Shown here: one piece after another, positions 1-64,000 of the stretch
How positions within the stretch are numbered: position 1 is the stretch's first letter
How the letters are laid out: each line of letters begins with the position of its first letter
NCBI RefSeq assembly: GCF_040438925.1
Contig: NZ_CP159258.1
Coordinates: 5,169,001-5,233,000, forward strand
Reading direction: 5' to 3'
Length of the DNA stretch: 64,000 bases
Source of the DNA: Pseudomonas sp. MYb327
GTDB taxonomy: Bacteria; Pseudomonadota; Gammaproteobacteria; Pseudomonadales; Pseudomonadaceae
The notes under the pieces: model-generated
The model's input: the letters and a program-made list of their open reading frames with translations, nothing else
What the model was told of the DNA's origin: nothing
The model's database searches: none
Position numbers and translations under genes: made by a program

Positions 1-1
1 C

Positions 2-409
2 ATGAAGTTCGTATGGCCTCCGGTCATCGCGGCACTGCACGAACGTCAAAAGAAGATCGCGGATGGACTGGACGCTGCCAGCCGAGCAGCTCGCGACCTG
101 GAGTTGGCCCAAGAGAAAGCGGGTCAACAACTGCGCGAAGCGAAAGCTCAGGCAGCTGAAATCATCGAGCAAGCCAAGAAACGCGGTAACCAGATCGTTG
201 AAGAGGCTGTTGAAAAAGCCCGTATCGACGCTGACCGTGTGAAGGTTCAGGCTCAGGCCGAGATCGAACAGGAACTGAACAGTGTCAAAGACGCGCTGCG
301 TGCCCAAGTGGGCTTGCTGGCAGTCGGCGGCGCCGAGAAGATCCTGGGTGCCACAATCGATCAAAACGCGCACGCAGAGCTGGTAAACAAACTGGCTACT
401 GAAATCTAA
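2..409 (+). CDS. atpF: ATP synthase F0 subunit b (5' end cut by window edge)
   Basis: Peripheral-stalk subunit b of F1F0-ATP synthase, linking the membrane a/c ring to F1. The 135 visible residues begin KFVWPPV just after where the membrane helix should end. They continue as a charged, Ala/Glu/Lys-rich coiled coil that binds subunit delta. The family is about 156 residues, so roughly 21 residues with the N-terminal membrane segment lie left of the window. The ATG at base 2 is therefore most likely an internal Met, not the start. It is the first gene of the visible part of the atp operon, 12 bp upstream of atpH. Confidence 0.95.
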
Positions 410-421
410 GCGAGGGCGATC

Positions 422-958
422 ATGGCAGAACTGACCACGTTGGCCCGACCTTACGCTAAGGCGGCCTTCGAGCACGCTCAGGCCCACCAGCAACTGGCCA
501 ATTGGTCAGCCATGCTCGGCCTGGCAGCAGCGGTGTCGCAAGACGACACCATGCAGCGCGTGCTCAAGGCCCCGCGACTGACGAGCGCAGAAAAGGCCGC
601 CACGTTCATTGACGTGTGCGGCGACAAGTTTGATGTGAAGGCACAGAACTTCATCAACGTCGTTGCCGAAAACGACCGTCTCCCGCTTCTGCCGGAGATC
701 GCCGCTCTTTTCGACCTGTACAAGGCCGAACAAGAGAAATCGGTAGACGTTGAAGTGACCAGTGCTTTCGCATTGAACCAAGAACAGCAAGACAAACTCG
801 CCAAGGTTCTCAGTGCACGACTCAACCGGGAAGTGCGCCTGCAAGTCGAGGAAGACAAATCCCTTATTGGGGGCGTTGTCATCCGCGCCGGCGACCTGGT
901 TATCGATGGCTCGATTCGCGGCAAAATCGCGAAACTTGCCGAAGCATTGAAATCTTGA
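422..958 (+). CDS. atpH: ATP synthase F1 subunit delta
   Basis: Delta (OSCP-type) subunit that caps the F1 head and holds the b-subunit stalk. Its 178 residues are the normal family length. The N-terminal helical bundle starts [17 protein letters not shown], and the C-terminal part carries the conserved [16 protein letters not shown] segment. The start ATG follows a GCGAGGGCG stretch that can act as ribosome binding site. It lies in the atp operon between atpF and atpA (21 bp gap), which fixes its role. Confidence 0.97.
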
Positions 959-979
959 GTTTGAAGGGGCAGCAGAGCA

Positions 980-2524
980 ATGCAGCAACTCAATCCTTCC
1001 GAAATAAGTGAAATTATCAAGGGCCGCATCGACAAGCTCGATGTGACCTCCCAAGCCCGTAACGAAGGCACTGTCGTCAGCGTATCTGACGGTATCGTGC
1101 GGATTCACGGTCTGGCCGACGTTATGTACGGCGAGATGATCGAGTTTCCGGGCGGCGTCTACGGTATGGCCCTCAACCTGGAGCAAGACTCCGTAGGTGC
1201 TGTTGTACTGGGCGCTTACCAGTCTCTGGCTGAAGGCATGAGCGCCAAGTGCACCGGCCGCATCCTCGAAGTTCCGGTTGGTAAGGAACTGCTGGGTCGC
1301 GTAGTCGACGCACTGGGTAACCCTGTTGATGGCAAAGGTCCGCTGAACAACACCGAGACCGACGCGGTCGAGAAAGTTGCTCCAGGCGTGATCTGGCGTA
1401 AGTCGGTAGACCAGCCTGTACAGACTGGCTACAAGGCTGTCGATGCCATGATCCCTGTCGGCCGTGGCCAGCGTGAGCTGATCATCGGTGACCGTCAGAT
1501 CGGTAAAACCGCTCTGGCGATCGACGCGATCATCAACCAGAAAGACAGCGGCATTTTCTGCGTCTACGTCGCGATCGGTCAGAAACAATCGACCATCGCC
1601 AACGTGGTTCGCAAGCTGGAAGAAAACGGCGCCCTGGCCAACACGATCATCGTGGCTGCCAGTGCTTCGGAATCTCCTGCGCTGCAGTTCCTGGCACCGT
1701 ACTCCGGTTGCACCATGGGCGAATACTTCCGCGACCGCGGTGAAGACGCGCTGATCGTTTATGACGATCTGTCCAAGCAAGCAGTGGCTTACCGCCAGAT
1801 TTCCCTGCTGCTGCGCCGTCCACCAGGCCGTGAAGCTTACCCAGGCGACGTGTTCTATCTCCACTCCCGTCTGCTGGAGCGCGCATCCCGCGTTTCGGAA
1901 GAGTATGTAGAGAAGTTCACCAACGGCGCAGTGACCGGCAAAACCGGTTCCCTGACCGCACTGCCGATCATCGAAACCCAGGCTGGCGACGTTTCCGCGT
2001 TCGTTCCGACCAACGTGATTTCCATCACCGACGGTCAGATCTTCCTGGAATCGGCCATGTTCAACTCGGGCATCCGCCCTGCAGTGAACGCCGGTGTTTC
2101 GGTATCCCGTGTGGGTGGTGCCGCTCAGACCAAGATCATCAAGAAGCTGTCCGGTGGTATCCGTACCGCTCTGGCTCAGTACCGTGAACTGGCGGCATTC
2201 GCTCAGTTCGCTTCTGACCTGGACGAAGCGACCCGTAAGCAACTTGAGCATGGTCAGCGCGTTACCGAGCTGATGAAGCAGAAGCAATACGCACCAATGT
2301 CGATCGCTGACATGGCGCTGTCGCTGTATGCCGCTGAGCGTGGGTTCCTGACTGACGTTGAAATCGCCAAAATCGGCAGCTTCGAGCAAGCGCTGATTGC
2401 TTTCTTCAACCGCGATCACGCCGATTTGATGGCGAAGATCAACGTGAAGGGTGACTTCAATGACGAAATCGACGCTGGCATGAAAGCCGGTATCGAGAAG
2501 TTCAAGGCCACCCAAACCTGGTAA
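980..2524 (+). CDS. atpA: ATP synthase F1 subunit alpha
   Basis: Non-catalytic nucleotide-binding alpha subunit of F1. Its 514 residues are the full family length. The beta-barrel N-terminus is followed by the Walker A motif GDRQIGKT at about residues 170-177, the conserved YDDLSKQA segment and the C-terminal helical bundle. It alternates with beta in the alpha3beta3 hexamer on the cytoplasmic side. A perfect stem-loop sits between its stop and atpG. Long open frames on the opposite strand are codon-bias shadows. Confidence 0.99.
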
Positions 2525-2530
2525 GCCGCA

Positions 2531-2552
2531 GCGGGAGCCGCAAGGCTCCCGC
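2531..2552 (+). other. Intercistronic stem-loop between atpA and atpG
   Basis: GCGGGAGCC pairs perfectly with GGCTCCCGC around a GCAA (GNRA-type) tetraloop, 7 bases after the atpA stop. No T run follows, so it is not a canonical terminator. Its likely role, by inference, is setting mRNA stability or stoichiometry inside the operon. Confidence 0.6.
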
Positions 2553-2574
2553 TTGCTAACCTGATAGGTGTTAC

Positions 2575-3435
2575 ATGGCAGGCGCAAAAGAGATTCGCAG
2601 TAAGATTGCGAGCATCAAAAGCACGCAAAAGATTACCAGCGCCATGGAAAAAGTGGCGGTCAGCAAAATGCGCAAGGCACAAATGCGCATGGCTGCTAGC
2701 CGTCCTTATGCGGAGCGTATCCGACAGGTAATTGGGCATCTGGCCAACGCCAACCCGGAATACCGCCATCCATTCATGATCGACCGCGAAGTTAAGCGTG
2801 TCGGTTATGTCGTGGTGAGCAGTGACCGTGGTCTGTGCGGCGGCTTGAACACCAACCTGTTCAAGGCCCTGGTCAAGGACATGGCGGTAAACCGCGAAAA
2901 CGGCGTCGAGATTGATCTGTGTGTGATTGGTAGCAAGGGTGCGGCTTTCTTCCGCAACTTCGGCGGTAACGTCGTAGCAGCTATCAGCCACCTGGGTGAA
3001 GAGCCGTCGATCAATGATCTGATCGGCAGCGTCAAGGTGATGCTGGATGCCTACCTGGAGGGCCGTATTGACCGCCTGTCCGTGGTGTCCAACAAGTTCA
3101 TCAACACCATGACGCAACAGCCTACTGTGGAACAATTGGTTCCGCTGGTGGCAACCCCGGATCAAGAACTCAAGCACCACTGGGACTATCTCTACGAACC
3201 GGACGCCAAAGAGCTGCTTGACGGCCTGATGGTGCGTTACGTGGAGTCGCAGGTGTACCAGGCGGTGGTCGAGAACAACGCGGCTGAACAGGCTGCGCGG
3301 ATGATCGCAATGAAGAACGCTACCGACAACGCCGGTGATTTGATCAGCGATTTGCAGCTGGTCTACAACAAGGCGCGTCAGGCTGCGATCACCCAAGAGA
3401 TCTCGGAAATCGTCGGCGGCGCTGCCGCGGTTTAA
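2575..3435 (+). CDS. atpG: ATP synthase F1 subunit gamma
   Basis: Central rotor-shaft subunit that turns inside alpha3beta3 and couples proton flow to catalysis. At 286 residues it is a normal length. The N-terminal helix starts [20 protein letters not shown], with the typical [10 protein letters not shown] segment near residue 84 and the C-terminal helix ending in the conserved [22 protein letters not shown] sequence. ATG is preceded by CTGATAGGTGTTAC, a modest ribosome binding site. The gene order is that of the standard atp operon. Confidence 0.98.
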
Positions 3436-4842
<1,407 letters not shown>

Positions 4843-4847
4843 TCCCG

Positions 4848-4865
4848 GCGCCCGGCAACGGGCGC
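4848..4865 (+). other. Intercistronic stem-loop between atpD and atpC
   Basis: GCGCCCG and CGGGCGC pair perfectly around a GCAA tetraloop directly after atpD. The loop is the same as in the atpA-atpG hairpin and again no T tract follows. Attenuation or mRNA processing between beta and epsilon is inferred, not shown. Confidence 0.55.
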
Positions 4866-4887
4866 TAATTTAGGTTGAGGCAATCAG

Positions 4888-5313
4888 ATGGCTATGACAG
4901 TCCATTGCGATATCGTCAGCGCGGAAGGGGAAATCTTTTCCGGTCTGGTCGAGATGGTGATTGCGCACGGTGCACTGGGTGATCTTGGTATCGCTCTGGG
5001 TCACGCGCCGCTGATCACTAATCTGAAGCCAGGTCCGATCCGCCTGGTCAAGCAGGGCGGGGAAGAGGAGGTGTATTACATCTCCGGCGGTTTCCTCGAG
5101 GTTCAGCCGAACATGGTCAAGGTTCTTGCCGACACCGTGCAACGTGCTGCCGACCTGGACGAAGCCTCCGCTCAGGAAGCCGTAAAGGCTGCCGAGAAGG
5201 CCTTGCATGAGCGGGGAGCGGAATTCGATTACGGTTCTGCTGCCGCACGTCTGGCCGAGGCCGCAGCTCAGCTGCGCACCGTCCAGCAGATCCGCAAGAA
5301 GTTTGGCCACTAA
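4888..5313 (+). CDS. atpC: ATP synthase F1 subunit epsilon
   Basis: Regulatory epsilon subunit that binds gamma and the c-ring and can inhibit ATP hydrolysis. At 141 residues it matches the family. It has an N-terminal beta-sandwich ([13 protein letters not shown], then [16 protein letters not shown]) and a C-terminal two-helix hairpin rich in Ala and Glu. Start at 4888 gives [11 protein letters not shown]; the ATG two codons later (4894) is possible. TTGAGGC upstream can act as ribosome binding site. It is the last gene of the operon, before a strong terminator. Confidence 0.97.
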
Positions 5314-5340
5314 GCCAGCGCTTGTTGTGTGATTGATTAA

Positions 5341-5370
5341 AAAGGGTAGCCTCGGCTACCCTTTTTTCTT
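5341..5370 (+). terminator. Rho-independent terminator of the atp operon
   Basis: AAAGGGTAGC pairs with GCTACCCTTT around a CTCG loop and runs into TTTTTTCTTTT. It lies 27 bases after the atpC stop. Confidence 0.93.
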
Positions 5371-5427
5371 TTACGACGTTCATCACTCTGGTCGCAGTTG
5401 TTGACCACCCAGGATTGGTAGCCTGCC

Positions 5428-6795
5428 ATGTCTCTCGAAATCGTTATCCTCGCTGCTGGTCAAGGCACGCGTATGCGCTCGGCGTTGCCGAAAGTCCTGC
5501 ACCCGATTGCCGGCAACTCGATGCTTGGCCATGTTATCCACAGCGCCCGGCAACTTAATCCACAGCGCATCCATGTGGTGATAGGTCACGGCGCCGACGC
5601 CGTACGTGAACGTCTGGCCGCTGATGATCTGAATTTCGTCCTTCAGGACAAACAACTCGGCACAGGCCATGCGGTGGCCCAAGCCGTACCTTTCATTAAA
5701 TCCGACACGGTGCTGATCCTTTATGGCGACGTACCGTTGATCGAAGTGGAAACCCTTCAACGTCTGCTCAAGAAGGTCGAGCCTCGGCAATTGGGCTTGC
5801 TCACTGTCGAGCTGGACGATCCAACCGGGTATGGCCGTATCGTGCGCGACGGGGCTGGCAACGTGGTCGCTATCGTCGAACAGAAAGACGCCAGTGAGGC
5901 CGAGCGTGCGATCACCGAAGGCAACACCGGTATTCTGGCCCTGCCTTTCGAAAGTCTTGGCGACTGGATGAGCCGCCTCTCCAACAACAATGCCCAAGGC
6001 GAGTATTACCTCACTGACGTGATTGCCATGGCGGTGAGCGACGGCCTGGTGGTAGCCACCGAGCAACCTCACGATGCAATGGAAGTACAGGGCGCCAATG
6101 ATCGCAAGCAGCTTTCCGAGCTTGAGCGCCACTATCAATTGCGCGCAGGTCGCCGTTTGATGGCTCAGGGCGTGACCCTGCGCGATCCGGCCCGTTTCGA
6201 TGTCCGCGGTGAGGTCACTGTTGGTCGCGACGTGCTGATCGATATCAACGTGATTCTCGAAGGCAAAGTTGTCATTGAAGACGACGTGGTGATTGGTCCG
6301 AACTGCGTGATCAAGGACAGCACCCTGCGTAAAGGTGTGGTGATCAAGGCGAACAGCCATATCGAAGGCGCCATTCTCGGTGAGGGCAGCGATGCCGGTC
6401 CGTTCGCCCGCTTGCGTCCAGGCTCTGTGTTGGAAGCGCGGGCACATGTGGGTAACTTCGTCGAACTGAAAAACGCGCACATGGGCGAAGGCGCCAAGGC
6501 CGGACACCTGGCCTATTTGGGCGATGCCGAAATTGGCGCAAGAACCAACATTGGTGCCGGCACCATCACCTGCAATTACGATGGCGCCAACAAGTGGAAA
6601 ACGGTGCTGGGTGCAGATGTGTTCATCGGTTCGAACAATTCGTTGGTGGCGCCTGTGGATATCCTCGATGGTGCAACCACTGCAGCAGGTTCGACCATCA
6701 CCTCGACTGTGGATAAATCCCAGTTGGCCGTAGGTCGTGCTCGTCAGAAAAACATCGATGGCTGGAAGCGGCCGGAAAAGATCAAGAAGACCTGA
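5428..6795 (+). CDS. glmU: Bifunctional UDP-GlcNAc pyrophosphorylase / GlcN-1-P acetyltransferase
   Basis: Makes UDP-N-acetylglucosamine for peptidoglycan and LPS. The C-terminal domain acetylates glucosamine-1-phosphate with acetyl-CoA and the N-terminal domain then adds UMP from UTP. The 455 residues are the full length. The nucleotidyltransferase signature [19 protein letters not shown] is near residue 8. The left-handed beta-helix of hexapeptide repeats starts near residue 250, and conserved RLRPGS and [10 protein letters not shown] segments lie around residues 330-390. It is in the cytoplasm, with glmR and glmS just downstream supplying the same pathway. Confidence 0.98.
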
Positions 6796-6805
6796 GTTAT
6801 CCACA
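6708..6805. other. Two perfect DnaA boxes at the end of glmU
   Basis: TGTGGATAA (6708-6716, inside glmU) and TTATCCACA (6797-6805, just after the stop) match the DnaA consensus nonamer in opposite orientation. Confidence 0.5.
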
Positions 6806-6810
6806 GACCC

Positions 6811-6888
6811 TGTAGGATCTGGCTTGCCAGCGATAGTGACTTGCCTGATTTCCGAGTCGTTCCCATCGCCAGCATGCCGGTTCCTACT
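6811..6888. repeat. Degenerate REPIN between glmU and glmR
   Basis: TGTAGGATCTGGCTTGCCAG... and a mostly complementary right arm (6865-6887, ending GGTTCCTAC) form an imperfect long inverted repeat, each arm having its own small hairpin. This is the pattern of a Pseudomonas REPIN (paired REP sequences). About five mismatches between the arms suggest an old copy. Confidence 0.6.
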
Positions 6889-6962
6889 CGTTATCCACCG
6901 TACTTTTTATCGTCCCACGCTTGACGAAGTTTCGCTGATAGGTTTTGATTGATTACGTTATC

Positions 6963-6975
6963 TTTCGAATCGAAA
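6963..6975. promoter_or_regulatory. Candidate DeoR-family operator upstream of glmR
   Basis: TTTCG-AAT-CGAAA is an inverted repeat ending 12 bases before the chosen glmR start. DeoR-family proteins such as GlpR are known to bind TTCG/CGAA-type palindromes, so autoregulation by GlmR is a reasonable inference. It overlaps the place expected for leader or ribosome binding sequence. Confidence 0.45.
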
Positions 6976-6986
6976 CTTACCAAACC

Positions 6987-7763
6987 ATGTCGAAACGCAA
7001 TACGCCACAACGCCGCCACAACATCCTCGCCTTGCTCATTGAGCAGGGCGAAGTCAGTGTGGATGAGTTGGCCAAGCGCTTCGAAACTTCGGAAGTTACG
7101 ATTCGCAAGGATCTGGCGGCACTTGAAACCAACGGTCTGTTGCTGCGTCGTTATGGTGGCGCAATCACCATGCCTCAAGAACTGGTGGCTGACGTCGGTC
7201 TGCCAGTCTCCAAGTACAAGCAGGCTATCGCCCGTGCTGCCGTGGCGCGAATTCGCGAACATGCGCGGATCATCATCGATAGCGGCAGCACCACTGCTTC
7301 GATGATCCCGGAACTTGGTCAACAGCCGGGACTGGTGGTTATGACCAATTCCCTTCACGTTGCCAACGCGTTGAGCGAACTGGAGCATGAGCCGGTGCTT
7401 TTAATGACTGGCGGTACTTGGGACCCGCATTCCGAATCCTTCCAGGGTCAGGTTGCCGAGCAGGTACTACGCTCCTACGACTTTGATCAGTTATTCATTG
7501 GGGCCGATGGCATCGATCTGGTTCGTGGGACAACTACCTTCAATGAGTTGCTGGGTTTGAGCCGGGTCATGGCTGAAGTCGCCCGCGAAGTAGTCGTCAT
7601 GGTCGAGGCCGACAAGATCGGCCGCAAGATTCCCAATCTGGAGCTGCCCTGGAGTAGCGTCCATACCCTCATTACCGATGATCGCCTGCCGCTCGAGGCC
7701 CGCGATCAGATTCAAGCCCGCGGCATCACTTTGATATGCGCGGCTGTCAGTCAGGAGAAATAG
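6987..7763 (+). CDS. glmR: DeoR-family transcriptional regulator of amino-sugar synthesis
   Basis: Probable sugar-phosphate-responsive repressor placed between glmU and glmS. It has 258 residues from the ATG at 6987, giving [14 protein letters not shown]. The open frame continues 14 codons upstream (ATT-type starts) but has no good start there. The N-terminal winged helix carries the DeoR signature [20 protein letters not shown] (about residues 35-55). The C-terminal DeoRC/ISOCOT sensor domain includes [11 protein letters not shown] and FIGADGID. The stop is one base before the glmS start, so the two genes are translationally coupled. The ligand is not visible from sequence. Confidence 0.85.
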
Positions 7764-7764
7764 T

Positions 7765-9597
7765 ATGTGTGGCATTGTCGGCGCAGTCGCAGAACGTAAC
7801 ATCACCGCCATCCTGGTCGAAGGCCTGAAGCGTCTGGAATACCGTGGGTATGACAGCGCTGGCGTGGCGGTCTACACCAATGACGCAACACTCGAACGCG
7901 TGCGTCGACCGGGTAAAGTCAGTGAGCTGGAACTGGCGTTGGCTGAAACGCCGCTGGTTGGTCGTCTGGGCATTGCTCATACCCGCTGGGCGACTCACGG
8001 TGCGCCGTGCGAGCGCAACGCACACCCGCATTTGTCCGGTGATTTGGCAGTTGTGCACAACGGCATCATCGAAAACCATGAAGCCCTGCGCGAACAACTC
8101 CAGGCGCTGGGTTACGTGTTCACCTCGGACACCGATACTGAAGTCATCGCCCATCTGCTGAACCACAAACTCAAGGATTTACCTGACCTGACTCTGGCTC
8201 TCAAAGCGGCGGTCAAAGAGTTGCATGGCGCTTATGGCTTGGCAGTGATCAGTGGTCAGCAGCCCGATCGCCTGGTGGCAGCCCGCAGTGGTAGCCCGCT
8301 GGTGATCGGCCTGGGCCTGGGTGAAAACTTCCTCGCCTCGGATCAGTTAGCCCTGCGCCAGGTCACCGACCGCTTTATCTACCTGGAAGAGGGCGATATC
8401 GCCGAAATCCGTCGTGACAGCGCGCAAATCTGGGACGTTAACGGCCAAGTCGTCGAGCGCGAAATCGTGCAGTACCGCGACAGTGCCGAAGCGACGGAAA
8501 AAGGTACGTTCCGCCACTTCATGCTCAAGGAAATCCACGAACAACCGTCCGTAGTTCAGCGCACTTTGGAAGGTCGCCTTAGCCAGGATCAAGTGTTGGT
8601 GCAGGCGTTCGGCCCGCAAGCAGCCGAGCTGTTTGCCAAGGTGCGTAATGTGCAAATCGTGGCGTGTGGCACCAGTTATCACGCCGGCATGGTTGCCCGT
8701 TACTGGCTTGAAGAACTGGCCGGCATTCCGTGCCAGGTCGAAGTCGCCAGCGAATTCCGCTACCGCAAAGTGGTGGTGCAGCCCGACACTCTGTTCGTCA
8801 CCATCTCCCAATCCGGCGAAACCGCTGACACGCTGGCTGCCCTGCGCAACGCCAAGGAACTGGGTTTCCTCGCCAGCCTTGCCATTTGCAACGTTGGTAT
8901 CAGCTCCCTGGTGCGCGAATCCGACTTGACGCTGTTGACCCAGGCCGGTCGCGAAATCGGTGTGGCCTCGACCAAAGCCTTCACCACCCAATTGGTTGGC
9001 CTGTTGTTGCTGACCCTGTCCTTGGGTCAGGTTCACGGCACGCTGGGCGAAGGCGTTGAAGCAACGCTGGTAGAAGAGCTTCGCCGCCTGCCGACCCGTC
9101 TGGGTGAAGCATTGGCAATGGACAGCACTGTGGAGAAAATCGCCGAGCTGTTCGCCGAGAAGAATCACACCCTGTTTCTCGGTCGTGGTGCGCAATTCCC
9201 GGTAGCGATGGAAGGAGCACTCAAGCTTAAAGAGATTTCCTACATTCACGCCGAAGCTTACCCGGCGGGCGAGCTGAAACATGGTCCGTTGGCCCTTGTG
9301 GATAACGACATGCCAGTGGTGACCGTTGCGCCGAATAACGAGCTGCTCGAGAAGCTGAAGTCCAACCTTCAGGAAGTCCGCGCCCGTGGTGGTCAGTTGG
9401 TGGTCTTTGCTGACGAGAAGGCCGGCATGAGTAATGGTGAGGGCACGCACGTTGTGCACATGCCGCACATCCACGACATCCTGTCGCCGATCCTCTACAC
9501 CATTCCGCTGCAATTGCTTTCGTATTACGTGGCGGTGTTGAAAGGTACGGACGTTGACCAGCCGCGCAACCTGGCGAAGTCGGTGACTGTGGAATAA
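7765..9597 (+). CDS. glmS: Glutamine-fructose-6-phosphate aminotransferase (isomerizing)
   Basis: First step of the hexosamine pathway: fructose-6-P plus glutamine gives glucosamine-6-P plus glutamate. The 610 residues are the full length. The N-terminal glutaminase starts with the catalytic Cys directly after Met ([10 protein letters not shown]), followed by [11 protein letters not shown]. Two SIS isomerase domains follow (CGTSYHAGM and SQSGETADT near residues 300-350). The C-terminus is LAKSVTVE. An AGGAGAAATAGT ribosome binding site overlaps the glmR stop. The last 36 bases are the TnsD target of attTn7. Confidence 0.99.
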
Positions 9598-9623
9598 GTT
9601 ATCCACAGATAGCCGAAAGTAAA
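9562..9623 (+). other. attTn7 (unoccupied Tn7 attachment site)
   Basis: The 3' end of glmS, encoding [13 protein letters not shown], is the sequence recognised by TnsD. Tn7 elements normally insert about 25 bp past the glmS stop, here near 9620-9623. No Tn7 end or tns gene is present, so the site is empty. A perfect DnaA box (9599-9607) lies inside it and a REPIN starts at its edge. Confidence 0.7.
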
Positions 9624-9699
9624 AAAGATCGCAGCCTGCGGCAGCTCCTATAGGGAATTGATATACACCTGTAGGAGCTGCCGCAGGCTGCGATCTTTT
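9623..9699. repeat. REPIN / bidirectional terminator after glmS
   Basis: A perfect 28-bp inverted repeat: the left arm 9623-9650 starts AAAAGATCGCAGCCTGCGGC and the right arm 9672-9699 is its exact complement, with a 21-bp spacer. Related copies occur at 17619, 31514 and 32951. The arms end in A and T runs, so it can also terminate transcription both ways. Confidence 0.85.
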
Positions 9700-9721
9700 G
9701 ATTTTTAACGAGGGTTCCTTA

Positions 9722-10624
9722 ATGGACCGCTTCCAGGAAATGCAGGTCTTCGCCGCTGTCGCCCAAGACCAGGGCTTCTCTGCTGCGGCTCGACGTTTGG
9801 GCCTGTCGGCGGCCAGCGTTACCCGGGCGGTTGCGGCGTTGGAGAAGCGGATTGGCACGCCGTTGCTTACTCGCACCACGCGCAGCGTTCATTTGAGCGA
9901 GGCGGGCCAGCGTTACCTGGAGGATTGTCGGAGAATTCTCGCCGAGGTGCAGGAAGCCGAGGATTCGGCAGCGGGCAGTCACGCCCAACCCCGTGGGCAA
10001 CTGACAATCACTGCACCGGTGTTGTTTGGTGAGTTGTTTATCACGCCGCTGATGGTGAGTTTTCTGACGCAATTCCCCGACGTGACGATCAATGCGCTGC
10101 TGGTTGATCGGGTGGTGAGCGTGGTCGAGGAGGGCGTTGATGTCGCCATTCGTATCGGTGAACTTCCGGATAGCAACCAGCATGCGATCCAAGTTGGCGA
10201 AGTTCGGCGGGTGATCTGTGCATCACCAGAATTTTTGGCAACCCATGGACGGCCAAAGCATCCGCAAGAACTGGCCGAAGCGCCGATCATTGCGACATCC
10301 GCGATCGGCCAGTTGAAAAGCTGGCCGTTCCTTGAAAGTGGCGAGCTAATGAGTGTCCGGGCTGAACCGAGACTGACCGTGACGGCGAATCAAGCGGCCA
10401 TTACCGCCGCAGCCCTCGGTTTGGGTTTCACTCGAGTGTTGTCTTATCAGACGGCGAGCAAAGTAGCGGCCGGGGAGCTGGAAATCGTTCTGGCGAATTT
10501 CGAAATGCCGCCCTTGCCTATCCATGTGGTCTATCAGGGAGGGCGCAAAGCTGCGGCGCGGGTTCGCAGTTTTGTCGACTTTACCGTTAAGGCGCTTCGA
10601 GAGCACCCGGCGTTGCAGAGCTGA
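9722..10624 (+). CDS. LysR-family transcriptional regulator
   Basis: DNA-binding regulator of 300 residues. The N-terminal winged helix-turn-helix (MDRFQEMQVFAAVAQDQGFS, then AARRLGLSAASVTRAVAALE) is followed by a LysR substrate-binding domain from about residue 90. The SVTRAVAALEKRIGTPLLTR form is typical of the large CrgA/AaeR-like subgroup. The start is taken at 9722 because the helix-turn-helix begins there; 8 extra upstream codons run through the REPIN arm. It lies 130 bp before a glutathione transferase on the same strand. The target genes are not evident. Confidence 0.9.
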   Translation: MDRFQEMQVFAAVAQDQGFSAAARRLGLSAASVTRAVAALEKRIGTPLLTRTTRSVHLSEAGQRYLEDCRRILAEVQEAEDSAAGSHAQPRGQLTITAPVLFGELFITPLMVSFLTQFPDVTINALLVDRVVSVVEEGVDVAIRIGELPDSNQHAIQVGEVRRVICASPEFLATHGRPKHPQELAEAPIIATSAIGQLKSWPFLESGELMSVRAEPRLTVTANQAAITAAALGLGFTRVLSYQTASKVAAGELEIVLANFEMPPLPIHVVYQGGRKAAARVRSFVDFTVKALREHPALQS

Positions 10625-10754
10625 TTGATTGTTTCATCGGAAGAAATAATGGATTGCGCTTGTTGGCTATTCTGTTGTTTTGGTGAGTGGCGGAAGATGG
10701 CCGCCACAGGTGCTGATCTATCCCGAACGGCACTAATCACCCGCGGAGTCGACT

Positions 10755-11381
10755 ATGCAAGCCATCAAACTCTACAACTTTCCTCGTTCCGGCCACGCTC
10801 ACCGTGTGGAACTGATGCTCTCACTGTTGCAACTTCCAACCGAGTTGATCTTCGTAGACTTGGCCAAGGGTGAGCACAAGTTGCCGGAATTCCTGGCACT
10901 CAATGCGTTTGGCCAAGTGCCCGTGCTGGATGACAACGGTGTGGTGTTGGCGGACTCCAACGCGATCCTGGTTTATCTGGCGCAAAAATACGGCAACGGT
11001 CGCTGGTTGCCAGCCGATCCGGTTGGCGCGGCAAGAGTGCAGCGCTGGTTGTCCGCCGCCGCGGGCCCCATCGCTTTCGGCCCGGCCAGGGCGAGACTGA
11101 TCACCGTGTTTGGGGCGCCATACAAAGCTGAAGAAGTGATTCCTTACGCCCACTCCGTCCTCAAGGTAATCGACCAGGAACTGGCCAACACGCCTTATCT
11201 GGCCGGCAACGAGCCAACCATTGCCGACGTCGCGGCCTATAGCTACATCGCCCACGCGCCAGAAGGCAATGTTTCGCTCGATGACTACGCCAACATCCGT
11301 GCCTGGCTGGGTCGTGTCGAAGCCTTGTCTGGTTTCGTCGGCATGCCGCGCACCGTTGCTGGCCTGCAAACAACTGCCTGA
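10755..11381 (+). CDS. Glutathione S-transferase
   Basis: Cytosolic glutathione transferase of 208 residues. The thioredoxin-like N-domain has [20 protein letters not shown], where the Ser near residue 12 is a likely catalytic residue, then QVPVLDDN with the cis-Pro and [11 protein letters not shown] for glutathione binding. The all-helical C-domain follows, with the conserved [18 protein letters not shown] segment. It sits between a LysR regulator and a flavoprotein, so the three may form a detoxification or redox module, which is an inference from position only. A short hairpin (11389-11407) follows its stop. Confidence 0.9.
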
Positions 11382-11388
11382 TGCCTTC

Positions 11389-11411
11389 GGCCCGATTATG
11401 TCGGGCCTTTC
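11389..11411 (+). terminator. Short hairpin after the GST gene
   Basis: GGCCCGA pairs with TCGGGCC around TTATG, followed by TTT. The T run is short, so it is a weak terminator at most. Confidence 0.4.
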
Positions 11412-11444
11412 ATGCTGTGCCATTGGCGCAGGGGAGAAGCCGTA

Positions 11445-13475
11445 ATGGATTATTCACCGTGGCATGCCGGCGAAAAACAGTTGCAGGCGCATGTAGGTGT
11501 TGTCGAGCGAATGGAGTCGTTAGGCCGTAGGGTTATTCGCCGCGAAATGCCTGACCAGCACCGCAAGTTCTATCAGCAACTGCCGTTCATGCTTTACGGC
11601 GCGGTGGATGCGGACGGTAATCCCTGGGCCAGTGTGCTGGAAGGTGAGCCGGGTTTTGCTCATTCACCTGAGCCGGGGCTGTTGCATTTCAGCAGCCTGC
11701 CAGGTGCCGATGATCCCGCGCATTTGAGCGATGGTGCGGCAATTGGCCTTCTGGGAATCGAACTGCACACCCGGCGGCGCAACCGGATCAATGGGCGAGT
11801 CGGTGCGATGACGGCAAGTGGATTCGAGGTGACGGTGGATCAGTCCTACGGCAATTGTCCGCAGTACATCCAATTGCGGCAGTTTCGTTCGGCTCCGTTG
11901 GCAGACCCGGCGACGCGGATCGTACAGCACCTCAGCGAACTGGATGACGCGGCTACTGCAGTGATCGCCAAGGCTGACACATTTTTTGTCGCCAGCTACG
12001 TAGATGTGGAGGGCGAGCGTTCGGTGGATGTTTCACACCGCGGCGGCCAGGCAGGTTTCGTTCAGGTTGAGGGGAATTGCCTGACCATCCCGGATTTCGC
12101 CGGCAACCTGTTCTTCAATACCTTGGGCAACCTGTTAATTAATCCGAAGGCCGGTTTGTTGTTCATCGATTTCAATTCCGGTGACCTGCTACACCTTAGC
12201 GGGCGCACCGAAATTATCCTTGAAGGTCCTCAGGTCGAGGCCTTTCAAGGCGCTGAACGTTTGTGGAAGTTCCACGTGGAACAATTAGTGCGTAGACCTG
12301 CTTCATTGTCTTTGCGCTGGCGCTTCGACGGCGTGTCACCCACCAGTTTGCTCACCGGCACCTGGGACCAAACGAAGGCGCGCCTGCAAGCCAAAGCCTT
12401 GGGCGATCAATGGCGGCCATTGCGAGTGGTGCGCATAGAAGCGGAGAGTCATAACATCCGCTCGATCTATATGGAACCTGCCGACGGAGCTGGTTTGCCG
12501 TTGTTCCAGGCCGGGCAGCATTTGCCGCTGCGATTCAATATTGATGGCGAGGTGCATATACGCACCTACAGTTTGTCGAGCGCGCCGTCCGATGATTTTT
12601 TCCGCATCAGCGTGAAGCGTGGAGGGCGCGTGTCTTCGCACCTGCATGAGCAGATTTCTGTGGGTGATTTGTTGGAAGCTCGCCCGCCTCAAGGGCATTT
12701 CACTGTGGCGCCGCATGAGCGTCGACCATTGGTATTGCTGGCTGCTGGTGTTGGCATTACGCCGCTGCTGTCGATGTTGCGTGAGGTGGTTTATCAAGGG
12801 TTGCGTACCCGGCGTATTCGGCCGACCTGGTTTGTGCAAAGTTCACGGACTTTGGCCGACCAGCCGTTTCGTCCCGAACTGGATCGCCTGCTTGAGAGTG
12901 CCGGTGATGCCATCAGGGTCGTGCGCCTGCTCAGCCAGCCGGAGGCGGATACCCGAGAGGGCGAAGATTTCGATTTGACCGGGCGTATCGATGTCGCATT
13001 GCTTCAGGATTTGCTTGAGGTCGACGACTACGATCAGCTGGACTTTGTTCTATGTGGTCCCGGCAGTTTTACTCAGGCGATGTATGACGGCCTTCGGGAA
13101 CTCGATATCCGTGACGCAAGGATTCATGCTGAAACGTTCGGTCCATCGACACTGCGCCGACAACCTGATCCCGATGCGGTGGTTATCGATCAACCGCCCG
13201 CCGCAATAACGTCTGTGCCGGTGGTGTTTCAGCGTTCGGCAAAGGAAGCACGCTGGCAACCCGGTGGCGGGAGTTTGCTGGAGTTGGCGGAAAGCCGTGG
13301 GATGCATCCTGAATTCAGTTGTCGCGGCGGTTCTTGTGGGACGTGCACGACCCGACTCATAAGCGGCCAGGTGAACTATCCACAGCCCCCTGCGGAAATG
13401 CCGGATAAAGGGCAAGTTCTGATTTGTTGTGCGATTCCGGCTCAAGGAACGCAGCCCTTGGTCCTGGATATCTGA
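11445..13475 (+). CDS. Three-domain oxidoreductase: PNPOx-like, FNR-like and 2Fe-2S ferredoxin
   Basis: A 676-residue electron-transfer flavoprotein. Residues ~35-230 resemble the pyridoxamine-phosphate-oxidase-like split-barrel fold. Residues ~325-560 are a ferredoxin-NADP-reductase module (RTYSLSSAP flavin motif, then LLAAGVGITPLLSML for NAD(P)). The C-terminal ~85 residues are a plant-type ferredoxin with SCRGGSCGTC and a last Cys in LICC. The start at 11445 follows CAGGGGAGAAG; an upstream ATG at 11412 lacks such a site. An exact parS core (12269-12282) is embedded in frame as KFHVEQ. The substrate is unknown. Confidence 0.85.
   Translation: MDYSPWHAGEKQLQAHVGVVERMESLGRRVIRREMPDQHRKFYQQLPFMLYGAVDADGNPWASVLEGEPGFAHSPEPGLLHFSSLPGADDPAHLSDGAAIGLLGIELHTRRRNRINGRVGAMTASGFEVTVDQSYGNCPQYIQLRQFRSAPLADPATRIVQHLSELDDAATAVIAKADTFFVASYVDVEGERSVDVSHRGGQAGFVQVEGNCLTIPDFAGNLFFNTLGNLLINPKAGLLFIDFNSGDLLHLSGRTEIILEGPQVEAFQGAERLWKFHVEQLVRRPASLSLRWRFDGVSPTSLLTGTWDQTKARLQAKALGDQWRPLRVVRIEAESHNIRSIYMEPADGAGLPLFQAGQHLPLRFNIDGEVHIRTYSLSSAPSDDFFRISVKRGGRVSSHLHEQISVGDLLEARPPQGHFTVAPHERRPLVLLAAGVGITPLLSMLREVVYQGLRTRRIRPTWFVQSSRTLADQPFRPELDRLLESAGDAIRVVRLLSQPEADTREGEDFDLTGRIDVALLQDLLEVDDYDQLDFVLCGPGSFTQAMYDGLRELDIRDARIHAETFGPSTLRRQPDPDAVVIDQPPAAITSVPVVFQRSAKEARWQPGGGSLLELAESRGMHPEFSCRGGSCGTCTTRLISGQVNYPQPPAEMPDKGQVLICCAIPAQGTQPLVLDI
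12268..12283. promoter_or_regulatory. parS: parS centromere-like site, copy 1
   Basis: AGTTCCACGTGGAACA contains the full 14-bp palindrome GTTCCACGTGGAAC, the known Pseudomonas ParB-binding core. It lies inside the flavoprotein gene. Two more copies occur downstream in this window, and parAB is expected just left of the atp operon. Confidence 0.85.
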
Positions 13476-13536
13476 GGGATCGCAGCGAGCCGGCATTGCC
13501 CATTGGTCGATGGCTGAGTAGGGTGTGCGCAGAACG

Positions 13537-13566
13537 AAAAAGGGCCTTAAAAGGCCCTTTCTGCAT
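13537..13566 (+). terminator. Terminator-like hairpin before the DUF3142 gene
   Basis: AAAAGGGCC and GGCCCTTT pair around TTAAAA about 65 bp after the flavoprotein stop. The trailing sequence is CTGCATTTC, with few Ts. It separates the flavoprotein from the lipoprotein gene. Confidence 0.6.
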
Positions 13567-13588
13567 TTCAGGGACAGGCGTTTTCAGA

Positions 13589-14785
13589 ATGGTTTCTTTC
13601 ACCCGATTGATCGTTTCGTTGTCGGCTCTTGTGCTGCTCAATGGTTGCGAGCGACAGGACGGGCCAGCGCTCGATCAACAACTCTACATCTGGCAGCGAC
13701 AGTGGACGCCAGGCCATGACGCCGCGCTGAGGGATAGTCGTGCAGACTTTTCGACCCTGCGTGTGCTGGCGTTACAGGCTTTCCCGCAAGCGGGTTGGAG
13801 TCGGGCGAGAATTGATCCTCTGCTGCTCAAGCGTGATGGGCGGCCGCTGATTGCGGTGATTCGCCTTGATGGTCAGCTGCCATTGCTGAATAAAGACGAA
13901 GTGACGGTACAGATTCAGCAGGTGATCAGCGATTGGCAGGCACAAGGACTGACCCTCGCCGGTGTAGAAATCGACCACGATGCGGGTAACGCTCGGCTCA
14001 CTGCCTATCGCGAATTTCTCACGCACTTGCGCGTGCTTTTACCCTCCACTTTGCCGTTGAGCATTACTGCTTTACCGGCCTGGCTCGACAGTTCGGAATT
14101 GCCTGCGTTGTTATCCACAGTCGATAGCAGCGTGTTACAGGTGCATGCGGTGAACGATCCGCGTCGCGGTTTGTTTGATGCGCATCAGGCTCAGCGATGG
14201 GCCGAGGCCTGGAGCCGCATTACAACGAAACCTTTCTATCTGGCACTGCCCGCCTATGGCGTGGCGTTGTTGCCAGGCGCCAGCGGAGCGCCGATTGTGG
14301 AAAGCGAAGTGGTGCTCGACCGTGGTGGCGAGCGCCGGGAACTACTGGCCGACCCGCAGCAGTTAAGCAAACTCGGAAAAGAGTTGCGCAACGATCCGCC
14401 AGCTCACCTGGCCGGGCTGATCTGGTTTCGCCTGCCACTGTCCAATGACCGTAGAGCCTGGAGCCTGACAACATTGCGCGCGGTGGCTCGTGGTGATGTG
14501 TTGCATAGCCGGTTGGCGCTGAAACTCTCGTCGCAGGGCGACCTCTATGACATCGCCATCAGGAACGAGGGCAACCTCGACAGTGCCTGGCCCAAGCGCC
14601 TGACCCTGGTAGTGCAGGGTTGTGAAGGTGCCGATGCGCTGGCCGGTTATGCATTGCAACAGCAACCGGGTCTGCTTACCTTCACCCGCCAACGCGATGG
14701 CAGGATAGCGGCCGGTGCGCAGCGTGCCATCGGTTGGGCCCGCTGCGAAAAAATTGATCAAGGAGCGTCAAATGTTTACCCGTAA
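13589..14785 (+). CDS. DUF3142-type lipoprotein of unknown function
   Basis: A 398-residue predicted lipoprotein. MVSFTRLIVSLSALVLLNGC is a signal peptide with Cys20 as the lipidation site; the residue before Gly is Asn, slightly off consensus. The mature part opens with LYIWQRQWTPGHDAAL, which I associate with DUF3142 proteins. The central segment (GVEIDHDAGNARLTAYREFL, then ITALPAWLDS) looks like a TIM-barrel, glycosidase-like fold, an inference only. The start is taken at the signal peptide; the frame is open 55 codons upstream. It overlaps the next gene by 14 bp, so the two work as a pair. Confidence 0.75.
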   Translation: MVSFTRLIVSLSALVLLNGCERQDGPALDQQLYIWQRQWTPGHDAALRDSRADFSTLRVLALQAFPQAGWSRARIDPLLLKRDGRPLIAVIRLDGQLPLLNKDEVTVQIQQVISDWQAQGLTLAGVEIDHDAGNARLTAYREFLTHLRVLLPSTLPLSITALPAWLDSSELPALLSTVDSSVLQVHAVNDPRRGLFDAHQAQRWAEAWSRITTKPFYLALPAYGVALLPGASGAPIVESEVVLDRGGERRELLADPQQLSKLGKELRNDPPAHLAGLIWFRLPLSNDRRAWSLTTLRAVARGDVLHSRLALKLSSQGDLYDIAIRNEGNLDSAWPKRLTLVVQGCEGADALAGYALQQQPGLLTFTRQRDGRIAAGAQRAIGWARCEKIDQGASNVYP

Positions 14786-16892
14786 CTGGCCGCGTCATTT
14801 TCTTTGCCTGAGCCTCAGCCTGCCGCTGGGTTCGGCGGTGGCCTGCGGGCCGGATTTCCCCATCCGGCTGTTGGACAACCGTGGCCAATCGCTGGCGGAA
14901 CTGCCGGAAGGCAATTTCAGTTTCGAGGTCAGCCGTCTCGGCCACGCGATTGCTGGTTTGAAGAATGTCTCGTCAGGCGCTTACAGCAGGGAAGCGTCCG
15001 AATATGTGACGCAACGGGACGAGGCCGAGCAGGCCGGTTTGACGGCGGATCAGCAAGCACAGGTGAAACAGTTGCGTGGTCTGACCGATGCGCGTCTGGT
15101 TGAAGTGCAGGGCGCAAGTTTGCCTGCCGAGCTAAATCTTTACCTGGCCGGAGCCGTGGGGTTCCGCTCCGGTGATTACGCACTGGCGGCAGAATACTTC
15201 CAGAAAGTGCTGGCACTACCGGCCGAACAACGCCGGTCGCGCAGCACCTGGGCCGCGTACTCGATGGGCCGGTCGTTGTTCGCCATGAGTGCGGAGGCGG
15301 GCGCGGCTCCCGACCTGCTGGCGCAGTCACGCAAGGCCTTCGAGCAAACACGTCAATTGAGTCTCGACGGTTTCAGCGATCCGCTTGAACTGGGTGTTGC
15401 CAGTCTCGGTGAAGAGGCTCGCGCTGCCCGTACCGAGGGTGACTGGAACAGCGCGATTGAGCTCTACGCCACGCAGAACATTCATGGTTCGGCGGTGGGT
15501 TACTCCTCGCTGAAGCTGTTGATGACCGAACTGGCGGCGATGCCAGAGGATCAACTGCGCGAGTTGCTCAAAGGCAAGCAGGTACAGCAATTGGTCACCG
15601 CGTCGTTGATCAGTCGACTCGGTTGGTCATTCGGTGATCAACCGTCGAATGAACAGAAGTTGATCAAACGCCTGCAAAGCAGCACGCGCGGTAGCCTCGA
15701 TAATGCAGATCGACTGGCAGCGATGAATTATCAACAGGGTGATTACGCCAGTGCCAAGGCTTTCCTCGAACATGCTGGGGATGGCGGTCTGGCGTGGTGG
15801 CTGCGGGCCAAACTGGCCATGCGCGACGGCGATAAAAGTGCTGCGACGGCCGCTTATGCGAAGGCGGCTCAGGCCTTCCCGCAGAGTGAATCCTGGGGCG
15901 ATCGGAGAACGCCGGACTACGATTACGAAACGCTGCAGCCCAAGTGTCGGGTCGAAGGTGAAAGCGCGATCCTGGCCCTGCAACGCGGCGATTACCTGCA
16001 AGCTTTTGATCAGCTGTATCGCAGCAACGACATTTACTGGTTCGATGCCGCAACGGTCGCCGAGCGTGTGTTGACCGTCGATGAGCTCAAGCATTACGTC
16101 GACACCCAAGTGCCGTCGCCGCCGTCACTGACTCAGCAGGATCGCGATAACTATGTGCCGTTACCGGTCGCTGCCAAGCTACGCAACTTGCTCGGGCGGC
16201 GCTTGTTGCGCGAAGGTCGATACGACGAGGCTCCAGCGTATTTCGACAACGATCAGTTACAACACAAGGCTACGTGGTACGGGCAGCTACGCCACGATGC
16301 AGAAACCAAATGGTGGCCGACCAAGCGCGCTTTTGCTTATTTCTATGCTGCCCAAGTGGCCCGTTTCGACGGAATGGAGCTGTTGGGTTACGAGATGGCC
16401 CCGGATTACGCGACTTTTGGGGGAAATTACAGTCTCGAAAGTAGCGAACTCCAGGTCGGGCCATTAGTGGCTGAAGAGGAAGTCAAACGTCAGCAGGCCA
16501 GCGCGGCTCAACCCGATCAGCGTTACCACTACCGATACGTCGCAAACGCATTGGCCAGCCACGTTGCCGACAACTTGCCCCACACCAGCCAGGCTTTTGC
16601 GGCGGTACTGTGTGCGGCGGCGGGATGGAATGGCGGCGCGCAAGAAAAGGGCGCTTTTTACCAGCGTTACGTCAAACAGGGACCGTACGTGGATTGGGCA
16701 TCGTCCTTTGGTGAGCGATGCCCGTCCCCGGATTTCCAGAATGCTGACAAGCGTTACGTGACACAAGCTGTAGCTCCCGTCCGATCGGCACTTCGTCCTT
16801 ACAAGAAGCCGTTGCAGTACGGCACCGTGATTGGGGTAGCGGGCTTGGCGTTGCTACTGATTCATCGTCGCAAGCGCAAAAAATTGGTGTAA
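14772..16892 (+). CDS. Large exported TPR-like protein, partner of the DUF3142 lipoprotein
   Basis: 706 residues, function not recognised. A signal peptide (ending near GSAVACG) is followed by helical repeats resembling tetratricopeptide units: FRSGDYALAAEYFQKVLALP, MNYQQGDYASAKAFLEHAG, LLREGRYDEAPAYFDND. The C-terminus has a hydrophobic segment, GTVIGVAGLALLLIH, followed by RRKRKKLV. The protein is therefore probably anchored at the inner membrane with its repeat domain in the periplasm. The start at 14772 follows AAGGAGCGTCAA and overlaps the DUF3142 stop by 14 bp. The pair could be an envelope complex, but nothing in the sequence names a substrate. Confidence 0.75.
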   Translation: MFTRNWPRHFLCLSLSLPLGSAVACGPDFPIRLLDNRGQSLAELPEGNFSFEVSRLGHAIAGLKNVSSGAYSREASEYVTQRDEAEQAGLTADQQAQVKQLRGLTDARLVEVQGASLPAELNLYLAGAVGFRSGDYALAAEYFQKVLALPAEQRRSRSTWAAYSMGRSLFAMSAEAGAAPDLLAQSRKAFEQTRQLSLDGFSDPLELGVASLGEEARAARTEGDWNSAIELYATQNIHGSAVGYSSLKLLMTELAAMPEDQLRELLKGKQVQQLVTASLISRLGWSFGDQPSNEQKLIKRLQSSTRGSLDNADRLAAMNYQQGDYASAKAFLEHAGDGGLAWWLRAKLAMRDGDKSAATAAYAKAAQAFPQSESWGDRRTPDYDYETLQPKCRVEGESAILALQRGDYLQAFDQLYRSNDIYWFDAATVAERVLTVDELKHYVDTQVPSPPSLTQQDRDNYVPLPVAAKLRNLLGRRLLREGRYDEAPAYFDNDQLQHKATWYGQLRHDAETKWWPTKRAFAYFYAAQVARFDGMELLGYEMAPDYATFGGNYSLESSELQVGPLVAEEEVKRQQASAAQPDQRYHYRYVANALASHVADNLPHTSQAFAAVLCAAAGWNGGAQEKGAFYQRYVKQGPYVDWASSFGERCPSPDFQNADKRYVTQAVAPVRSALRPYKKPLQYGTVIGVAGLALLLIHRRKRKKLV

Positions 16893-16970
16893 TCAGGCCT
16901 GTTCAACAAAGGTCAGGCGAACGGCAAAACCGATTAACAAGCTGCCAAATAGCCACTGCTGCAGGCGTTG
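16893..16970 (-). pseudogene. 3' remnant of a LysE/RhtB-type exporter gene
   Basis: The minus strand reads FAQRLQQWLFGSLLIGFAVR and then LTFVEQA before a stop at 16893-16895. This resembles the last transmembrane helix of LysE/RhtB amino-acid exporters, which often sit divergent to Lrp regulators like the one at 17139. Upstream the frame loses family character and no start is found. The rest of the gene appears deleted. About 26 codons remain. Confidence 0.4.
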
Positions 16971-17138
16971 CGCAAAAACAGCCACAGTCCAGCCATGTTG
17001 CACCCCGTTCGTTGTCGATTTGGTATGACCAGTCTATTGCGCCAACGCAGGGGGGCTTGCGTTGTTTGCTTCTAATACGAGGATAGTTGGCATAACCTGC
17101 TACTAATCGAACGCTGGACTAACGGGATCTGCCAAACC

Positions 17139-17612
17139 ATGAAACTGGATGCCTACGACCGGAAAATTCTGGCCGCGCTGCAACGGGACGGACGCCTGAG
17201 CAATGTGCAACTGGCAGAGCAAATCGGACTGTCGGCTTCACCCTGTTTGCGTCGGGTACGGATGCTTGAAGACGCCGGGGTGATTCGTGGCTATCAGGCC
17301 AATCTGGATCGCGATGAGGTCGGGCTGGGATTGACCGTATTTGTCGGGGTCAAGGTGGAACGCCACAACGATGAGCAGGCAGAATCTTTTCGTTTGGCCG
17401 TAACGGCGTTGCCAGAGGTGATTTCGGCGTTTCTGGTATCAGGGGAATCGGATTTTCTTTTGCAGGTGGTGGTGCCGGATCTACGCGCCTACGACCGTTT
17501 TCTCACGGGATGCTTGTTGAAGCTGCCCGGAGTGAGCGATATCCGCAGCAACTTTGCCATTCACACCGTGAAGACGCCGGGGGCGTTGCCTTTGGGGCAC
17601 TTGCCAAGCTGA
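17139..17612 (+). CDS. Lrp/AsnC-family transcriptional regulator
   Basis: 157-residue feast-famine regulator. The N-terminal helix-turn-helix reads MKLDAYDRKILAALQRDGRL, then NVQLAEQIGLSASPCLRRVR. The C-terminal RAM (ligand-binding) domain follows from about residue 65 (GLTVFVGVKVERH, FLVSGESDFLLQVVV). Such proteins sense amino acids and often control an adjacent exporter. Here only a remnant of a LysE-like gene remains divergently upstream, so it may have lost its main neighbour target. Confidence 0.92.
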   Translation: MKLDAYDRKILAALQRDGRLSNVQLAEQIGLSASPCLRRVRMLEDAGVIRGYQANLDRDEVGLGLTVFVGVKVERHNDEQAESFRLAVTALPEVISAFLVSGESDFLLQVVVPDLRAYDRFLTGCLLKLPGVSDIRSNFAIHTVKTPGALPLGHLPS

Positions 17613-17618
17613 AAGTCG

Positions 17619-17670
17619 AAAAGACCGCAGCCTTGCAGGCGCTGCCGAAGGCTGTGGTCTTTTGATTTTT
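17619..17670. terminator. Bidirectional REP-derived terminator between Lrp and lpdA
   Basis: AAAAGACCGCAGCCTT (17619-17634) pairs with AAGGCTGTGGTCTTTT (17648-17663), one G-T mismatch, and ends in TTTTGATTTTTATT. It is a diverged relative of the repeat after glmS and lies between two converging genes. Confidence 0.75.
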
Positions 17671-17671
17671 A

Positions 17672-19072
17672 TTACATCTGCGTCGCCATCCCCTCTACGT
17701 TCATCGCCGCCTGGCGCAAGGCCTCGGAGCGGGTTGGGTGTGGGTGGCAGGTCAGGGCAATGTCCTCGGCGGAAGCACTGAATTCCATCGCCACGCAATA
17801 TTCGCCAATCATTTCACTGACGCTCGGGCCCACCAGATGCACGCCGAGGATTTCGTCAGTGCGTTCATCGGCCAGCACTTTGGCGAAGCCTTCTGTTTCG
17901 TGATTGATCTTCGCCCGGCTGTTGGCGGTGAATGGGAATTTGCCGACTTTGAATGCGCGACCCTCGGCCTTCAGTTGTTCTTCGGTCTTGCCGACGCTGG
18001 CCAGCTCGGGTTTGGTGTAGATCACGTTGGGAATCAGATCGTAATTGACCTCGCCAGCCTTGCCGACGATCTGCTCGACGCAGGCCATGGCTTCGTCTTC
18101 CGCCTTGTGGGCGAGCATGGGGCCCGACGTTACGTCGCCGATTACCCAGACACCGGAGGCTTCGGTGCGGTGACCCTTGTTGGCGAGCATGCCGCGTTTG
18201 TCGGTGGCGAGGTCGACGTTCTCCAGCCCCAGGCCCTGTGTATAAGGTCGACGTCCGATGGCCACCAGCACGTAATCGGCTTCGAGTATTTCGGCGGCAC
18301 CACCCGCAGCGGGCTCCACGCTGAGCTGGACGCCGGTGGTGGAGGTGGTGGCGCTGGTCACTTTCGAACTCAGCTTGAAGCTGATGCCTTGCTTGGCTAG
18401 CGAGCGCTGGAGGGTTTTGCCTGCTTCACCGTCCACACCGGGGCAGATGCGATCGAGAAACTCGACCACCGTCACTTGTGCGCCAAGGCGTCGCCACACC
18501 GAGCCCAGCTCCAGTCCGATCACGCCTGCACCAATCACCACCAGATGTTTGGGGACTTCCGTCAGCGATAGTGCGCCGGTGGAGTCAAGGATGCGCTGGT
18601 TATCGATGTCCACGCCGGGCAGGGGAGTGGGTTCGGAACCCGTTGCGATGATGATGTCCTTGGCGTTGAGTTCGGTCTTGCCACCGGCGTCGTCCGTCAC
18701 CGTGACTTTGCCTAGCCCGTCGATATGACCCCAACCCTTGATCCAGTCGACTTTGTTTTTGCGAAACAGAAACTCGATGCCCTTGGTCAGCCCGGTCACG
18801 CTTTCATCTTTCTGTTTCATCATTTGCGCGAGGTTGAGCGTGGGTTTGACCTCGATCCCCAGGTTAGCGAATTCCGCACCCATGGCCGCATCGTAAAGTT
18901 CGGAGGCGTGCAGCAATGCTTTGGACGGCATGCAGCCGACGTTCAGACAGGTGCCGCCGAGGGTGGCGCGTCCTTCTACACAGGCCGCTTTCAAACCCAA
19001 TTGGCCGGCACGGATCGCTGCGTTGTAACCACCGGGGCCACCGCCGAGTATCACGACGTCATAAGTGCTCAT
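17672..19072 (-). CDS. lpdA: Dihydrolipoyl dehydrogenase (LPD3-like)
   Basis: FAD-dependent E3 enzyme that reoxidises dihydrolipoamide and reduces NAD+. Its 466 residues contain the N-terminal FAD motif VVILGGGPGGYNAA, the redox-active disulfide GGTCLNVGCMPSK (two Cys five apart, about residues 41-46), the NAD motif VIGAGVIGLELGSVW and the C-terminal His-Glu segment TCHPHPTRSEALRQA. The start follows CAGGAGTCAATCC. It stands alone, without E1 or E2 genes, which suggests a spare or special-purpose E3 rather than the main pyruvate or oxoglutarate complex. Confidence 0.95.
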   Translation of the reverse strand: MSTYDVVILGGGPGGYNAAIRAGQLGLKAACVEGRATLGGTCLNVGCMPSKALLHASELYDAAMGAEFANLGIEVKPTLNLAQMMKQKDESVTGLTKGIEFLFRKNKVDWIKGWGHIDGLGKVTVTDDAGGKTELNAKDIIIATGSEPTPLPGVDIDNQRILDSTGALSLTEVPKHLVVIGAGVIGLELGSVWRRLGAQVTVVEFLDRICPGVDGEAGKTLQRSLAKQGISFKLSSKVTSATTSTTGVQLSVEPAAGGAAEILEADYVLVAIGRRPYTQGLGLENVDLATDKRGMLANKGHRTEASGVWVIGDVTSGPMLAHKAEDEAMACVEQIVGKAGEVNYDLIPNVIYTKPELASVGKTEEQLKAEGRAFKVGKFPFTANSRAKINHETEGFAKVLADERTDEILGVHLVGPSVSEMIGEYCVAMEFSASAEDIALTCHPHPTRSEALRQAAMNVEGMATQM

Positions 19073-19236
19073 GGATTGACTCCTGGATTGAAGAGGATCG
19101 GAAGGGGTAAAAGTAGTCTTTGGCTAAAATTACGAGCGTAATATGTAGGTTTCCGCGTATTTCGGTCAAGGCTTCAGCCAAGCGACAGGTTGGGCGTTTT
19201 TAGATAGCGCATTGAATACGAAAATTTCATTGTTTG

Positions 19237-19251
19237 CGTTATATCGTAACG
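19237..19251. promoter_or_regulatory. Candidate Zur-like palindrome upstream of the SPFH/P-type ATPase operon
   Basis: CGTTATATCGTAACG is a perfect CGTTA-N5-TAACG palindrome 37 bp before the chosen start of the operon. It matches the clear Zur boxes at 28866 (TGTTATGGTATAACA) in the GTTAT and TAAC halves but differs at three outer or inner positions. Zinc control is therefore possible, not proven. Confidence 0.4.
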
Positions 19252-19287
19252 AATTGCGATGTGAGCGAAGTTAAGTGCCGGGGTGGT

Positions 19288-21246
19288 ATGCAAGTCGATC
19301 TCGATGTTGATGGAACCGAGGTATCCGCGCTGCCGCGGTTCCAGCAGGCGGTTTTCCAAGGGCGACGGTTGCTCCGGTTGGCCATTGTCTTGGGTGCGCT
19401 GGCGGCGTTGGGGCTGGTATCGGGTTTTTTTGTCGGCCTGTTTGCTCCGCAATCACTTTTGCCTGCCTTGCTGTTCAATCAGAGCGCCGGGTTGCTGGTG
19501 GTGGTCGGTGGCCTGCAATCCGCCTGGTGGGTGACGAAATGGCGTGCGCGAGCAATAAATCCCGTGATGCCGGTGGACATGGCTGAAGAAATTGAAGCCC
19601 CGGTCGGCTGGTATGAACGGTTGCTGGATCGGCTCGTCCAGCGCTGGCGCAGAATGCTCAGGCAGATAGGGGCTCCTACGTTGTGGTTGGGCGGCTGGGC
19701 GTTGTTGGCCCTGCTGTGCGTCGATCAGGCTTGGAATCCTGCTTTAACGCCCGCTGCGCTGGGTTTGTCGGCGACTGTTGGCGCGTCTTTCGCGTTATTG
19801 CTTGCATTCGGTTTGTTGGTGCTGGAGCGACAACTGGCCCAGGAAAACACCGCGCAATGGCCCGAAGCCGCAGCGTTGGCGCAATTGACGCGGGTCGCCA
19901 TCATCAGCTTGGCGCTCGGCGCGTTGTGCCTGTTGTTTGGCAATGAAACCTCGGTCTGGCCTGTGCGTTTAGCCGTGTTGATCGGCCTGCTGCCCGGACT
20001 CGTCGCGGTCGAGTTGTTACTGCGTGCGGTGCTGTCTTTGTTCAGCCCTCGCCAAGAACAAATGGAACCGGCCTTGCTCGCGCGCAGTTTTGTCGCCGAT
20101 ACCTTGCGCTGGCCGCCGCAACCGCTACTCGCGTTGCAGCACGAATTGCACAATCACTTCGGTATCGACCTGCGGCAGATCTGGGCTTTTACTTACATGC
20201 GCCGGGCGTTTTTACCGGTGCTGGGCGTTGTCGCGATCGTTGGTTGGGCACTGACCGGAATGCACGAAATTCCGCTGCAAGGGCGCGGCATCTACGAACG
20301 CTTTGGCAAACCCGTGGCGGTGCTCGGCCCGGGTTTGCACGCCGGTCTACCGTGGCCATTGGGTCGGGTACTCAGCGTCGAGAACGGCGTAGTTCATGAG
20401 TTGACCACCAGCGTTGGTGAAATGTCGGCACCCGCGCAGCTCGATCCTGCGGAAGGCCCGGCGCCGATCACCGCCAATCGGTTGTGGGACGCGAGCCACG
20501 GGAACGACAAGTCCCAAGTGATCGCCAGCAGCCGTGCCGACAAGCAGAGCTTTCAGATCGTCAACATGGATGTGCGCTTCGTCTATCGCATCGGCCTCAG
20601 CGATCAGGCCGCGTTGGCCGCGACCTACAACAGCGCCGACGTGCCTACGCTGATCCGCAGCACAGCCAGCCGAATTCTGGTGCACGACTTTGCTTCGCGA
20701 ACCCTCGACGGTTTGCTCGGCGAGGACAGGGTAGGGCTCGCTGAAGAGATCGGCCGGGCTGTTCAGGCCGATCTGAACACCCTCGACAGCGGCGTGGAAA
20801 TTCTCGCCACGGTGATTGAAGCGATTCATCCACCGGCAGGTGCAGCCAATGCTTATCACGGTGTACAAGCGGCGCAGATCGGCGCGCAAGCGTTGATTTC
20901 CCGTGAGCGCGGCGCCGCTGCCCAAGTGACCAACCAGGCGCAATTGCAGGCCAGCGTTGCACAGGATCAAGCCACCGCTAGCGCCCATGAAATCAATGCA
21001 AACGCACAAGCGGCAGCGCTCAAATTCAACGCCGAACAAAAAGCTTATGCCAGCGCCGGGCAGGCTTTTGTGCTGGAGCAATACCTCAGTCAACTTTCCC
21101 AAGGCCTGGCCAATGCCAGGTTGCTGGTGCTCGATCACCGTCTCGGTGGCAGCAGCAATGCGCCGACCATCGACCTCCGTACATTCACGTTTCCGGTTGA
21201 CCCTGCGCCGTCCCGTCAAACCGCTCAGCCTGGAGCCGCCCATTGA
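19288..21246 (+). CDS. Polytopic SPFH-domain protein (HflK-like)
   Basis: 652 residues. The N-terminal ~310 residues contain about six hydrophobic segments (for example LRLAIVLGALAALGLVSGFF and SATVGASFALLLAFGLLVLE). A further membrane helix (LPVLGVVAIVGWALTG) then leads into an SPFH/band-7 domain starting at about residue 330 (GRGIYERFGKPVAVLGPGLH) and a C-terminal Ala/Gln-rich coiled coil. Ordinary HflK has one membrane helix, so the N-terminal extension is unusual. The ATG at 19288 after GGGGTGGT is preferred over an upstream TTG (19234). It is the first gene of a coupled operon and overlaps the next by 4 bp. The molecular role is unknown; SPFH proteins form large membrane cages. Confidence 0.8.
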   Translation: MQVDLDVDGTEVSALPRFQQAVFQGRRLLRLAIVLGALAALGLVSGFFVGLFAPQSLLPALLFNQSAGLLVVVGGLQSAWWVTKWRARAINPVMPVDMAEEIEAPVGWYERLLDRLVQRWRRMLRQIGAPTLWLGGWALLALLCVDQAWNPALTPAALGLSATVGASFALLLAFGLLVLERQLAQENTAQWPEAAALAQLTRVAIISLALGALCLLFGNETSVWPVRLAVLIGLLPGLVAVELLLRAVLSLFSPRQEQMEPALLARSFVADTLRWPPQPLLALQHELHNHFGIDLRQIWAFTYMRRAFLPVLGVVAIVGWALTGMHEIPLQGRGIYERFGKPVAVLGPGLHAGLPWPLGRVLSVENGVVHELTTSVGEMSAPAQLDPAEGPAPITANRLWDASHGNDKSQVIASSRADKQSFQIVNMDVRFVYRIGLSDQAALAATYNSADVPTLIRSTASRILVHDFASRTLDGLLGEDRVGLAEEIGRAVQADLNTLDSGVEILATVIEAIHPPAGAANAYHGVQAAQIGAQALISRERGAAAQVTNQAQLQASVAQDQATASAHEINANAQAAALKFNAEQKAYASAGQAFVLEQYLSQLSQGLANARLLVLDHRLGGSSNAPTIDLRTFTFPVDPAPSRQTAQPGAAH

Positions 21247-22283
21247 GCCAGCTATCTACCCACGATCACGATGACCACAGTGACCACGATCATGGTCATG
21301 GTGGGCATCACCACCACGGCCATCACCATCATCACGGCGATCCGCTAGAGGCCGGCCCATTCCCTTGGCGACGTATGGGATGGGCGGTTTTGCTGGTGGC
21401 GTTTGCGGTGGCAGCCGCGAGCCTTGTGCAAGTGCGTTCGGGCGAAGCCACGGTGATCACGCGCTTCGGCAACCCATCACGCGTTTTGCTGGAACCGGGC
21501 CTGGGTTGGCGCTGGCCGGCACCGTTCGAAGCGGCGATCCCGGTGGATCTGCGGCTGCGCACCACGTCCAGCGGTTTGCAGGATGTGGGCACGCGGGACG
21601 GGTTGCGCATCATCGTCCAGGCGTATGTTGCCTGGCAGGTGCAGGGCGATCCGGACAACGTCCAGCGCTTCATGCGCGCCGTGCAGAATCAGCCGGATGA
21701 AGCGGCGCGACAAATTCGCACGTTTATCGGCTCGGCGCTCGAGACCACGGCCAGCAGTTTCGACCTGGCCAACCTGGTGAACACCGACGCCAGTCAGGTG
21801 CACATCGCAGATTTCGAAGCGCAACTGCGTCAGCAAATCGATCAGCAATTGCTCACGACTTATGGTGTGCGCGTGCTGCAAGTGGGCATTGAGCGTTTGA
21901 CCTTGCCTTCGGTCACCCTCACGGCAACGGTTGATCGAATGCGCGCCGAGCGTGAAACCATCGCCACCGAACGCACCGCCATTGGCAAACGCGAAGCCGC
22001 GCAAATTCGTTCCGCGGCAGAACGTGATGCGCGGATCGTGCAAGCCGATGCCACGGTGAAATCGGCTGAAATCGAAGCGCAATCCCGAGTCGAAGCCGCG
22101 CAGATTTATGGTCGCGCTTATGCCGGTTCGCCGCAGCTCTACAACTTGCTCCGTTCCCTCGACACCTTGGGCACGATTGTCACGCCGGGTACGAAAATGA
22201 TTCTGCGCACCGATGCCGCGCCATTCCGGGTGTTGGTGGACGGTCCACCAAGTCTGGAAAATAAGCCCGGATCGCAGCCATGA
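21243..22283 (+). CDS. SPFH-domain protein with His/Asp-rich N-terminus (HflK/HflC-like)
   Basis: 346 residues with a TTG start overlapping the previous stop as TTGA. Residues ~7-32 are almost entirely His, Asp and Gly (HDHDDHSDHDHGHGGHHHHG continuing to HHHHHGD), a likely cytoplasmic metal-binding tail. One membrane helix follows (AVLLVAFAVAAASLVQV), then an SPFH domain (GEATVITRFGNPSRVLLEPG) and a charged coiled coil. His-rich tails of this type occur in zinc, nickel and cobalt proteins; the metal here is not shown. It shares an operon with a P1B-type ATPase. Confidence 0.82.
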   Translation: MSQLSTHDHDDHSDHDHGHGGHHHHGHHHHHGDPLEAGPFPWRRMGWAVLLVAFAVAAASLVQVRSGEATVITRFGNPSRVLLEPGLGWRWPAPFEAAIPVDLRLRTTSSGLQDVGTRDGLRIIVQAYVAWQVQGDPDNVQRFMRAVQNQPDEAARQIRTFIGSALETTASSFDLANLVNTDASQVHIADFEAQLRQQIDQQLLTTYGVRVLQVGIERLTLPSVTLTATVDRMRAERETIATERTAIGKREAAQIRSAAERDARIVQADATVKSAEIEAQSRVEAAQIYGRAYAGSPQLYNLLRSLDTLGTIVTPGTKMILRTDAAPFRVLVDGPPSLENKPGSQP

Positions 22284-23338
22284 GTCTGGTTCCACGTGGA
22301 ACAAATGATTTGAGCAGTCCATGGATTCAGGCCGGACGCTTGGCGTTTCTAGCGCTGTACGCGGTTACGGTATTGGCCGCTTTGGTTTGGGCGTTCTCCA
22401 ACGTACGGCAAATCGAGCCTCAAAATCGCGCAGTGGTTTTGCATTTCGGCGCGCTGGATCGCATTCAAAATGCCGGGTTGTTGCTGGCGTGGCCGCGACC
22501 GTTTGAGCAGGTGATTTTGTTGCCGGCGGCAGATCGGGTAATTGAACGTCGAGTGGAAAATCTGCTGCGCAGTGATGCCGCATTACAAGCCGATCGCGTG
22601 GCCGGTTTCGCCACGCCAATCAGTGATGCACTGGCGGGCTCCGGTTATCTGCTGACCGGCGATGCCGGAGTGGTGCAGCTGGATGTGCGTGTTTTCTACA
22701 AAGTCACTGAGCCGTACGCGTTTGTGCTCCAAGGCGAACACGTGCTGCCGGCGCTGGATCGACTCGTCACCCGAAGCGCCGTGGCACTGACTGCTGCACG
22801 GGACCTCGACACTATTCTGGTCGCACGACCGGAACTGATCGGCGCGGATAATAACGCCGCCGAACGACGGGAACGTCTGCGTGGTGATTTGGCGCAAGGC
22901 ATTAACCAACGGCTATCCGAACTGGCGGCGACAGGGCAGGGACTTGGGATTGAAGTGGCTCGGGTCGATGTGCAATCAAGTTTGCCCGGCCCGGCAGTGA
23001 ACGCCTTTAACGCCGTTCTGACCGCCAGTCAGCAAGCGGATAAAGCTGTGGCCAACGCGCGTACTGAAGCCGAGAAACTGAGCCAGAACGCCAACGAGCA
23101 AGCCGACCGCACAGTGCAAGTTGCCCATGCCCAAGCGAGCGAACGGCTGGCGAAAGCCTCGGCGGATACCGCCACGGTATTGAGTCTGGCCAAAGCGCAA
23201 CAACAAGGCACTGATCCGCAAATGTTGCTGCGCATCTACCGTGAACGGATGCCGAAAATTCTCGGCCAGGCCGGCTCGGTGACCACGGTTGATCCGAAAG
23301 ACGATTCCCGCCTGATCATTCAGGGAGCTGCCCAATGA
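22280..23338 (+). CDS. SPFH-domain protein (HflC-like)
   Basis: 352 residues. One N-terminal membrane helix (LAFLALYAVTVLAALVWAFS) is followed by an SPFH domain (QNRAVVLHFGALDRIQNAGL) and a coiled coil rich in Ala, Gln and Glu. The start ATG overlaps the upstream stop as ATGA, and its own stop overlaps the ATPase start the same way. Codons 4-8 (VPRGT) are encoded by an exact parS site. With the two preceding genes it probably builds a hetero-oligomeric SPFH membrane assembly. It is not at the usual hfq-hflX-hflKC locus, so it is an accessory paralogue. Confidence 0.82.
   Translation: MSLVPRGTNDLSSPWIQAGRLAFLALYAVTVLAALVWAFSNVRQIEPQNRAVVLHFGALDRIQNAGLLLAWPRPFEQVILLPAADRVIERRVENLLRSDAALQADRVAGFATPISDALAGSGYLLTGDAGVVQLDVRVFYKVTEPYAFVLQGEHVLPALDRLVTRSAVALTAARDLDTILVARPELIGADNNAAERRERLRGDLAQGINQRLSELAATGQGLGIEVARVDVQSSLPGPAVNAFNAVLTASQQADKAVANARTEAEKLSQNANEQADRTVQVAHAQASERLAKASADTATVLSLAKAQQQGTDPQMLLRIYRERMPKILGQAGSVTTVDPKDDSRLIIQGAAQ
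22288..22303. promoter_or_regulatory. parS: parS centromere-like site, copy 2
   Basis: GGTTCCACGTGGAACA contains the exact palindrome GTTCCACGTGGAAC. It starts 9 bases into the third SPFH gene and sets residues 4-8 of that protein. It is 10 kb from copy 1. Confidence 0.85.
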
Positions 23339-25245
23339 CCACGCAAACCACCGTTGCACCGAGCCTGTTGTCGTCGGCCGAACAACGCCGTGCTGCCCGT
23401 GAACTGACCTTGGCCATGCTTGCGCTAGGATTGCTCGCACTCGGTCTTGTATGGCGCTGGTTGTCTGCGGAGCAGATGAGTGTCAGTCAAATGCTGCTGG
23501 GTTTTGCGTCCTTGTTGGTGGCCGTGCCAGTGATGCGTTCGGCTTGGTACAGCCTGCGGTATCCAAGCCTGCATGGCATCACCGATCAGTTGATCGCCCT
23601 GGCGATGCTCGGTGCCTGGGCGACCGGCGATCTGCTCACGGCGGCGTTGCTGCCTATCATCATGATCTTCGGCCACGTGTTGGAAGAACGCAGTGTGATC
23701 GGTTCGCAGGAGGCCATTCGCGCGCTCGGCAAATTGACACGCAGCCAGGCACGAAAGATCCAGGCGGACGGCTCCATCGTCGAAGTCGACAACGGAACGC
23801 TCATGGCTGGCGACCGGGTGGAGGTGCGCGCCGGTGATCGTGTGCCGGCGGATGGTCGCGTGTTGTCCGGTCAGGCGAGCCTGGACACAGCGTCCATTAC
23901 CGGTGAATCAGTGCCGTTGGAGGCGGTAGTCGGTATGCCAGTGTTCGGTGGCGCCATCAACCTTGACGGCCTGCTGCGTATCGAGGTTACGCGCACCGGT
24001 CGTGAGTCGACCCTCGGCAAAGTCATCGCCCTGATGCAAAACGCCGAGCGCTCCAAGCCGCCAATCACCCGGTTGCTCGAACGCTACGCGGGTAGCTACA
24101 TGGTGCTGGTGTTGCTGCTGGCCGCGGTGACCTGGTTCGTCACCAACGACGCGCAAGCCATGCTCGCGGTGTTGGTGGCGGCGTGTCCTTGTGCGTTGGT
24201 GCTGTCCGCACCGGCCACGGCGATTGCCGGGGTGGCCGTGGCGGCGCGGCACGGCATTCTGATTCGCAGTTCGGCGTTTCTTGAGGAATTGGCTGACCTG
24301 ACCTCACTGGTGGTCGACAAGACCGGAACCCTGACCTTCGGCACTTTGCGCCTGCAATCCATCGAGAGCCCGTTGGAAGATCGCAGTCATGTGATGAAAC
24401 TCGCCGCCAGTCTTGGCTCTGCCAGCAGTCATCCGGTCAGCCGAGCGTTGGCGGAGTTGGTGACGCAGGAGCATTTTTTGCTGCTCACGGACATTCATGA
24501 GCGTCAGGGCCTGGGCGTGGTCGCGATGACCGAGCAGGGCGAGGCTGCGCTTGGAGGACCTGAGTTGTTCGCCCAGTTGAACATCCCCACTTCAGCCGTT
24601 CCTGACCACGATGGGCCCATTGCCGGCCTCGCGCTCAACGGCGAATTCCTCGCTTGGCTGTTGCTGGCGGACAGTGTCAAACCGGAAGCCAGATTCGCCT
24701 TGAGTGAGTTGCGTGAGCTCGGATTGAACCGCCAGCTGTTGCTCACAGGGGACCGACGAAGTGTCGCGCATACACTCGCACGTGATGTCGGGATCAGCGA
24801 TGTCGAGGCTCAGGCGTTGCCCGAGGACAAGCTCAATCGCGTGCTGAAAGAAATCGGTAACGGCTTTCGTCCTATGGTGGTGGGCGACGGCATCAATGAT
24901 TCTCTGGCGCTTAAGGCCGGGGTGGTCGGCGTGGCCATGGGCGCCGGCGGGGCGGACATTGCGCTCGCCTCGGCGGACATCGTGCTCATTGGCAGCGACC
25001 TGCGCCGTCTCGGGACGTGTGTGCGGTTGAGCCGTCAATGTCGGCGGACCTTGCAGATCAACGTCATCATCGGTCTGGGCTGGACACTGGCGATTGTTGC
25101 ATTCGCCGCGTTCGGCTGGCTCGGTGCGGCAGGGGCGATGATTGCGGCGTTATTGCATAACCTCAGCACATTGCTGGTGCTGGGTAACGCCGGCCGCCTG
25201 CTGCGGTTTCAAGAGCCGCTACTCAAGCTCAACGACGAGTTTTGA
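23335..25245 (+). CDS. P1B-type heavy-metal-transporting ATPase without N-terminal metal-binding domain
   Basis: 636 residues of an inner-membrane metal pump. It has the actuator TGES motif near residue 190, the transmembrane CPC motif (ACPCALVLSAP), phosphorylation site DKTGTLT, the SSHPVSRAL segment and the hinge VGDGINDSLAL. There is no HMA or Cys-rich N-terminal domain. The last helices read LLHNLSTLLVLGNA, where ZntA-type zinc pumps carry an acidic ADxGxT-like motif, so the metal cannot be assigned with confidence. It is the last gene of the four-gene coupled operon with the SPFH trio. Transport direction and metal are open; zinc is a guess from the His-rich partner and the Zur-like site. 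Confidence 0.9.
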   Translation: MTTQTTVAPSLLSSAEQRRAARELTLAMLALGLLALGLVWRWLSAEQMSVSQMLLGFASLLVAVPVMRSAWYSLRYPSLHGITDQLIALAMLGAWATGDLLTAALLPIIMIFGHVLEERSVIGSQEAIRALGKLTRSQARKIQADGSIVEVDNGTLMAGDRVEVRAGDRVPADGRVLSGQASLDTASITGESVPLEAVVGMPVFGGAINLDGLLRIEVTRTGRESTLGKVIALMQNAERSKPPITRLLERYAGSYMVLVLLLAAVTWFVTNDAQAMLAVLVAACPCALVLSAPATAIAGVAVAARHGILIRSSAFLEELADLTSLVVDKTGTLTFGTLRLQSIESPLEDRSHVMKLAASLGSASSHPVSRALAELVTQEHFLLLTDIHERQGLGVVAMTEQGEAALGGPELFAQLNIPTSAVPDHDGPIAGLALNGEFLAWLLLADSVKPEARFALSELRELGLNRQLLLTGDRRSVAHTLARDVGISDVEAQALPEDKLNRVLKEIGNGFRPMVVGDGINDSLALKAGVVGVAMGAGGADIALASADIVLIGSDLRRLGTCVRLSRQCRRTLQINVIIGLGWTLAIVAFAAFGWLGAAGAMIAALLHNLSTLLVLGNAGRLLRFQEPLLKLNDEF

Positions 25246-25424
25246 CAGGACCTACATTTATAGAACTGTGCGCTGCTATTGCAGTCATCTAGGGTAACAG
25301 CGGTCACTTCTGTGAATTTGGAACACCCTTGGACTTATAGAAAGACGCTATTAATTCGATAGTCAGCTATTTTTCCAGGATGGTCTAACCTCTCCTCAGA
25401 CGTCTGAAACAAGGGGGATTTTCC

Positions 25425-26612
25425 ATGCTCGCGCAACTTCCACCGGCCTTACAGAATCTGCAGTTACCGCTACGCCTGCGACTCTGGGACGGCCATGAAT
25501 TTAATCTGGGGCCGACGCCCAGCGTTACGATTGTGGTCAAGGACCCACAAATGGTTACCCAGTTCACCCATCCAAGCCTGGATGCGCTCGGTGCGGCGTT
25601 TGTCGAAGGCAAACTGGAGCTCGAAGGTTCCATCAGCGACGTGATCCGCGTCTGCGATGAATGGAGCCAGGCGTTGCTCAAGGAAGACGGCGACAACCAG
25701 CCAGTGCGTACCGTTCACGACAAGGAGACCGACGCCAAGGCGATCTCTTACCACTACGACCTCTCCAATTCGTTCTATCAGCTGTGGCTCGACAGTGACA
25801 TGGCGTATTCCTGCGCCTATTTCGAGACCGGCAGTGAAAGCCTTGAACAAGCCCAACAGGCTAAATTCCGCCATTTGTGTCGCAAGCTGCGCCTGCAACC
25901 GGGCGAATATTTGCTGGATGTAGGCTGCGGTTGGGGTGGGTTGGCGCGCTACGCGGCGCGCGAGTTCGGCGCGAAGGTTTTCGGCATCACTCTTAGTAAG
26001 GAGCAATTGGACTTGGCCCGGGAACGGGTTAAAGCAGAGGGCCTGGAGGACTTGGTTGAGCTGCAGTTGCTCGACTATCGGGACCTGCCTCAAGACGGTC
26101 GCTTCGACAAAGTGGTCAGTGTCGGCATGTTCGAACACGTCGGCCACGCTAATCTGGCTGAGTACTGCAAAACGCTGTTCGGCGCGGTGAAAGAGGGTGG
26201 CCTGGTGATGAATCACGGGATCACCGCCAAGCACACCGATGGCCGTCCAGTAGGTCGCGGTGCTGGCGATTTCATCGAGAAGTACGTATTCCCCAACGGC
26301 GAGCTGCCGCACCTGTCGATGATCTCTGCCGAGATTAGCGAAGCAGGGCTTGAGATCGTCGATGTGGAGAGTCTGCGCCTTCATTACGCACGCACCCTGG
26401 ATCATTGGAGCGAACGACTGGAGGATAACCTCGACGCCGCTTCTAAATTGGTACCGGAACAAGCGTTGCGCATCTGGCGCCTCTACCTCGCCGGTTGTGC
26501 TTATGCGTTTGCCAGGGGCTGGATCAACTTGCACCAGATTCTCGCAGTGAAAGCTCACGCCGATGGCAGCCATGAACTGCCATGGACCCGCGACGACATC
26601 TACACGCCTTAA
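25425..26612 (+). CDS. cfa: Cyclopropane-fatty-acyl-phospholipid synthase
   Basis: Adds a methylene group from S-adenosylmethionine to unsaturated acyl chains of membrane phospholipids. The 395 residues have an N-terminal lipid-binding part, the region [18 protein letters not shown], the SAM motif [20 protein letters not shown] at about residue 163, and [14 protein letters not shown] with the conserved Glu. The start follows ACAAGGGGGATTTTCC. In many bacteria cfa is induced in stationary phase by RpoS; no clear RpoS -10 could be fixed in the 179-bp upstream gap. Its stop overlaps the convergent cls stop. Confidence 0.95.
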
Positions 26613-28048
26613 AGAATCGGCGAAATAAGCCGGGCGACTCGCATGCCCACCTGTTGCAGGCGTGCGGTCTCCCGGCCTTCTTCCTTGGCGATTTCGTGAG
26701 CCTGGTCGAAGTCATTGTTGAGCATCTGCGCCACTTCGGCGGCAAACGCGCTGTCGACCGTCAGCAACATCACCTCAAAATTCAGGCGGAATGAGCGGTT
26801 GTCCATATTGGCGCTGCCGATCGCGCTGATCTCGCTGTCGATCAACACGACTTTCTGATGCAGAAATCCGGGGTTGTAACGGAACACCCTCACCCCGGCG
26901 CGCACGGCGTCGAAGGCGTACAGGCTGGAGGCAGCGTAGACGATTCTGTGATCAGGCCGAGAGGGCAGCAGAATCCGCACATCCACCCCGCGCAGAACCG
27001 CGAGCCGCAGTGCAGCGAGAACGGCTTCATCGGGAATAAAATACGGAGTGGTGATCCATACCCGTTCCGTCGCTGCGTGGATGGCTTCGACGAAGAATAA
27101 CGAACAGGTCTCGTAGGAATCTGCCGGGCCACTGGCGAGCAATTGGCAAAGCACGCCGTCTTCCGGGTAGACCTCCGGCAGGATCAACGGCGGTAGCGAG
27201 CGGGCTGCCCAAAACCAGTCTTCGGCAAATGACTCCTGCATGCAGGCCACCACTGGGCCACGAACTCGCACATGGGTATCGCGCCAGGGTGCCAGTGGGG
27301 GTTTCTCACCCATGTATTCGTCGCCGACGTTATGCCCGCCAACGAAGCCGAGGATGCCGTCGACCACCACGATCTTGCGGTGATTGCGGAAGTTGACCTG
27401 GAAACGATTGAGCCAGCCACTGCGTGTGGCGAAAGCTTTGACCTCGACGCCGCCATCACGCAAAGGTTGTACATAGCTGTGGGGTAGGGAATGGCTGCCG
27501 ATTCGATCGTAGAGCAGATAAATCGCCACGCCTTCGGCGGCTTTTTCCAACAAAAGTTTATGCAGACGCTGGCCGAGGCGATCATCGTGGATGATGAAAA
27601 ACTGAATCAGCACCGCTTCTTTGGCATGGCGGATAGCGTCGAAAATGGCATCGAAGGTGGCTTGGCCGTTGATTAACAATTGCACTTCGTTGTTGGCCAG
27701 GCATGGCATGCGCCCCAACTTTGGCATGGCCCGCAAGGACGCATAAGCAGTGGAGGCGCGAGCCGTCAGAGCTTCTTCAACCCAAGGTCGCCAGTTGAGC
27801 TCGGAGATGGCCTTGCGCATTTCCTCGTTGGCCTGGCGTCGAGCCTTGATGTAGCCATCGAAGGTACTGCGGCCAAATACCAGATAGGGAATGAGCGTCA
27901 GGTAGGGCATGAAAAACAGCGACAAGGCCCAGGCTATCGAGCCTTGGGCAGTGCGAACCGTCAACACGGCATGAATCGCTGCGATCATGCCCAGAGAGTG
28001 CAGAAGTGCGATGGTGTAGCCGAAGATGTGCGGTCCAAAATAATCCAT
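26609..28048 (-). CDS. cls: Cardiolipin synthase
   Basis: Condenses two phosphatidylglycerol molecules to cardiolipin and glycerol at the inner membrane. The 479 residues begin with two membrane helices ([19 protein letters not shown] and [20 protein letters not shown]). Two phospholipase-D HKD motifs follow: [10 protein letters not shown] near residue 219 and LHQKVVLID near residue 397. This is the ClsA arrangement. The ribosome binding site is weak (CAGGAG about 15 bases upstream). It converges on cfa with a 3-base stop-codon overlap, pairing two lipid-remodelling enzymes. Confidence 0.95.
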
Positions 28049-28180
28049 GGGGGCAGCCTTGCTCCTGAAGATTCAATGCTTAAAAGACCATGTTCCGGGC
28101 AGAATGTCGCTAATTAATTGGCCCATGAACCGAAGCCAACGGCTGACGTCTAACGGCCACTACTGATCAGGAGTTACACG

Positions 28181-28702
28181 ATGAATGTTCGTCTGCTGGG
28201 TTTGGCCATGGCATTTGGTTTAGCACTTCCTGTGGCTGCTCAGGCGCAGATGCTCCAGCCAGGTTTGTGGGAATTGACCTCGAGCAACATGAAAGTCGAC
28301 GACCAGAACCTGCCGGACCTGCAACTGATCCTCGGCCAGATACAGAGCCAGATGACCCCTGAACAGCGTGCGCAACTGGAAAAACAGGGCATCACCATGG
28401 GCGGTAAGGGAATACGGGCGTGTCTCACGCCTGAGCAGGTCAAGTCCGACAATATTCCGCTGACCGACCCGCAGTCGGGTTGCAAACAGGAAATCACCGA
28501 GCGCACCGGCAACCAGTGGAAATTCCGCTTCAGTTGCCCGAAAGCTCAAGGGGCGGGTGTGGCGACGTTCCTGAGTGACCGCGAGTTCACCACCAAGGTT
28601 AACGGTACCTTCAACGCTACCGGTATTCAGCAGAAAGGTAGCCTCGATACTCGCGCTGTTTGGTTGGGTCAGGACTGCGGCACGGTCAAACCAAGAGCTT
28701 AA
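28181..28702 (+). CDS. DUF3617-type periplasmic protein
   Basis: 173 residues. A clear signal peptide (MNVRLLGLAMAFGLALPVAA, cleaved near AQA) is followed by the segment QMLQPGLWELTSSN and conserved Cys residues in IRACLTPEQ, SGCKQEI, FSCPKA and DCGTV. The opening PGLWE and the ACLTPEQ motif are features I recall for DUF3617. Four mature Cys could form two disulfides in the periplasm. Function is unknown. The start follows CAGGAGTTACACG. Confidence 0.8.
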   Translation: MNVRLLGLAMAFGLALPVAAQAQMLQPGLWELTSSNMKVDDQNLPDLQLILGQIQSQMTPEQRAQLEKQGITMGGKGIRACLTPEQVKSDNIPLTDPQSGCKQEITERTGNQWKFRFSCPKAQGAGVATFLSDREFTTKVNGTFNATGIQQKGSLDTRAVWLGQDCGTVKPRA

Positions 28703-28705
28703 AAG

Positions 28706-28731
28706 ATTCGCGGGCGGGCTCGCTCCCACGG
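28706..28731. repeat. Single REP-like element
   Basis: TTCGCGGGCGGGCTCGCTCC... is the reverse of the common Pseudomonas REP (GGGAGCGAGCCxGCxCGCGA). A very diverged second arm may follow at 28751-28776. It lies between the DUF3617 gene and parS copy 3. Confidence 0.55.
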
Positions 28732-28824
28732 GTTAGGTACTTATCCTGGGGCGCGAGCCTGACTGCGAACGCGGCGCCATACATCCGCACATGGAACCTC
28801 TAGGAATAAGCAACATTGATTTTT

Positions 28825-28840
28825 AGTTCCACGTGGAACA
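28825..28840. promoter_or_regulatory. parS: parS centromere-like site, copy 3
   Basis: AGTTCCACGTGGAACA again contains the exact 14-bp palindrome. This copy is intergenic, 26 bases upstream of the first Zur box of zigA and 6.5 kb from copy 2. Confidence 0.88.
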
Positions 28841-28865
28841 TAGCGTTAGTGGGTTTGATTCGGTG

Positions 28866-28899
28866 TGTTATGGTATAACAATATAGTTATAACATAACA
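28866..28899 (+). promoter_or_regulatory. Two tandem Zur boxes upstream of zigA
   Basis: TGTTATGGTATAACA (28866-28880) is a perfect TGTTAT-N3-ATAACA palindrome. AGTTATAACATAACA (28885-28899) matches it with one change, centre to centre 19 bp. This is the known proteobacterial Zur operator form. The pair ends 50 bases before the zigA start, so zinc-dependent repression of zigA is strongly expected. Confidence 0.8.
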
Positions 28900-28949
28900 C
28901 TAATCGAGCCCGACGACCGCACCGGGCATCCCCAGTGAGGAAATACCTG

Positions 28950-30155
28950 ATGCCCAATCGCCTTCCCGTTACTGTTCTGTCTGGCTTTCTCGGCGCTGGA
29001 AAAAGCACGCTGCTCAACTACGTGTTGCGTAACCGCGAGGACTTGCGGGTCGCTGTAATCGTCAATGACATGAGTGAAATCAATATTGACGGCGAGGAAG
29101 TCCAGCGCGATGTCAGCCTGAACCGCGCTGAGGAAAAACTCGTGGAAATGAGCAACGGCTGCATCTGCTGCACATTGCGCGAAGACTTGCTGGTGGAGGT
29201 GGGGAAGCTCGCCAGAGACGGTCGCTATGACTACTTATTGATCGAATCCACAGGAATTTCAGAACCACTGCCCGTGGCGGAAACCTTCACTTTCCGCGAT
29301 GAGAACGGTCAGGGCCTCGCGGACATCGCCCGGCTCGACACCATGGTCACCGTGGTCGATGGCATGAACTTCCTGCTCGACTACCAGGCCGCCGAAAGCC
29401 TCGCGTCCCGTGGCGAAACCCTCGGAGTAGAGGACGAACGTTCGATCACCGACCTGCTGATCGAGCAGATCGAATTCGCAGACGTCATCCTGATCAGCAA
29501 AATCGACCTGATCAGCAGTCGTGAACGTGAAGAGCTGATCGCGATACTCGAACGGCTCAATGCCCAGGCTGAAATCATCCCGATGGTCATGGGCGAAGTG
29601 CCGCTCAGGAGGATCCTCAACACCGGTCGATTCAACTTCGAAAAAGCCGCCGAAGCGCCGGGCTGGTTACAGGAAATGCGCGGCGAACATTCGCCCGAAA
29701 CCGAAGAGTACGGCATCGCCTCCAGCGCATACCGCGCGCGCCGACCCTTCCATCCGCAGCGCTTTTTCAGCTTCATCAATCAGTCGTGGGTGAACGGCAA
29801 ACTGCTACGCTCCAAAGGATTTTTCTGGTTGGCGAACAAACACTCGGACGCCGGCAATTGGTCCCAGGCCGGAGGCTTGATGCGCTACGGTTTCGCCGGG
29901 CACTGGTGGCGTTTCGTGCCGAAATCCCAGTGGCCGCAAGACGAAGAAAGCACCGCCGCGATCATGAAAAACTGGGTGGCTGCCACCGGTGATTGTCGCC
30001 AGGAACTGGTGTTTATCGGCCAGCACATTGACTTCGCGCAACTGACTGCAGAGCTCGACAACTGCCTGCTGACCGATGACGAAATGGCGTTGGGCGAGGA
30101 AGGATGGCAGCTAATGCCGGACCCGTTCGGCCTTTGGTATGAAGAAGCGAGCTAA
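28950..30155 (+). CDS. zigA: Zinc metallochaperone GTPase of the COG0523/CobW family
   Basis: 401-residue cytoplasmic GTPase thought to deliver zinc to client enzymes under zinc starvation. Walker [10 protein letters not shown] is at residues 12-20, the metal-binding CxCC motif (NGCICC) at 71-74, and the GTP-specificity motif SKID near residue 187. The CobW C-terminal domain ([15 protein letters not shown]) follows. The ATG at 28950 with GAGGA upstream is preferred over a GTG five codons earlier. Two Zur boxes lie upstream. It converges on a small Cys-rich gene only 4 bp away. Confidence 0.93.
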
Positions 30156-30159
30156 CAAC

Positions 30160-30516
30160 TCACGGCTTGAGCCAGGAACCCTGGCTCTGGTTTTCGCAAA
30201 ACGGTTTCAAATACGCCGTGTCCGTGGCGATACCGTAATAGTGAATATCCTGACGGTAAGGCATATTGGCGACTTGAGCGTTGCTACACACGCCGAATGC
30301 GCCGCTGGGGCACTGGTCGACGTACTGCACCTCGACCGTCTGCCCGGCAAGGCTCGGCTGGCAGAAACCGTCAGCGAAGAGTTTTTCCGGGATGTTGCGG
30401 TTCTGCTGGCATACTTTTACGTCGAGTCTTTCCGCTGTGCTATGTACTACGCAGGCTTGGGCCAGCGCTTGCGTCGAAACGAGCGCCAGTAGCAACGACA
30501 GTCCCATACACCTCAT
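30160..30516 (-). CDS. Small exported Cys-rich protein of the zinc island
   Basis: 118 residues. Signal peptide MRCMGLSLLLALVSTQALA, then a mature domain with six Cys (ACVV, KVCQQN, GFCQP, DQCPS, GVCSN, PFCEN), probably forming disulfides in the periplasm. AGGAGGTAGGAAGA directly before the ATG at 30516 fixes the start and rejects a 16-codon extension. I recall similar proteins next to zigA carrying an NADH:ubiquinone oxidoreductase label; nothing here supports that activity. It is divergent from the second COG0523 GTPase. A role in periplasmic zinc handling is a guess from position. Confidence 0.8.
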   Translation of the reverse strand: MRCMGLSLLLALVSTQALAQACVVHSTAERLDVKVCQQNRNIPEKLFADGFCQPSLAGQTVEVQYVDQCPSGAFGVCSNAQVANMPYRQDIHYYGIATDTAYLKPFCENQSQGSWLKP

Positions 30517-30545
30517 TCTTCCTACCTCCTCAGATAACGTCGACC

Positions 30546-31511
30546 ATGCTGCAGAACATTCCAACCCACGTCATCGCCGGGCCTTTGGGCGCCGGCAAGA
30601 CCAGCCTGATCAAACATCTGCTGGCGCAACGCCCGGACAGTGAGCGTTGGGCGGTGCTGATCAATGAGTTCGGCCAGATCGGTATCGATGCTGCGCTGCT
30701 GACCCGTGATGCCGATGGTATCTCACTGGGCGAAGTGGCCGGCGGCTGTTTGTGTTGCGTCAACGGCGCGCCGTTTCAGATCGGACTCGGCCGTTTGCTG
30801 CGCAAGGCGAAACCGGATCGGCTGTTCATTGAACCGTCCGGGCTGGGGCATCCGGCGCAGTTACTGAGACAGTTAAGCGAGGCGCCGTGGCAAGGTGTAC
30901 TGAGCGTTCAGCTATGTGTACTGGTGCTGGATTCCCAGGCGCTGGCCGTTGGCAAACCGTTGCCTGAAGCTCAAGAGGAGGCACTTGAAAGTGCCGGGCT
31001 ATTGCTGATGAACAAGTCTGAAGGTCTCGACGATGCTGATCGCCGGCGGATAGCGGCGAAGTTGCCGATACGCCCGGTGTACTGGACGCAGCAAGCTGTT
31101 CTGCCGTTGAGCGAGTTGCCCGGTCTTGATGCTAAGGCGGTGGTGGGTGTGGATAACTTCATCCCACCCAAAGGACTGGCACAGATTCCGGCAATCTGGA
31201 CTGACCCGGCTTTGCCGATTTGTGTGAGTCAGAGACAGGAAGGTGGCTGGAGCATTGGCTGGCGCTGGCATCCGAGTCAGATATTCGATGCAACGCTTGT
31301 CGGCCGATGGCTTGAAAGCCTCGCTTGGCGGCGGGCTAAACTGGTTATCCACAGCGTCGAGGGCTGGGTCTCGGCGAATGCGCTGGATAATTCTGCCCCG
31401 CAATGGCAGTCCAGCGAATGGCGACAGGATTCGCGAATTGAACTGATATTCGGTGAGCCGCAAGATGTTGAAGTGTTGCAAGTAGATCTGGCTGACTGCC
31501 GGGTAGGCTAA
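30546..31511 (+). CDS. CobW/COG0523-family GTPase (second copy)
   Basis: 321-residue GTPase related to ZigA but of a different subgroup. Walker A GPLGAGKTS is at residues 12-20, the CxCC motif (GGCLCCVN) at about 68-71, and the NKxD position reads NKSE, a deviation. The C-terminal CobW domain is short. ATG at 30546 starts where homology begins; the ribosome binding site is weak. No Zur box was seen in its 29-bp divergent promoter gap. A metal-delivery role follows from the family and from being next to zigA. Confidence 0.88.
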   Translation: MLQNIPTHVIAGPLGAGKTSLIKHLLAQRPDSERWAVLINEFGQIGIDAALLTRDADGISLGEVAGGCLCCVNGAPFQIGLGRLLRKAKPDRLFIEPSGLGHPAQLLRQLSEAPWQGVLSVQLCVLVLDSQALAVGKPLPEAQEEALESAGLLLMNKSEGLDDADRRRIAAKLPIRPVYWTQQAVLPLSELPGLDAKAVVGVDNFIPPKGLAQIPAIWTDPALPICVSQRQEGGWSIGWRWHPSQIFDATLVGRWLESLAWRRAKLVIHSVEGWVSANALDNSAPQWQSSEWRQDSRIELIFGEPQDVEVLQVDLADCRVG

Positions 31512-31513
31512 AA

Positions 31514-31542
31514 ATCAAAAGATCGCAGCCTCAAGGCCGCCA
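31514..31542. repeat. Half REP element
   Basis: AATCAAAAGATCGCAGCCTC matches one arm of the repeat after glmS, followed by a small AGGCCGCC remnant. It lies between two converging genes and may help termination. Confidence 0.5.
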
Positions 31543-31944
31543 CTTGGTGTGTTCCTGCCGCCAATGGCTCAGTTCGATGATTTCCGCGCTGGGCTTCGCT
31601 ACATCGACGACCGCAGGTGTGTCGTCGAACGGCATTGGGTAGGGAGCCAGTTCGATCTGCGCACTGTGGGCTCCAAATTGCGTGATCGTGCCGTTGTGAC
31701 GGGATTCGCCGGTCACGGTGAATTCGAAGTTATACACTCGGGCCAGACGTCGACGACCGTTGGCATCCTTGATCAAGGCGATTTTTTTCAGTGCCACGTT
31801 GCCATCCAGCAACTCGATCCCGAGTTTGCTGCAATGCTGCTTGACCCTCTCCAGTGCACGTTCGCGCAAGCCGTGGTTGTGCCAAAGCCAGGCGCCGCCG
31901 GTGGCGAGCAGCATCAGCACGAAAATATTTCCAAGGGTCAGCAT
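31531..31944 (-). CDS. DUF3301 membrane-anchored protein
   Basis: 137 residues with one N-terminal membrane helix (MLTLGNIFVLMLLATGGAWL), then a soluble domain containing LERVKQHCSKLGIELLDGNV and RVYNFEFTVTGESRHNG. These features match what I recall of DUF3301. Function is unknown. It converges on the second COG0523 GTPase, and its C-terminus overlaps the half REP. Confidence 0.8.
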   Translation of the reverse strand: MLTLGNIFVLMLLATGGAWLWHNHGLRERALERVKQHCSKLGIELLDGNVALKKIALIKDANGRRRLARVYNFEFTVTGESRHNGTITQFGAHSAQIELAPYPMPFDDTPAVVDVAKPSAEIIELSHWRQEHTKWRP

Positions 31945-32064
31945 TAACAGGGTGCTCCAACAAGATAGTGTCAGCTTAACTGCGTCGCCGGTCTGTCGTA
32001 CAGGCTGCGTTTAGTCGCATACTGCGTGGCTCGAATTTCAATCGTTTTACGGATAACTCACCGC

Positions 32065-32937
32065 ATGAAACGTACGCCCCATCTGCTCGCTATCCAGTCC
32101 CACGTGGTGTTCGGTCACGCCGGCAACAGTGCCGCGGTTTTCCCGATGCAGCGGGTTGGAGTGAATGTCTGGCCGCTCAATACCGTACAGTTCTCCAACC
32201 ATACCCAGTACGGCCAATGGACGGGAGAGGTGTTGGCACCCCACCAGATTCCGGATCTGGTTGAAGGCATTGCGGCGATTGGCGAGTTGGGCAATTGCGA
32301 TGCGGTGTTGTCGGGCTATCTGGGTAGTGCTGCCCAAGGTCGGGCCATTCTCACGGGGGTGGCGCGGATCAAGTCGATGAATCCCAAAGCGCTGTATTTG
32401 TGCGACCCGGTAATGGGGCATCCGGAGAAGGGCTGCAGCGTACCGGCGGAAGTCAGCGATTTCCTGCTGGAAGAGGCTGCCGCCGTGGCCGACTTCATGT
32501 GCCCTAATCAACTGGAACTCGACAGCTTCTCGGGACGCAAGCCTCAGTCGCTTTTCGATTGCCTGGCGATGGCGCGAGCGCTGCTGGCGCGTGGCCCGAA
32601 AGCGATACTGGTCAAGCACCTGGACTATCCTGGAAAAACCCCGGACGTCTTCGAAATGCTGCTGGTGACGACCGAAGGCAGTTGGCTTCTGCAGCGTCCG
32701 ATGCTGGCATTTCCGCGGCAGCCGGTGGGCGTGGGCGACCTGACTTCCGGGCTGTTCCTGGCTCGCGTGTTATTGGGCGATAGCCTGGTGGCTGCTTTTG
32801 AATTCGCCGCGTCGGCGGTGCATGAGGTGTTGTTGGAAACTCAGGCCTGCGCCAGTTATGAACTGGAACTGGTGCGCGCTCAGGATCGGATTGCCCACCC
32901 GCGGGTGCGGTTCGAGGCGGTGGCAATCAGTTTGTAA
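32065..32937 (+). CDS. pdxY: Pyridoxal kinase
   Basis: Phosphorylates pyridoxal with ATP in the PLP salvage pathway. 290 residues of the ribokinase-like fold: [20 protein letters not shown] at the N-terminus, [11 protein letters not shown] near residue 115, and the C-terminal [15 protein letters not shown] with the catalytic Asp and anion hole. The start at 32065 matches the family; the frame is open 13 codons further upstream. It is followed by a REPIN-type terminator. Confidence 0.95.
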
Positions 32938-32950
32938 TCAGGTCACGGCG

Positions 32951-33004
32951 AAGAGATCGTAGTCTGCGGCTGTTCCAAAGAGCTGCCGCAGGCTGCGATC
33001 TTTT
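32951..33004. repeat. REPIN / bidirectional terminator between pdxY and thioesterase
   Basis: The left arm AAGAGATCGTAGTCTGCGGC (from 32951) and right arm AGCTGCCGCAGGCTGCGATC then TTTT (32981-33004) form an imperfect inverted repeat of the glmS-downstream family. Confidence 0.75.
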
Positions 33005-33007
33005 GCT

Positions 33008-33490
33008 TTAAGCGTCGCCCTTGATTTCCTGATAGCGCTTTTCCAGTTCCTGACGAATCTGGCGACGCTGCTGCGCCTGGATAAAGCGGCGCTTGTCTTC
33101 GCTGTTCTGCGGTTGCAACGGCGGCACGGAGGCGGGTTTGCGCTGGTCATCCACCGCCACCATCGTAAAGAAGCAACTGTTGGTGTGGCGCACCGAGCGC
33201 TCACGGATATTTTCAGTCACCACCTTGATACCCACCTCCATCGAGGTATTGCCGGTGTAATTGACCGAAGCGAGGAAGGTCACCAGTTCGCCGACATGGA
33301 TCGGCTCACGGAAGATCACCTGATCCACCGACAGGGTTACCACATATCGGCCGGCATAACGGCTGGCGCAGGCGTAAGCAACTTCGTCGAGGTATTTGAG
33401 CAGGGTCCCGCCGTGAACATTGCCAGAGAAGTTGGCCATGTCGGGGGTCATCAATACCGTCATCGACAGTTGGGCGTTTCCGGGTTCCAT
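33008..33490 (-). CDS. Acyl-CoA thioesterase (hot-dog fold)
   Basis: 160 residues of a YciA/BACH-type hot-dog thioesterase that hydrolyses acyl-CoA. The signature GNVHGGTLLKYLDEVAYACA is near residue 30, followed by SVDQVIFREPIHVGELVTF and a charged C-terminal helix. The Met at 33490 (MEPGNAQLSM) is chosen because homology starts there; 13 more codons are open upstream. The chain-length specificity is not visible. Confidence 0.9.
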   Translation of the reverse strand: MEPGNAQLSMTVLMTPDMANFSGNVHGGTLLKYLDEVAYACASRYAGRYVVTLSVDQVIFREPIHVGELVTFLASVNYTGNTSMEVGIKVVTENIRERSVRHTNSCFFTMVAVDDQRKPASVPPLQPQNSEDKRRFIQAQQRRQIRQELEKRYQEIKGDA

Positions 33491-33780
33491 AGCGTTCTCA
33501 CGGATCAAGGCAAGGTTTGAGGGACGCACCTCTGCGGGTGCCTGCGCGGTTTTTTCAAACCAACAGTTATCGGGACGCCGGGCGATTGATCGCCGTCACG
33601 CCGGATCGATCTGTTTCCATATATTGCACCGCCTTTCTGCCGGAAGTCGCGGTGTTACCCTGCAAAAGCCCAGCCCAAAGGGCAAATTCCTACGCGGAAT
33701 GCGGATTTTTTACTCTGCTCGATCGGACATTTCCCTCGTTCGGCGGTTGAGCGTTTGTCACCCAAAAAGGAGCCGACACC

Positions 33781-35544
33781 ATGCATGCCATCAGTTTCAT
33801 TCAGGATCTGGCAGTGATCATGTTGGTCGCAGGTGTGGTGACGGTGCTTTTCCACCGCCTCAAACAGCCAGTGGTCCTGGGTTACATCGTGGCCGGCTTC
33901 ATCATTGGCCCGCATACCCCGCCGTTCGGCCTGATCCACGACGAAGAAACCATCAAGACCCTGGCCGAACTCGGGGTGATTTTCCTGATGTTCTGCCTCG
34001 GTCTGGAGTTCAGCCTGCGCAAGCTGTTCAAGGTCGGCGCTACAGCGTTTATCGCGGCGTTCCTGGAAATCGTGCTGATGATCTGGATCGGCTATGAAAT
34101 CGGCCGCTGGTTTGAATGGAATACCATGGATTCGCTGTTCCTCGGCGCGATTCTGGCGATTTCCTCGACCACCATCATCGTCAAGGCACTCAACGATCTG
34201 AAGATGAAGAATCAGCGATTTGCGCAGTTGATCTTCGGTGTACTGATCGTCGAAGACATCCTGGGTATCGGCATCATCGCCTTGCTATCAAGCATCGCAG
34301 TCAGCGGCACCGTAAGCTCCGGCGAAGTGTTTTCCACCGTTGGCAAACTTTCACTATTCATGATCGTCGCGCTGGTCATTGGCATTTTGTTGGTGCCGCG
34401 TTTGCTGGCCTACGTGGCCAAATTCGAAAGCAACGAAATGCTGCTGATCACGGTGCTGGGCCTGTGTTTCGGCTTCTGCCTGCTGGTGGTCAAACTCGAA
34501 TACAGCATGGTGCTCGGCGCGTTTTTGATTGGCGCGATCATGGCCGAATCCCGACAGTTGCTGAAGATCGAGCGCTTGATCGAACCGGTTCGCGACTTGT
34601 TCAGCGCCATTTTCTTTGTCGCCATCGGATTGATGCTCGATCCGATGATCCTCCTGCAATACGCTTGGCCGATTGCGGTGATCACCGTAGCCGTAGTGCT
34701 GGGCAAAATGCTGTCCTGCGGCCTGGGTGCTTTTATCGCTGGCAATGACGGACGCACCTCACTGCGCGTCGGCATGGGTCTTTCACAGATTGGCGAATTT
34801 TCTTTCATCATTGCTGCGTTGGGCATGACCCTGCAGGTCACCAGTAACTTCTTGTATCCGGTGGCCGTGGCGGTTTCTGTGATCACCACGTTGCTCACGC
34901 CCTACTTGATTCGTGCCGCAGACCCGTTGTCGATCAAGCTTGCCGCCGTGATGCCGCAGCGACTGGGCCGAGTGTTGGGGATGTATGGTGAATGGCTGCG
35001 CAGTATCCAGCCGCAAGGTGAGGGTGCTTTGCTGGCTTCGATGATTCGACGCATTTTGCTGCAGGTGGGCGTCAATCTGGCGCTGGTGATTGCGATCTTC
35101 TTCGCAGGCGCCTACTTCGCCGAACGCATGTCCAGTTACCTTCAAGGCTGGATCAGCGACCCGAGCTGGCAGAAAGCGTTGATCTGGGGTGGAGCGCTGC
35201 TGTTGTCACTGCCATTCCTGATTGCCGCGTATCGAAAGCTCAAGGCGCTGTCGATGTTGCTGGCGGAAATGGGTGTGAAGCCGGAGATGGCCGGCCGCCA
35301 CACACAGCGAGTGCGTCGGGTGATTTCGGAAGTAATCCCGATCCTTTCGCTGCTGGTGATTTTCCTGCTGTTGGCAGCCTTGTCGGCCAGTATTCTGCCG
35401 ACCAACAAGTTACTGGTGCTGATCGCCGTAGTCGCGGCCGCCGTGGCGGCGCTGCTATGGCGCTGGTTTATCCGCGTTCACACGCGGATGCAGGTGGCTT
35501 TGCTGGATACCCTGGACAACCACAAGGATTCCCCGGGGCATTGA
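33781..35544 (+). CDS. Cation:proton antiporter (CPA2/KefB-like) with extra membrane helices instead of an RCK domain
   Basis: 587 residues, inner membrane. Residues ~1-385 are the CPA2 exchanger core: HRLKQPVVLGYIVAGFIIGP, LGVIFLMFCLGLEFSLRKL, LAISSTTIIVKALNDL and VEDILGIGIIALL with the conserved Asp. KefB and KefC carry a cytosolic RCK (TrkA-N) domain next. Here there are instead four more hydrophobic segments (for example LLQVGVNLALVIAIFFAGAY and VIPILSLLVIFLLLAALSAS). The start ATG follows AAAAGGAGCCGACACC. Potassium or sodium export is likely; glutathione gating as in KefB is unlikely without RCK. Confidence 0.9.
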   Translation: MHAISFIQDLAVIMLVAGVVTVLFHRLKQPVVLGYIVAGFIIGPHTPPFGLIHDEETIKTLAELGVIFLMFCLGLEFSLRKLFKVGATAFIAAFLEIVLMIWIGYEIGRWFEWNTMDSLFLGAILAISSTTIIVKALNDLKMKNQRFAQLIFGVLIVEDILGIGIIALLSSIAVSGTVSSGEVFSTVGKLSLFMIVALVIGILLVPRLLAYVAKFESNEMLLITVLGLCFGFCLLVVKLEYSMVLGAFLIGAIMAESRQLLKIERLIEPVRDLFSAIFFVAIGLMLDPMILLQYAWPIAVITVAVVLGKMLSCGLGAFIAGNDGRTSLRVGMGLSQIGEFSFIIAALGMTLQVTSNFLYPVAVAVSVITTLLTPYLIRAADPLSIKLAAVMPQRLGRVLGMYGEWLRSIQPQGEGALLASMIRRILLQVGVNLALVIAIFFAGAYFAERMSSYLQGWISDPSWQKALIWGGALLLSLPFLIAAYRKLKALSMLLAEMGVKPEMAGRHTQRVRRVISEVIPILSLLVIFLLLAALSASILPTNKLLVLIAVVAAAVAALLWRWFIRVHTRMQVALLDTLDNHKDSPGH

Positions 35545-35565
35545 CCCGATGGGCCGTCAGCTGAC

Positions 35566-35973
35566 TTAACTTTCCAGCCAGACGTCCCGCGCCCAGTGCC
35601 ACACCGACTCCCAGGTTTCTTCGGCGATCAGCTCTTCTTCGGCCTGCCAAAGCACCACGGTGCCGTCTTCTTCGACGCAGTAGTAATCATCACCGTCCTG
35701 ACAGATCGGGATCAGGCTGCGATCAACGCCAGCGTCCCACGCATTGGCTGCAACGTCCGGCAAATAGGTATGGGATTGCGGGTCGGTGACGGTCACCGGC
35801 TCCAGGCTGCCGTAGACCACGTCGCTGACAGTCAGCAAAAACTCTCTGAAGACGAACGGAATGTCGATGAACAGTTGTTCTTCGATTTCTACCAGCATGT
35901 CTTCGTCAGGCAGCTCCAAGGGGACCGGTACCGGTTCGTTGGCTTCACGCAGTTGTTCGATGATTTCTTCCAC
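35566..35973 (-). CDS. SMI1/KNR4-type protein
   Basis: 135 residues, acidic, no signal peptide. The segment DEDMLVEIEEQLFIDIPFVF then FREFLLTVSDVVYGSLEPVT is typical of the SMI1/KNR4 (SUKH) fold, followed by LIPICQDGDDYYCVEEDGTVVLW. Many family members are immunity proteins against contact-dependent or secreted nucleases, but some are housekeeping. No toxin gene adjoins it here, so immunity is not supported. It is convergent with the antiporter. Confidence 0.85.
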   Translation of the reverse strand: MEEIIEQLREANEPVPVPLELPDEDMLVEIEEQLFIDIPFVFREFLLTVSDVVYGSLEPVTVTDPQSHTYLPDVAANAWDAGVDRSLIPICQDGDDYYCVEEDGTVVLWQAEEELIAEETWESVWHWARDVWLES

Positions 35974-36055
35974 GTCCGGGATCCTCTTGCTTGTATGGCG
36001 CGGTTTATATGGGGCGGTTTATACAGTAGCTCGCTATAGATGCAACCGCGAAATA

Positions 36056-36087
36056 GAAAACCCCGGCCGAGGCCGGGGTTTTTATTA
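36056..36087 (-). terminator. Terminator after the Tim44-domain gene
   Basis: AAAACCCCGGCC and GGCCGGGGTTTT form a perfect GC-rich stem with a GA loop and T/A runs on both sides. It lies 25 bp beyond the stop at 36112 on the minus strand and may work both ways. Confidence 0.88.
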
Positions 36088-36111
36088 CAGCAAATGAAGC
36101 GCGGAGGGGAA

Positions 36112-36990
36112 TCAGCCGTTCTGGCGGATACCGGCGACCAGCCAAGGCTGGTTCTCGCCTTGTGCACGCTCCATGTTCCAGCTTTCGCTGAACACTTCGC
36201 CCTGATCGAAACGCGAGGTTTTCGACACACCGCTGAAGGTCAGGGTGGCGATGGTCTTGTCGGCACGATCATCCACGCCGTCCAGTTGTACAACAAGGTT
36301 ATCGATGTAGGTGGACTGGAAGCCGTCGCCCAGATCGGCACGTTCGCGTTTCAGGAACTCCAGCATCTGCGGGGTCACGAACTCGGAAATCTTGTCCATT
36401 TCGTTGGCGTCCCAGTGTTGCTGCAGGGACTGGAAGTGGTTGCGGGCTGCTTCGACAAAATTCTTTTCATTGAACCAGGCCGGAGCATTGATGACCGGAC
36501 GAGCGGCAACCGGTGCAGCCGAACCACCGAAGATCGAACCGCCTGCAGGCTTGTGTTCGAAAGCTTCACGCTGCATCGGCGCATGGCCAGCCGGAGCGTA
36601 TTGCTCGTGCTGCTTGCGACGACGTGCGGCGATGAAACGGAAGACCAGGAAGGCGATGACCGCCATGATCAGGATGTCGAAGATCTGCATGCCCTGGAAA
36701 CCGTCGCCCATGAACATGGACGCCAGCAACCCACCGGCGGCGATACCGGCCAGAGGGCCGAGCCAGCGCGAAGCGCCACCGGCCTTGGCTGCGGCGCCAG
36801 CGGCACCGGCTGCACCAGCGGTCGCCGCAGCGCCGCCCATGCCTGGAGAAGAAGGAGCCATCTGGCTGGTTTGGTGAGTCGGCGCAGCGCCGGCGCTTTT
36901 GCCACCACCGAAGCGCTTGGCGGCATTGACGTCGAGACTCATCGTCAGGCCGATGCACAACGCCATGGCGATGCTAAGAAAACGTTTCAT
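36112..36990 (-). CDS. Tim44-domain exported/membrane protein
   Basis: 292 residues. A signal-like N-terminus (MKRFLSIAMALCIGLTMSLD) is followed by an Ala/Gly/Pro-rich low-complexity stretch, two hydrophobic segments (WLGPLAGIAAGGLLASMFMG and FDILIMAVIAFLVFRFIAAR) and a C-terminal Tim44-like domain from about residue 160 (FNEKNFVEAARNHFQSLQQH). The start at 36990 gives the signal; five upstream codons are also open. In mitochondria Tim44 tethers the import motor, but the bacterial role is unknown. The strong terminator downstream marks a single-gene unit. Confidence 0.82.
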   Translation of the reverse strand: MKRFLSIAMALCIGLTMSLDVNAAKRFGGGKSAGAAPTHQTSQMAPSSPGMGGAAATAGAAGAAGAAAKAGGASRWLGPLAGIAAGGLLASMFMGDGFQGMQIFDILIMAVIAFLVFRFIAARRRKQHEQYAPAGHAPMQREAFEHKPAGGSIFGGSAAPVAARPVINAPAWFNEKNFVEAARNHFQSLQQHWDANEMDKISEFVTPQMLEFLKRERADLGDGFQSTYIDNLVVQLDGVDDRADKTIATLTFSGVSKTSRFDQGEVFSESWNMERAQGENQPWLVAGIRQNG

Positions 36991-37318
36991 AAAGGGAATT
37001 CCCATTTGTGGAAGGCACGCGCGCCATGTTGCACAGCTGAAGTGTTACTGGCTAGCGGCAGAGTGTTTCGGGCTTTTGCCTGACAGGTCGCATTCAGCTT
37101 CAGTCAGAGCAATAAGGCTTGTTAACTTTGGTCTGTAGGATGAGTGGATAAGTTCTGTAGGAGGGATGAGTAGCGGCACAGCGCCAACAGGATCATGTCG
37201 GATTAACTGTGTGAGCGAGTCTGCTCGCGATGACGGATTCTCGATCAAAAAATAATATCGACTGATTGTGCGCTATCGCCAGCAGGCTCGCTTCCACAGA
37301 AGGACGACCCGGCAGCCC
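36991..37318. other. Gene-free stretch with a REPIN between the Tim44 gene and uvrD
   Basis: 328 bp without a coding signal. It holds the promoter region of the Tim44 gene on its left side and a REPIN at 37208-37299. A near-match DnaA box (AGTGGATAA) occurs at 37141. No small gene was seen. Confidence 0.6.
37208..37299. repeat. REPIN downstream of uvrD
   Basis: TGTGTGAGCGAGTCTGCTCG... (37208-37236) and a complementary right arm (37270-37299, read as TGTGGAAGCGAGCCTGCTGG on the minus strand) flank a 33-bp AT-rich centre. This is the commonest P. fluorescens-type REPIN form, with several mismatches between arms. Confidence 0.75.
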
Positions 37319-39502
37319 TTAGATCGCTTCCAGCTTCGCATAACCCAGCATCAGCCACTTGCTGCCTTCGCTGAAATTCACCTGCACCCGAGCCGCCGCC
37401 CCGGCGCCTTCGAAGTTGAGGATCACGCCGTCACCGAATATCGAGTGGCGCACGGTCTGTCCCAAGCTGAAGCCGGTTTGCGGGATTTCGCTGCCGCTGA
37501 ACAGGCTGCCACCGCTCATCGACTGGTTACCACCAAACGGACGACTGACGCTGTTAGAGAGTCGAACTTCCTGAATCAGGCCTTTCGGCACTTCGCGTAC
37601 GAAGCGCGACACCTTGTTGTAGGTCTCGCTGCCATAAAGGCGTCGGGTTTCAGCATAGGTCATCACCAGGTTCTGCATGGCCCGGGTAATGCCGACATAG
37701 GCGAGACGGCGCTCTTCCTCAAGACGGCCGGGTTCTTCCAGGCTCATCTTGTGCGGGAACAGGCCTTCTTCCATGCCCACCAGGAACACGTAAGGGAATT
37801 CCAGGCCTTTGGCACTGTGCAGGGTCATCAACTGAATGCTGTCTTCGTGCTCGTCGGCCTGGGTATCACCGGCTTCAAGCGAAGCGTGTCCGAGGAACGC
37901 CGCCAATGGCGTCAGATCCTCGTCTTCTTCGCTGTTTTCGAAGTTGCGCGCGGCGCTGACCAATTCCTCAAGGTTTTCTACTCGCGCCTGACCTTTCTCG
38001 CCTTTTTCCGCTTCGTGGTAGGCGATCAAACCTGACTGCTCGATGACAGTCTGGGTCATCAGGTGCAGCGGCATCTCCATGCACTTGGCGGCGAGGTTTT
38101 CGATCAGCTCGATAAACGCCCCCAGCGCACTGGCTGCGCGGCCGGTAACGCCCTTGTTGGCCACCAGTTGACGCATCGCTTCCCACATCGACAGATCGCT
38201 GTGGCGCGCATGGTCGCGAATCGCTTCGACGGTTTTCTCTCCGATGCCACGGGCCGGTACGTTGATCACCCGTTCCAGCGCGGCATCGTTGCCACGGCCT
38301 TCGAGCAAGCGCAGGTAGGCCATGGCGTTTTTGATTTCAGCCCGTTCGAAGAAGCGCTGACCGCCATAGATGCGGTACGGGATGCGTTCGCGCAGCAAGG
38401 CTTCTTCCAAAACCCGAGATTGGGCGTTGGAGCGGTACAAAATCGCGATATCGCTGCGAGCCAGGCCAGTTTTCAGCGCGCTTTCGATGGTTTCGACAAC
38501 GTAGCGAGCCTCATCGTGTTCGTTGAAAGCGGCGTACAGATTGATCGCTTCACCGTCGCCGCCATCGGTCCACAACTCTTTGCCCATGCGGCCGGTGTTG
38601 TTAGCAATCAAGGCGTTGGCGGCTTTCAGGATGCCAGCCGTAGAGCGGTAGTTTTGCTCCAGGCGAATGATCTCTGCATCCGGGAAATCGTCGGAATACT
38701 GATAAATGTTCTCGATTTTCGCGCCACGCCAGCCGTAGATCGACTGATCGTCATCGCCGACCACCATCAGGCTGTCGCCGCCCTTGGCCAGTAGCCGCAA
38801 CCAGGCGTACTGCACGGCGTTGGTGTCCTGGAACTCGTCCACCAGAATGTGACGGAAGCGTTTCTGATAGTGCGCCAGCAAGCCTGGGTGATCGCGCCAC
38901 AGATCAAGAGCACGCAACAACAGTTCGGAGAAGTCGATGACGCCGGCGCGCAAGCACGCGGCCTCGTAGGCTTCATAGATGCTGCGCATGGTCGCCAGGA
39001 ACAAATCGCCACTGGCTTGAATGTGTTGCGGGCGCAGACCTTCGTCTTTCTGCCCATTGATGAACCACTGGGCTTGACGGGCCGGCCAGCGTTGCTCGTC
39101 CAGCCCAAGCTCGCGGATCACCCGCTTGACCAGCCGTTGCTGGTCATCGCTGTCGAGGATCTGGAAGGTCTGGCTCAGCCCGGCTTCCTGCCAGTGCGCC
39201 CGCAACAAGCGGTGCGCCAGGCCGTGGAAGGTGCCGACCCACATGCCGGCCGGGTTGATACCCATCAACTGCTCGATGCGATGACGCATCTCGGCGGCAG
39301 CCTTGTTGGTGAACGTCACCGACAGGATGGAGTGGGGGGAGGCGTTCTCGACCTGGATCAACCAGGCGATACGGTGCACCAGCACTCGGGTTTTACCGGA
39401 GCCAGCACCGGCCAGGACCAACTGACGACCCACGGCGGCAGCTACGGCCTGGCGTTGGGCATCGTTGAGGGAGTTCAGCAGAAGGGAGAGATCATCGCGC
39501 AT
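37319..39502 (-). CDS. uvrD: DNA helicase II (UvrD)
   Basis: 3'-5' superfamily-1 helicase for nucleotide excision and mismatch repair. The 727 residues carry motif Q/I (LNDAQRQAVAA, then AGAGSGKTRVLVHRI), motif II (LVDEFQDTNAVQYAW), motif III (VVGDDDQSIYGWRGA), motif V (LMTLHSAKGLEFPYVFLVGM) and motif VI (RLAYVGITRAMQNL). The C-terminal Tudor-like segment (GQTVRHSIFGDGVILNFEG) is the UvrD RNA-polymerase-binding part. No convincing LexA box was seen upstream. Confidence 0.97.
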   Translation of the reverse strand: MRDDLSLLLNSLNDAQRQAVAAAVGRQLVLAGAGSGKTRVLVHRIAWLIQVENASPHSILSVTFTNKAAAEMRHRIEQLMGINPAGMWVGTFHGLAHRLLRAHWQEAGLSQTFQILDSDDQQRLVKRVIRELGLDEQRWPARQAQWFINGQKDEGLRPQHIQASGDLFLATMRSIYEAYEAACLRAGVIDFSELLLRALDLWRDHPGLLAHYQKRFRHILVDEFQDTNAVQYAWLRLLAKGGDSLMVVGDDDQSIYGWRGAKIENIYQYSDDFPDAEIIRLEQNYRSTAGILKAANALIANNTGRMGKELWTDGGDGEAINLYAAFNEHDEARYVVETIESALKTGLARSDIAILYRSNAQSRVLEEALLRERIPYRIYGGQRFFERAEIKNAMAYLRLLEGRGNDAALERVINVPARGIGEKTVEAIRDHARHSDLSMWEAMRQLVANKGVTGRAASALGAFIELIENLAAKCMEMPLHLMTQTVIEQSGLIAYHEAEKGEKGQARVENLEELVSAARNFENSEEDEDLTPLAAFLGHASLEAGDTQADEHEDSIQLMTLHSAKGLEFPYVFLVGMEEGLFPHKMSLEEPGRLEEERRLAYVGITRAMQNLVMTYAETRRLYGSETYNKVSRFVREVPKGLIQEVRLSNSVSRPFGGNQSMSGGSLFSGSEIPQTGFSLGQTVRHSIFGDGVILNFEGAGAAARVQVNFSEGSKWLMLGYAKLEAI

Positions 39503-39760
39503 CGGGGCATTCTAGGGGGCCGCGCCACACCGGGCAAACATCGCTTTGCTTTAGCCGATGAAAGATACGCGAGGGACGACCGGTCAGTCATTGGCTGCAA
39601 ACATTGATGGGGCTCGTCCGGCGGGTTTTGTGCACGGTCCGGGGGTCGAAACTTTTGTCTGTTTTTTGATCGGGAGCAGTTTGGTCCGGGCACTTGCTTG
39701 TGTATGCTCCGTCGACGTTTCGGGCCCATGCTCATCATTATAAGAACAAGAACATTGCCT

Positions 39761-42631
39761 ATGACCCTCAGCTTCGACCTGTCGGGCCCTACTGTGGAGC
39801 CCCGGGTTATCCGCAAGCAATACGCCATGGAAATGGCGGTTGAACGCACGCGCCTGCTTTATCAGGGCTCATTGCTGCCCACCCTGTTCATGTTGATCAA
39901 TGGTCTTGTCTGTGCCGGATTACTCTGGAGTCCGCAGCGTTATTTCCTGGTCACCGTTTGGCTGGTGTGGTTGCTGTCGCTGGTGGCGTTGCGTGTGATC
40001 CAGGTGGCGGCCTTCGACTCGGCGATTCCCAACCGTCAGGCCCATCCGATCTGGCGACGGATGTTTCTGCTGGGTTCCGGGCTCACTGGCCTGACCCTGG
40101 CCGGCGCCGGCATCGCGCTGGTGCCCGCCGACAATTTCATCCAGCAAGCCTGGGTTTTCGGCCTGATCGGCGCGGCGGCCCTTTCGGCCAGCGTGGCCTA
40201 CGCGGTCAGCCTGCCGGCATTCCTGTCGTTTACCTTGCCCTGCCTGTTGCCGGCCATTGCTTATATGTTCTGGGGTGGTGACGAACAACAGCAGGGATGG
40301 GGCTGGTTCGGCCTGATTTTGCTGGGCGCGTTGAGTGTCGTGGCCTGGCAAGTCAATCGGCTGATCGACAGGGGCTTGATGCGACGCTTTCAGAATCAGT
40401 CACTGATCGAACATTTGCAGCAAGCGCAGAACCGCAGCGACCAGCTCAATCAGAAATTGGCAGAAGAAGTCGAGCAGCGGCGGCGCGCCGAGGACGAATT
40501 GCGCGAAATCCAGGTCGATCTGGAAAACCGGGTCGCCCAGCGCAGTCTGGAGCTGGATGCCGCCAACCAGGCGCTAAGCAAAAGTGAGGCGCGTCTTGGG
40601 CTGGCGTTGAAGGCCAGTGAGCTGGGGCTGTGGGACTGGAACCTGCAAACCGACGAGGTCCATCACACACAGATTCAGGAATTGTTCGGCCTGGAGCCGG
40701 AATTCGTGACGGCAATGCTCCGCCACCTAAAGCCACGCCTGCATCCCGAAGATCTTCCGGTATTGAGAAGAGCGCTGGTTGATCATTTGAAAGGGCGTAC
40801 CGAGGATTATCAGGTCGAGTACCGCGTGCGTCATAGCGACGGCCATTGGGTGTGGATCGAGGACCGGGGGCGAGCGGTCGAGCGCGACGAAAACGGCCGG
40901 GTGATCCGCATGGTCGGCACCCGCCGCGACATCAGTGTCAGCAAGGCGCTGGAGGAGCAGCGGCAATTGGCAGCCACCGTATTCGAGGCGGCCAGCGAAG
41001 GCATCGTGATTTTCGATCCGAATTACGCCCTGATCGCGGTCAATCAGGCGTTCAGTCGTGTGACCGGCTACGACATCGAGGACATGCTCGGACGCAGCGT
41101 GGTCGAGCTGCCATGCAGCCGTGATGCCCGCCGGCACTACGCAGTGATTCATCAGGCACTGGAACAGCATGGCAGCTGGCAGGGCGAACTGGTGGAAACC
41201 CGCAAGAACGGCGAGATGTATCCGCAATGGCTACAGTTGAGCGCGGTGCGCGATACGCGAGGGAAAGTGAGCCATATCGTCGGCTTCTTCGCCGATCTTT
41301 CTGCCCGGCGCGAGTCCGAGGAGCGCATGCGCTACCTGACCCATTACGACGAACTCACGGGCCTGGCCAACCGATCGATGTTTCGTGAACGGCTTAACGA
41401 AGCACATCAGCGCGTGCGCCAGGGCGGCTATCGCAGCCTGGCGTTGCTGCACATCAACCTGGATCGATTCAAACAACTCAACGACAGCCTCGGCCATGAA
41501 GTCGCCGATCAGCTGTTGCAGAAAATGGCCCGGCGATTGATCAACGCGTTGCCCGAGGCCGACACCATCGCGCGTTTGTCGGGCGACGAGTTTGCCGTGC
41601 TGTTCAATTCGTACGGCAACCTTTCGAGTCTGGCGCGTGTAGCGACACGCCTGGCCACGAAATTGCGTTTGCCGGTGACTGTCGAGGGGCATGAACTGGT
41701 GATCAGCGCCTCCATGGGCATCAGCCTGTTGCCGGACAACGCGCGGGAAATCTCCGCGTTGGTCAGCCAGTCGAACATGGCCATGCAACACGCCAAGCAT
41801 TTGGGTGGCGACAATTTCCAGTTCTACACCGATAGCCTGCAAGCCAGCACGCTGGAGCGATTGCAGTTGGAAAACCACCTGCGCAAAGCTATTGAAGAGA
41901 AACAGTTGAAGGTGTTTTACCAACCGAAACTTTGCCTCGTCACGGGCAAGCTGAACGCCGCCGAGGCGTTGGTACGCTGGGACCACCCGACCATGGGTCG
42001 CGTGCCGCCGGGAGATTTTATCGGTCTGGCGGAGGAAACGGGGTTGATCGGGCCGATCGGCGAGTTCGTGTTGCGCCAGGCCTGCTGGCAAGCCTGTGAG
42101 TGGCAGCGCCAGGGGCTTGAGCCGATTCGCGTTTCGGTCAATTTGTCGGTGCATCAGTTGCGTCAGGGCAAATTGGTCAGCCTTGTACGTCAGGTGCTGG
42201 AAGAAACCGGGCTTGCGCCGCATTACCTGGAATTGGAACTCACGGAAAGCCAGTTGCTGGACAGCGTCGAACACATTATCGCGACGTTCCAACAGTTGCG
42301 TGATCTGGGGGTGAAACTGGCTATCGACGATTTTGGTACCGGTTATTCGTCCTTGAGCTACCTGAAACGAATTCCTGTCGATTACGTGAAGATCGATCAG
42401 GCGTTCATTCGTGGCTTGGGCGAGGGCAGTGAAGACGCGGCGATTACGCGGGCAATCATTGCCATGGCTCACGGTTTATCGCTGAAGGTAGTGGCTGAAG
42501 GGGTAGAACGGCCGGAGCAGCTTGAATTCCTTAAAAACGAGCGCTGCGACGAGGTGCAGGGGTATTTGATCAGTCGACCCATCGAGGCTGAGGGATTGGC
42601 GACTCTGCTTAGGGCACAGTGCTCAGATTAG
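39761..42631 (+). CDS. PAS-GGDEF-EAL cyclic-di-GMP regulator
   Basis: 956-residue inner-membrane signalling protein. About five N-terminal membrane segments (residues ~30-195) precede a coiled coil, two PAS domains (near residues 290-405 and 415-525), GGDEF and EAL. The GGDEF signature reads RLSGDEFAVL (SGDEF), so cyclase activity may remain. EAL has EALVRW, NLSVHQL, LELTESQLL, AIDDFGTGYSSLSYL, VKIDQAFIR and VAEGVERPEQ, the residues needed for c-di-GMP hydrolysis. The start at 39761 matches where the sequence becomes protein-like; 21 upstream codons are rejected. It is divergent from uvrD. Confidence 0.93.
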   Translation: MTLSFDLSGPTVEPRVIRKQYAMEMAVERTRLLYQGSLLPTLFMLINGLVCAGLLWSPQRYFLVTVWLVWLLSLVALRVIQVAAFDSAIPNRQAHPIWRRMFLLGSGLTGLTLAGAGIALVPADNFIQQAWVFGLIGAAALSASVAYAVSLPAFLSFTLPCLLPAIAYMFWGGDEQQQGWGWFGLILLGALSVVAWQVNRLIDRGLMRRFQNQSLIEHLQQAQNRSDQLNQKLAEEVEQRRRAEDELREIQVDLENRVAQRSLELDAANQALSKSEARLGLALKASELGLWDWNLQTDEVHHTQIQELFGLEPEFVTAMLRHLKPRLHPEDLPVLRRALVDHLKGRTEDYQVEYRVRHSDGHWVWIEDRGRAVERDENGRVIRMVGTRRDISVSKALEEQRQLAATVFEAASEGIVIFDPNYALIAVNQAFSRVTGYDIEDMLGRSVVELPCSRDARRHYAVIHQALEQHGSWQGELVETRKNGEMYPQWLQLSAVRDTRGKVSHIVGFFADLSARRESEERMRYLTHYDELTGLANRSMFRERLNEAHQRVRQGGYRSLALLHINLDRFKQLNDSLGHEVADQLLQKMARRLINALPEADTIARLSGDEFAVLFNSYGNLSSLARVATRLATKLRLPVTVEGHELVISASMGISLLPDNAREISALVSQSNMAMQHAKHLGGDNFQFYTDSLQASTLERLQLENHLRKAIEEKQLKVFYQPKLCLVTGKLNAAEALVRWDHPTMGRVPPGDFIGLAEETGLIGPIGEFVLRQACWQACEWQRQGLEPIRVSVNLSVHQLRQGKLVSLVRQVLEETGLAPHYLELELTESQLLDSVEHIIATFQQLRDLGVKLAIDDFGTGYSSLSYLKRIPVDYVKIDQAFIRGLGEGSEDAAITRAIIAMAHGLSLKVVAEGVERPEQLEFLKNERCDEVQGYLISRPIEAEGLATLLRAQCSD

Positions 42632-42640
42632 CGGGAAAAT

Positions 42641-42680
42641 TTCCCGTCGGACTCATTTGAAAGCCGACGGGAAGTCAGGA
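42641..42680 (-). terminator. Hairpin between the GGDEF-EAL gene and the orphan gene
   Basis: TTCCCGTCGG (42641-42650) pairs with CCGACGGGAA (42664-42673). On the minus strand it is followed by ATTTTCCC, so it suits termination of the minus-strand gene best. Confidence 0.65.
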
Positions 42681-42693
42681 AGCAGCAGTGTTA

Positions 42694-43008
42694 TTAGTGA
42701 GTAATTAGAACTTTATCAATATGGTGAATCAATTCGCCTTCGTAGAAAATGCTGACGCCAGTAACATTGGAGTTACCGATCGCTTTGTATTCTACAAATT
42801 TTTCGGTTTCTACTTGTATTGCAACTTCGTCGGTTGTTTCCATAGTCAGGATCAGCCGCAGATCAAAGGATTTATCCTGTAGCGGACTAAATTCCAGTTT
42901 TGGCGCAATGCCCGCGTGGGCAACCGTTACGGTGCCATAGGTGCGGAAAGATGGGGCGCCAGGCATGCGGTCGATTTGTGCAATCCAGTCTTTTGTTTTA
43001 ATGCTCAT
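42694..43008 (-). CDS. Hypothetical 104-residue protein in an AT-rich patch
   Basis: Not recognised. It starts MSIKTKDWIAQIDRMPGAPS and is rich in beta-forming residues (FRTYGTVTVAHAG, LRLILTMETTDEVAIQVETE, VSIFYEGELIHHIDKV), with no Cys, signal peptide or membrane segment. AAAGGATC sits upstream at a plausible ribosome-binding distance. Base composition is clearly more AT-rich than its neighbours, with AT-rich flanks to about 43170, which suggests acquisition by transfer. A small soluble beta protein is all that can be said. Confidence 0.65.
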   Translation of the reverse strand: MSIKTKDWIAQIDRMPGAPSFRTYGTVTVAHAGIAPKLEFSPLQDKSFDLRLILTMETTDEVAIQVETEKFVEYKAIGNSNVTGVSIFYEGELIHHIDKVLITH

Positions 43009-43358
43009 AGTGTGTAGATCCTTTAATTAAGATTATTGCTTCCTGCGGTTGAATATAACTATCTTAGTTGCTTCGTGGGTGAGTTAATTTTATTGGAGTT
43101 GTAAGGTTATATATGTTGTTTGTTGGAGGGTGCATAGATAGCGCTCGTTTTGAGCGAAGTGATTAATGGACAAGACGTTTATTGAAGGATTTGTGAAGGT
43201 GGCCCGCCGGCGCGATGAAAACGACTGCTACATGAGGTGCGGGCACCTGAAATCGAGGGATATGGTTACGCATTGAGCAGGCAAAAAGCCGATTCATGTA
43301 GTATAACTACAAGCGTGCTACATCCCCGGCAACTGCCAATAACAAAGAGTCCAGCCCT
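43009..43358. other. AT-rich gene-free stretch with HexR box
   Basis: 350 bp between two divergent genes. The left ~160 bp is strongly AT-rich and holds the promoter of the orphan gene. The right part contains the palindrome at 43297. No coding or RNA signal was seen. Confidence 0.6.
43297..43311. promoter_or_regulatory. HexR-type operator
   Basis: TGTAGTATAACTACA is a perfect TGTAG-N5-CTACA palindrome, 48 bp before the regulator's start. It fits the HexR motif form TGTARTWWWAYTACA as I recall it. Autoregulation is the likely meaning. Confidence 0.7.
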
Positions 43359-44225
43359 TTGAATCTGCTGCAACACATCGCCCAGTCACGTCACCTGTTA
43401 CGCAAGTCGGAGCTCAAGGTCGCCGATCATGTGCTGCTTGACCCGGCGGCTGTGATGCACAGTTCCATGGCCGACCTGGCCCACAGCGTGGGCATCAGCG
43501 AACCGACGATCGTGCGTTTTTGCCGCGCCATCGGTTGTTCCGGGTTTCAGGACCTGAAGTTGAAGCTGGCCCAGAGCCTCGCAGCCGGCGCCAGCTTCGG
43601 CCAGTTTGCGATCCATGAAGATGATTCGGTCGCCGACTACAGCCTGAAAATTTTCGACACCACTCTGCACACCCTGATGGAGGTTCGCGAGAAACTCGAT
43701 CCGGTGGAATTGCAGCGAGCAGTGACGCTGATGTCCCAGGCCCAGCGTGTCGAGTTTTATGGTTTCGGCGCGTCGGGCGCGGTAGCGGCGGATGCCCAGC
43801 ACAAGTTCTTCCGATTGCTGCTGACCGCTGCAGCGTATTCCGATCCACACATGCAGGCGATGTCGGCCGTCACCTTGAAGCCGAGCGATGTAGCGATCTG
43901 CATTTCCCAGTCCGGGCGCTCCAAGGACCTGCTGATCACCGCTAACCTGGTACGTGAAAGCGGGGCCTCGCTAATCACTCTTTGCCCGAGCCAGACTCCG
44001 TTAGCGGAGCTGTCGACCGTTAACCTGGCAATCGATGTGCACGAAGACACCGAAATCTATACGCCGCTGACCTCGCGTATCGCTCACCTGGTGGTGATCG
44101 ACGTGTTGGCGATGGGCGTGGCCATGGCGCGCGGGCCGAGCCTGGTCAACCACCTCAAGAGCGTCAAGCGCAGCCTGCGCAGCTTGCGGTTGTCACCTAA
44201 GTCGGTGAAAGCGCTCGACGACTGA
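43359..44225 (+). CDS. RpiR/HexR-like transcriptional regulator of sugar catabolism
   Basis: 288 residues. The N-terminal RpiR helix-turn-helix (SSMADLAHSVGISEPTIVRF then CRAIGCSGFQDLKLKLAQSL) is followed by a SIS sugar-phosphate domain from about residue 125 (VEFYGFGASGAVAADAQHKF, then AICISQSGRSKDLL). The sequence closely resembles HexR, which senses KDPG and controls Entner-Doudoroff genes. The start codon is TTG at 43359 after AAAGAGT. A perfect HexR-type box lies upstream. No zwf, pgl or eda gene is next to it, so this may be the second Pseudomonas HexR-like copy. Confidence 0.88.
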   Translation: MNLLQHIAQSRHLLRKSELKVADHVLLDPAAVMHSSMADLAHSVGISEPTIVRFCRAIGCSGFQDLKLKLAQSLAAGASFGQFAIHEDDSVADYSLKIFDTTLHTLMEVREKLDPVELQRAVTLMSQAQRVEFYGFGASGAVAADAQHKFFRLLLTAAAYSDPHMQAMSAVTLKPSDVAICISQSGRSKDLLITANLVRESGASLITLCPSQTPLAELSTVNLAIDVHEDTEIYTPLTSRIAHLVVIDVLAMGVAMARGPSLVNHLKSVKRSLRSLRLSPKSVKALDD

Positions 44226-44245
44226 TCCAAGATTGACGCGGACGT

Positions 44246-44336
44246 TGTGGCGAGGGAGCTTGCTCCCGCTGGACTGCTCAGCAGGCCCATTTTTTGGGCC
44301 GCTACGTGCCCAGCGGGAGCAAGCTCCCTCGCCACA
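44246..44336. repeat. REPIN with perfect 27-bp arms
   Basis: TGTGGCGAGGGAGCTTGCTC... (44246-44272) and its exact complement (44310-44336) flank an inner hairpin GGCCC-ATTTTTT-GGGCC. This is the GAGGGAGC class of P. fluorescens REPINs. Perfect arms suggest a recent or selected copy. Confidence 0.9.
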
Positions 44337-44436
44337 GTACCCAACAAACTTTCATCAGTCTGTAACGCTTGAGCCGCCAAACCGTCATCCCCCGCGCCTA
44401 TCGTGAAACTCCCGTACTCGTCTTGGGAGACTCGAA

Positions 44437-44649
44437 ATGGCCCTGCCTTACGAAGAACGCAACAGCGCTGTCAAAACCCGTCGTCAGCAAGAAGACCAGC
44501 GCCGCATGGAATTCCGCCGTGCTATCGAAGATCGCTGCGAGCGCCGTCAACTTCTGGCCGAGATTGGCGATTATCCTGACGAGCTCGAACTCAATTACTG
44601 GCAGGCCGCACCGACAGCTTCCCGTCGAAACGCTCAACCAGGCCGCTGA
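44437..44649 (+). CDS. Small PA3496-like protein
   Basis: 70 residues, highly charged: AVKTRRQQEDQRRMEFRRAI then EDRCERRQLLAEIGDYPDEL and a Trp near the end. It resembles short Pseudomonas proteins of the PA3496 group, which have been linked to envelope integrity (recalled, not checked). A GGGAGACTCGAA site precedes the ATG. Its last 59 bp overlap the convergent pycR 3' end, an unusual but possible arrangement. Mostly helical and soluble. Confidence 0.65.
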   Translation: MALPYEERNSAVKTRRQQEDQRRMEFRRAIEDRCERRQLLAEIGDYPDELELNYWQAAPTASRRNAQPGR

Positions 44650-45553
44650 TCTGCACTCGCTCGCTGCGCACAAACGCAAGGAATGCGTGGGCCACCGGTG
44701 ACAATCGTTTGGCCTTGGCCTGAACCAGGCACCAACTGCGGAACAGCGGCAGCTCTTCGACCGGTAACTCGATCAACCCGCCGGTCGCCAGTTCCAGGTT
44801 CAGGGCGTGGCGCGTCAACAGCGCAACGCCCAGGCCTGCCAGCACGCACTCACGCTGAGCTTCGGCTGACGAGACTTCCTGGGTCTGGTTGAAGTGCACG
44901 CGCTTCTCTTTGAAGTACTCCTCGCAAGCCATCCGCGTCCCGGAACCGGGTTCGCGCAACAACAGCGTATAAGGTTCAAGATCCTGCAAGCGCAGCGGTC
45001 CCATGTGGCACAGCGGATGATTCGGCGGGGCGACCGCGACAATCGGATTGTTGAGAAACGGCAGGAATTCCAGCCCCATGTCCTGCGGCACCATGGACAT
45101 GATCACCAAGTCATCGCGGTTGTCCGACAGGCGTCGAATCACTTGCCCGCGATTGACCACTGTCAGTTGCAGGTTCACTTCCGGATGCTGGCGCTTGAAC
45201 GCGGCGAACAGGTGCGGTACGAAATACTTGGCGCTGGATTCCACCGCCAGTTTCAATTGGCCCTGCAACGACCCTTGCATGTCCGACAGCTGCATATCGA
45301 GGTTTTCCAGGCGCCCGAAAATGTCTCGACTGGCGCGCTGTAACGCTTCAGCGGCTTCCGTCATGTAGAGCTTTTTGCCAACGTAATCGAACAAAGGCTG
45401 ACCAATCAGCTCTTCAAGTTGACGAATCTGTAGGCTGACGGCGGGTTGCGTGAGCGACATTTCGTCGGCTGCTCGGCTGTAGGAACGCAAATCACAGACT
45501 TCGTTGAAAATTTGCAGCTGACGCAATGTCATACGCATCAATGACTTACGCAT
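44591..45553 (-). CDS. pycR: LysR-family regulator of pyruvate carboxylase
   Basis: 320 residues. Helix-turn-helix MTLRQLQIFNEVCDLRSYSR then AADEMSLTQPAVSLQIRQLE, followed by a CbbR-like effector domain (LAVESSAKYFVPHLFAAFKR, LVIMSMVPQDMGLEFLPFL). It is divergent from pycA/pycB, the arrangement described for PycR in P. aeruginosa. GTGGGAG precedes the ATG at 45553; later Met codons are possible. An ATAAG/CTTAT inverted repeat in the shared promoter gap is a candidate binding site. Confidence 0.85.
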   Translation of the reverse strand: MRKSLMRMTLRQLQIFNEVCDLRSYSRAADEMSLTQPAVSLQIRQLEELIGQPLFDYVGKKLYMTEAAEALQRASRDIFGRLENLDMQLSDMQGSLQGQLKLAVESSAKYFVPHLFAAFKRQHPEVNLQLTVVNRGQVIRRLSDNRDDLVIMSMVPQDMGLEFLPFLNNPIVAVAPPNHPLCHMGPLRLQDLEPYTLLLREPGSGTRMACEEYFKEKRVHFNQTQEVSSAEAQRECVLAGLGVALLTRHALNLELATGGLIELPVEELPLFRSWCLVQAKAKRLSPVAHAFLAFVRSERVQISGLVERFDGKLSVRPASN

Positions 45554-45590
45554 TATCTGAACGCTCCCACCTTAGGCTGACGCATCAACT

Positions 45591-45606
45591 ATAAGTCTTT
45601 ACTTAT
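45591..45606. promoter_or_regulatory. Candidate PycR operator
   Basis: ATAAGTCTTTACTTAT is a perfect 6-bp inverted repeat (ATAAGT / ACTTAT) in the 190-bp pycR-pycA gap. The ATAAG-N6-CTTAT form fits the T-N11-A rule of LysR-type binding sites. It starts 38 bp upstream of pycR. Confidence 0.5.
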
Positions 45607-45743
45607 GCATGACCCAATAATTATTCATTTTTGTTAATTCCTTGTGGGCGCTAGTGTTGAGCCGCGACCAAATTGAAACATTTGGTCACGCGTCGACCTG
45701 GTCTAGCAGGTCGTGGGTACCACCGGCTCAAGGGAAACTCCAA

Positions 45744-47159
45744 GTGATAACAAAGATCCTGATCGCCAACCGTGGTGAGATTGCCGTACGAATCGTGCGT
45801 GCCTGCGCCGAAATGGGCATTCGCTCGGTCGCGATCTATTCCGACGCCGACCGTCATGCCTTGCATGTGAAGCGTGCGGATGAGGCCCACAGCATTGGTG
45901 CCGAGCCACTGGCCGGCTACCTGAACCCGCGCAAGCTGGTGAACCTGGCGGTGGAAACCGGTTGCGATGCGCTGCACCCTGGCTACGGCTTCCTTTCGGA
46001 AAACGCCGAGCTCGCAGACATCTGCGCCGAACGCGGAATCAAATTCATCGGTCCATCGGCTGAAGTGATTCGCCGCATGGGCGACAAGACCGAAGCGCGC
46101 CGCAGCATGATCAAGGCTGGCGTGCCGGTGACCCCGGGCACCGAAGGCAACGTGTCTGGCATCGAAGAAGCGCTGACCGAAGGCGACCGTATCGGTTACC
46201 CGGTCATGCTCAAGGCCACCTCCGGTGGTGGCGGTCGCGGCATCCGTCGCTGCAACAGCCGCGAAGAACTCGAACAAGCTTTCCCTCGCGTGATCTCCGA
46301 AGCCACCAAGGCGTTCGGTTCCGCGGAAGTGTTCCTGGAAAAATGCATCGTCAATCCAAAGCACATTGAAGCGCAGATCCTCGGCGACAGCTTTGGCAAC
46401 GTGGTTCACCTGTTCGAGCGCGACTGCTCGATCCAGCGCCGTAACCAGAAGTTGATCGAGATCGCCCCGAGCCCGCAACTGACCCCGGAACAGCGCGCCT
46501 ACATCGGCGACCTGTCGGTGCGTGCAGCCAAGGCTGTGGGTTACGAGAACGCCGGTACCGTGGAGTTCCTGCTCGCCGAGGGCGAGGTGTACTTCATGGA
46601 GATGAACACCCGGGTGCAGGTGGAACACACCATCACCGAAGAAATCACCGGCATCGACATCGTTCGCGAGCAGATTCGCATCGCGTCCGGCCTGCCGCTT
46701 TCGGTGAAACAGGAAGACATTCATCACCGTGGTTTCGCCCTGCAATTCCGCATCAATGCCGAAGACCCGAAAAACAACTTCCTGCCGAGTTTCGGCAAGA
46801 TCACCCGTTACTACGCACCCGGCGGCCCCGGTGTTCGTACTGACACAGCGATCTACACCGGCTACACCATCCCGCCATTCTACGACTCCATGTGTCTGAA
46901 ACTGGTGGTGTGGGCGTTGACCTGGGAAGAGGCGATGGACCGTGGCTTGCGTGCCCTCGATGACATGCGTCTGCAGGGGGTCAAGACCACCGCCGCGTAC
47001 TACCAGGAAATCCTGCGTAACCCGGAATTCCGTAGCGGCCAGTTCAACACCAGCTTCGTTGAAAGCCACCCTGAACTGACCAACTACTCGATCAAGCGCA
47101 AACCCGAAGAGCTGGCCCTGGCCATCGCCGCCGCCATCGCCGCCCACGCAGGCCTGTGA
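45744..47159 (+). CDS. pycA: Pyruvate carboxylase subunit A (biotin carboxylase)
   Basis: ATP-dependent carboxylation of the biotin carried by subunit B, feeding oxaloacetate into the TCA cycle. The 471 residues form a biotin carboxylase: ILIANRGEIAVRIVRACAEM at the N-terminus, the ATP-grasp loop KATSGGGGRGIRRC, and the catalytic EMNTRVQVEHTITEEITG. The start is GTG at 45744 after AAGGGAAACTCC; 34 further upstream codons are non-homologous. Subunit B starts 12 bases after the stop. This two-subunit enzyme differs from the single-chain form of most organisms. Confidence 0.95.
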   Translation: MITKILIANRGEIAVRIVRACAEMGIRSVAIYSDADRHALHVKRADEAHSIGAEPLAGYLNPRKLVNLAVETGCDALHPGYGFLSENAELADICAERGIKFIGPSAEVIRRMGDKTEARRSMIKAGVPVTPGTEGNVSGIEEALTEGDRIGYPVMLKATSGGGGRGIRRCNSREELEQAFPRVISEATKAFGSAEVFLEKCIVNPKHIEAQILGDSFGNVVHLFERDCSIQRRNQKLIEIAPSPQLTPEQRAYIGDLSVRAAKAVGYENAGTVEFLLAEGEVYFMEMNTRVQVEHTITEEITGIDIVREQIRIASGLPLSVKQEDIHHRGFALQFRINAEDPKNNFLPSFGKITRYYAPGGPGVRTDTAIYTGYTIPPFYDSMCLKLVVWALTWEEAMDRGLRALDDMRLQGVKTTAAYYQEILRNPEFRSGQFNTSFVESHPELTNYSIKRKPEELALAIAAAIAAHAGL

Positions 47160-47170
47160 GGAATAGAACA

Positions 47171-48979
47171 ATGAGCAAGAAAATCCACGTTACCGACACG
47201 ATCCTGCGCGACGCCCACCAATCGCTGCTCGCCACCCGCATGCGCACCGAAGACATGCTGCCGATCTGCGACAAGCTCGACAAAGTCGGCTACTGGTCGC
47301 TGGAATGCTGGGGCGGCGCAACCTTCGACGCCTGCGTACGCTTCCTCAAAGAAGATCCGTGGGAGCGTCTGCGCCAACTGCGCGCGGCGCTGCCTAACAC
47401 CCGTCTGCAAATGCTCCTGCGTGGACAGAACCTGCTGGGCTACCGTCACTACAGCGACGACGTGGTCAGAGCCTTCGTCGCCAAGGCTGCGGTCAACGGC
47501 ATCGACGTGTTCCGCATCTTCGACGCCATGAACGACGTGCGTAACCTGCGCGTGGCCATCGAAGCGGTGAAAGCGGCCGGCAAGCATGCCCAGGGCACCA
47601 TCGCCTACACCACCAGCCCGGTGCACACCATCGACGCGTTCGTAGCGCAAGCCAAACAGATGGAAGCCATGGGTTGCGACTCGGTGGCGATCAAGGACAT
47701 GGCCGGTCTGCTGACCCCGTACGCCACCGGCGAACTGGTCCGTGCGTTGAAAGCCGAGCAGTCGCTGCCTGTGTTCATCCACTCGCACGACACCGCTGGC
47801 CTGGCCACGATGTGCCAACTCAAGGCGATCGAGAACGGCGCCGACCACATCGACACTGCGATCTCCAGCTTCGCCTCGGGTACCAGCCACCCGGGTACCG
47901 AATCGATGGTTGCTGCCCTTAAAGGCACCGAGTTCGATACCGGCCTCAACCTGGAACTGCTGCAAGAGATCGGCCTGTATTTCTACGCCGTGCGTAAGAA
48001 GTACCACCAGTTCGAAAGCGAATTCACCGCCGTCGACACCCGTGTTCAAGTCAACCAGGTACCGGGCGGGATGATTTCCAACCTGGCCAACCAGTTGAAA
48101 GAGCAGGGCGCCCTGAACCGAATGAGTGAAGTGCTGGCGGAAATCCCGCGCGTTCGTGAAGACCTTGGCTTCCCGCCGCTGGTGACCCCGACCTCGCAGA
48201 TCGTCGGCACCCAGGCGTTCTTCAACGTGCTGGCTGGCGAACGCTACAAGACCATCACCAACGAAGTGAAGCTGTACCTGCAAGGCGGCTACGGCAAGGC
48301 GCCGGCCCCGGTGAACGAGCAACTGCGTCGCCAGGCCATCGGCAGCGAAGAAGTCATTGACGTGCGCCCGGCCGACCTGCTCAAGCCGGAAATGGCCAAG
48401 CTGCGTGCCGACATCGGCGCCCTGGCCAAGTCCGAAGAAGACGTGCTGACCTTCGCCATGTTCCCGGACATCGGTCGCAAGTTCCTCGAAGAGCGCGCTG
48501 CGGGCACCCTGACGCCAGAAGTGCTGTTGCCGATTCCAGAAGCCGGCGGCGTCGCCTCGGCCGGTGGTGAAGGCGTGCCGACCGAGTTCGTCATCGACGT
48601 CCACGGCGAAACCTACCGCGTCGATATCACCGGTGTCGGCGTCAAGGCCGAAGGCAAGCGTCACTTCTACCTGTCCATCGACGGCATGCCGGAAGAAGTG
48701 GTGTTCGAACCGCTCAACGAATTCGTCAGCGGCGGCAGCAGCAAGCGCAAGCAAGCCACTGCGCCGGGCCACGTCAGCACCACCATGCCGGGCAACATCG
48801 TCGACGTGCTGGTCAAGGAAGGCGATACCGTCAAGGCTGGCCAGGCTGTCCTGATCACCGAAGCGATGAAGATGGAGACCGAAGTCCAGGCAGCCATTGC
48901 CGGCAAGGTAACCGCCATCCACGTTGCGAAGGGCGACCGGGTGAACCCGGGCGAAATCCTGATCGAGATCGAAGGCTGA
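47171..48979 (+). CDS. pycB: Pyruvate carboxylase subunit B (oadA-like carboxyltransferase plus biotin carrier)
   Basis: Transfers CO2 from biotin to pyruvate. The 602 residues have an N-terminal HMG-lyase-like TIM barrel (VTDTILRDAHQSLLATRMRT, LRGQNLLGYRHY, VAIKDMAGLLTP, VFIHSHDTAG) with metal ligands Asp and two His. A conserved middle domain follows, and the C-terminal biotinyl domain has ITEAMKMETEVQ (biotinylated Lys near residue 570). The start at 47171 follows GAGGAATAGAAC. It is often annotated oadA; the absence of membrane subunits beta and gamma argues for pyruvate carboxylase. Confidence 0.95.
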   Translation: MSKKIHVTDTILRDAHQSLLATRMRTEDMLPICDKLDKVGYWSLECWGGATFDACVRFLKEDPWERLRQLRAALPNTRLQMLLRGQNLLGYRHYSDDVVRAFVAKAAVNGIDVFRIFDAMNDVRNLRVAIEAVKAAGKHAQGTIAYTTSPVHTIDAFVAQAKQMEAMGCDSVAIKDMAGLLTPYATGELVRALKAEQSLPVFIHSHDTAGLATMCQLKAIENGADHIDTAISSFASGTSHPGTESMVAALKGTEFDTGLNLELLQEIGLYFYAVRKKYHQFESEFTAVDTRVQVNQVPGGMISNLANQLKEQGALNRMSEVLAEIPRVREDLGFPPLVTPTSQIVGTQAFFNVLAGERYKTITNEVKLYLQGGYGKAPAPVNEQLRRQAIGSEEVIDVRPADLLKPEMAKLRADIGALAKSEEDVLTFAMFPDIGRKFLEERAAGTLTPEVLLPIPEAGGVASAGGEGVPTEFVIDVHGETYRVDITGVGVKAEGKRHFYLSIDGMPEEVVFEPLNEFVSGGSSKRKQATAPGHVSTTMPGNIVDVLVKEGDTVKAGQAVLITEAMKMETEVQAAIAGKVTAIHVAKGDRVNPGEILIEIEG

Positions 48980-49007
48980 GTTAACAGCCTCGATACAACG
49001 CTTTAAA

Positions 49008-49040
49008 CCTCGGGGGGGCATGTGCTCCCCTTTTTTTTGC
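49008..49040 (+). terminator. Terminator of the pycAB operon
   Basis: GGGGGGGCA and TGCTCCCC form a short stem with one wobble, followed by TTTTTTTT. It lies 32 bp after the pycB stop. Confidence 0.88.
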
Positions 49041-49094
49041 CTGAAAATTCGTTCCTGAAACGCCTCACACAGGGTGGGTTGGGTCAGTGGCTAA

Positions 49095-51332
49095 TCAGAA
49101 TGCCATCCGCCATTGACCCGTCACGCCGTGGCTGCGGTTGTCACTCGCGATTTCGCCGTTATAGCCGACACCCAAGGTATGCCGAGGCGAAAGCCTCAGG
49201 TCCAGACCTGCATCCACCATCAGGCTGTCACGGTCCAGAGGTGCACCGGTGACGGTGTAGTTGCGCCCGCCGGTGATCAAGCGTTGGTGGGTTTCAGTGG
49301 CGACCTCGCCGTACGTGTGTTTCCAACTGGCGCTGAAACGGGGTGTCAGCTGCATTCCGTTTTCCAGCCTGTTGATTTTTGCCAGGCGCAGGCCAAATGT
49401 GCTGCTGAGGATGTTCTGCGATTGGTCATGGACTTTCAGCACGGCGGCACCGCCATTTTCCGTGTAGCCATTGCGCTGATAGCGTTGAAAGCCGAGGCCT
49501 GCAAAGGGCTCGATGCTGACGTTGGCCCGGCCTAGGTTGTACCCGGCTTCAGCGAATGCTTGCCGAGTGCTGGCGTCGTACCTGCCTTTGGGCCGGTCAC
49601 TGAAACCATTGAAGGCCACCTGACGTTGGGTCTTGCCGTCGTGATTGCTGTAGCTGGCACCAAGACGCAAAGACATTGGGCCGTTCTGACGCAAGGCATA
49701 TGCCCCCAAATGCCAGCTATCGAGGTCGCCATCGAGGTCACGGCTGTTCAGGCGAGTCTGTGATTTAGCGCCCATCACACCGATGCGCCATTCTTCGCCA
49801 ATTGCCCAGTCCGCTCCCAAAACCAGACCTTGGGTCGCGTATTTCAAGGCGTCGTAGTCGCGATCCAGTGTGCCGTCATAGTTCAACGCTTGGAGCCAGA
49901 CTCGGTGATCACGTTCGTTGCCCGCTGCCTGGCGGGGTCCCCGTTTCTGACTGCTGGAGTCTGCGTCACTGCCTAACTGGCGCATCGCCGAGAGCATCGT
50001 GGCGCTCACGGAACTGTCACTGTTCAGCGTCGCTTTGGCGAGGTTGGCGGTGGTGCCTGCGGCCAACCGCTCGATCGCGTGAGAGGCGGTGCTTTTGTCG
50101 GTGCCGAGCAAGGCTGCGACAGCTGCGTTCGCGGGATTGGGTGGTTTGGGAGTGCTGGCTGTCGGGCTTGAAGGCGTTGGTGATACCGGAGGGGTCAACG
50201 TTGTTTTGGTGAGGGTGTTGGATGTTGAAGGCAAAGTAGAAGACTCAGTTGTCGCCGGCGGTGTGGAAGCGGTTTCGGGAGCCGCGGGGGTTGCTGGCGG
50301 ATTCTGAACGATAGCGTCGGGAGTCACCCCGTCAGATGATGCCTGGGTCAACGGTGACTCGGCATGTTCATCAATGCTTTGAGTGAGCTCCTTCCCGTTT
50401 TCAGTGATCGCGAGATCCCCGAACGGTACGTCGTTACGTGCATAGGTGAGCTCGACGGTTTTTACTTCGTAATGCGCCTTTGGCGTCATGAACGCGAGGT
50501 TGTTTTCGACCTTGGCAAATCGCCCTTCGACCTTACCGGCTTCGATAACGGTGTAATGGCTCCCAGGTGGGTATTCACTGTCTATGGCGAGGACTTTCAG
50601 GGTCGCGCCCTCAACATTGGCTATACCATCGACCTTGATTGTTTCACCACGACCCGCCGCGTTGATCTCATAAGTCAGCACGGCCTTGTCGTGCAGCTTC
50701 AGGTCGCCCGCGACGGTCGGCGCACCGTGCAAATGATTGGCGACGAGAGCGCCGTGTACGTTCAGCGAACCCACACGACCTGCGCCGCTGAAGGTGCCTG
50801 ATTCGTCCACCTCGACGCTGCCGTCAATCGACCCGTGGTTGACCAACGAACCCTGAACGACGGCACGCCCCTCGATGTGTCCGTTATTGGTCAGCGCTGC
50901 CTTTGGGCGTATCAAAGCGGCTTCGCTAAAGTCTCTGGAACCCGCCAGGGTCCAGGAGCCCTGTCTGACATCCAGTCGCTGGAATTGACGGGTGTCTCCC
51001 AGGTTGCCACCTCTAGCGGCATCGAGTTGCAGAACGTTTTGACCTCCCCCGCCGTCCAGCAGGCCGGTGAGATTGCCGCGAGGGCTGATCGTGATCCAGT
51101 CATTGCGATCGTCCAGTTGCAGGCTTGTGCCGTTCGTGGCTCTTTTGATCTGGAACGGTACGGTGTCTGCGGCTTTGATGAAGGCATCCAGATCGGCGAT
51201 CAGAGCGGCCGATACCGTGTGCGCCGGGGTGGATGTCTCGGGTTGTTGGGCTGTTGCAACGTCAGCGCAACCCAAGGCCAGTGCAATCGCCAAGGTGAGT
51301 TGTTGCGGTGGGTGTTTGTGTTGAATGGGCAT
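49095..51332 (-). CDS. Type V autotransporter with outer-membrane beta-barrel
   Basis: 745 residues. Signal peptide (LTLAIALALGCADVATAQQ), a passenger of short beta-repeat character (residues ~60-310: NNGHIEGRAVVQGSLVNHGS, GTFSGAGRVGSLNVHG), then a Thr/Pro/Ser-rich linker near residues 325-400, and a ~280-residue autotransporter barrel starting about residue 470 (HRVWLQALNYDGTLDRDYDA) and ending WRMAF with the terminal Phe. It is exported to the cell surface. No protease or lipase motif was found in the passenger, so an adhesion or surface role is likeliest. Confidence 0.9.
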   Translation of the reverse strand: MPIQHKHPPQQLTLAIALALGCADVATAQQPETSTPAHTVSAALIADLDAFIKAADTVPFQIKRATNGTSLQLDDRNDWITISPRGNLTGLLDGGGGQNVLQLDAARGGNLGDTRQFQRLDVRQGSWTLAGSRDFSEAALIRPKAALTNNGHIEGRAVVQGSLVNHGSIDGSVEVDESGTFSGAGRVGSLNVHGALVANHLHGAPTVAGDLKLHDKAVLTYEINAAGRGETIKVDGIANVEGATLKVLAIDSEYPPGSHYTVIEAGKVEGRFAKVENNLAFMTPKAHYEVKTVELTYARNDVPFGDLAITENGKELTQSIDEHAESPLTQASSDGVTPDAIVQNPPATPAAPETASTPPATTESSTLPSTSNTLTKTTLTPPVSPTPSSPTASTPKPPNPANAAVAALLGTDKSTASHAIERLAAGTTANLAKATLNSDSSVSATMLSAMRQLGSDADSSSQKRGPRQAAGNERDHRVWLQALNYDGTLDRDYDALKYATQGLVLGADWAIGEEWRIGVMGAKSQTRLNSRDLDGDLDSWHLGAYALRQNGPMSLRLGASYSNHDGKTQRQVAFNGFSDRPKGRYDASTRQAFAEAGYNLGRANVSIEPFAGLGFQRYQRNGYTENGGAAVLKVHDQSQNILSSTFGLRLAKINRLENGMQLTPRFSASWKHTYGEVATETHQRLITGGRNYTVTGAPLDRDSLMVDAGLDLRLSPRHTLGVGYNGEIASDNRSHGVTGQWRMAF

Positions 51333-51543
51333 GGGTTTGGCCTCGTTTTACGGAAGACCAAACTCTAAGAGGAGGGCTGTCGGCACCGATGTCAGGCGGT
51401 TCCTGCGGTGGTGCGGGGAGTGTCAGATAGCTATGCGGAAAACGCCCGTCCGCTCGAAGAAGACAGCTTTTTGTCGCTTCGAACAGACGTTTTTTCTTAC
51501 AACAAATCGGGATCGGGACGGCTGTCGCAGGCCTGGAAGCAAT

Positions 51544-52215
51544 TTACCCGCGACACTCCACCAACCCTTTCACCTGTCCGGATTCCGCCTGGTTCTCATC
51601 GCTCAACCAGCGCTCGAAACCTGCCCCAATCGCCGGCCACTCCGAGTCAAGGATCGAGTACCACGCGGTGTCACGGTTCTGGCCCTTGACCACCATGTGT
51701 TGGCGAAACACACCTTCAAAACTGAATCCCAAGCGCTCGGCCGCGTATTTGGAGCGGGCGTTGCCGTTGTTGCATTTCCATTCCAGGCGGCGGTAGCCGA
51801 GGGCGAACGACTCTTTGGCCAGCAGGTAAACCGCTTCGGTGCTTTTTGGTGAGCGCTGCATCGGCGCGCCGAAGGTGACGTGGCCAATTTCGATGCGGCC
51901 CTGGGCCGGGACGATCGACATCAGGCTGAGGATGCCTTGCACGTCGCCGCTGGCACGGTCGATCACGCTGAAGAAGTACGGATCGCTATTGGCCGCATGA
52001 TTGTTCAGCCAGTCATGGAAAGCGCTGCGCTCCGGGAAGGGACCATAAGGCAAATAGTCCCAGAGCTTTGGATCGGCGCCGGGGCCTTGCAGGGCATTCC
52101 ACAAACCGTCGCCGTGACGCGCCGGGTCGAGTTTTTCCAGGCGGATGAAACGCCCTTCGATCGTTTTAACCGTCGGGGCCGGGACGCCTTTCCAGTCCGT
52201 GAGTGATGTCGACAT
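51544..52215 (-). CDS. GNAT-family N-acetyltransferase (RimJ/RimL-like)
   Basis: 223 residues. It begins MSTSLTDWKGVPAPTVKTIE, and the RimJ-like fold shows in FIRLEKLDPARHGDGLWNAL, IEIGHVTFGAPMQRSPKSTE and YRRLEWKCNNGNARSKYAAE then RLGFSFEGVFRQH. The acetyl-CoA loop is degenerate. The start at 52215 is fixed by AAGGAGAACAGT directly upstream; the frame stays open 139 more codons into the next gene but that part is a shadow. It lies 17 bp after a second GNAT gene, so the two are likely cotranscribed with the PaiB gene. Confidence 0.85.
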   Translation of the reverse strand: MSTSLTDWKGVPAPTVKTIEGRFIRLEKLDPARHGDGLWNALQGPGADPKLWDYLPYGPFPERSAFHDWLNNHAANSDPYFFSVIDRASGDVQGILSLMSIVPAQGRIEIGHVTFGAPMQRSPKSTEAVYLLAKESFALGYRRLEWKCNNGNARSKYAAERLGFSFEGVFRQHMVVKGQNRDTAWYSILDSEWPAIGAGFERWLSDENQAESGQVKGLVECRG

Positions 52216-52232
52216 ACTGTTCTCCTTGAACC

Positions 52233-52679
52233 TTAAATGGCTTTGCGAAACTGGATGAAACCGGGGCGCTCGGCGATGCGCTCGTAGAGCTGGATCGCGG
52301 TGGCGTTGGTTTCGTGGGTCAACCAGTGAACCTTGCAGCAACCATCGGCCTTGGCCGTGGCGTAGACGAATTCGATCAGCTTGCGGCCAACGCCAGTGCC
52401 ACGGGTTTCGGGCGATACCAACAAGTCTTGCAGGTAGCAGGAGTTTTCGATGCTCCAGTTCGAACGATGGTAAATGAAATGCACCATGCCCACCGCTTTG
52501 CCGTCGGCCCAGGCCAACGCCGCGTGGGTCGGTTCGTTCGGGTCGAGCAGGCGTTGCCAGGTGCTTTGGCTGACGGCGTCCGGCAACTCGGTGTTGTAAA
52601 AGCGCAGGTAGGCCTGCCACAGCGGTAGCCACGCGGCGTGGTCGTCGGCGCTGACCTGGCGGATCTCGATCTGACTCAT
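52233..52679 (-). CDS. GNAT-family N-acetyltransferase
   Basis: 148 residues of a classic GNAT domain: MSQIEIRQVSADDHAAWLPL at the start, LQDLLVSPETRGTGVGRKLI with the acetyl-CoA P-loop (RGTGVG) near residue 90, and VHWLTHETNATAIQLYERIA. Such enzymes acetylate small amines, polyamines or antibiotics; the substrate is not visible. It is the middle gene of a PaiB-GNAT-GNAT cluster, 10 bp after PaiB. PaiA/PaiB pairs in Bacillus also combine an acetyltransferase with PaiB. Confidence 0.88.
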   Translation of the reverse strand: MSQIEIRQVSADDHAAWLPLWQAYLRFYNTELPDAVSQSTWQRLLDPNEPTHAALAWADGKAVGMVHFIYHRSNWSIENSCYLQDLLVSPETRGTGVGRKLIEFVYATAKADGCCKVHWLTHETNATAIQLYERIAERPGFIQFRKAI

Positions 52680-52689
52680 GGTGATTTCC

Positions 52690-53313
52690 TTAGCGCATCA
52701 ATTGGGCGAGGGTTTGGTCGTTGACGTCGGGGCTGGCGGCCAGCCCTTCGCGCACGCCGGCGATGTCGGCGGGGCTACGGTTCTGGCTGAGCTTGCGCTT
52801 GCCTTCGAGACGGTCGATAGGAATGGCGAAACCGACAATGGCCTTGAGCATGCCGTCGATGTAATCGGCGGGGGCATCGGCCACTGACCACGGTTGGGCG
52901 CGGCCAGCTTCATGGCGGTCGGTGAGGGTGCTGACGATGTCGAGCAGCCGCCCGCCATCGCTGAAGGTTTCGGCGCGGCCATAAGCGTGAACGGCGACGT
53001 AGTTCCAGGTGGGCACGACCTTGCCGTGTTCGGCCTTGCTCGGGTAGAAGCCAGGGCTGACGTAGGCGTCGGGACCGGCAAAAATCAACAGGGCTTCGGC
53101 GCCATCTCGCAGGTCTTTCCACTGCGGATTGGCTTTGGCCAGATGCCCGTACAACGTGCCGTTCGAGCCTTGTTCGCAATGCAGCAGCACCGGTACATGA
53201 CTGGCTTGCAGGCCGCTTTCACCGTGGGTCACCAAAATGGCGAGACGGCTGGCGAGGATCAGTTCATGCAGCTGGGACAACTCGTCGATGGCAAAAGCAC
53301 GTGGCGTGTACAT
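52690..53313 (-). CDS. PaiB-like FMN-binding negative transcriptional regulator
   Basis: 207 residues. MYTPRAFAIDELSQLHELIL opens the family pattern, followed by ASHVPVLLHCEQGSNGTLYG and WNYVAVHAYGRAETFSDGG of the FMN-binding split barrel, then a C-terminal helix (AIVGFAIPIDRLEGKRKLSQ). The start at 53313 has AAGGAAAATATCTCC upstream; 13 earlier codons are rejected. It is the first gene of a three-gene unit with two acetyltransferases and is divergent from a MocR regulator that probably controls it. Confidence 0.88.
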   Translation of the reverse strand: MYTPRAFAIDELSQLHELILASRLAILVTHGESGLQASHVPVLLHCEQGSNGTLYGHLAKANPQWKDLRDGAEALLIFAGPDAYVSPGFYPSKAEHGKVVPTWNYVAVHAYGRAETFSDGGRLLDIVSTLTDRHEAGRAQPWSVADAPADYIDGMLKAIVGFAIPIDRLEGKRKLSQNRSPADIAGVREGLAASPDVNDQTLAQLMR

Positions 53314-53355
53314 GGAGATATTTTCCTTGGCGAATGTGTTCATCCTAGGCACGCT

Positions 53356-53398
53356 ATTGGTCTGTTGTAAGAGCCATTAACGACCAATTTCATAGGTC
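53356..53398. promoter_or_regulatory. Candidate MocR operator repeats in the divergent promoter
   Basis: ATTGGTC (53356), GACCAAT (53382, inverted) and ATAGGTC (53392) lie in the 92-bp gap between the PaiB-like and MocR genes. MocR regulators such as GabR and PdxR bind repeated short motifs of this size. The assignment is by position and pattern only. Confidence 0.4.
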
Positions 53399-53405
53399 CA
53401 TTGTC

Positions 53406-54971
53406 ATGACCAGCGAACCATTGTCCTTGTCGTTCAACCCGGCAGGTATCGAGCTTGATCGCCGTCAGGGCTTGAGTCGTCAGCTCTATCAGGCATTGCG
53501 CGTGCGAGTGCTGGATGGACGATTGGCCGGCGGAACCCGTCTGCCGGCCAGCAGGGATTTGGCGGCGGCGCTGGCGATTTCCCGTAACAGTGTGGTGCGC
53601 GCCTACGATCAGCTCTACGCGGAAGGCTTCATCGAGGGACGCGTCGGCGACGGGACTTATGTCGCGCAACTGCCACAAAACGCATTGCCGGTGAAAAAAC
53701 TATCCACAAAAGTATCCACAGGGTTTTCAACAGGCTTACCCACAACCTTATCCACAAATTGCCTGGATTTGCCTGTGGTTTCATCCAGTAAAGTTATCCA
53801 CAGCGTCGCGCTCGCAAGGGTTGAAAAGAACCATTTACCGAGTCCACCGAGCGGTCCGCCACGGGCATTTCGCGTCGGAGTTCCGGCGTTCGATCTGTTT
53901 CCCTTTGAGGTCTGGGCCAAACTGAATGCGGCTTTCTGGCGCAAACCGGATTTGCAGCAGCTGTGTTATGGCGACCCGGCCGGCGATGCGCGTTTGCGCG
54001 GGATGATCGCAGCTTACTTGCGCAGTTCGCGCGGCATGCAGTGCACGGCTGAGCAAATTGTGATCACCAGTGGTGCGCAGCAGGGGATTAGCCTTTGTGC
54101 ACAGTTGTTGCTGGAGCCAGGAGACGGGGTGGCGATCGAGAATCCGGGCTACCGCGCGGCGGGTCATGCGTTCTCCGTCGCAGGTGCGCGACTGCACGGG
54201 GTATCAGTGGATAGCGAAGGCATCGATTGCGGCGAACTGGCGAAACTCAGTGATTGCCGTCTGACTTATGTCACGCCGTCCCATCAGTATCCGACTGGGG
54301 TAGTGATGAGTCTTGCCCGACGTCTGGAATTGCTGGCCTGGGCCGAGCGCGCCCAAGGCTGGATCGTCGAGGATGATTACGATGGCGAATACCGCTACAG
54401 CGGTGCACCGCTGGCACCGTTGGCGGCACTCGATCGTCATGGTCGGGTGCTGTACGTCGGGACCTTCGGCAAGGTCGCTTTTCCGGCGCTGCGTCTGGGT
54501 TATCTGGTGTTGCCAATGGGCCTTGTGGACGCGTTTTCACGGCGTCGCGCAGTGGACGTCCGCCATTCCGAGGTCAGCACCCAAGCGGTGATGGCCGAGT
54601 TCATGGCTGCGGGACATTTCCAGCGGCATATCCGTCGCATGCGCCGTGCGGCGTTGAGTCGGCTTAATGTCCTGCTCAACGGTTGGCCGCAGGATATTCC
54701 CGGCGTCGGCCAGTTACCCACGGTCGCCGCCGGTCTGCACATGACCGTGCCGGTCGAGAGCGTGGCGCGTGAACAGGAACTGATCGAGTTGGCGCGCAGC
54801 GTCGATGTCGAGATCAACGGTTTGAGCAGTTATTGGCTACCGGAGTCCAGCACCCCGATCGATCAGCGTGCCGGACTGGTGCTGGGTTTTGCTGCGGTTC
54901 CCGAGAGCGAGATCGACACGGCGCTGAAGTGCTTGCGGGCAGTGTGGCGTGTTCGCCAAGCGGGCGGATGA
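53406..54971 (+). CDS. MocR-family regulator (GntR helix-turn-helix plus aminotransferase domain)
   Basis: 521 residues. The N-terminal GntR helix-turn-helix (SRQLYQALRVRVLDGRLAGG, PASRDLAAALAISRNSVVRA) is joined through a long linker (residues ~95-155) to a type-I aminotransferase fold. The latter has ITSGAQQGISLCAQLLLEPG, TYVTPSHQYPTGV, VEDDYDGEYRYSG and the PLP Lys in VGTFGKVAFPALRLGYLVLP. PLP acts as effector in this family. The linker is encoded by a 12-bp-periodic run of DnaA boxes (53700-53756) giving tetrapeptides LSTK, VSTG, FSTG, LPTT, LSTN. It is divergent from the PaiB-GNAT genes. Confidence 0.93.
   Translation: MTSEPLSLSFNPAGIELDRRQGLSRQLYQALRVRVLDGRLAGGTRLPASRDLAAALAISRNSVVRAYDQLYAEGFIEGRVGDGTYVAQLPQNALPVKKLSTKVSTGFSTGLPTTLSTNCLDLPVVSSSKVIHSVALARVEKNHLPSPPSGPPRAFRVGVPAFDLFPFEVWAKLNAAFWRKPDLQQLCYGDPAGDARLRGMIAAYLRSSRGMQCTAEQIVITSGAQQGISLCAQLLLEPGDGVAIENPGYRAAGHAFSVAGARLHGVSVDSEGIDCGELAKLSDCRLTYVTPSHQYPTGVVMSLARRLELLAWAERAQGWIVEDDYDGEYRYSGAPLAPLAALDRHGRVLYVGTFGKVAFPALRLGYLVLPMGLVDAFSRRRAVDVRHSEVSTQAVMAEFMAAGHFQRHIRRMRRAALSRLNVLLNGWPQDIPGVGQLPTVAAGLHMTVPVESVAREQELIELARSVDVEINGLSSYWLPESSTPIDQRAGLVLGFAAVPESEIDTALKCLRAVWRVRQAGG
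53700..53802 (+). repeat. Tandem DnaA-box array with 12-bp period
   Basis: Nonamers CTATCCACA (53700), GTATCCACA (53712), TTTTCAACA (53724, weak), TTACCCACA (53736) and TTATCCACA (53748, perfect) follow each other every 12 bp in one orientation, and another perfect TTATCCACA lies at 53794. All are inside the MocR linker coding sequence. The DnaA consensus is TTATCCACA. Confidence 0.7.
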
Positions 54972-54984
54972 TCAGTCCGCCCGC
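54960..54984. terminator. Hairpin over the mocR stop codon
   Basis: GCGGGCGGA (54960-54968) pairs perfectly with TCCGCCCGC (54976-54984) around TGATCAG, which contains the stop. There is no T run. It sits between two converging genes and may act as a weak two-way terminator or mRNA 3' guard. Confidence 0.5.
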
Positions 54985-54993
54985 ACGTGAGTA

Positions 54994-57900
54994 CTAGGGT
55001 TGTGGTTCCAGTTTCAGGAACAGATTCGGGTCGCCAATCCGGCGCAGCACATAGTCGAGTGGCGTCAGGCTCGTCAGTGCCTGACGACGTTCGGCAGTGA
55101 GCTGCTTCAAATGTTCATCGGCGATTTTCAGGTGCGCCGCTGTGAACTGCTCCGGCGGGGCTTGCGGCGAATCGTAGTGGAAGTGCGCCAGCCACAACGG
55201 CTGATTGCGGCTCGTGGAGTCGAGCACCTTGTACTCCTGAAAGTAGTCCTGGCGCTTTTTGGTCTTGATCCGGCCTTGTTCGTTCCTGACGATCCGGACC
55301 AGGTTGTTGTCCAGCAGCCATTGCACATACGCCTGGCGAGGCTGCCGATCCTTGAGCATGCTGGCGCGGATGCTGATGCCTTCAGCGCGTAACCGGACAG
55401 CGGCGCTATTGAGCTCCGCGCTCAAGGTGCCCACCGGTAACGGTGATTTGCCTGCCGCGCGGAGGCGCGCCTGGGTCTGGTCGACATTGATCGCGCTTTG
55501 CTCCAGCCGTTGGGCTTGGTGATCGAACAAGTCCTGCATGTCCGCCGCAATACGATTGGGCCTGAAGGCATCACGACGAGTCCGATCAATAAAGCTCTGC
55601 ACATCCACATTCAGGTCCAGGGCATTGGCAATGATGTCGGTGTCGTCCAGGTCGGCCACTGGGGCGGGACCTGACCGGGACGGAAGAATTTCCTCAAGGG
55701 GCGGTTCACTGGGTGCCGAAACTCTGGTGGGCGCAGGATCACGAGGTCGGCTCTTGGTGACTTTGCCAACGAGACGGGAAGGGCCCGCAACAGGTGCTTT
55801 GGGCGTCATCGGTATTGCCCTTGCCCCGCTCTCGGGCAGCAGCGCACTCAGTTGCTCCTGTGCCAATTGCCTGAACTCGCCGATCAAGCTGCGTACCCGC
55901 GCAAGTTCGGTCGGTTCCACCATGCCGGGGAATTCGCCGGGAAGGTCTTGAAGACGCTGATCAGCATCGATGTAGACATCGATCAGCCTGCTCAGACGTT
56001 CAATGCGAAGTGCGCTGGCTTCACCGCTGTCGGACGTTCTGATCAAGGCGGCATGTCGATGGGTGGCGGTTGCTGCTTCGATAATCAACAAGCCTGCCGC
56101 TTCGCGAGCCGATTCGGTATCTCCTGTGGGGAGCTCACGCATGCACAGCTCATGAGACATGCCAATCTCATTGGACTTCAAGTCCCACTGCGTAAACGTC
56201 GGGAGCAGGTTGCGCAGCCGTTGCGCGGTAGTCATGCCCGCGCTGCCGGTGGCGTCGAGGGTTTCCAGGGATGTGCGGTACAGTTGCAGGCGAGCGATCA
56301 TGTCATGGCTCAAAGCCAAGGCCTGCCTGACTTCCTGGATGTGGGTCTGCAAGGAAGTGGCTGAATCAATGACATTGTTCTGAGCGAGTTTATGGGTGAG
56401 TGTCGCGTAGGCATTGCGCTTCAGGACGAACCACAGGCTGAGGTTTTTATGCAGCAAGGTGGTCATGCGCTGCAAATCAGTTAAATAACCTTCGCTCCCG
56501 CCCTTGAGACGCCATTGCCCGAGTTTGTTCAGGGCATCGTCGTAATCGCCGATCAGTTTTTCCAATTGGTCGAGGTAATGCTGTGTCGCCTGTTCGTGCG
56601 GTTGTCCGGTGGCGGCCATCAGCTCTGCCTGGGCTTTTTCTAACGCGGTATTACGGGTGACCTCCAGTTTTTTGAACGCCTCCAAGGCAATGCCCAATTG
56701 TTTCCTTTGTTCCTCCTTTTCCTTGCGTTGTGCCTTGAGCTGACTTTGCAGGCTGGTGCCACCGGCGCCACCGCGCAGACGCAATCGAGTATCGACGATC
56801 CATTGTCCTTGCCGGTTGTGAATCAACAGTGGACCGGTTTTCGAGGGCATTCGCGGGTAAACGATTTGTACCTGCTGGTCATCGTTTTCCGTGACGCGGA
56901 ACCAACGCTCACCGACTTGTGCGTAGGTCTTTGCATCGATTCGATAGAGCGTCCCCTTTTCGCGCAGCAGGGTTTCCAGGGCCGTGGAAGTGAGGTCGGG
57001 TGCAGGCACCGTCAGCGTGTTCAGATAAGTCGCTAGTGCCGTAGGGGTGCGATGGGGTACTGAGCCGTAGGCCTCAAGTGAGGAGTAATGGTTGGGCGCA
57101 AGATCACCGGTCAGCGTCGTGGTGAGCTGCGTCACCGTGGACAACGCTGGCTTCACCGAGGGCGTGCCTATGGCCTCGGACAGCGTCTTTTCGCCCTGCC
57201 TTATTAGCGTTCGCGGGACGCCTTTGCGGCGTGTGGCCGCGTGATGGGCAAGGATCATCCCCAAATTCAGCAGCATATCGGCTACGGCGCTCCATTCGGC
57301 GTGAGAGTCACCGCGGTTGTGGGCGTCCACTACTTCCTCTATTTCGCTGATGCTTTGCCAGACCCAAACCGCCGCCCCCGCGGTGCCGCAGAGAAAGTTC
57401 GCGGTGACGTTGAACAGCGCCCAGCCACTGTCTCGCAGCAAGGCCCAGCGACGTTGGGCGTTGGACTGTGATTGCCGGTCGGCGAGTTCCGCCATAGCCT
57501 GCGCGTGGGTCTTGAACAGCACCGGGAAAACATCGCCGGTCAGCTCTTTGGAGGAGAGTTCGACCGGGCCAGCCCAGTCCACAGACGTCCACGGCTCGGA
57601 GAGCAGCTGTGCGCCCAGCCAAAGACTGGGCAGGCCGACGGGGAAGATGTATTGGGCGTATTTGAAGCGGGTGGCCGAGTCGGGTAGCCATGCCAGTATC
57701 GAGTCCCTGATTTCACCCGGTTGATGCAAGGCGTACAGCAGGTTTTGTGGTGAAGGAAACTGCAACAACGGCTGGTCGAGCAACGGTCGATACAACAGGC
57801 ACGGCCCGGCTTCTGGCTGGCGCGGGGCGATGATGAACATATTGGCAACGGTGTCGCCATCGGTTTCGCCGGAATGGACGAAGGTCAGGGGACGAATGAC

Positions 57901-58224
57901 GATGGGCTGCGGGTGACCGGGAGTTGGCTTGAGCCATTCACGAATATAGCGATAACCCTGGTCATCAACGCCGCCGACACGACGTATCTTGCACTCCAGC
58001 GCAATCAGCGGCAGCAAGGCGCGCAACTGTCTGATGTAAAAGTGCATCTGTAAGGGCGCCTGTACCGGATCATCGATCAGGTTGTCCTTGATTAGTGTGG
58101 GATACGCGTCACCGATGTCGACCAGATTGGCCACCTTCGTCAGGTAGGCTACATCCAACCACTCGGGGACCGGTTGTGGTGGGTTGAATTGAAGGGTGGC
58201 CTGATACGGCGCGCTATTGTGCAA
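54994..58224 (-). CDS. Dermonecrotic-toxin-like (DUF6543-type) protein, C-terminal part of a split gene
   Basis: 1076 residues starting from a TTG without a good ribosome binding site. It begins in the middle of the domain order of its neighbour: VPEWLDVAYLTKVANLVDIG, then GPCLLYRPLLDQPLLQFPSP, a hydrophobic segment (LFNVTANFLCGTAGAAVWVW), VGERWFRV, VDTRLRLRGG, a long coiled coil, and the C-terminal PLWLAHFHYDSP...FTAAHLK block. Residue order matches the intact paralogue at 59568. With the 443-codon frame just upstream it makes one ~1515-residue protein except for a one-base shift. The family is large toxin-like proteins of Pseudomonas, recalled as DUF6543; the activity is unknown. Confidence 0.75.
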   Translation of the reverse strand: MHNSAPYQATLQFNPPQPVPEWLDVAYLTKVANLVDIGDAYPTLIKDNLIDDPVQAPLQMHFYIRQLRALLPLIALECKIRRVGGVDDQGYRYIREWLKPTPGHPQPIVIRPLTFVHSGETDGDTVANMFIIAPRQPEAGPCLLYRPLLDQPLLQFPSPQNLLYALHQPGEIRDSILAWLPDSATRFKYAQYIFPVGLPSLWLGAQLLSEPWTSVDWAGPVELSSKELTGDVFPVLFKTHAQAMAELADRQSQSNAQRRWALLRDSGWALFNVTANFLCGTAGAAVWVWQSISEIEEVVDAHNRGDSHAEWSAVADMLLNLGMILAHHAATRRKGVPRTLIRQGEKTLSEAIGTPSVKPALSTVTQLTTTLTGDLAPNHYSSLEAYGSVPHRTPTALATYLNTLTVPAPDLTSTALETLLREKGTLYRIDAKTYAQVGERWFRVTENDDQQVQIVYPRMPSKTGPLLIHNRQGQWIVDTRLRLRGGAGGTSLQSQLKAQRKEKEEQRKQLGIALEAFKKLEVTRNTALEKAQAELMAATGQPHEQATQHYLDQLEKLIGDYDDALNKLGQWRLKGGSEGYLTDLQRMTTLLHKNLSLWFVLKRNAYATLTHKLAQNNVIDSATSLQTHIQEVRQALALSHDMIARLQLYRTSLETLDATGSAGMTTAQRLRNLLPTFTQWDLKSNEIGMSHELCMRELPTGDTESAREAAGLLIIEAATATHRHAALIRTSDSGEASALRIERLSRLIDVYIDADQRLQDLPGEFPGMVEPTELARVRSLIGEFRQLAQEQLSALLPESGARAIPMTPKAPVAGPSRLVGKVTKSRPRDPAPTRVSAPSEPPLEEILPSRSGPAPVADLDDTDIIANALDLNVDVQSFIDRTRRDAFRPNRIAADMQDLFDHQAQRLEQSAINVDQTQARLRAAGKSPLPVGTLSAELNSAAVRLRAEGISIRASMLKDRQPRQAYVQWLLDNNLVRIVRNEQGRIKTKKRQDYFQEYKVLDSTSRNQPLWLAHFHYDSPQAPPEQFTAAHLKIADEHLKQLTAERRQALTSLTPLDYVLRRIGDPNLFLKLEPQP

Positions 58225-58226
58225 AG
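58214..58226 (-). other. Apparent +1 frameshift junction in the toxin-like gene
   Basis: On the minus strand GCC TTT GCA CAA TAG ends the upstream frame. Removing one T from TTT gives GCC TTG CAC AAT AGC and restores the downstream frame, whose residues align directly with the unbroken paralogue. A one-base insertion, a sequencing error or programmed shifting would all give this. Confidence 0.7.
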
Positions 58227-59545
58227 GCGTATTCGCCCAGCGTTTCGATGTGGACGTCGAGCGGATTGGGAAGCGTCAAACCACCTGTTTCAAAGCTGTT
58301 GGTGACTGTAATGTCCAGGCTGTCCAATGGCAGCGAAGCGGCCGACGGCTTGTCGGCAATGATCGCTTCGCGCATGCGGTTTTGCGCGTAGGTGGTGATA
58401 GGCGCAATGCGCAACAGTGTTTTATCGGTCTGCTTATACAACATGCCCAGCGCATTGATGGACTGGCTGTACTGATCCAGATCGGCAGCCGAAGCACCGA
58501 ACAACCAGTCGGGAATTGAACCATCAAGGCGGGTGAGCACGTTTTTTTCCGGGCCACTGGTGTGCTCGACCACGGGGGCGGAGGCGATGTCGTCATCCGC
58601 TTCGGCGACGAGGCTTTCACGAGAAATCGCGGTAATAGCGTCCAGCTGGGTTGCGATCAACGCCCAGGCCATGTGGTCGAAAAAATTGCCCTCGGGCTCG
58701 AACAGCTGCCATTGAAGGTTCTGCCCGGCAGGTTGCACATCGATACGCGCTGGTAATGAATCACCCAGTTTCTTTAAGGAGTCGAACGTTTCGTAGCCCT
58801 TTTCCACTGTGTACATCATCACCAGGTCACGCTGTTTATAGCGCCCGGTAACGACGGCGGCACCGCCGAGTATCAGGTGTCGGACCTTGCCTTGGGCATC
58901 GACGGTGTCAATGTCGATCAGGCAGACCTGGATAGCCGAGAGGGTTGGGTCATGGTTTTGGCGCGACTGTTTATCGGGATGACGCGAGACCGCCCGGGCC
59001 ACCCGACACTGGTCATCATCCCAACCATCGGCGCCCTGTACATGCAGGGCTTTGCGCAACGCCGCGGAAAGTTCCTGCCAGTGCGGTACCTGATGCCGGG
59101 TGCTGTTCCAATAGTCCAGTTGGCGCTCCCCGAACGCAACGAACAGCAGGGGTGAGTAGTCATTGAGTAACCCGGCAATGGCTTCGACGTCGATGTCCAG
59201 ATGCACCACGGGCGTGGCTGTGGGGTTCACTGTGAGGAAGTGTTCGCCTTCCAGATAATTGGCGGTGGAAGCACTGAAGAATTGCCGTACCAGTGCGTGG
59301 GTCAGCGATTCAAACTGCGTCGGCATGGCCACGAGATGACCCTCTACCGCTTGCCATTGAGGTGTGCCGATCATGGTTCGGTCGGGGTCGATGTCGCGTT
59401 TCGGATACAGGCTTCTCAGCGCCTGACGCAGTATTTGGTGGGCGACTTCATCAACCGTGGGTCCACGGCTGGTCTGGTGAATGATCTGGCTTTTTTTTAG
59501 CAATTCGCGGGTTTCGGAGGTTTCTGAATGCTCGGTCATCGTCAT
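58214..59545 (-). CDS. Dermonecrotic-toxin-like protein, N-terminal part of a split gene
   Basis: 443 residues that align with the first ~440 visible residues of the paralogue at 59568: FESLTHALVRQFF, YLEGEHFLTVNP, VCLIDIDTVDAQGKVRHLIL, YETFDSLKKLGDSL, LQWQLFEPEGNFFDHMAWAL, IPDWLFGASAADLDQYSQSI. There is no signal peptide. The ATG at 59545 has AAAAGGAAAATGACG upstream. It stops exactly where the frame shifts into the 1076-codon part, which overlaps it by 11 bp. Taken alone it would be a truncated toxin N-terminus. Confidence 0.75.
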   Translation of the reverse strand: MTMTEHSETSETRELLKKSQIIHQTSRGPTVDEVAHQILRQALRSLYPKRDIDPDRTMIGTPQWQAVEGHLVAMPTQFESLTHALVRQFFSASTANYLEGEHFLTVNPTATPVVHLDIDVEAIAGLLNDYSPLLFVAFGERQLDYWNSTRHQVPHWQELSAALRKALHVQGADGWDDDQCRVARAVSRHPDKQSRQNHDPTLSAIQVCLIDIDTVDAQGKVRHLILGGAAVVTGRYKQRDLVMMYTVEKGYETFDSLKKLGDSLPARIDVQPAGQNLQWQLFEPEGNFFDHMAWALIATQLDAITAISRESLVAEADDDIASAPVVEHTSGPEKNVLTRLDGSIPDWLFGASAADLDQYSQSINALGMLYKQTDKTLLRIAPITTYAQNRMREAIIADKPSAASLPLDSLDITVTNSFETGGLTLPNPLDVHIETLGEYAFAQ

Positions 59546-59567
59546 TTTCCTTTTTGACGTCCGGGGT

Positions 59568-62500
59568 TTATGAAAAGAACAGGGCGCGTGCCAGCTGCGG
59601 ACTGATCTCGCTGCGATAGATGGCGATGACTTGCGGGTTGGTGGTGGCCGAGCGCAAGTCGAATGCGCCGGCCATTCGACGTTGCTCCTGCAATTTCAAA
59701 TGGGCGGCGGTGAATGCGTCGACAGGCGCGTCGAGGCTGGCGTAATGGAAGTGTGCGTACCACAACGTGTTCTGGGTGCGTCGCTCGCGAATCTCGTATT
59801 CCTGCAAGTAATCCTTGCGCGGGCCCTTGAGGCGACGTCGATCACCGCCGGGCACAATGTCGATTTCATCTTTGCTCAACAGCCATTCGATACGGGCTGC
59901 CGTGGGCGGTTGCCGTTTAATCATCTCAACCCGTATCCGGTAACCTTCGGCGTAGAGTCGATCGCGTGCCGTGTTCATCTCGGCGATCAAGGCCGGTGGC
60001 TCGTCGGTTGTATTCGCACGCAGTCGGGCCTGTTCCAGGCTCCGCGCGCGCTCGTCCAGCTGGTCAGCTTTGTGTTGGAACAGTTCTTCGATTTCCACCG
60101 GGATTCGACCAGGTTTTTTCGCGCTCGCTTCGGTTTGCTCGATGAAGTTTTCCACACTGTCCAGCAGCGTCTGGCCTTGAGTGATTTGCGTGTTGAGGTC
60201 AGGCGCTTGCGCTGTCGGACGGCGACGCCTGGGTTGGACGCGCTCAATCCAGACCCCGGGCGTTTTCTCGTGAAAGGTGGCGATCACGTTGCCGGTCATG
60301 GGCGCTTTCACGTCCAGAAGAATCGGTTGACCCGGTGCTGATGGACGTACTTCACCAACGACCGTGCCCCTGAAGCGAGTTTTGATCACCCGTTTACGCG
60401 AGGCGGGCGCGGGCCTTGAAGGGCCTGCTCGAGGCTCCAATGGCCGTTGCTCGAGTAGCAAGTGCGCCAGGTATTTTTCGGTTTGCTGCTGGAATTCGCT
60501 GACTCGGCTTCGTATCTGTTTTAGCGGCTGCTCCAGGACAGCATCTTTGTGATTGACGCCGAAGTCTTCGAAAGACTGGTCGATGGCGGCAAACTGTTCG
60601 AGCATGTCACTGAGGCCTTCGCTATGTTCGCTCGCAACGAGCGCGCGCTCCTCCAGAACCAGGTCCTGTGAGGTCTGAATAATCAGATCGGCCGTGTCAA
60701 TCAGGCGTACGAATTCATTTTGGGCCTGGATCAGCGCAGTGGTGTTTCCCTCTTTCAGACAGACATCACGAGCCAGCGAAACTTGAAGCGCCTTGAGGTC
60801 ATTGAGGCTGAATTTGGGCAATTTATTGCGATAGGTGGAGGCAATTTCGGCAGCGCTTTTGCCCAGTCGGCTCAACTCCTGGAAGCGCGTTTGGGCAAAC
60901 TCGATTTTGCCAATCATGCCCTCGGTCAAATCGAACATTTTCTGGCATGTCGCACGGCTGCCAGTCCCTCCGCCCGTTTCTTGCGCCGCAAGCAATACCA
61001 GGGTTTCTCTCAGGGTCTGAGTGAAGGTTGGATCGCGCTGATCGAGCCATGTCTGGTTGAAGAACAGCTGGGTGCCGAGCATTTCGGTCATGGCGGTTCG
61101 ATAGTTGGGAACCGTATCCAGCAGGTTGAGCTTTTTCAGCTGTTCGAGCGGAGCTTCGTACTCTCGAGTGCGGCGCTCGAGCGTCTCCAGGAATATCGCT
61201 TGTTCGGTCAGCAGTGCGTCATCGCTGGCCGCTTTCATTGCATTGTGAGCGGCCGTCAACTCTTTGCGCGCCCGCTCGCGCTCGTTATCGAATTCGGCCA
61301 GTTGCTTTTTCAACTCGGCGATGCGCTCGCGATTTTGCTGTTTCTGAGCCTTGCGCCGACTCGACAAGCCACCTCCCCGCAGGCGCAAGCGTGTGTCGAC
61401 GAACCACTCCCCGCGCTGGTTGTTGATTAGCGTCGGGCCGATACGTTCGGGTTGCTGACGTGAGTCGATGATCGATACTTCACCCGTTTCTCCGACGGCC
61501 ACTTCGAACCAGCGCTCGCCCACCGGTGCGTAATATTTTTGTTGATGACGGTAGAGGTGGCGATAGAAGCCGGTTTCCCCGGTGGGCGGGGTGAGTTGCT
61601 CGGGTCGGCTAATCGCAAAGCGATCCAGGGTTTTGGCCAGGCTCAGGGCGGGACCCGTTGCCAAAGAAGTTTGGTGTTGCGCAGGATGCTCGCCGATCAC
61701 ATCCGGCTGTTGAACGATGTTCACAGGGGGCGGTGCCGGCTCTTCCTTGATCTCGGCAGCAAGGGTTGTTGGCGTTTTTTCCTCGATTCGGCGGGCCGTC
61801 GAGTTGCGAGTGCTGGCGTGGTGAGCGAGGACCATGGCCAGGGTCAGCAACAGATCGGTCATCGCGGTTTTCTGCTGCTCGCCGTTGCCTGCCTCACCGG
61901 CATCAAGGGTCTGTTGCAGATCATCCAGTACCTGCCAGATCCAGGCGGCCGTCCCGACCGTGCGACCGAGGAAGGGCAGCGCTGCGTTGAAGATCAGCCA
62001 GCCCGCGTGCTTGAAGGTCTCCCAGCGATTTTTGGCATTGGACACCGATTGCCGTTGCGCCAGTTCTACCATTGCACTGACGTTGGCCTTGAACAAGGAG
62101 GCCAGGTAATCACCGGCGATAAGCTGTGTACCCAAGTTGAGCGTGCCGCTCATCTGCAGCGAGGTCAGTGGGTCGGCCAGCAGCAGTGAGAGGGTCCAGA
62201 CCGAAGGCCGGTCGTCGGTAAACACATAGTTGGCGTAATTGGCGCGTGCGCCATCCGGCAGCCAGGCGAGTACCGATTGGCGCAACTTCGGGGAATGCTT
62301 GATGGCATAGACCAGGTTGGCCGGTGTCGGGAACTGGCTCAATGGCTGGTCGAGTAATGGCCGGTAAAGCAGGCACGGCCCCTTGTCCATCTGCCGGGGC
62401 CCGATGACGAACATGTTGGCCACTTCATCCGTTGCGGCACCCACGCGCCAACCGGGGCTGAAGGCCAGCGGGCGGATGACAATCTCCTGACCGTCCACCC

Positions 62501-64000
62501 AGCGATTGGCATCGAGTACCTGGACGACGGCCGCGACATAGCGGTAACCCAATTCGTCGATGCCGTTCTGTGCGCGAATCTTCTGCTGCAAGGCCAGCAA
62601 CGGTAACTCGACGCGCAGCCGGCTGGTGAACAGATTCTGGCGCCGCAGACTTTCAAGGGGATCGTCGAGCAGTTTGCTTTTGATCAGCTCCGGGTAGGAC
62701 TTGCCGATGTCGACGCTGACGATCAACGTTTCTAGGTAAGTCGCCGTCAACCATGCCGGAAGCGTTGCGCCGCTGGTGCTGCGTACGGACTTGTTGCCCA
62801 GCGGCAGGGCAATCAGGTTTTGCAGTGCCAGATCCAAGATGCTTAGAGTGGTGCGTTCCGGCCCCACCAGCGGGGTAAAACTGCCCCAGACCACCACGCT
62901 GTCGACCACGATGTCGATCTCGGTCAGGTTTAGCTCTGCGGCGTCGGCGTGCTGCTTGAGCATGGCCTCGCGCAGTTGCTCGAGAGCGTACTCACGGATC
63001 GGTATGATGCCGTCCTGAAAGGATTTGTGAGCGTTCTGGGTTTGAACCTGTGCCAGCTCCATCAAATGCCGGCTGAACGCGGTGAGGTCGCTGGAAGTGG
63101 CGTTGGCCATCCAGTCCGGCAAGGCTTGCTCAACCCGATTGAATCTCGAAGGCGCCTGTTTGTCCGTCGGATCGAGTTCGTTGGTCGTACGGCTGATGTG
63201 CGGTGCCAGGTCGGGATGCGGCGTCGCGGTTTCATTAGCCAGCGCCCCAATCGAGTCGGCTTGCAGGGCAATCAGGTTGCATGCCAGATGATCGAAATAA
63301 TTGCCCTCGGGCTCGATCAGACGCCATTGCAAAGTGTTGCCCGGCATCGGCCCGCCACCGTAGCTGCGCAAGGACTCGCCCAGTTCCTGCAAAGAATCGT
63401 AGGTCTCGAAGCCCCGGGTGATGGTGTGACAGAGGATTAAGGTGCGGGGGCCGGCAGTTCCGATCAGTACCGCCATGTCGAGGATGTTGAGGTGAGTCGA
63501 GGCCCCTTCCTTAATGCAATCGAGATCAATCAGGCAAGCACGCGACCGAAACCGATCGTGAAGGGTGCGGGTATTTTTCTCCGGATAAGCGAACAGGTTA
63601 CGCGCCATGGCGCACAAGTCGTTGCTCCATTGCGGGTTCGTCTCGATGTTCCACAATTCGCGCAGGGACTTGGACAATCCCTGCCAGCGCGGGGCCGAGG
63701 CGCGGGTGAACTGGTTCCAGTAATCGACCTGCTGTTCTTGAAACGCGATAAACAGAAGTGGCGCCAGTTCATTGAGCAGCCTCGCGATGGCGTCGATGCT
63801 GACGGGCAGTTGCGCCGGCGTTTGTTCCTGAGCTTGCAGGGTGAGGTAATGCTCGCCATCGAGGTAGACCGCCGATGTGCCCGCCACACCATGGCGCACC
63901 AAGGCATCGGTCAGTGATTCGAAGTGTCGCGGCCCGGAGACGACCTGTTGCTCGTGAAAGCGCCAGCTCGGTGTTACGACCATCGCCAGCCGAGGGTCGA
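59568..64000 (-). CDS. Giant dermonecrotic-toxin-like (DUF6543-type) protein, 5' end beyond the window
   Basis: More than 1476 residues are visible. The reading frame and the homology to the smaller paralogue (DPRLAMVVTPSW against DPDRTMIGTPQW) continue past the Met at 63983 to the window edge, so perhaps 50 N-terminal residues are missing. The order is an N-terminal domain (ACLIDLDCIKEG, LQWRLIEPEGNYFDHLACNL), LPAWLTATYLETLIVSVDIG, GPCLLYRPLLDQPLSQFPTP, hydrophobic LIFNAALPFLGRTVGTAAWI, VGERWFEV, VDTRLRLRGGG, ~300 residues of coiled coil, and C-terminal TLWYAHFHYAS...FTAAHLK. No catalytic motif was recognised. It is 22 bp upstream of the split paralogue, likely in one operon. Confidence 0.78.
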   Translation of the reverse strand, partial: DPRLAMVVTPSWRFHEQQVVSGPRHFESLTDALVRHGVAGTSAVYLDGEHYLTLQAQEQTPAQLPVSIDAIARLLNELAPLLFIAFQEQQVDYWNQFTRASAPRWQGLSKSLRELWNIETNPQWSNDLCAMARNLFAYPEKNTRTLHDRFRSRACLIDLDCIKEGASTHLNILDMAVLIGTAGPRTLILCHTITRGFETYDSLQELGESLRSYGGGPMPGNTLQWRLIEPEGNYFDHLACNLIALQADSIGALANETATPHPDLAPHISRTTNELDPTDKQAPSRFNRVEQALPDWMANATSSDLTAFSRHLMELAQVQTQNAHKSFQDGIIPIREYALEQLREAMLKQHADAAELNLTEIDIVVDSVVVWGSFTPLVGPERTTLSILDLALQNLIALPLGNKSVRSTSGATLPAWLTATYLETLIVSVDIGKSYPELIKSKLLDDPLESLRRQNLFTSRLRVELPLLALQQKIRAQNGIDELGYRYVAAVVQVLDANRWVDGQEIVIRPLAFSPGWRVGAATDEVANMFVIGPRQMDKGPCLLYRPLLDQPLSQFPTPANLVYAIKHSPKLRQSVLAWLPDGARANYANYVFTDDRPSVWTLSLLLADPLTSLQMSGTLNLGTQLIAGDYLASLFKANVSAMVELAQRQSVSNAKNRWETFKHAGWLIFNAALPFLGRTVGTAAWIWQVLDDLQQTLDAGEAGNGEQQKTAMTDLLLTLAMVLAHHASTRNSTARRIEEKTPTTLAAEIKEEPAPPPVNIVQQPDVIGEHPAQHQTSLATGPALSLAKTLDRFAISRPEQLTPPTGETGFYRHLYRHQQKYYAPVGERWFEVAVGETGEVSIIDSRQQPERIGPTLINNQRGEWFVDTRLRLRGGGLSSRRKAQKQQNRERIAELKKQLAEFDNERERARKELTAAHNAMKAASDDALLTEQAIFLETLERRTREYEAPLEQLKKLNLLDTVPNYRTAMTEMLGTQLFFNQTWLDQRDPTFTQTLRETLVLLAAQETGGGTGSRATCQKMFDLTEGMIGKIEFAQTRFQELSRLGKSAAEIASTYRNKLPKFSLNDLKALQVSLARDVCLKEGNTTALIQAQNEFVRLIDTADLIIQTSQDLVLEERALVASEHSEGLSDMLEQFAAIDQSFEDFGVNHKDAVLEQPLKQIRSRVSEFQQQTEKYLAHLLLEQRPLEPRAGPSRPAPASRKRVIKTRFRGTVVGEVRPSAPGQPILLDVKAPMTGNVIATFHEKTPGVWIERVQPRRRRPTAQAPDLNTQITQGQTLLDSVENFIEQTEASAKKPGRIPVEIEELFQHKADQLDERARSLEQARLRANTTDEPPALIAEMNTARDRLYAEGYRIRVEMIKRQPPTAARIEWLLSKDEIDIVPGGDRRRLKGPRKDYLQEYEIRERRTQNTLWYAHFHYASLDAPVDAFTAAHLKLQEQRRMAGAFDLRSATTNPQVIAIYRSEISPQLARALFFS

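Follow-up and report, generated by a model that had tools for sequence, protein, structure and literature searches.

A conserved row of DnaA boxes inside a mocR gene near dnaA: a candidate DnaA-binding locus of Pseudomonas

Why does a gene for a MocR-type regulator carry a regular row of DnaA boxes, and does this row serve the gene or the chromosome? The gene in question lies in a 64,000-nucleotide stretch of Pseudomonas sp. MYb327 (positions 5169001–5233000 of a 6.15-Mb chromosome; hereafter the window), on the forward strand at 53406..54971 of the window. Its 521-residue product, an open reading frame with Pfam and NCBIfam matches, consists of a GntR winged helix (PF00392) and a class I/II aminotransferase domain (PF00155), in agreement with the preliminary description of the host as a MocR-type gene. 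The top NCBIfam match is rhizopine_MocR, at 418 bits under its cut-off of 650, followed by PdxR, at 415.8 bits over its cut-off of 320. The divergent neighbour on the reverse strand encodes an FMN-binding domain protein (FMN_bind_2; 52690..53352, open reading frame and Pfam match) and is flanked by a gene for a GNAT acetyltransferase on the same strand (52233..52679, open reading frame and domain match). The array is found about 300 bp inside mocR, in the linker that joins the winged helix to the aminotransferase domain.

The core of the array (53700..53756, forward strand) contains five DnaA boxes with a period of 12 bp, namely, a 9-bp box and a 3-bp spacer. Box 1 (CTATCCACA, 53700..53708), box 2 (GTATCCACA, 53712..53720) and box 4 (TTACCCACA, 53736..53744), identified from the sequence and by pattern scan, have one mismatch each. 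Box 3 (TTTTCAACA, 53724..53732), read from the sequence, has two mismatches and is frequently the weakest box among the orthologues, and box 5 (TTATCCACA, 53748..53756; pattern scan) is perfect. A spacer of 37 bp (53757..53793), recognised by orthologue comparison and alignment, leads to a second perfect TTATCCACA, box 6 (53794..53802), which starts exactly 46 bp after the start of box 5. All six boxes are on the forward strand. Sequence and pattern scan thus confirm what had been described earlier, five same-strand boxes at exact 12-bp steps with a sixth at 53794, and the same holds for the mismatch counts in the row of five (one perfect, three with one mismatch, one with two) and for the linker tetrapeptides LSTK, VSTG, FSTG, LPTT and LSTN. 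Box 6 is read in a different frame from boxes 1–5, encoding V-I-H versus L-S-T. Five boxes at 12 bp can also be viewed as four overlapping 'double boxes' with 3-bp spacing. On the chromosome, dnaA starts at 5157765 and the array at 5222700, 65 kb apart; gene order and boxes suggest that oriC adjoins dnaA, and, to the extent that it was tested, the earlier placement of the array near oriC holds.

The array is not a product of chance. Scored as five boxes in 12-bp register, it reaches 40 of 45, compared with 28 at the best unrelated place in the 300 kb around dnaA and peaks of 24–26 in six simulated 300-kb sequences (first-order Markov). Ranked within the same 300 kb, it is the densest box cluster, with five boxes (≤1 mismatch) in 103 bp; the cluster adjoining dnaA has four such boxes in 84 bp. 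The window as a whole contains 37 boxes (≤1 mismatch), against an expectation of 24.7 ± 4.9; this modest excess was attained in 2 of 100 shuffles, and what is notable is the clustering, not the number of boxes across the window. Tandem Repeats Finder reports only two weak two-copy pieces. Genome-wide, exact TTATCCACA occurs in 138 copies versus 14 of a reversed-letter control. These copies are crowded around dnaA (~5120000–5225000), with 37 in the surrounding 300 kb and zero in 60 kb sampled at 2.0–2.2 Mb.

Comparison of orthologues shows an array that is kept by selection as DNA, not as peptide. It was found in 47 of the 49 orthologues examined, always in the same codon phase. Within the five boxes of these 47 genes, threonine is encoded by ACA in 211 of 216 cases, versus 6.9% elsewhere in the same genes, and leucine by TTA in 118 of 175, versus 2.4% elsewhere. 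In five genes tested, 200,000 synonymous recodings per gene yielded no score as high as the observed five-box score. Box 5 is perfect in 46 of the 47 array-bearing orthologues, and box 6 (0–1 mismatch) stands exactly at +46 in 41, the other six being without it; in 41 of the 47 the 37-bp spacer has a constant length while its sequence drifts. Box 6 alone is weaker evidence, because it is also spelled by 2,162 of 200,000 (~1%) synonymous recodings of the window gene. An alignment (A1) and a sequence-only profile (R1) were built from 41 of the 47 arrays, the six without box 6 being omitted; in the alignment, the box positions are almost invariant and the spacer is variable. The preliminary description had proposed an alignment of orthologous linkers as a check, and in this alignment the boxes are kept while the spacers and flanking residues drift.

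Two peculiarities of individual mocR loci were also observed. One locus (L045, genome G010) has a palindromic insertion, presumably REP-like, in the linker directly upstream of an intact array. In four others (L038, L109, L110 and L137 of G034, G116, G182 and G326), mocR is split between frames or stopped, and the array is wholly or partly kept; these genes represent either true decay or sequencing errors.

The array also persists without the gene, in three genomes (G043, G285 and G037). In G043 and G285, which are alike and may reflect a single event, the array (score 40) is intergenic, located between genes for a GNAT acetyltransferase and a sulphur-transport (YeeE/YedE-like) protein. In G037, it lies between scraps of mocR, recognised by eye, with four boxes still in register. 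The distances to dnaA are 53, 53 and 103 kb, respectively, and the relative orientation is the usual one. In the mocR-less loci L103 and L106, the array still has as its neighbour a GNAT protein like that of the window. Such gene-free arrays are a minority, since 13 of the 16 mocR-less genomes are also without the array; five of the 16 have a completeness below 90%.

The opposite state, the gene without the array, is found in G165, G300 and G310. These genomes have a full-length mocR match, 83–85% identical, with a GC-rich linker, and no box with ≤1 mismatch is left in their mocR stretches. Absence of the boxes from close orthologues had been named in the preliminary description as the result that would speak against the DnaA idea; it is indeed seen at this level of identity, in three genomes of one clade. 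The three genes cluster together inside the array-bearing part of the tree (support 0.80), which makes one later loss the simplest account. In G300, the one single-contig genome of the three, dnaA is at the chromosome start and mocR with its neighbours is 2.32 Mb away; no replacement array was found within 200 kb of dnaA in this genome, where the best score is 28. No dnaA was found in G165 C3:1-200000 or in G310 C14:1-260000, searched apart from ~25 kb by mocR (C14:35425-60000). The link between loss and relocation concerns one clade, with the distance measured in one of its three genomes, and it may stand for a lost function or for a coincidence. Twelve more distant array-less orthologues have no box, and their linkers are shorter.

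The genomic position of the array was analyzed in 75 single-contig genomes with both mocR and dnaA, 69 of them array-bearing. Sixty-six of the 69 have mocR on the same side of dnaA, at a distance of 9–158 kb and transcribed away from it. Two more (G161 and G326) have mocR mirrored to the other side of dnaA, at 133 and 157 kb and again pointing away, so that the gene is within ~160 kb of dnaA in 68 of 69. The counter-example is G029, in which an intact array lies 1.33 Mb from dnaA; thus, the dependence on position is not absolute. For 59 of the 75 genomes, length was rounded to 0.1 Mb, which gives an error of up to ±50 kb for distances across the record end. Among the six genomes without the array, mocR is far from dnaA in G041 and G200, and within 170 kb in G114, G149, G174 and G238. 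Proximity to dnaA hence does not force the presence of the array, but the array is almost always near dnaA. Part of this association is accounted for by shared synteny, the counts being uncorrected for phylogeny. The set consists of single-contig genomes with mocR and does not include the multi-contig G023, G052 and G057 (~50, 69 and 88 kb) or the mocR-less G012, G014, G100 and G302. Taken across genomes, comparison shows a locus of constant orientation, almost always close to dnaA and, in the three genomes described above, free of mocR.

Of 298 genomes of the genus, 266 gave a match to profile R1 at E≤0.01 and 242 still did so at E≤1e-6 (counted by eye and recounted); mocR is present in 282 at E≤1e-90. 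With the stricter threshold for the array, 239 genomes have both array and gene, three the array alone, 43 the gene alone and 13 neither. The 43 genomes with mocR but no R1 match at E≤1e-6, together with the four array-less mocR genes near dnaA, indicate that the genus as a whole can do without the element. Some of the weak R1 matches correspond to the stretch upstream of dnaA, others to unrelated box pairs. In the wider family (198 genomes), strong matches are confined to the genus of the window, except for one genome, G459. A pattern scan of named genomes yielded at least 119 loci; among the loci listed, 115 are in mocR genes and four are unrelated. Of these 115 mocR loci, 114 come from Pseudomonas by their record labels (species such as P. 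putida, P. fluorescens and P. chlororaphis), and the remaining one comes from a metagenome-assembled genome labelled Paucimonas. In 90 of the 115, box 6 is perfect and stands at +46. In a tree of 72 mocR proteins (linker excluded), rooted by our choice on 12 array-less genes, all array-bearing genes fall into one group, which suggests a single gain of the array.

The exception in the wider family, G459, belongs to another genus and carries mocR with the array (L091) on a 51-kb contig, possibly through transfer or as a misplaced contig. Similar DNA on plasmids was uninformative: all 60 records are partial, with at most 67% of the gene covered in the best 20 of the 60, and 58 of the 60 are 60–80% identical.

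What, then, is the array for? We consider it, with a probability of about 60%, a candidate cis-acting chromosomal DnaA-binding locus that occupies a permissive mocR linker and would sequester or inactivate DnaA after initiation; as such, it is probably a control element for starting DNA replication. The preliminary description had suggested that coding DNA near oriC might conceal a locus for binding or titrating DnaA, and this fits the comparative tests, inasmuch as the boxes stay while the spacers drift, mocR-free arrays occur near dnaA and the array is absent from a clade with mocR, which in G300, the member with a measured distance, lies 2.3 Mb from dnaA. The TTATCCACA box is identical to the high-affinity DnaA box described for P. 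putida (PMC4285127). DnaA of E. coli is reported to bind in vivo mainly to pairs of boxes 2–3 bp apart, and mutation of either box disrupts binding (PMC11317965). Because the boxes of the array share this double-box spacing, DnaA would be expected to load cooperatively on the five same-direction boxes, and it may bridge the 37-bp spacer to reach box 6. A locus 50–160 kb from oriC would be duplicated early after initiation, doubling a strong DnaA sink at once, and this sink would hold or inactivate DnaA away from oriC and dampen re-initiation. Its position alone makes us rate sequestration or datA-like inactivation above DARS-like reactivation. In E. coli, datA and DARS are reported to lose their effect under strong transcription (PMC5010248), and this would count against a locus of the kind within a gene, unless mocR is weakly transcribed.

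Among known systems, the array is best likened in its working to datA or to DnaA-box clusters, by analogy and not as a proven member of either. The E. coli datA locus is a five-box cluster, and the array counts six boxes, including one with two mismatches. datA lowers initiation and its position matters, according to PMC5010248, PMC5295017 and PMC4585315, and it has an absolute requirement for boxes 2 and 3 and the intervening IHF site (PMC4585315). No exact IHF consensus (WATCAANNNNTTR) is found in 53351–54100; one site with one mismatch overlaps box 5, and a weak site is possible. Furthermore, datA is non-coding, whereas the array is inside mocR here, although not in G043 and G285 (and only among mocR scraps in G037), and the layout of datA differs from boxes in tandem at 12 bp. 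Since the array has neither an exact IHF site nor non-coding status, we do not call it datA.

The DnaA-box clusters of Bacillus subtilis likewise lie outside the origin, and the array, 65 kb from dnaA, resembles them as a cluster near oriC. Removal of all six clusters led to early initiation, read as sensitivity to free DnaA in the review PMC5295017, and the same review also describes the clusters as without a significant role in initiation control. The B. subtilis clusters differ from the array in being six and redundant, with a strong phenotype only when all are gone. The array is one regular 12-bp same-strand row in coding sequence, in another phylum. DARS1 and DARS2 of E. coli share with it closely spaced boxes and a conserved distance from oriC, as described in PMC11317965, PMC5010248 and PMC4585315. 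They differ in their three-box core, in the requirement of DARS2 for IHF and Fis, and in reactivating DnaA-ADP; the boxes of the array have another layout, without an exact IHF consensus. The closest likeness in spacing is to the E. coli double DnaA box (Stringer 2024, PMC11317965), same-direction boxes 3 bp apart that are reported as the preferred in vivo target, with five boxes in a row in the array versus two. Finally, boxes in E. coli and Salmonella are enriched around oriC, and the crowding seen in E. coli is argued to favour titration (Olivi 2025, PMC12371093). That proposal is about how densely boxes are distributed in a statistical sense and not about a single conserved array, and the main text of the paper does not mention Pseudomonas.

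Among the other explanations, DnaA on the array could block or pause transcription of mocR and so tie the regulator to the cell cycle, as implied by the DnaA-responsive control element considered in the preliminary description. The position of the boxes within the gene, the co-occurrence of mocR in 239 of the 242 array-bearing genomes and the known role of E. coli DnaA as a gene regulator (PMC11317965) are consistent with this possibility. However, arrays exist without the gene in three genomes, which makes control of mocR improbable; in addition, the close orthologues in G165, G300 and G310 keep mocR without the array, and most of the DnaA-bound regions tabulated for E. coli are upstream of genes, not internal (PMC11317965). 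We likewise give a low probability to a DARS-like role, in which the array would promote ATP-for-ADP exchange on DnaA and stimulate initiation. DARS loci too have double boxes (PMC11317965) and are position-sensitive (PMC5010248), but E. coli DARS2 is reported to require IHF and Fis sites (PMC4585315) and 53351–54100 contains no exact IHF consensus, and an early-duplicated, origin-adjacent site would suit a sink better.

It is very unlikely that a protein other than DnaA reads a similar motif in the array, even though the role of DnaA here is deduced from sequence. The motif is the Pseudomonas DnaA box (PMC4285127), its excess of exact copies over the reversed-letter control is crowded near dnaA, and weaker R1 matches are found directly upstream of dnaA in G014, G041, G174, G200 and G302. 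One more such match, in G479 (L097 1521–1553), precedes a ribonucleotide reductase gene: three DnaA-like boxes with a 12-bp period, in a layout resembling the mocR array, are found upstream of the gene for the large subunit (ATP-cone and Ribonuc_red_lgN domains); nrdA belongs to the DnaA targets of E. coli (PMC11317965). Plain 12-bp repeat expansion or selection for an LST peptide, the alternative offered in the preliminary description, can be dismissed: a period of 12 does preserve the reading frame and the linker tolerates repeats, but the synonymous sites are constrained to the box, the recoding test refutes it, box 6 is in another frame, the boxes are alike and in register across the genus while the spacers vary, three orthologues (G165, G300 and G310) keep the gene without repeats and the array outlives mocR in three genomes.

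Returning to a locus that sequesters or inactivates DnaA near the origin, a more elaborate version can be offered as a tentative and rather doubtful proposal. The array could be a dedicated replication-control locus of Pseudomonas set in an ordinary gene, a counterpart of datA, in which selection acts on the distance from oriC, a DnaA filament forms on the five-box ruler after initiation, and transcription of mocR serves as an off-switch, possibly coupling a metabolic signal read by MocR to initiation. The switch is a speculation based on the loss of datA and DARS activity under strong transcription. No earlier account of such a locus in Pseudomonas was found in the literature searched, which largely leaves out subscription papers and in which the DnaA control loci outside oriC come from E. 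coli and B. subtilis. If the array indeed controls replication, it would show that such elements can be concealed within genes, out of reach of annotation; this one, embedded in a coding linker and gene-free in a few genomes, has matches in most of the sampled species of a large genus. The absence of the array from the clade whose single-contig member G300 has mocR 2.3 Mb from dnaA raises the directly testable question of whether a DnaA sink functions only close to the origin.

Rows and pairs of DnaA boxes were also observed elsewhere. Unrelated rows with a 12-bp period include five perfect boxes in the uncultured bacterium RUG10674 (L152 ~5446–5502) and six boxes in Acetobacterium tundrae (L146 ~2690–2746). 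In G008, whose mocR is without the array, three boxes in 12-bp register lie beside a class-III aminotransferase gene (L122 1511–1555). A recurring pair of boxes, 46 bp apart, follows a phage-integrase-family gene in G046 (L339 1956–2010) and G140 (L340 1942–1996) and adds matches to the two-box scan. Finally, a double box, TTATCAACAgagTTATCCACA, is located at the start of dprA, beside a polypeptide deformylase gene (L343 2029–2049; G015:C1:28828-28848), and its core is found again in several other genomes.
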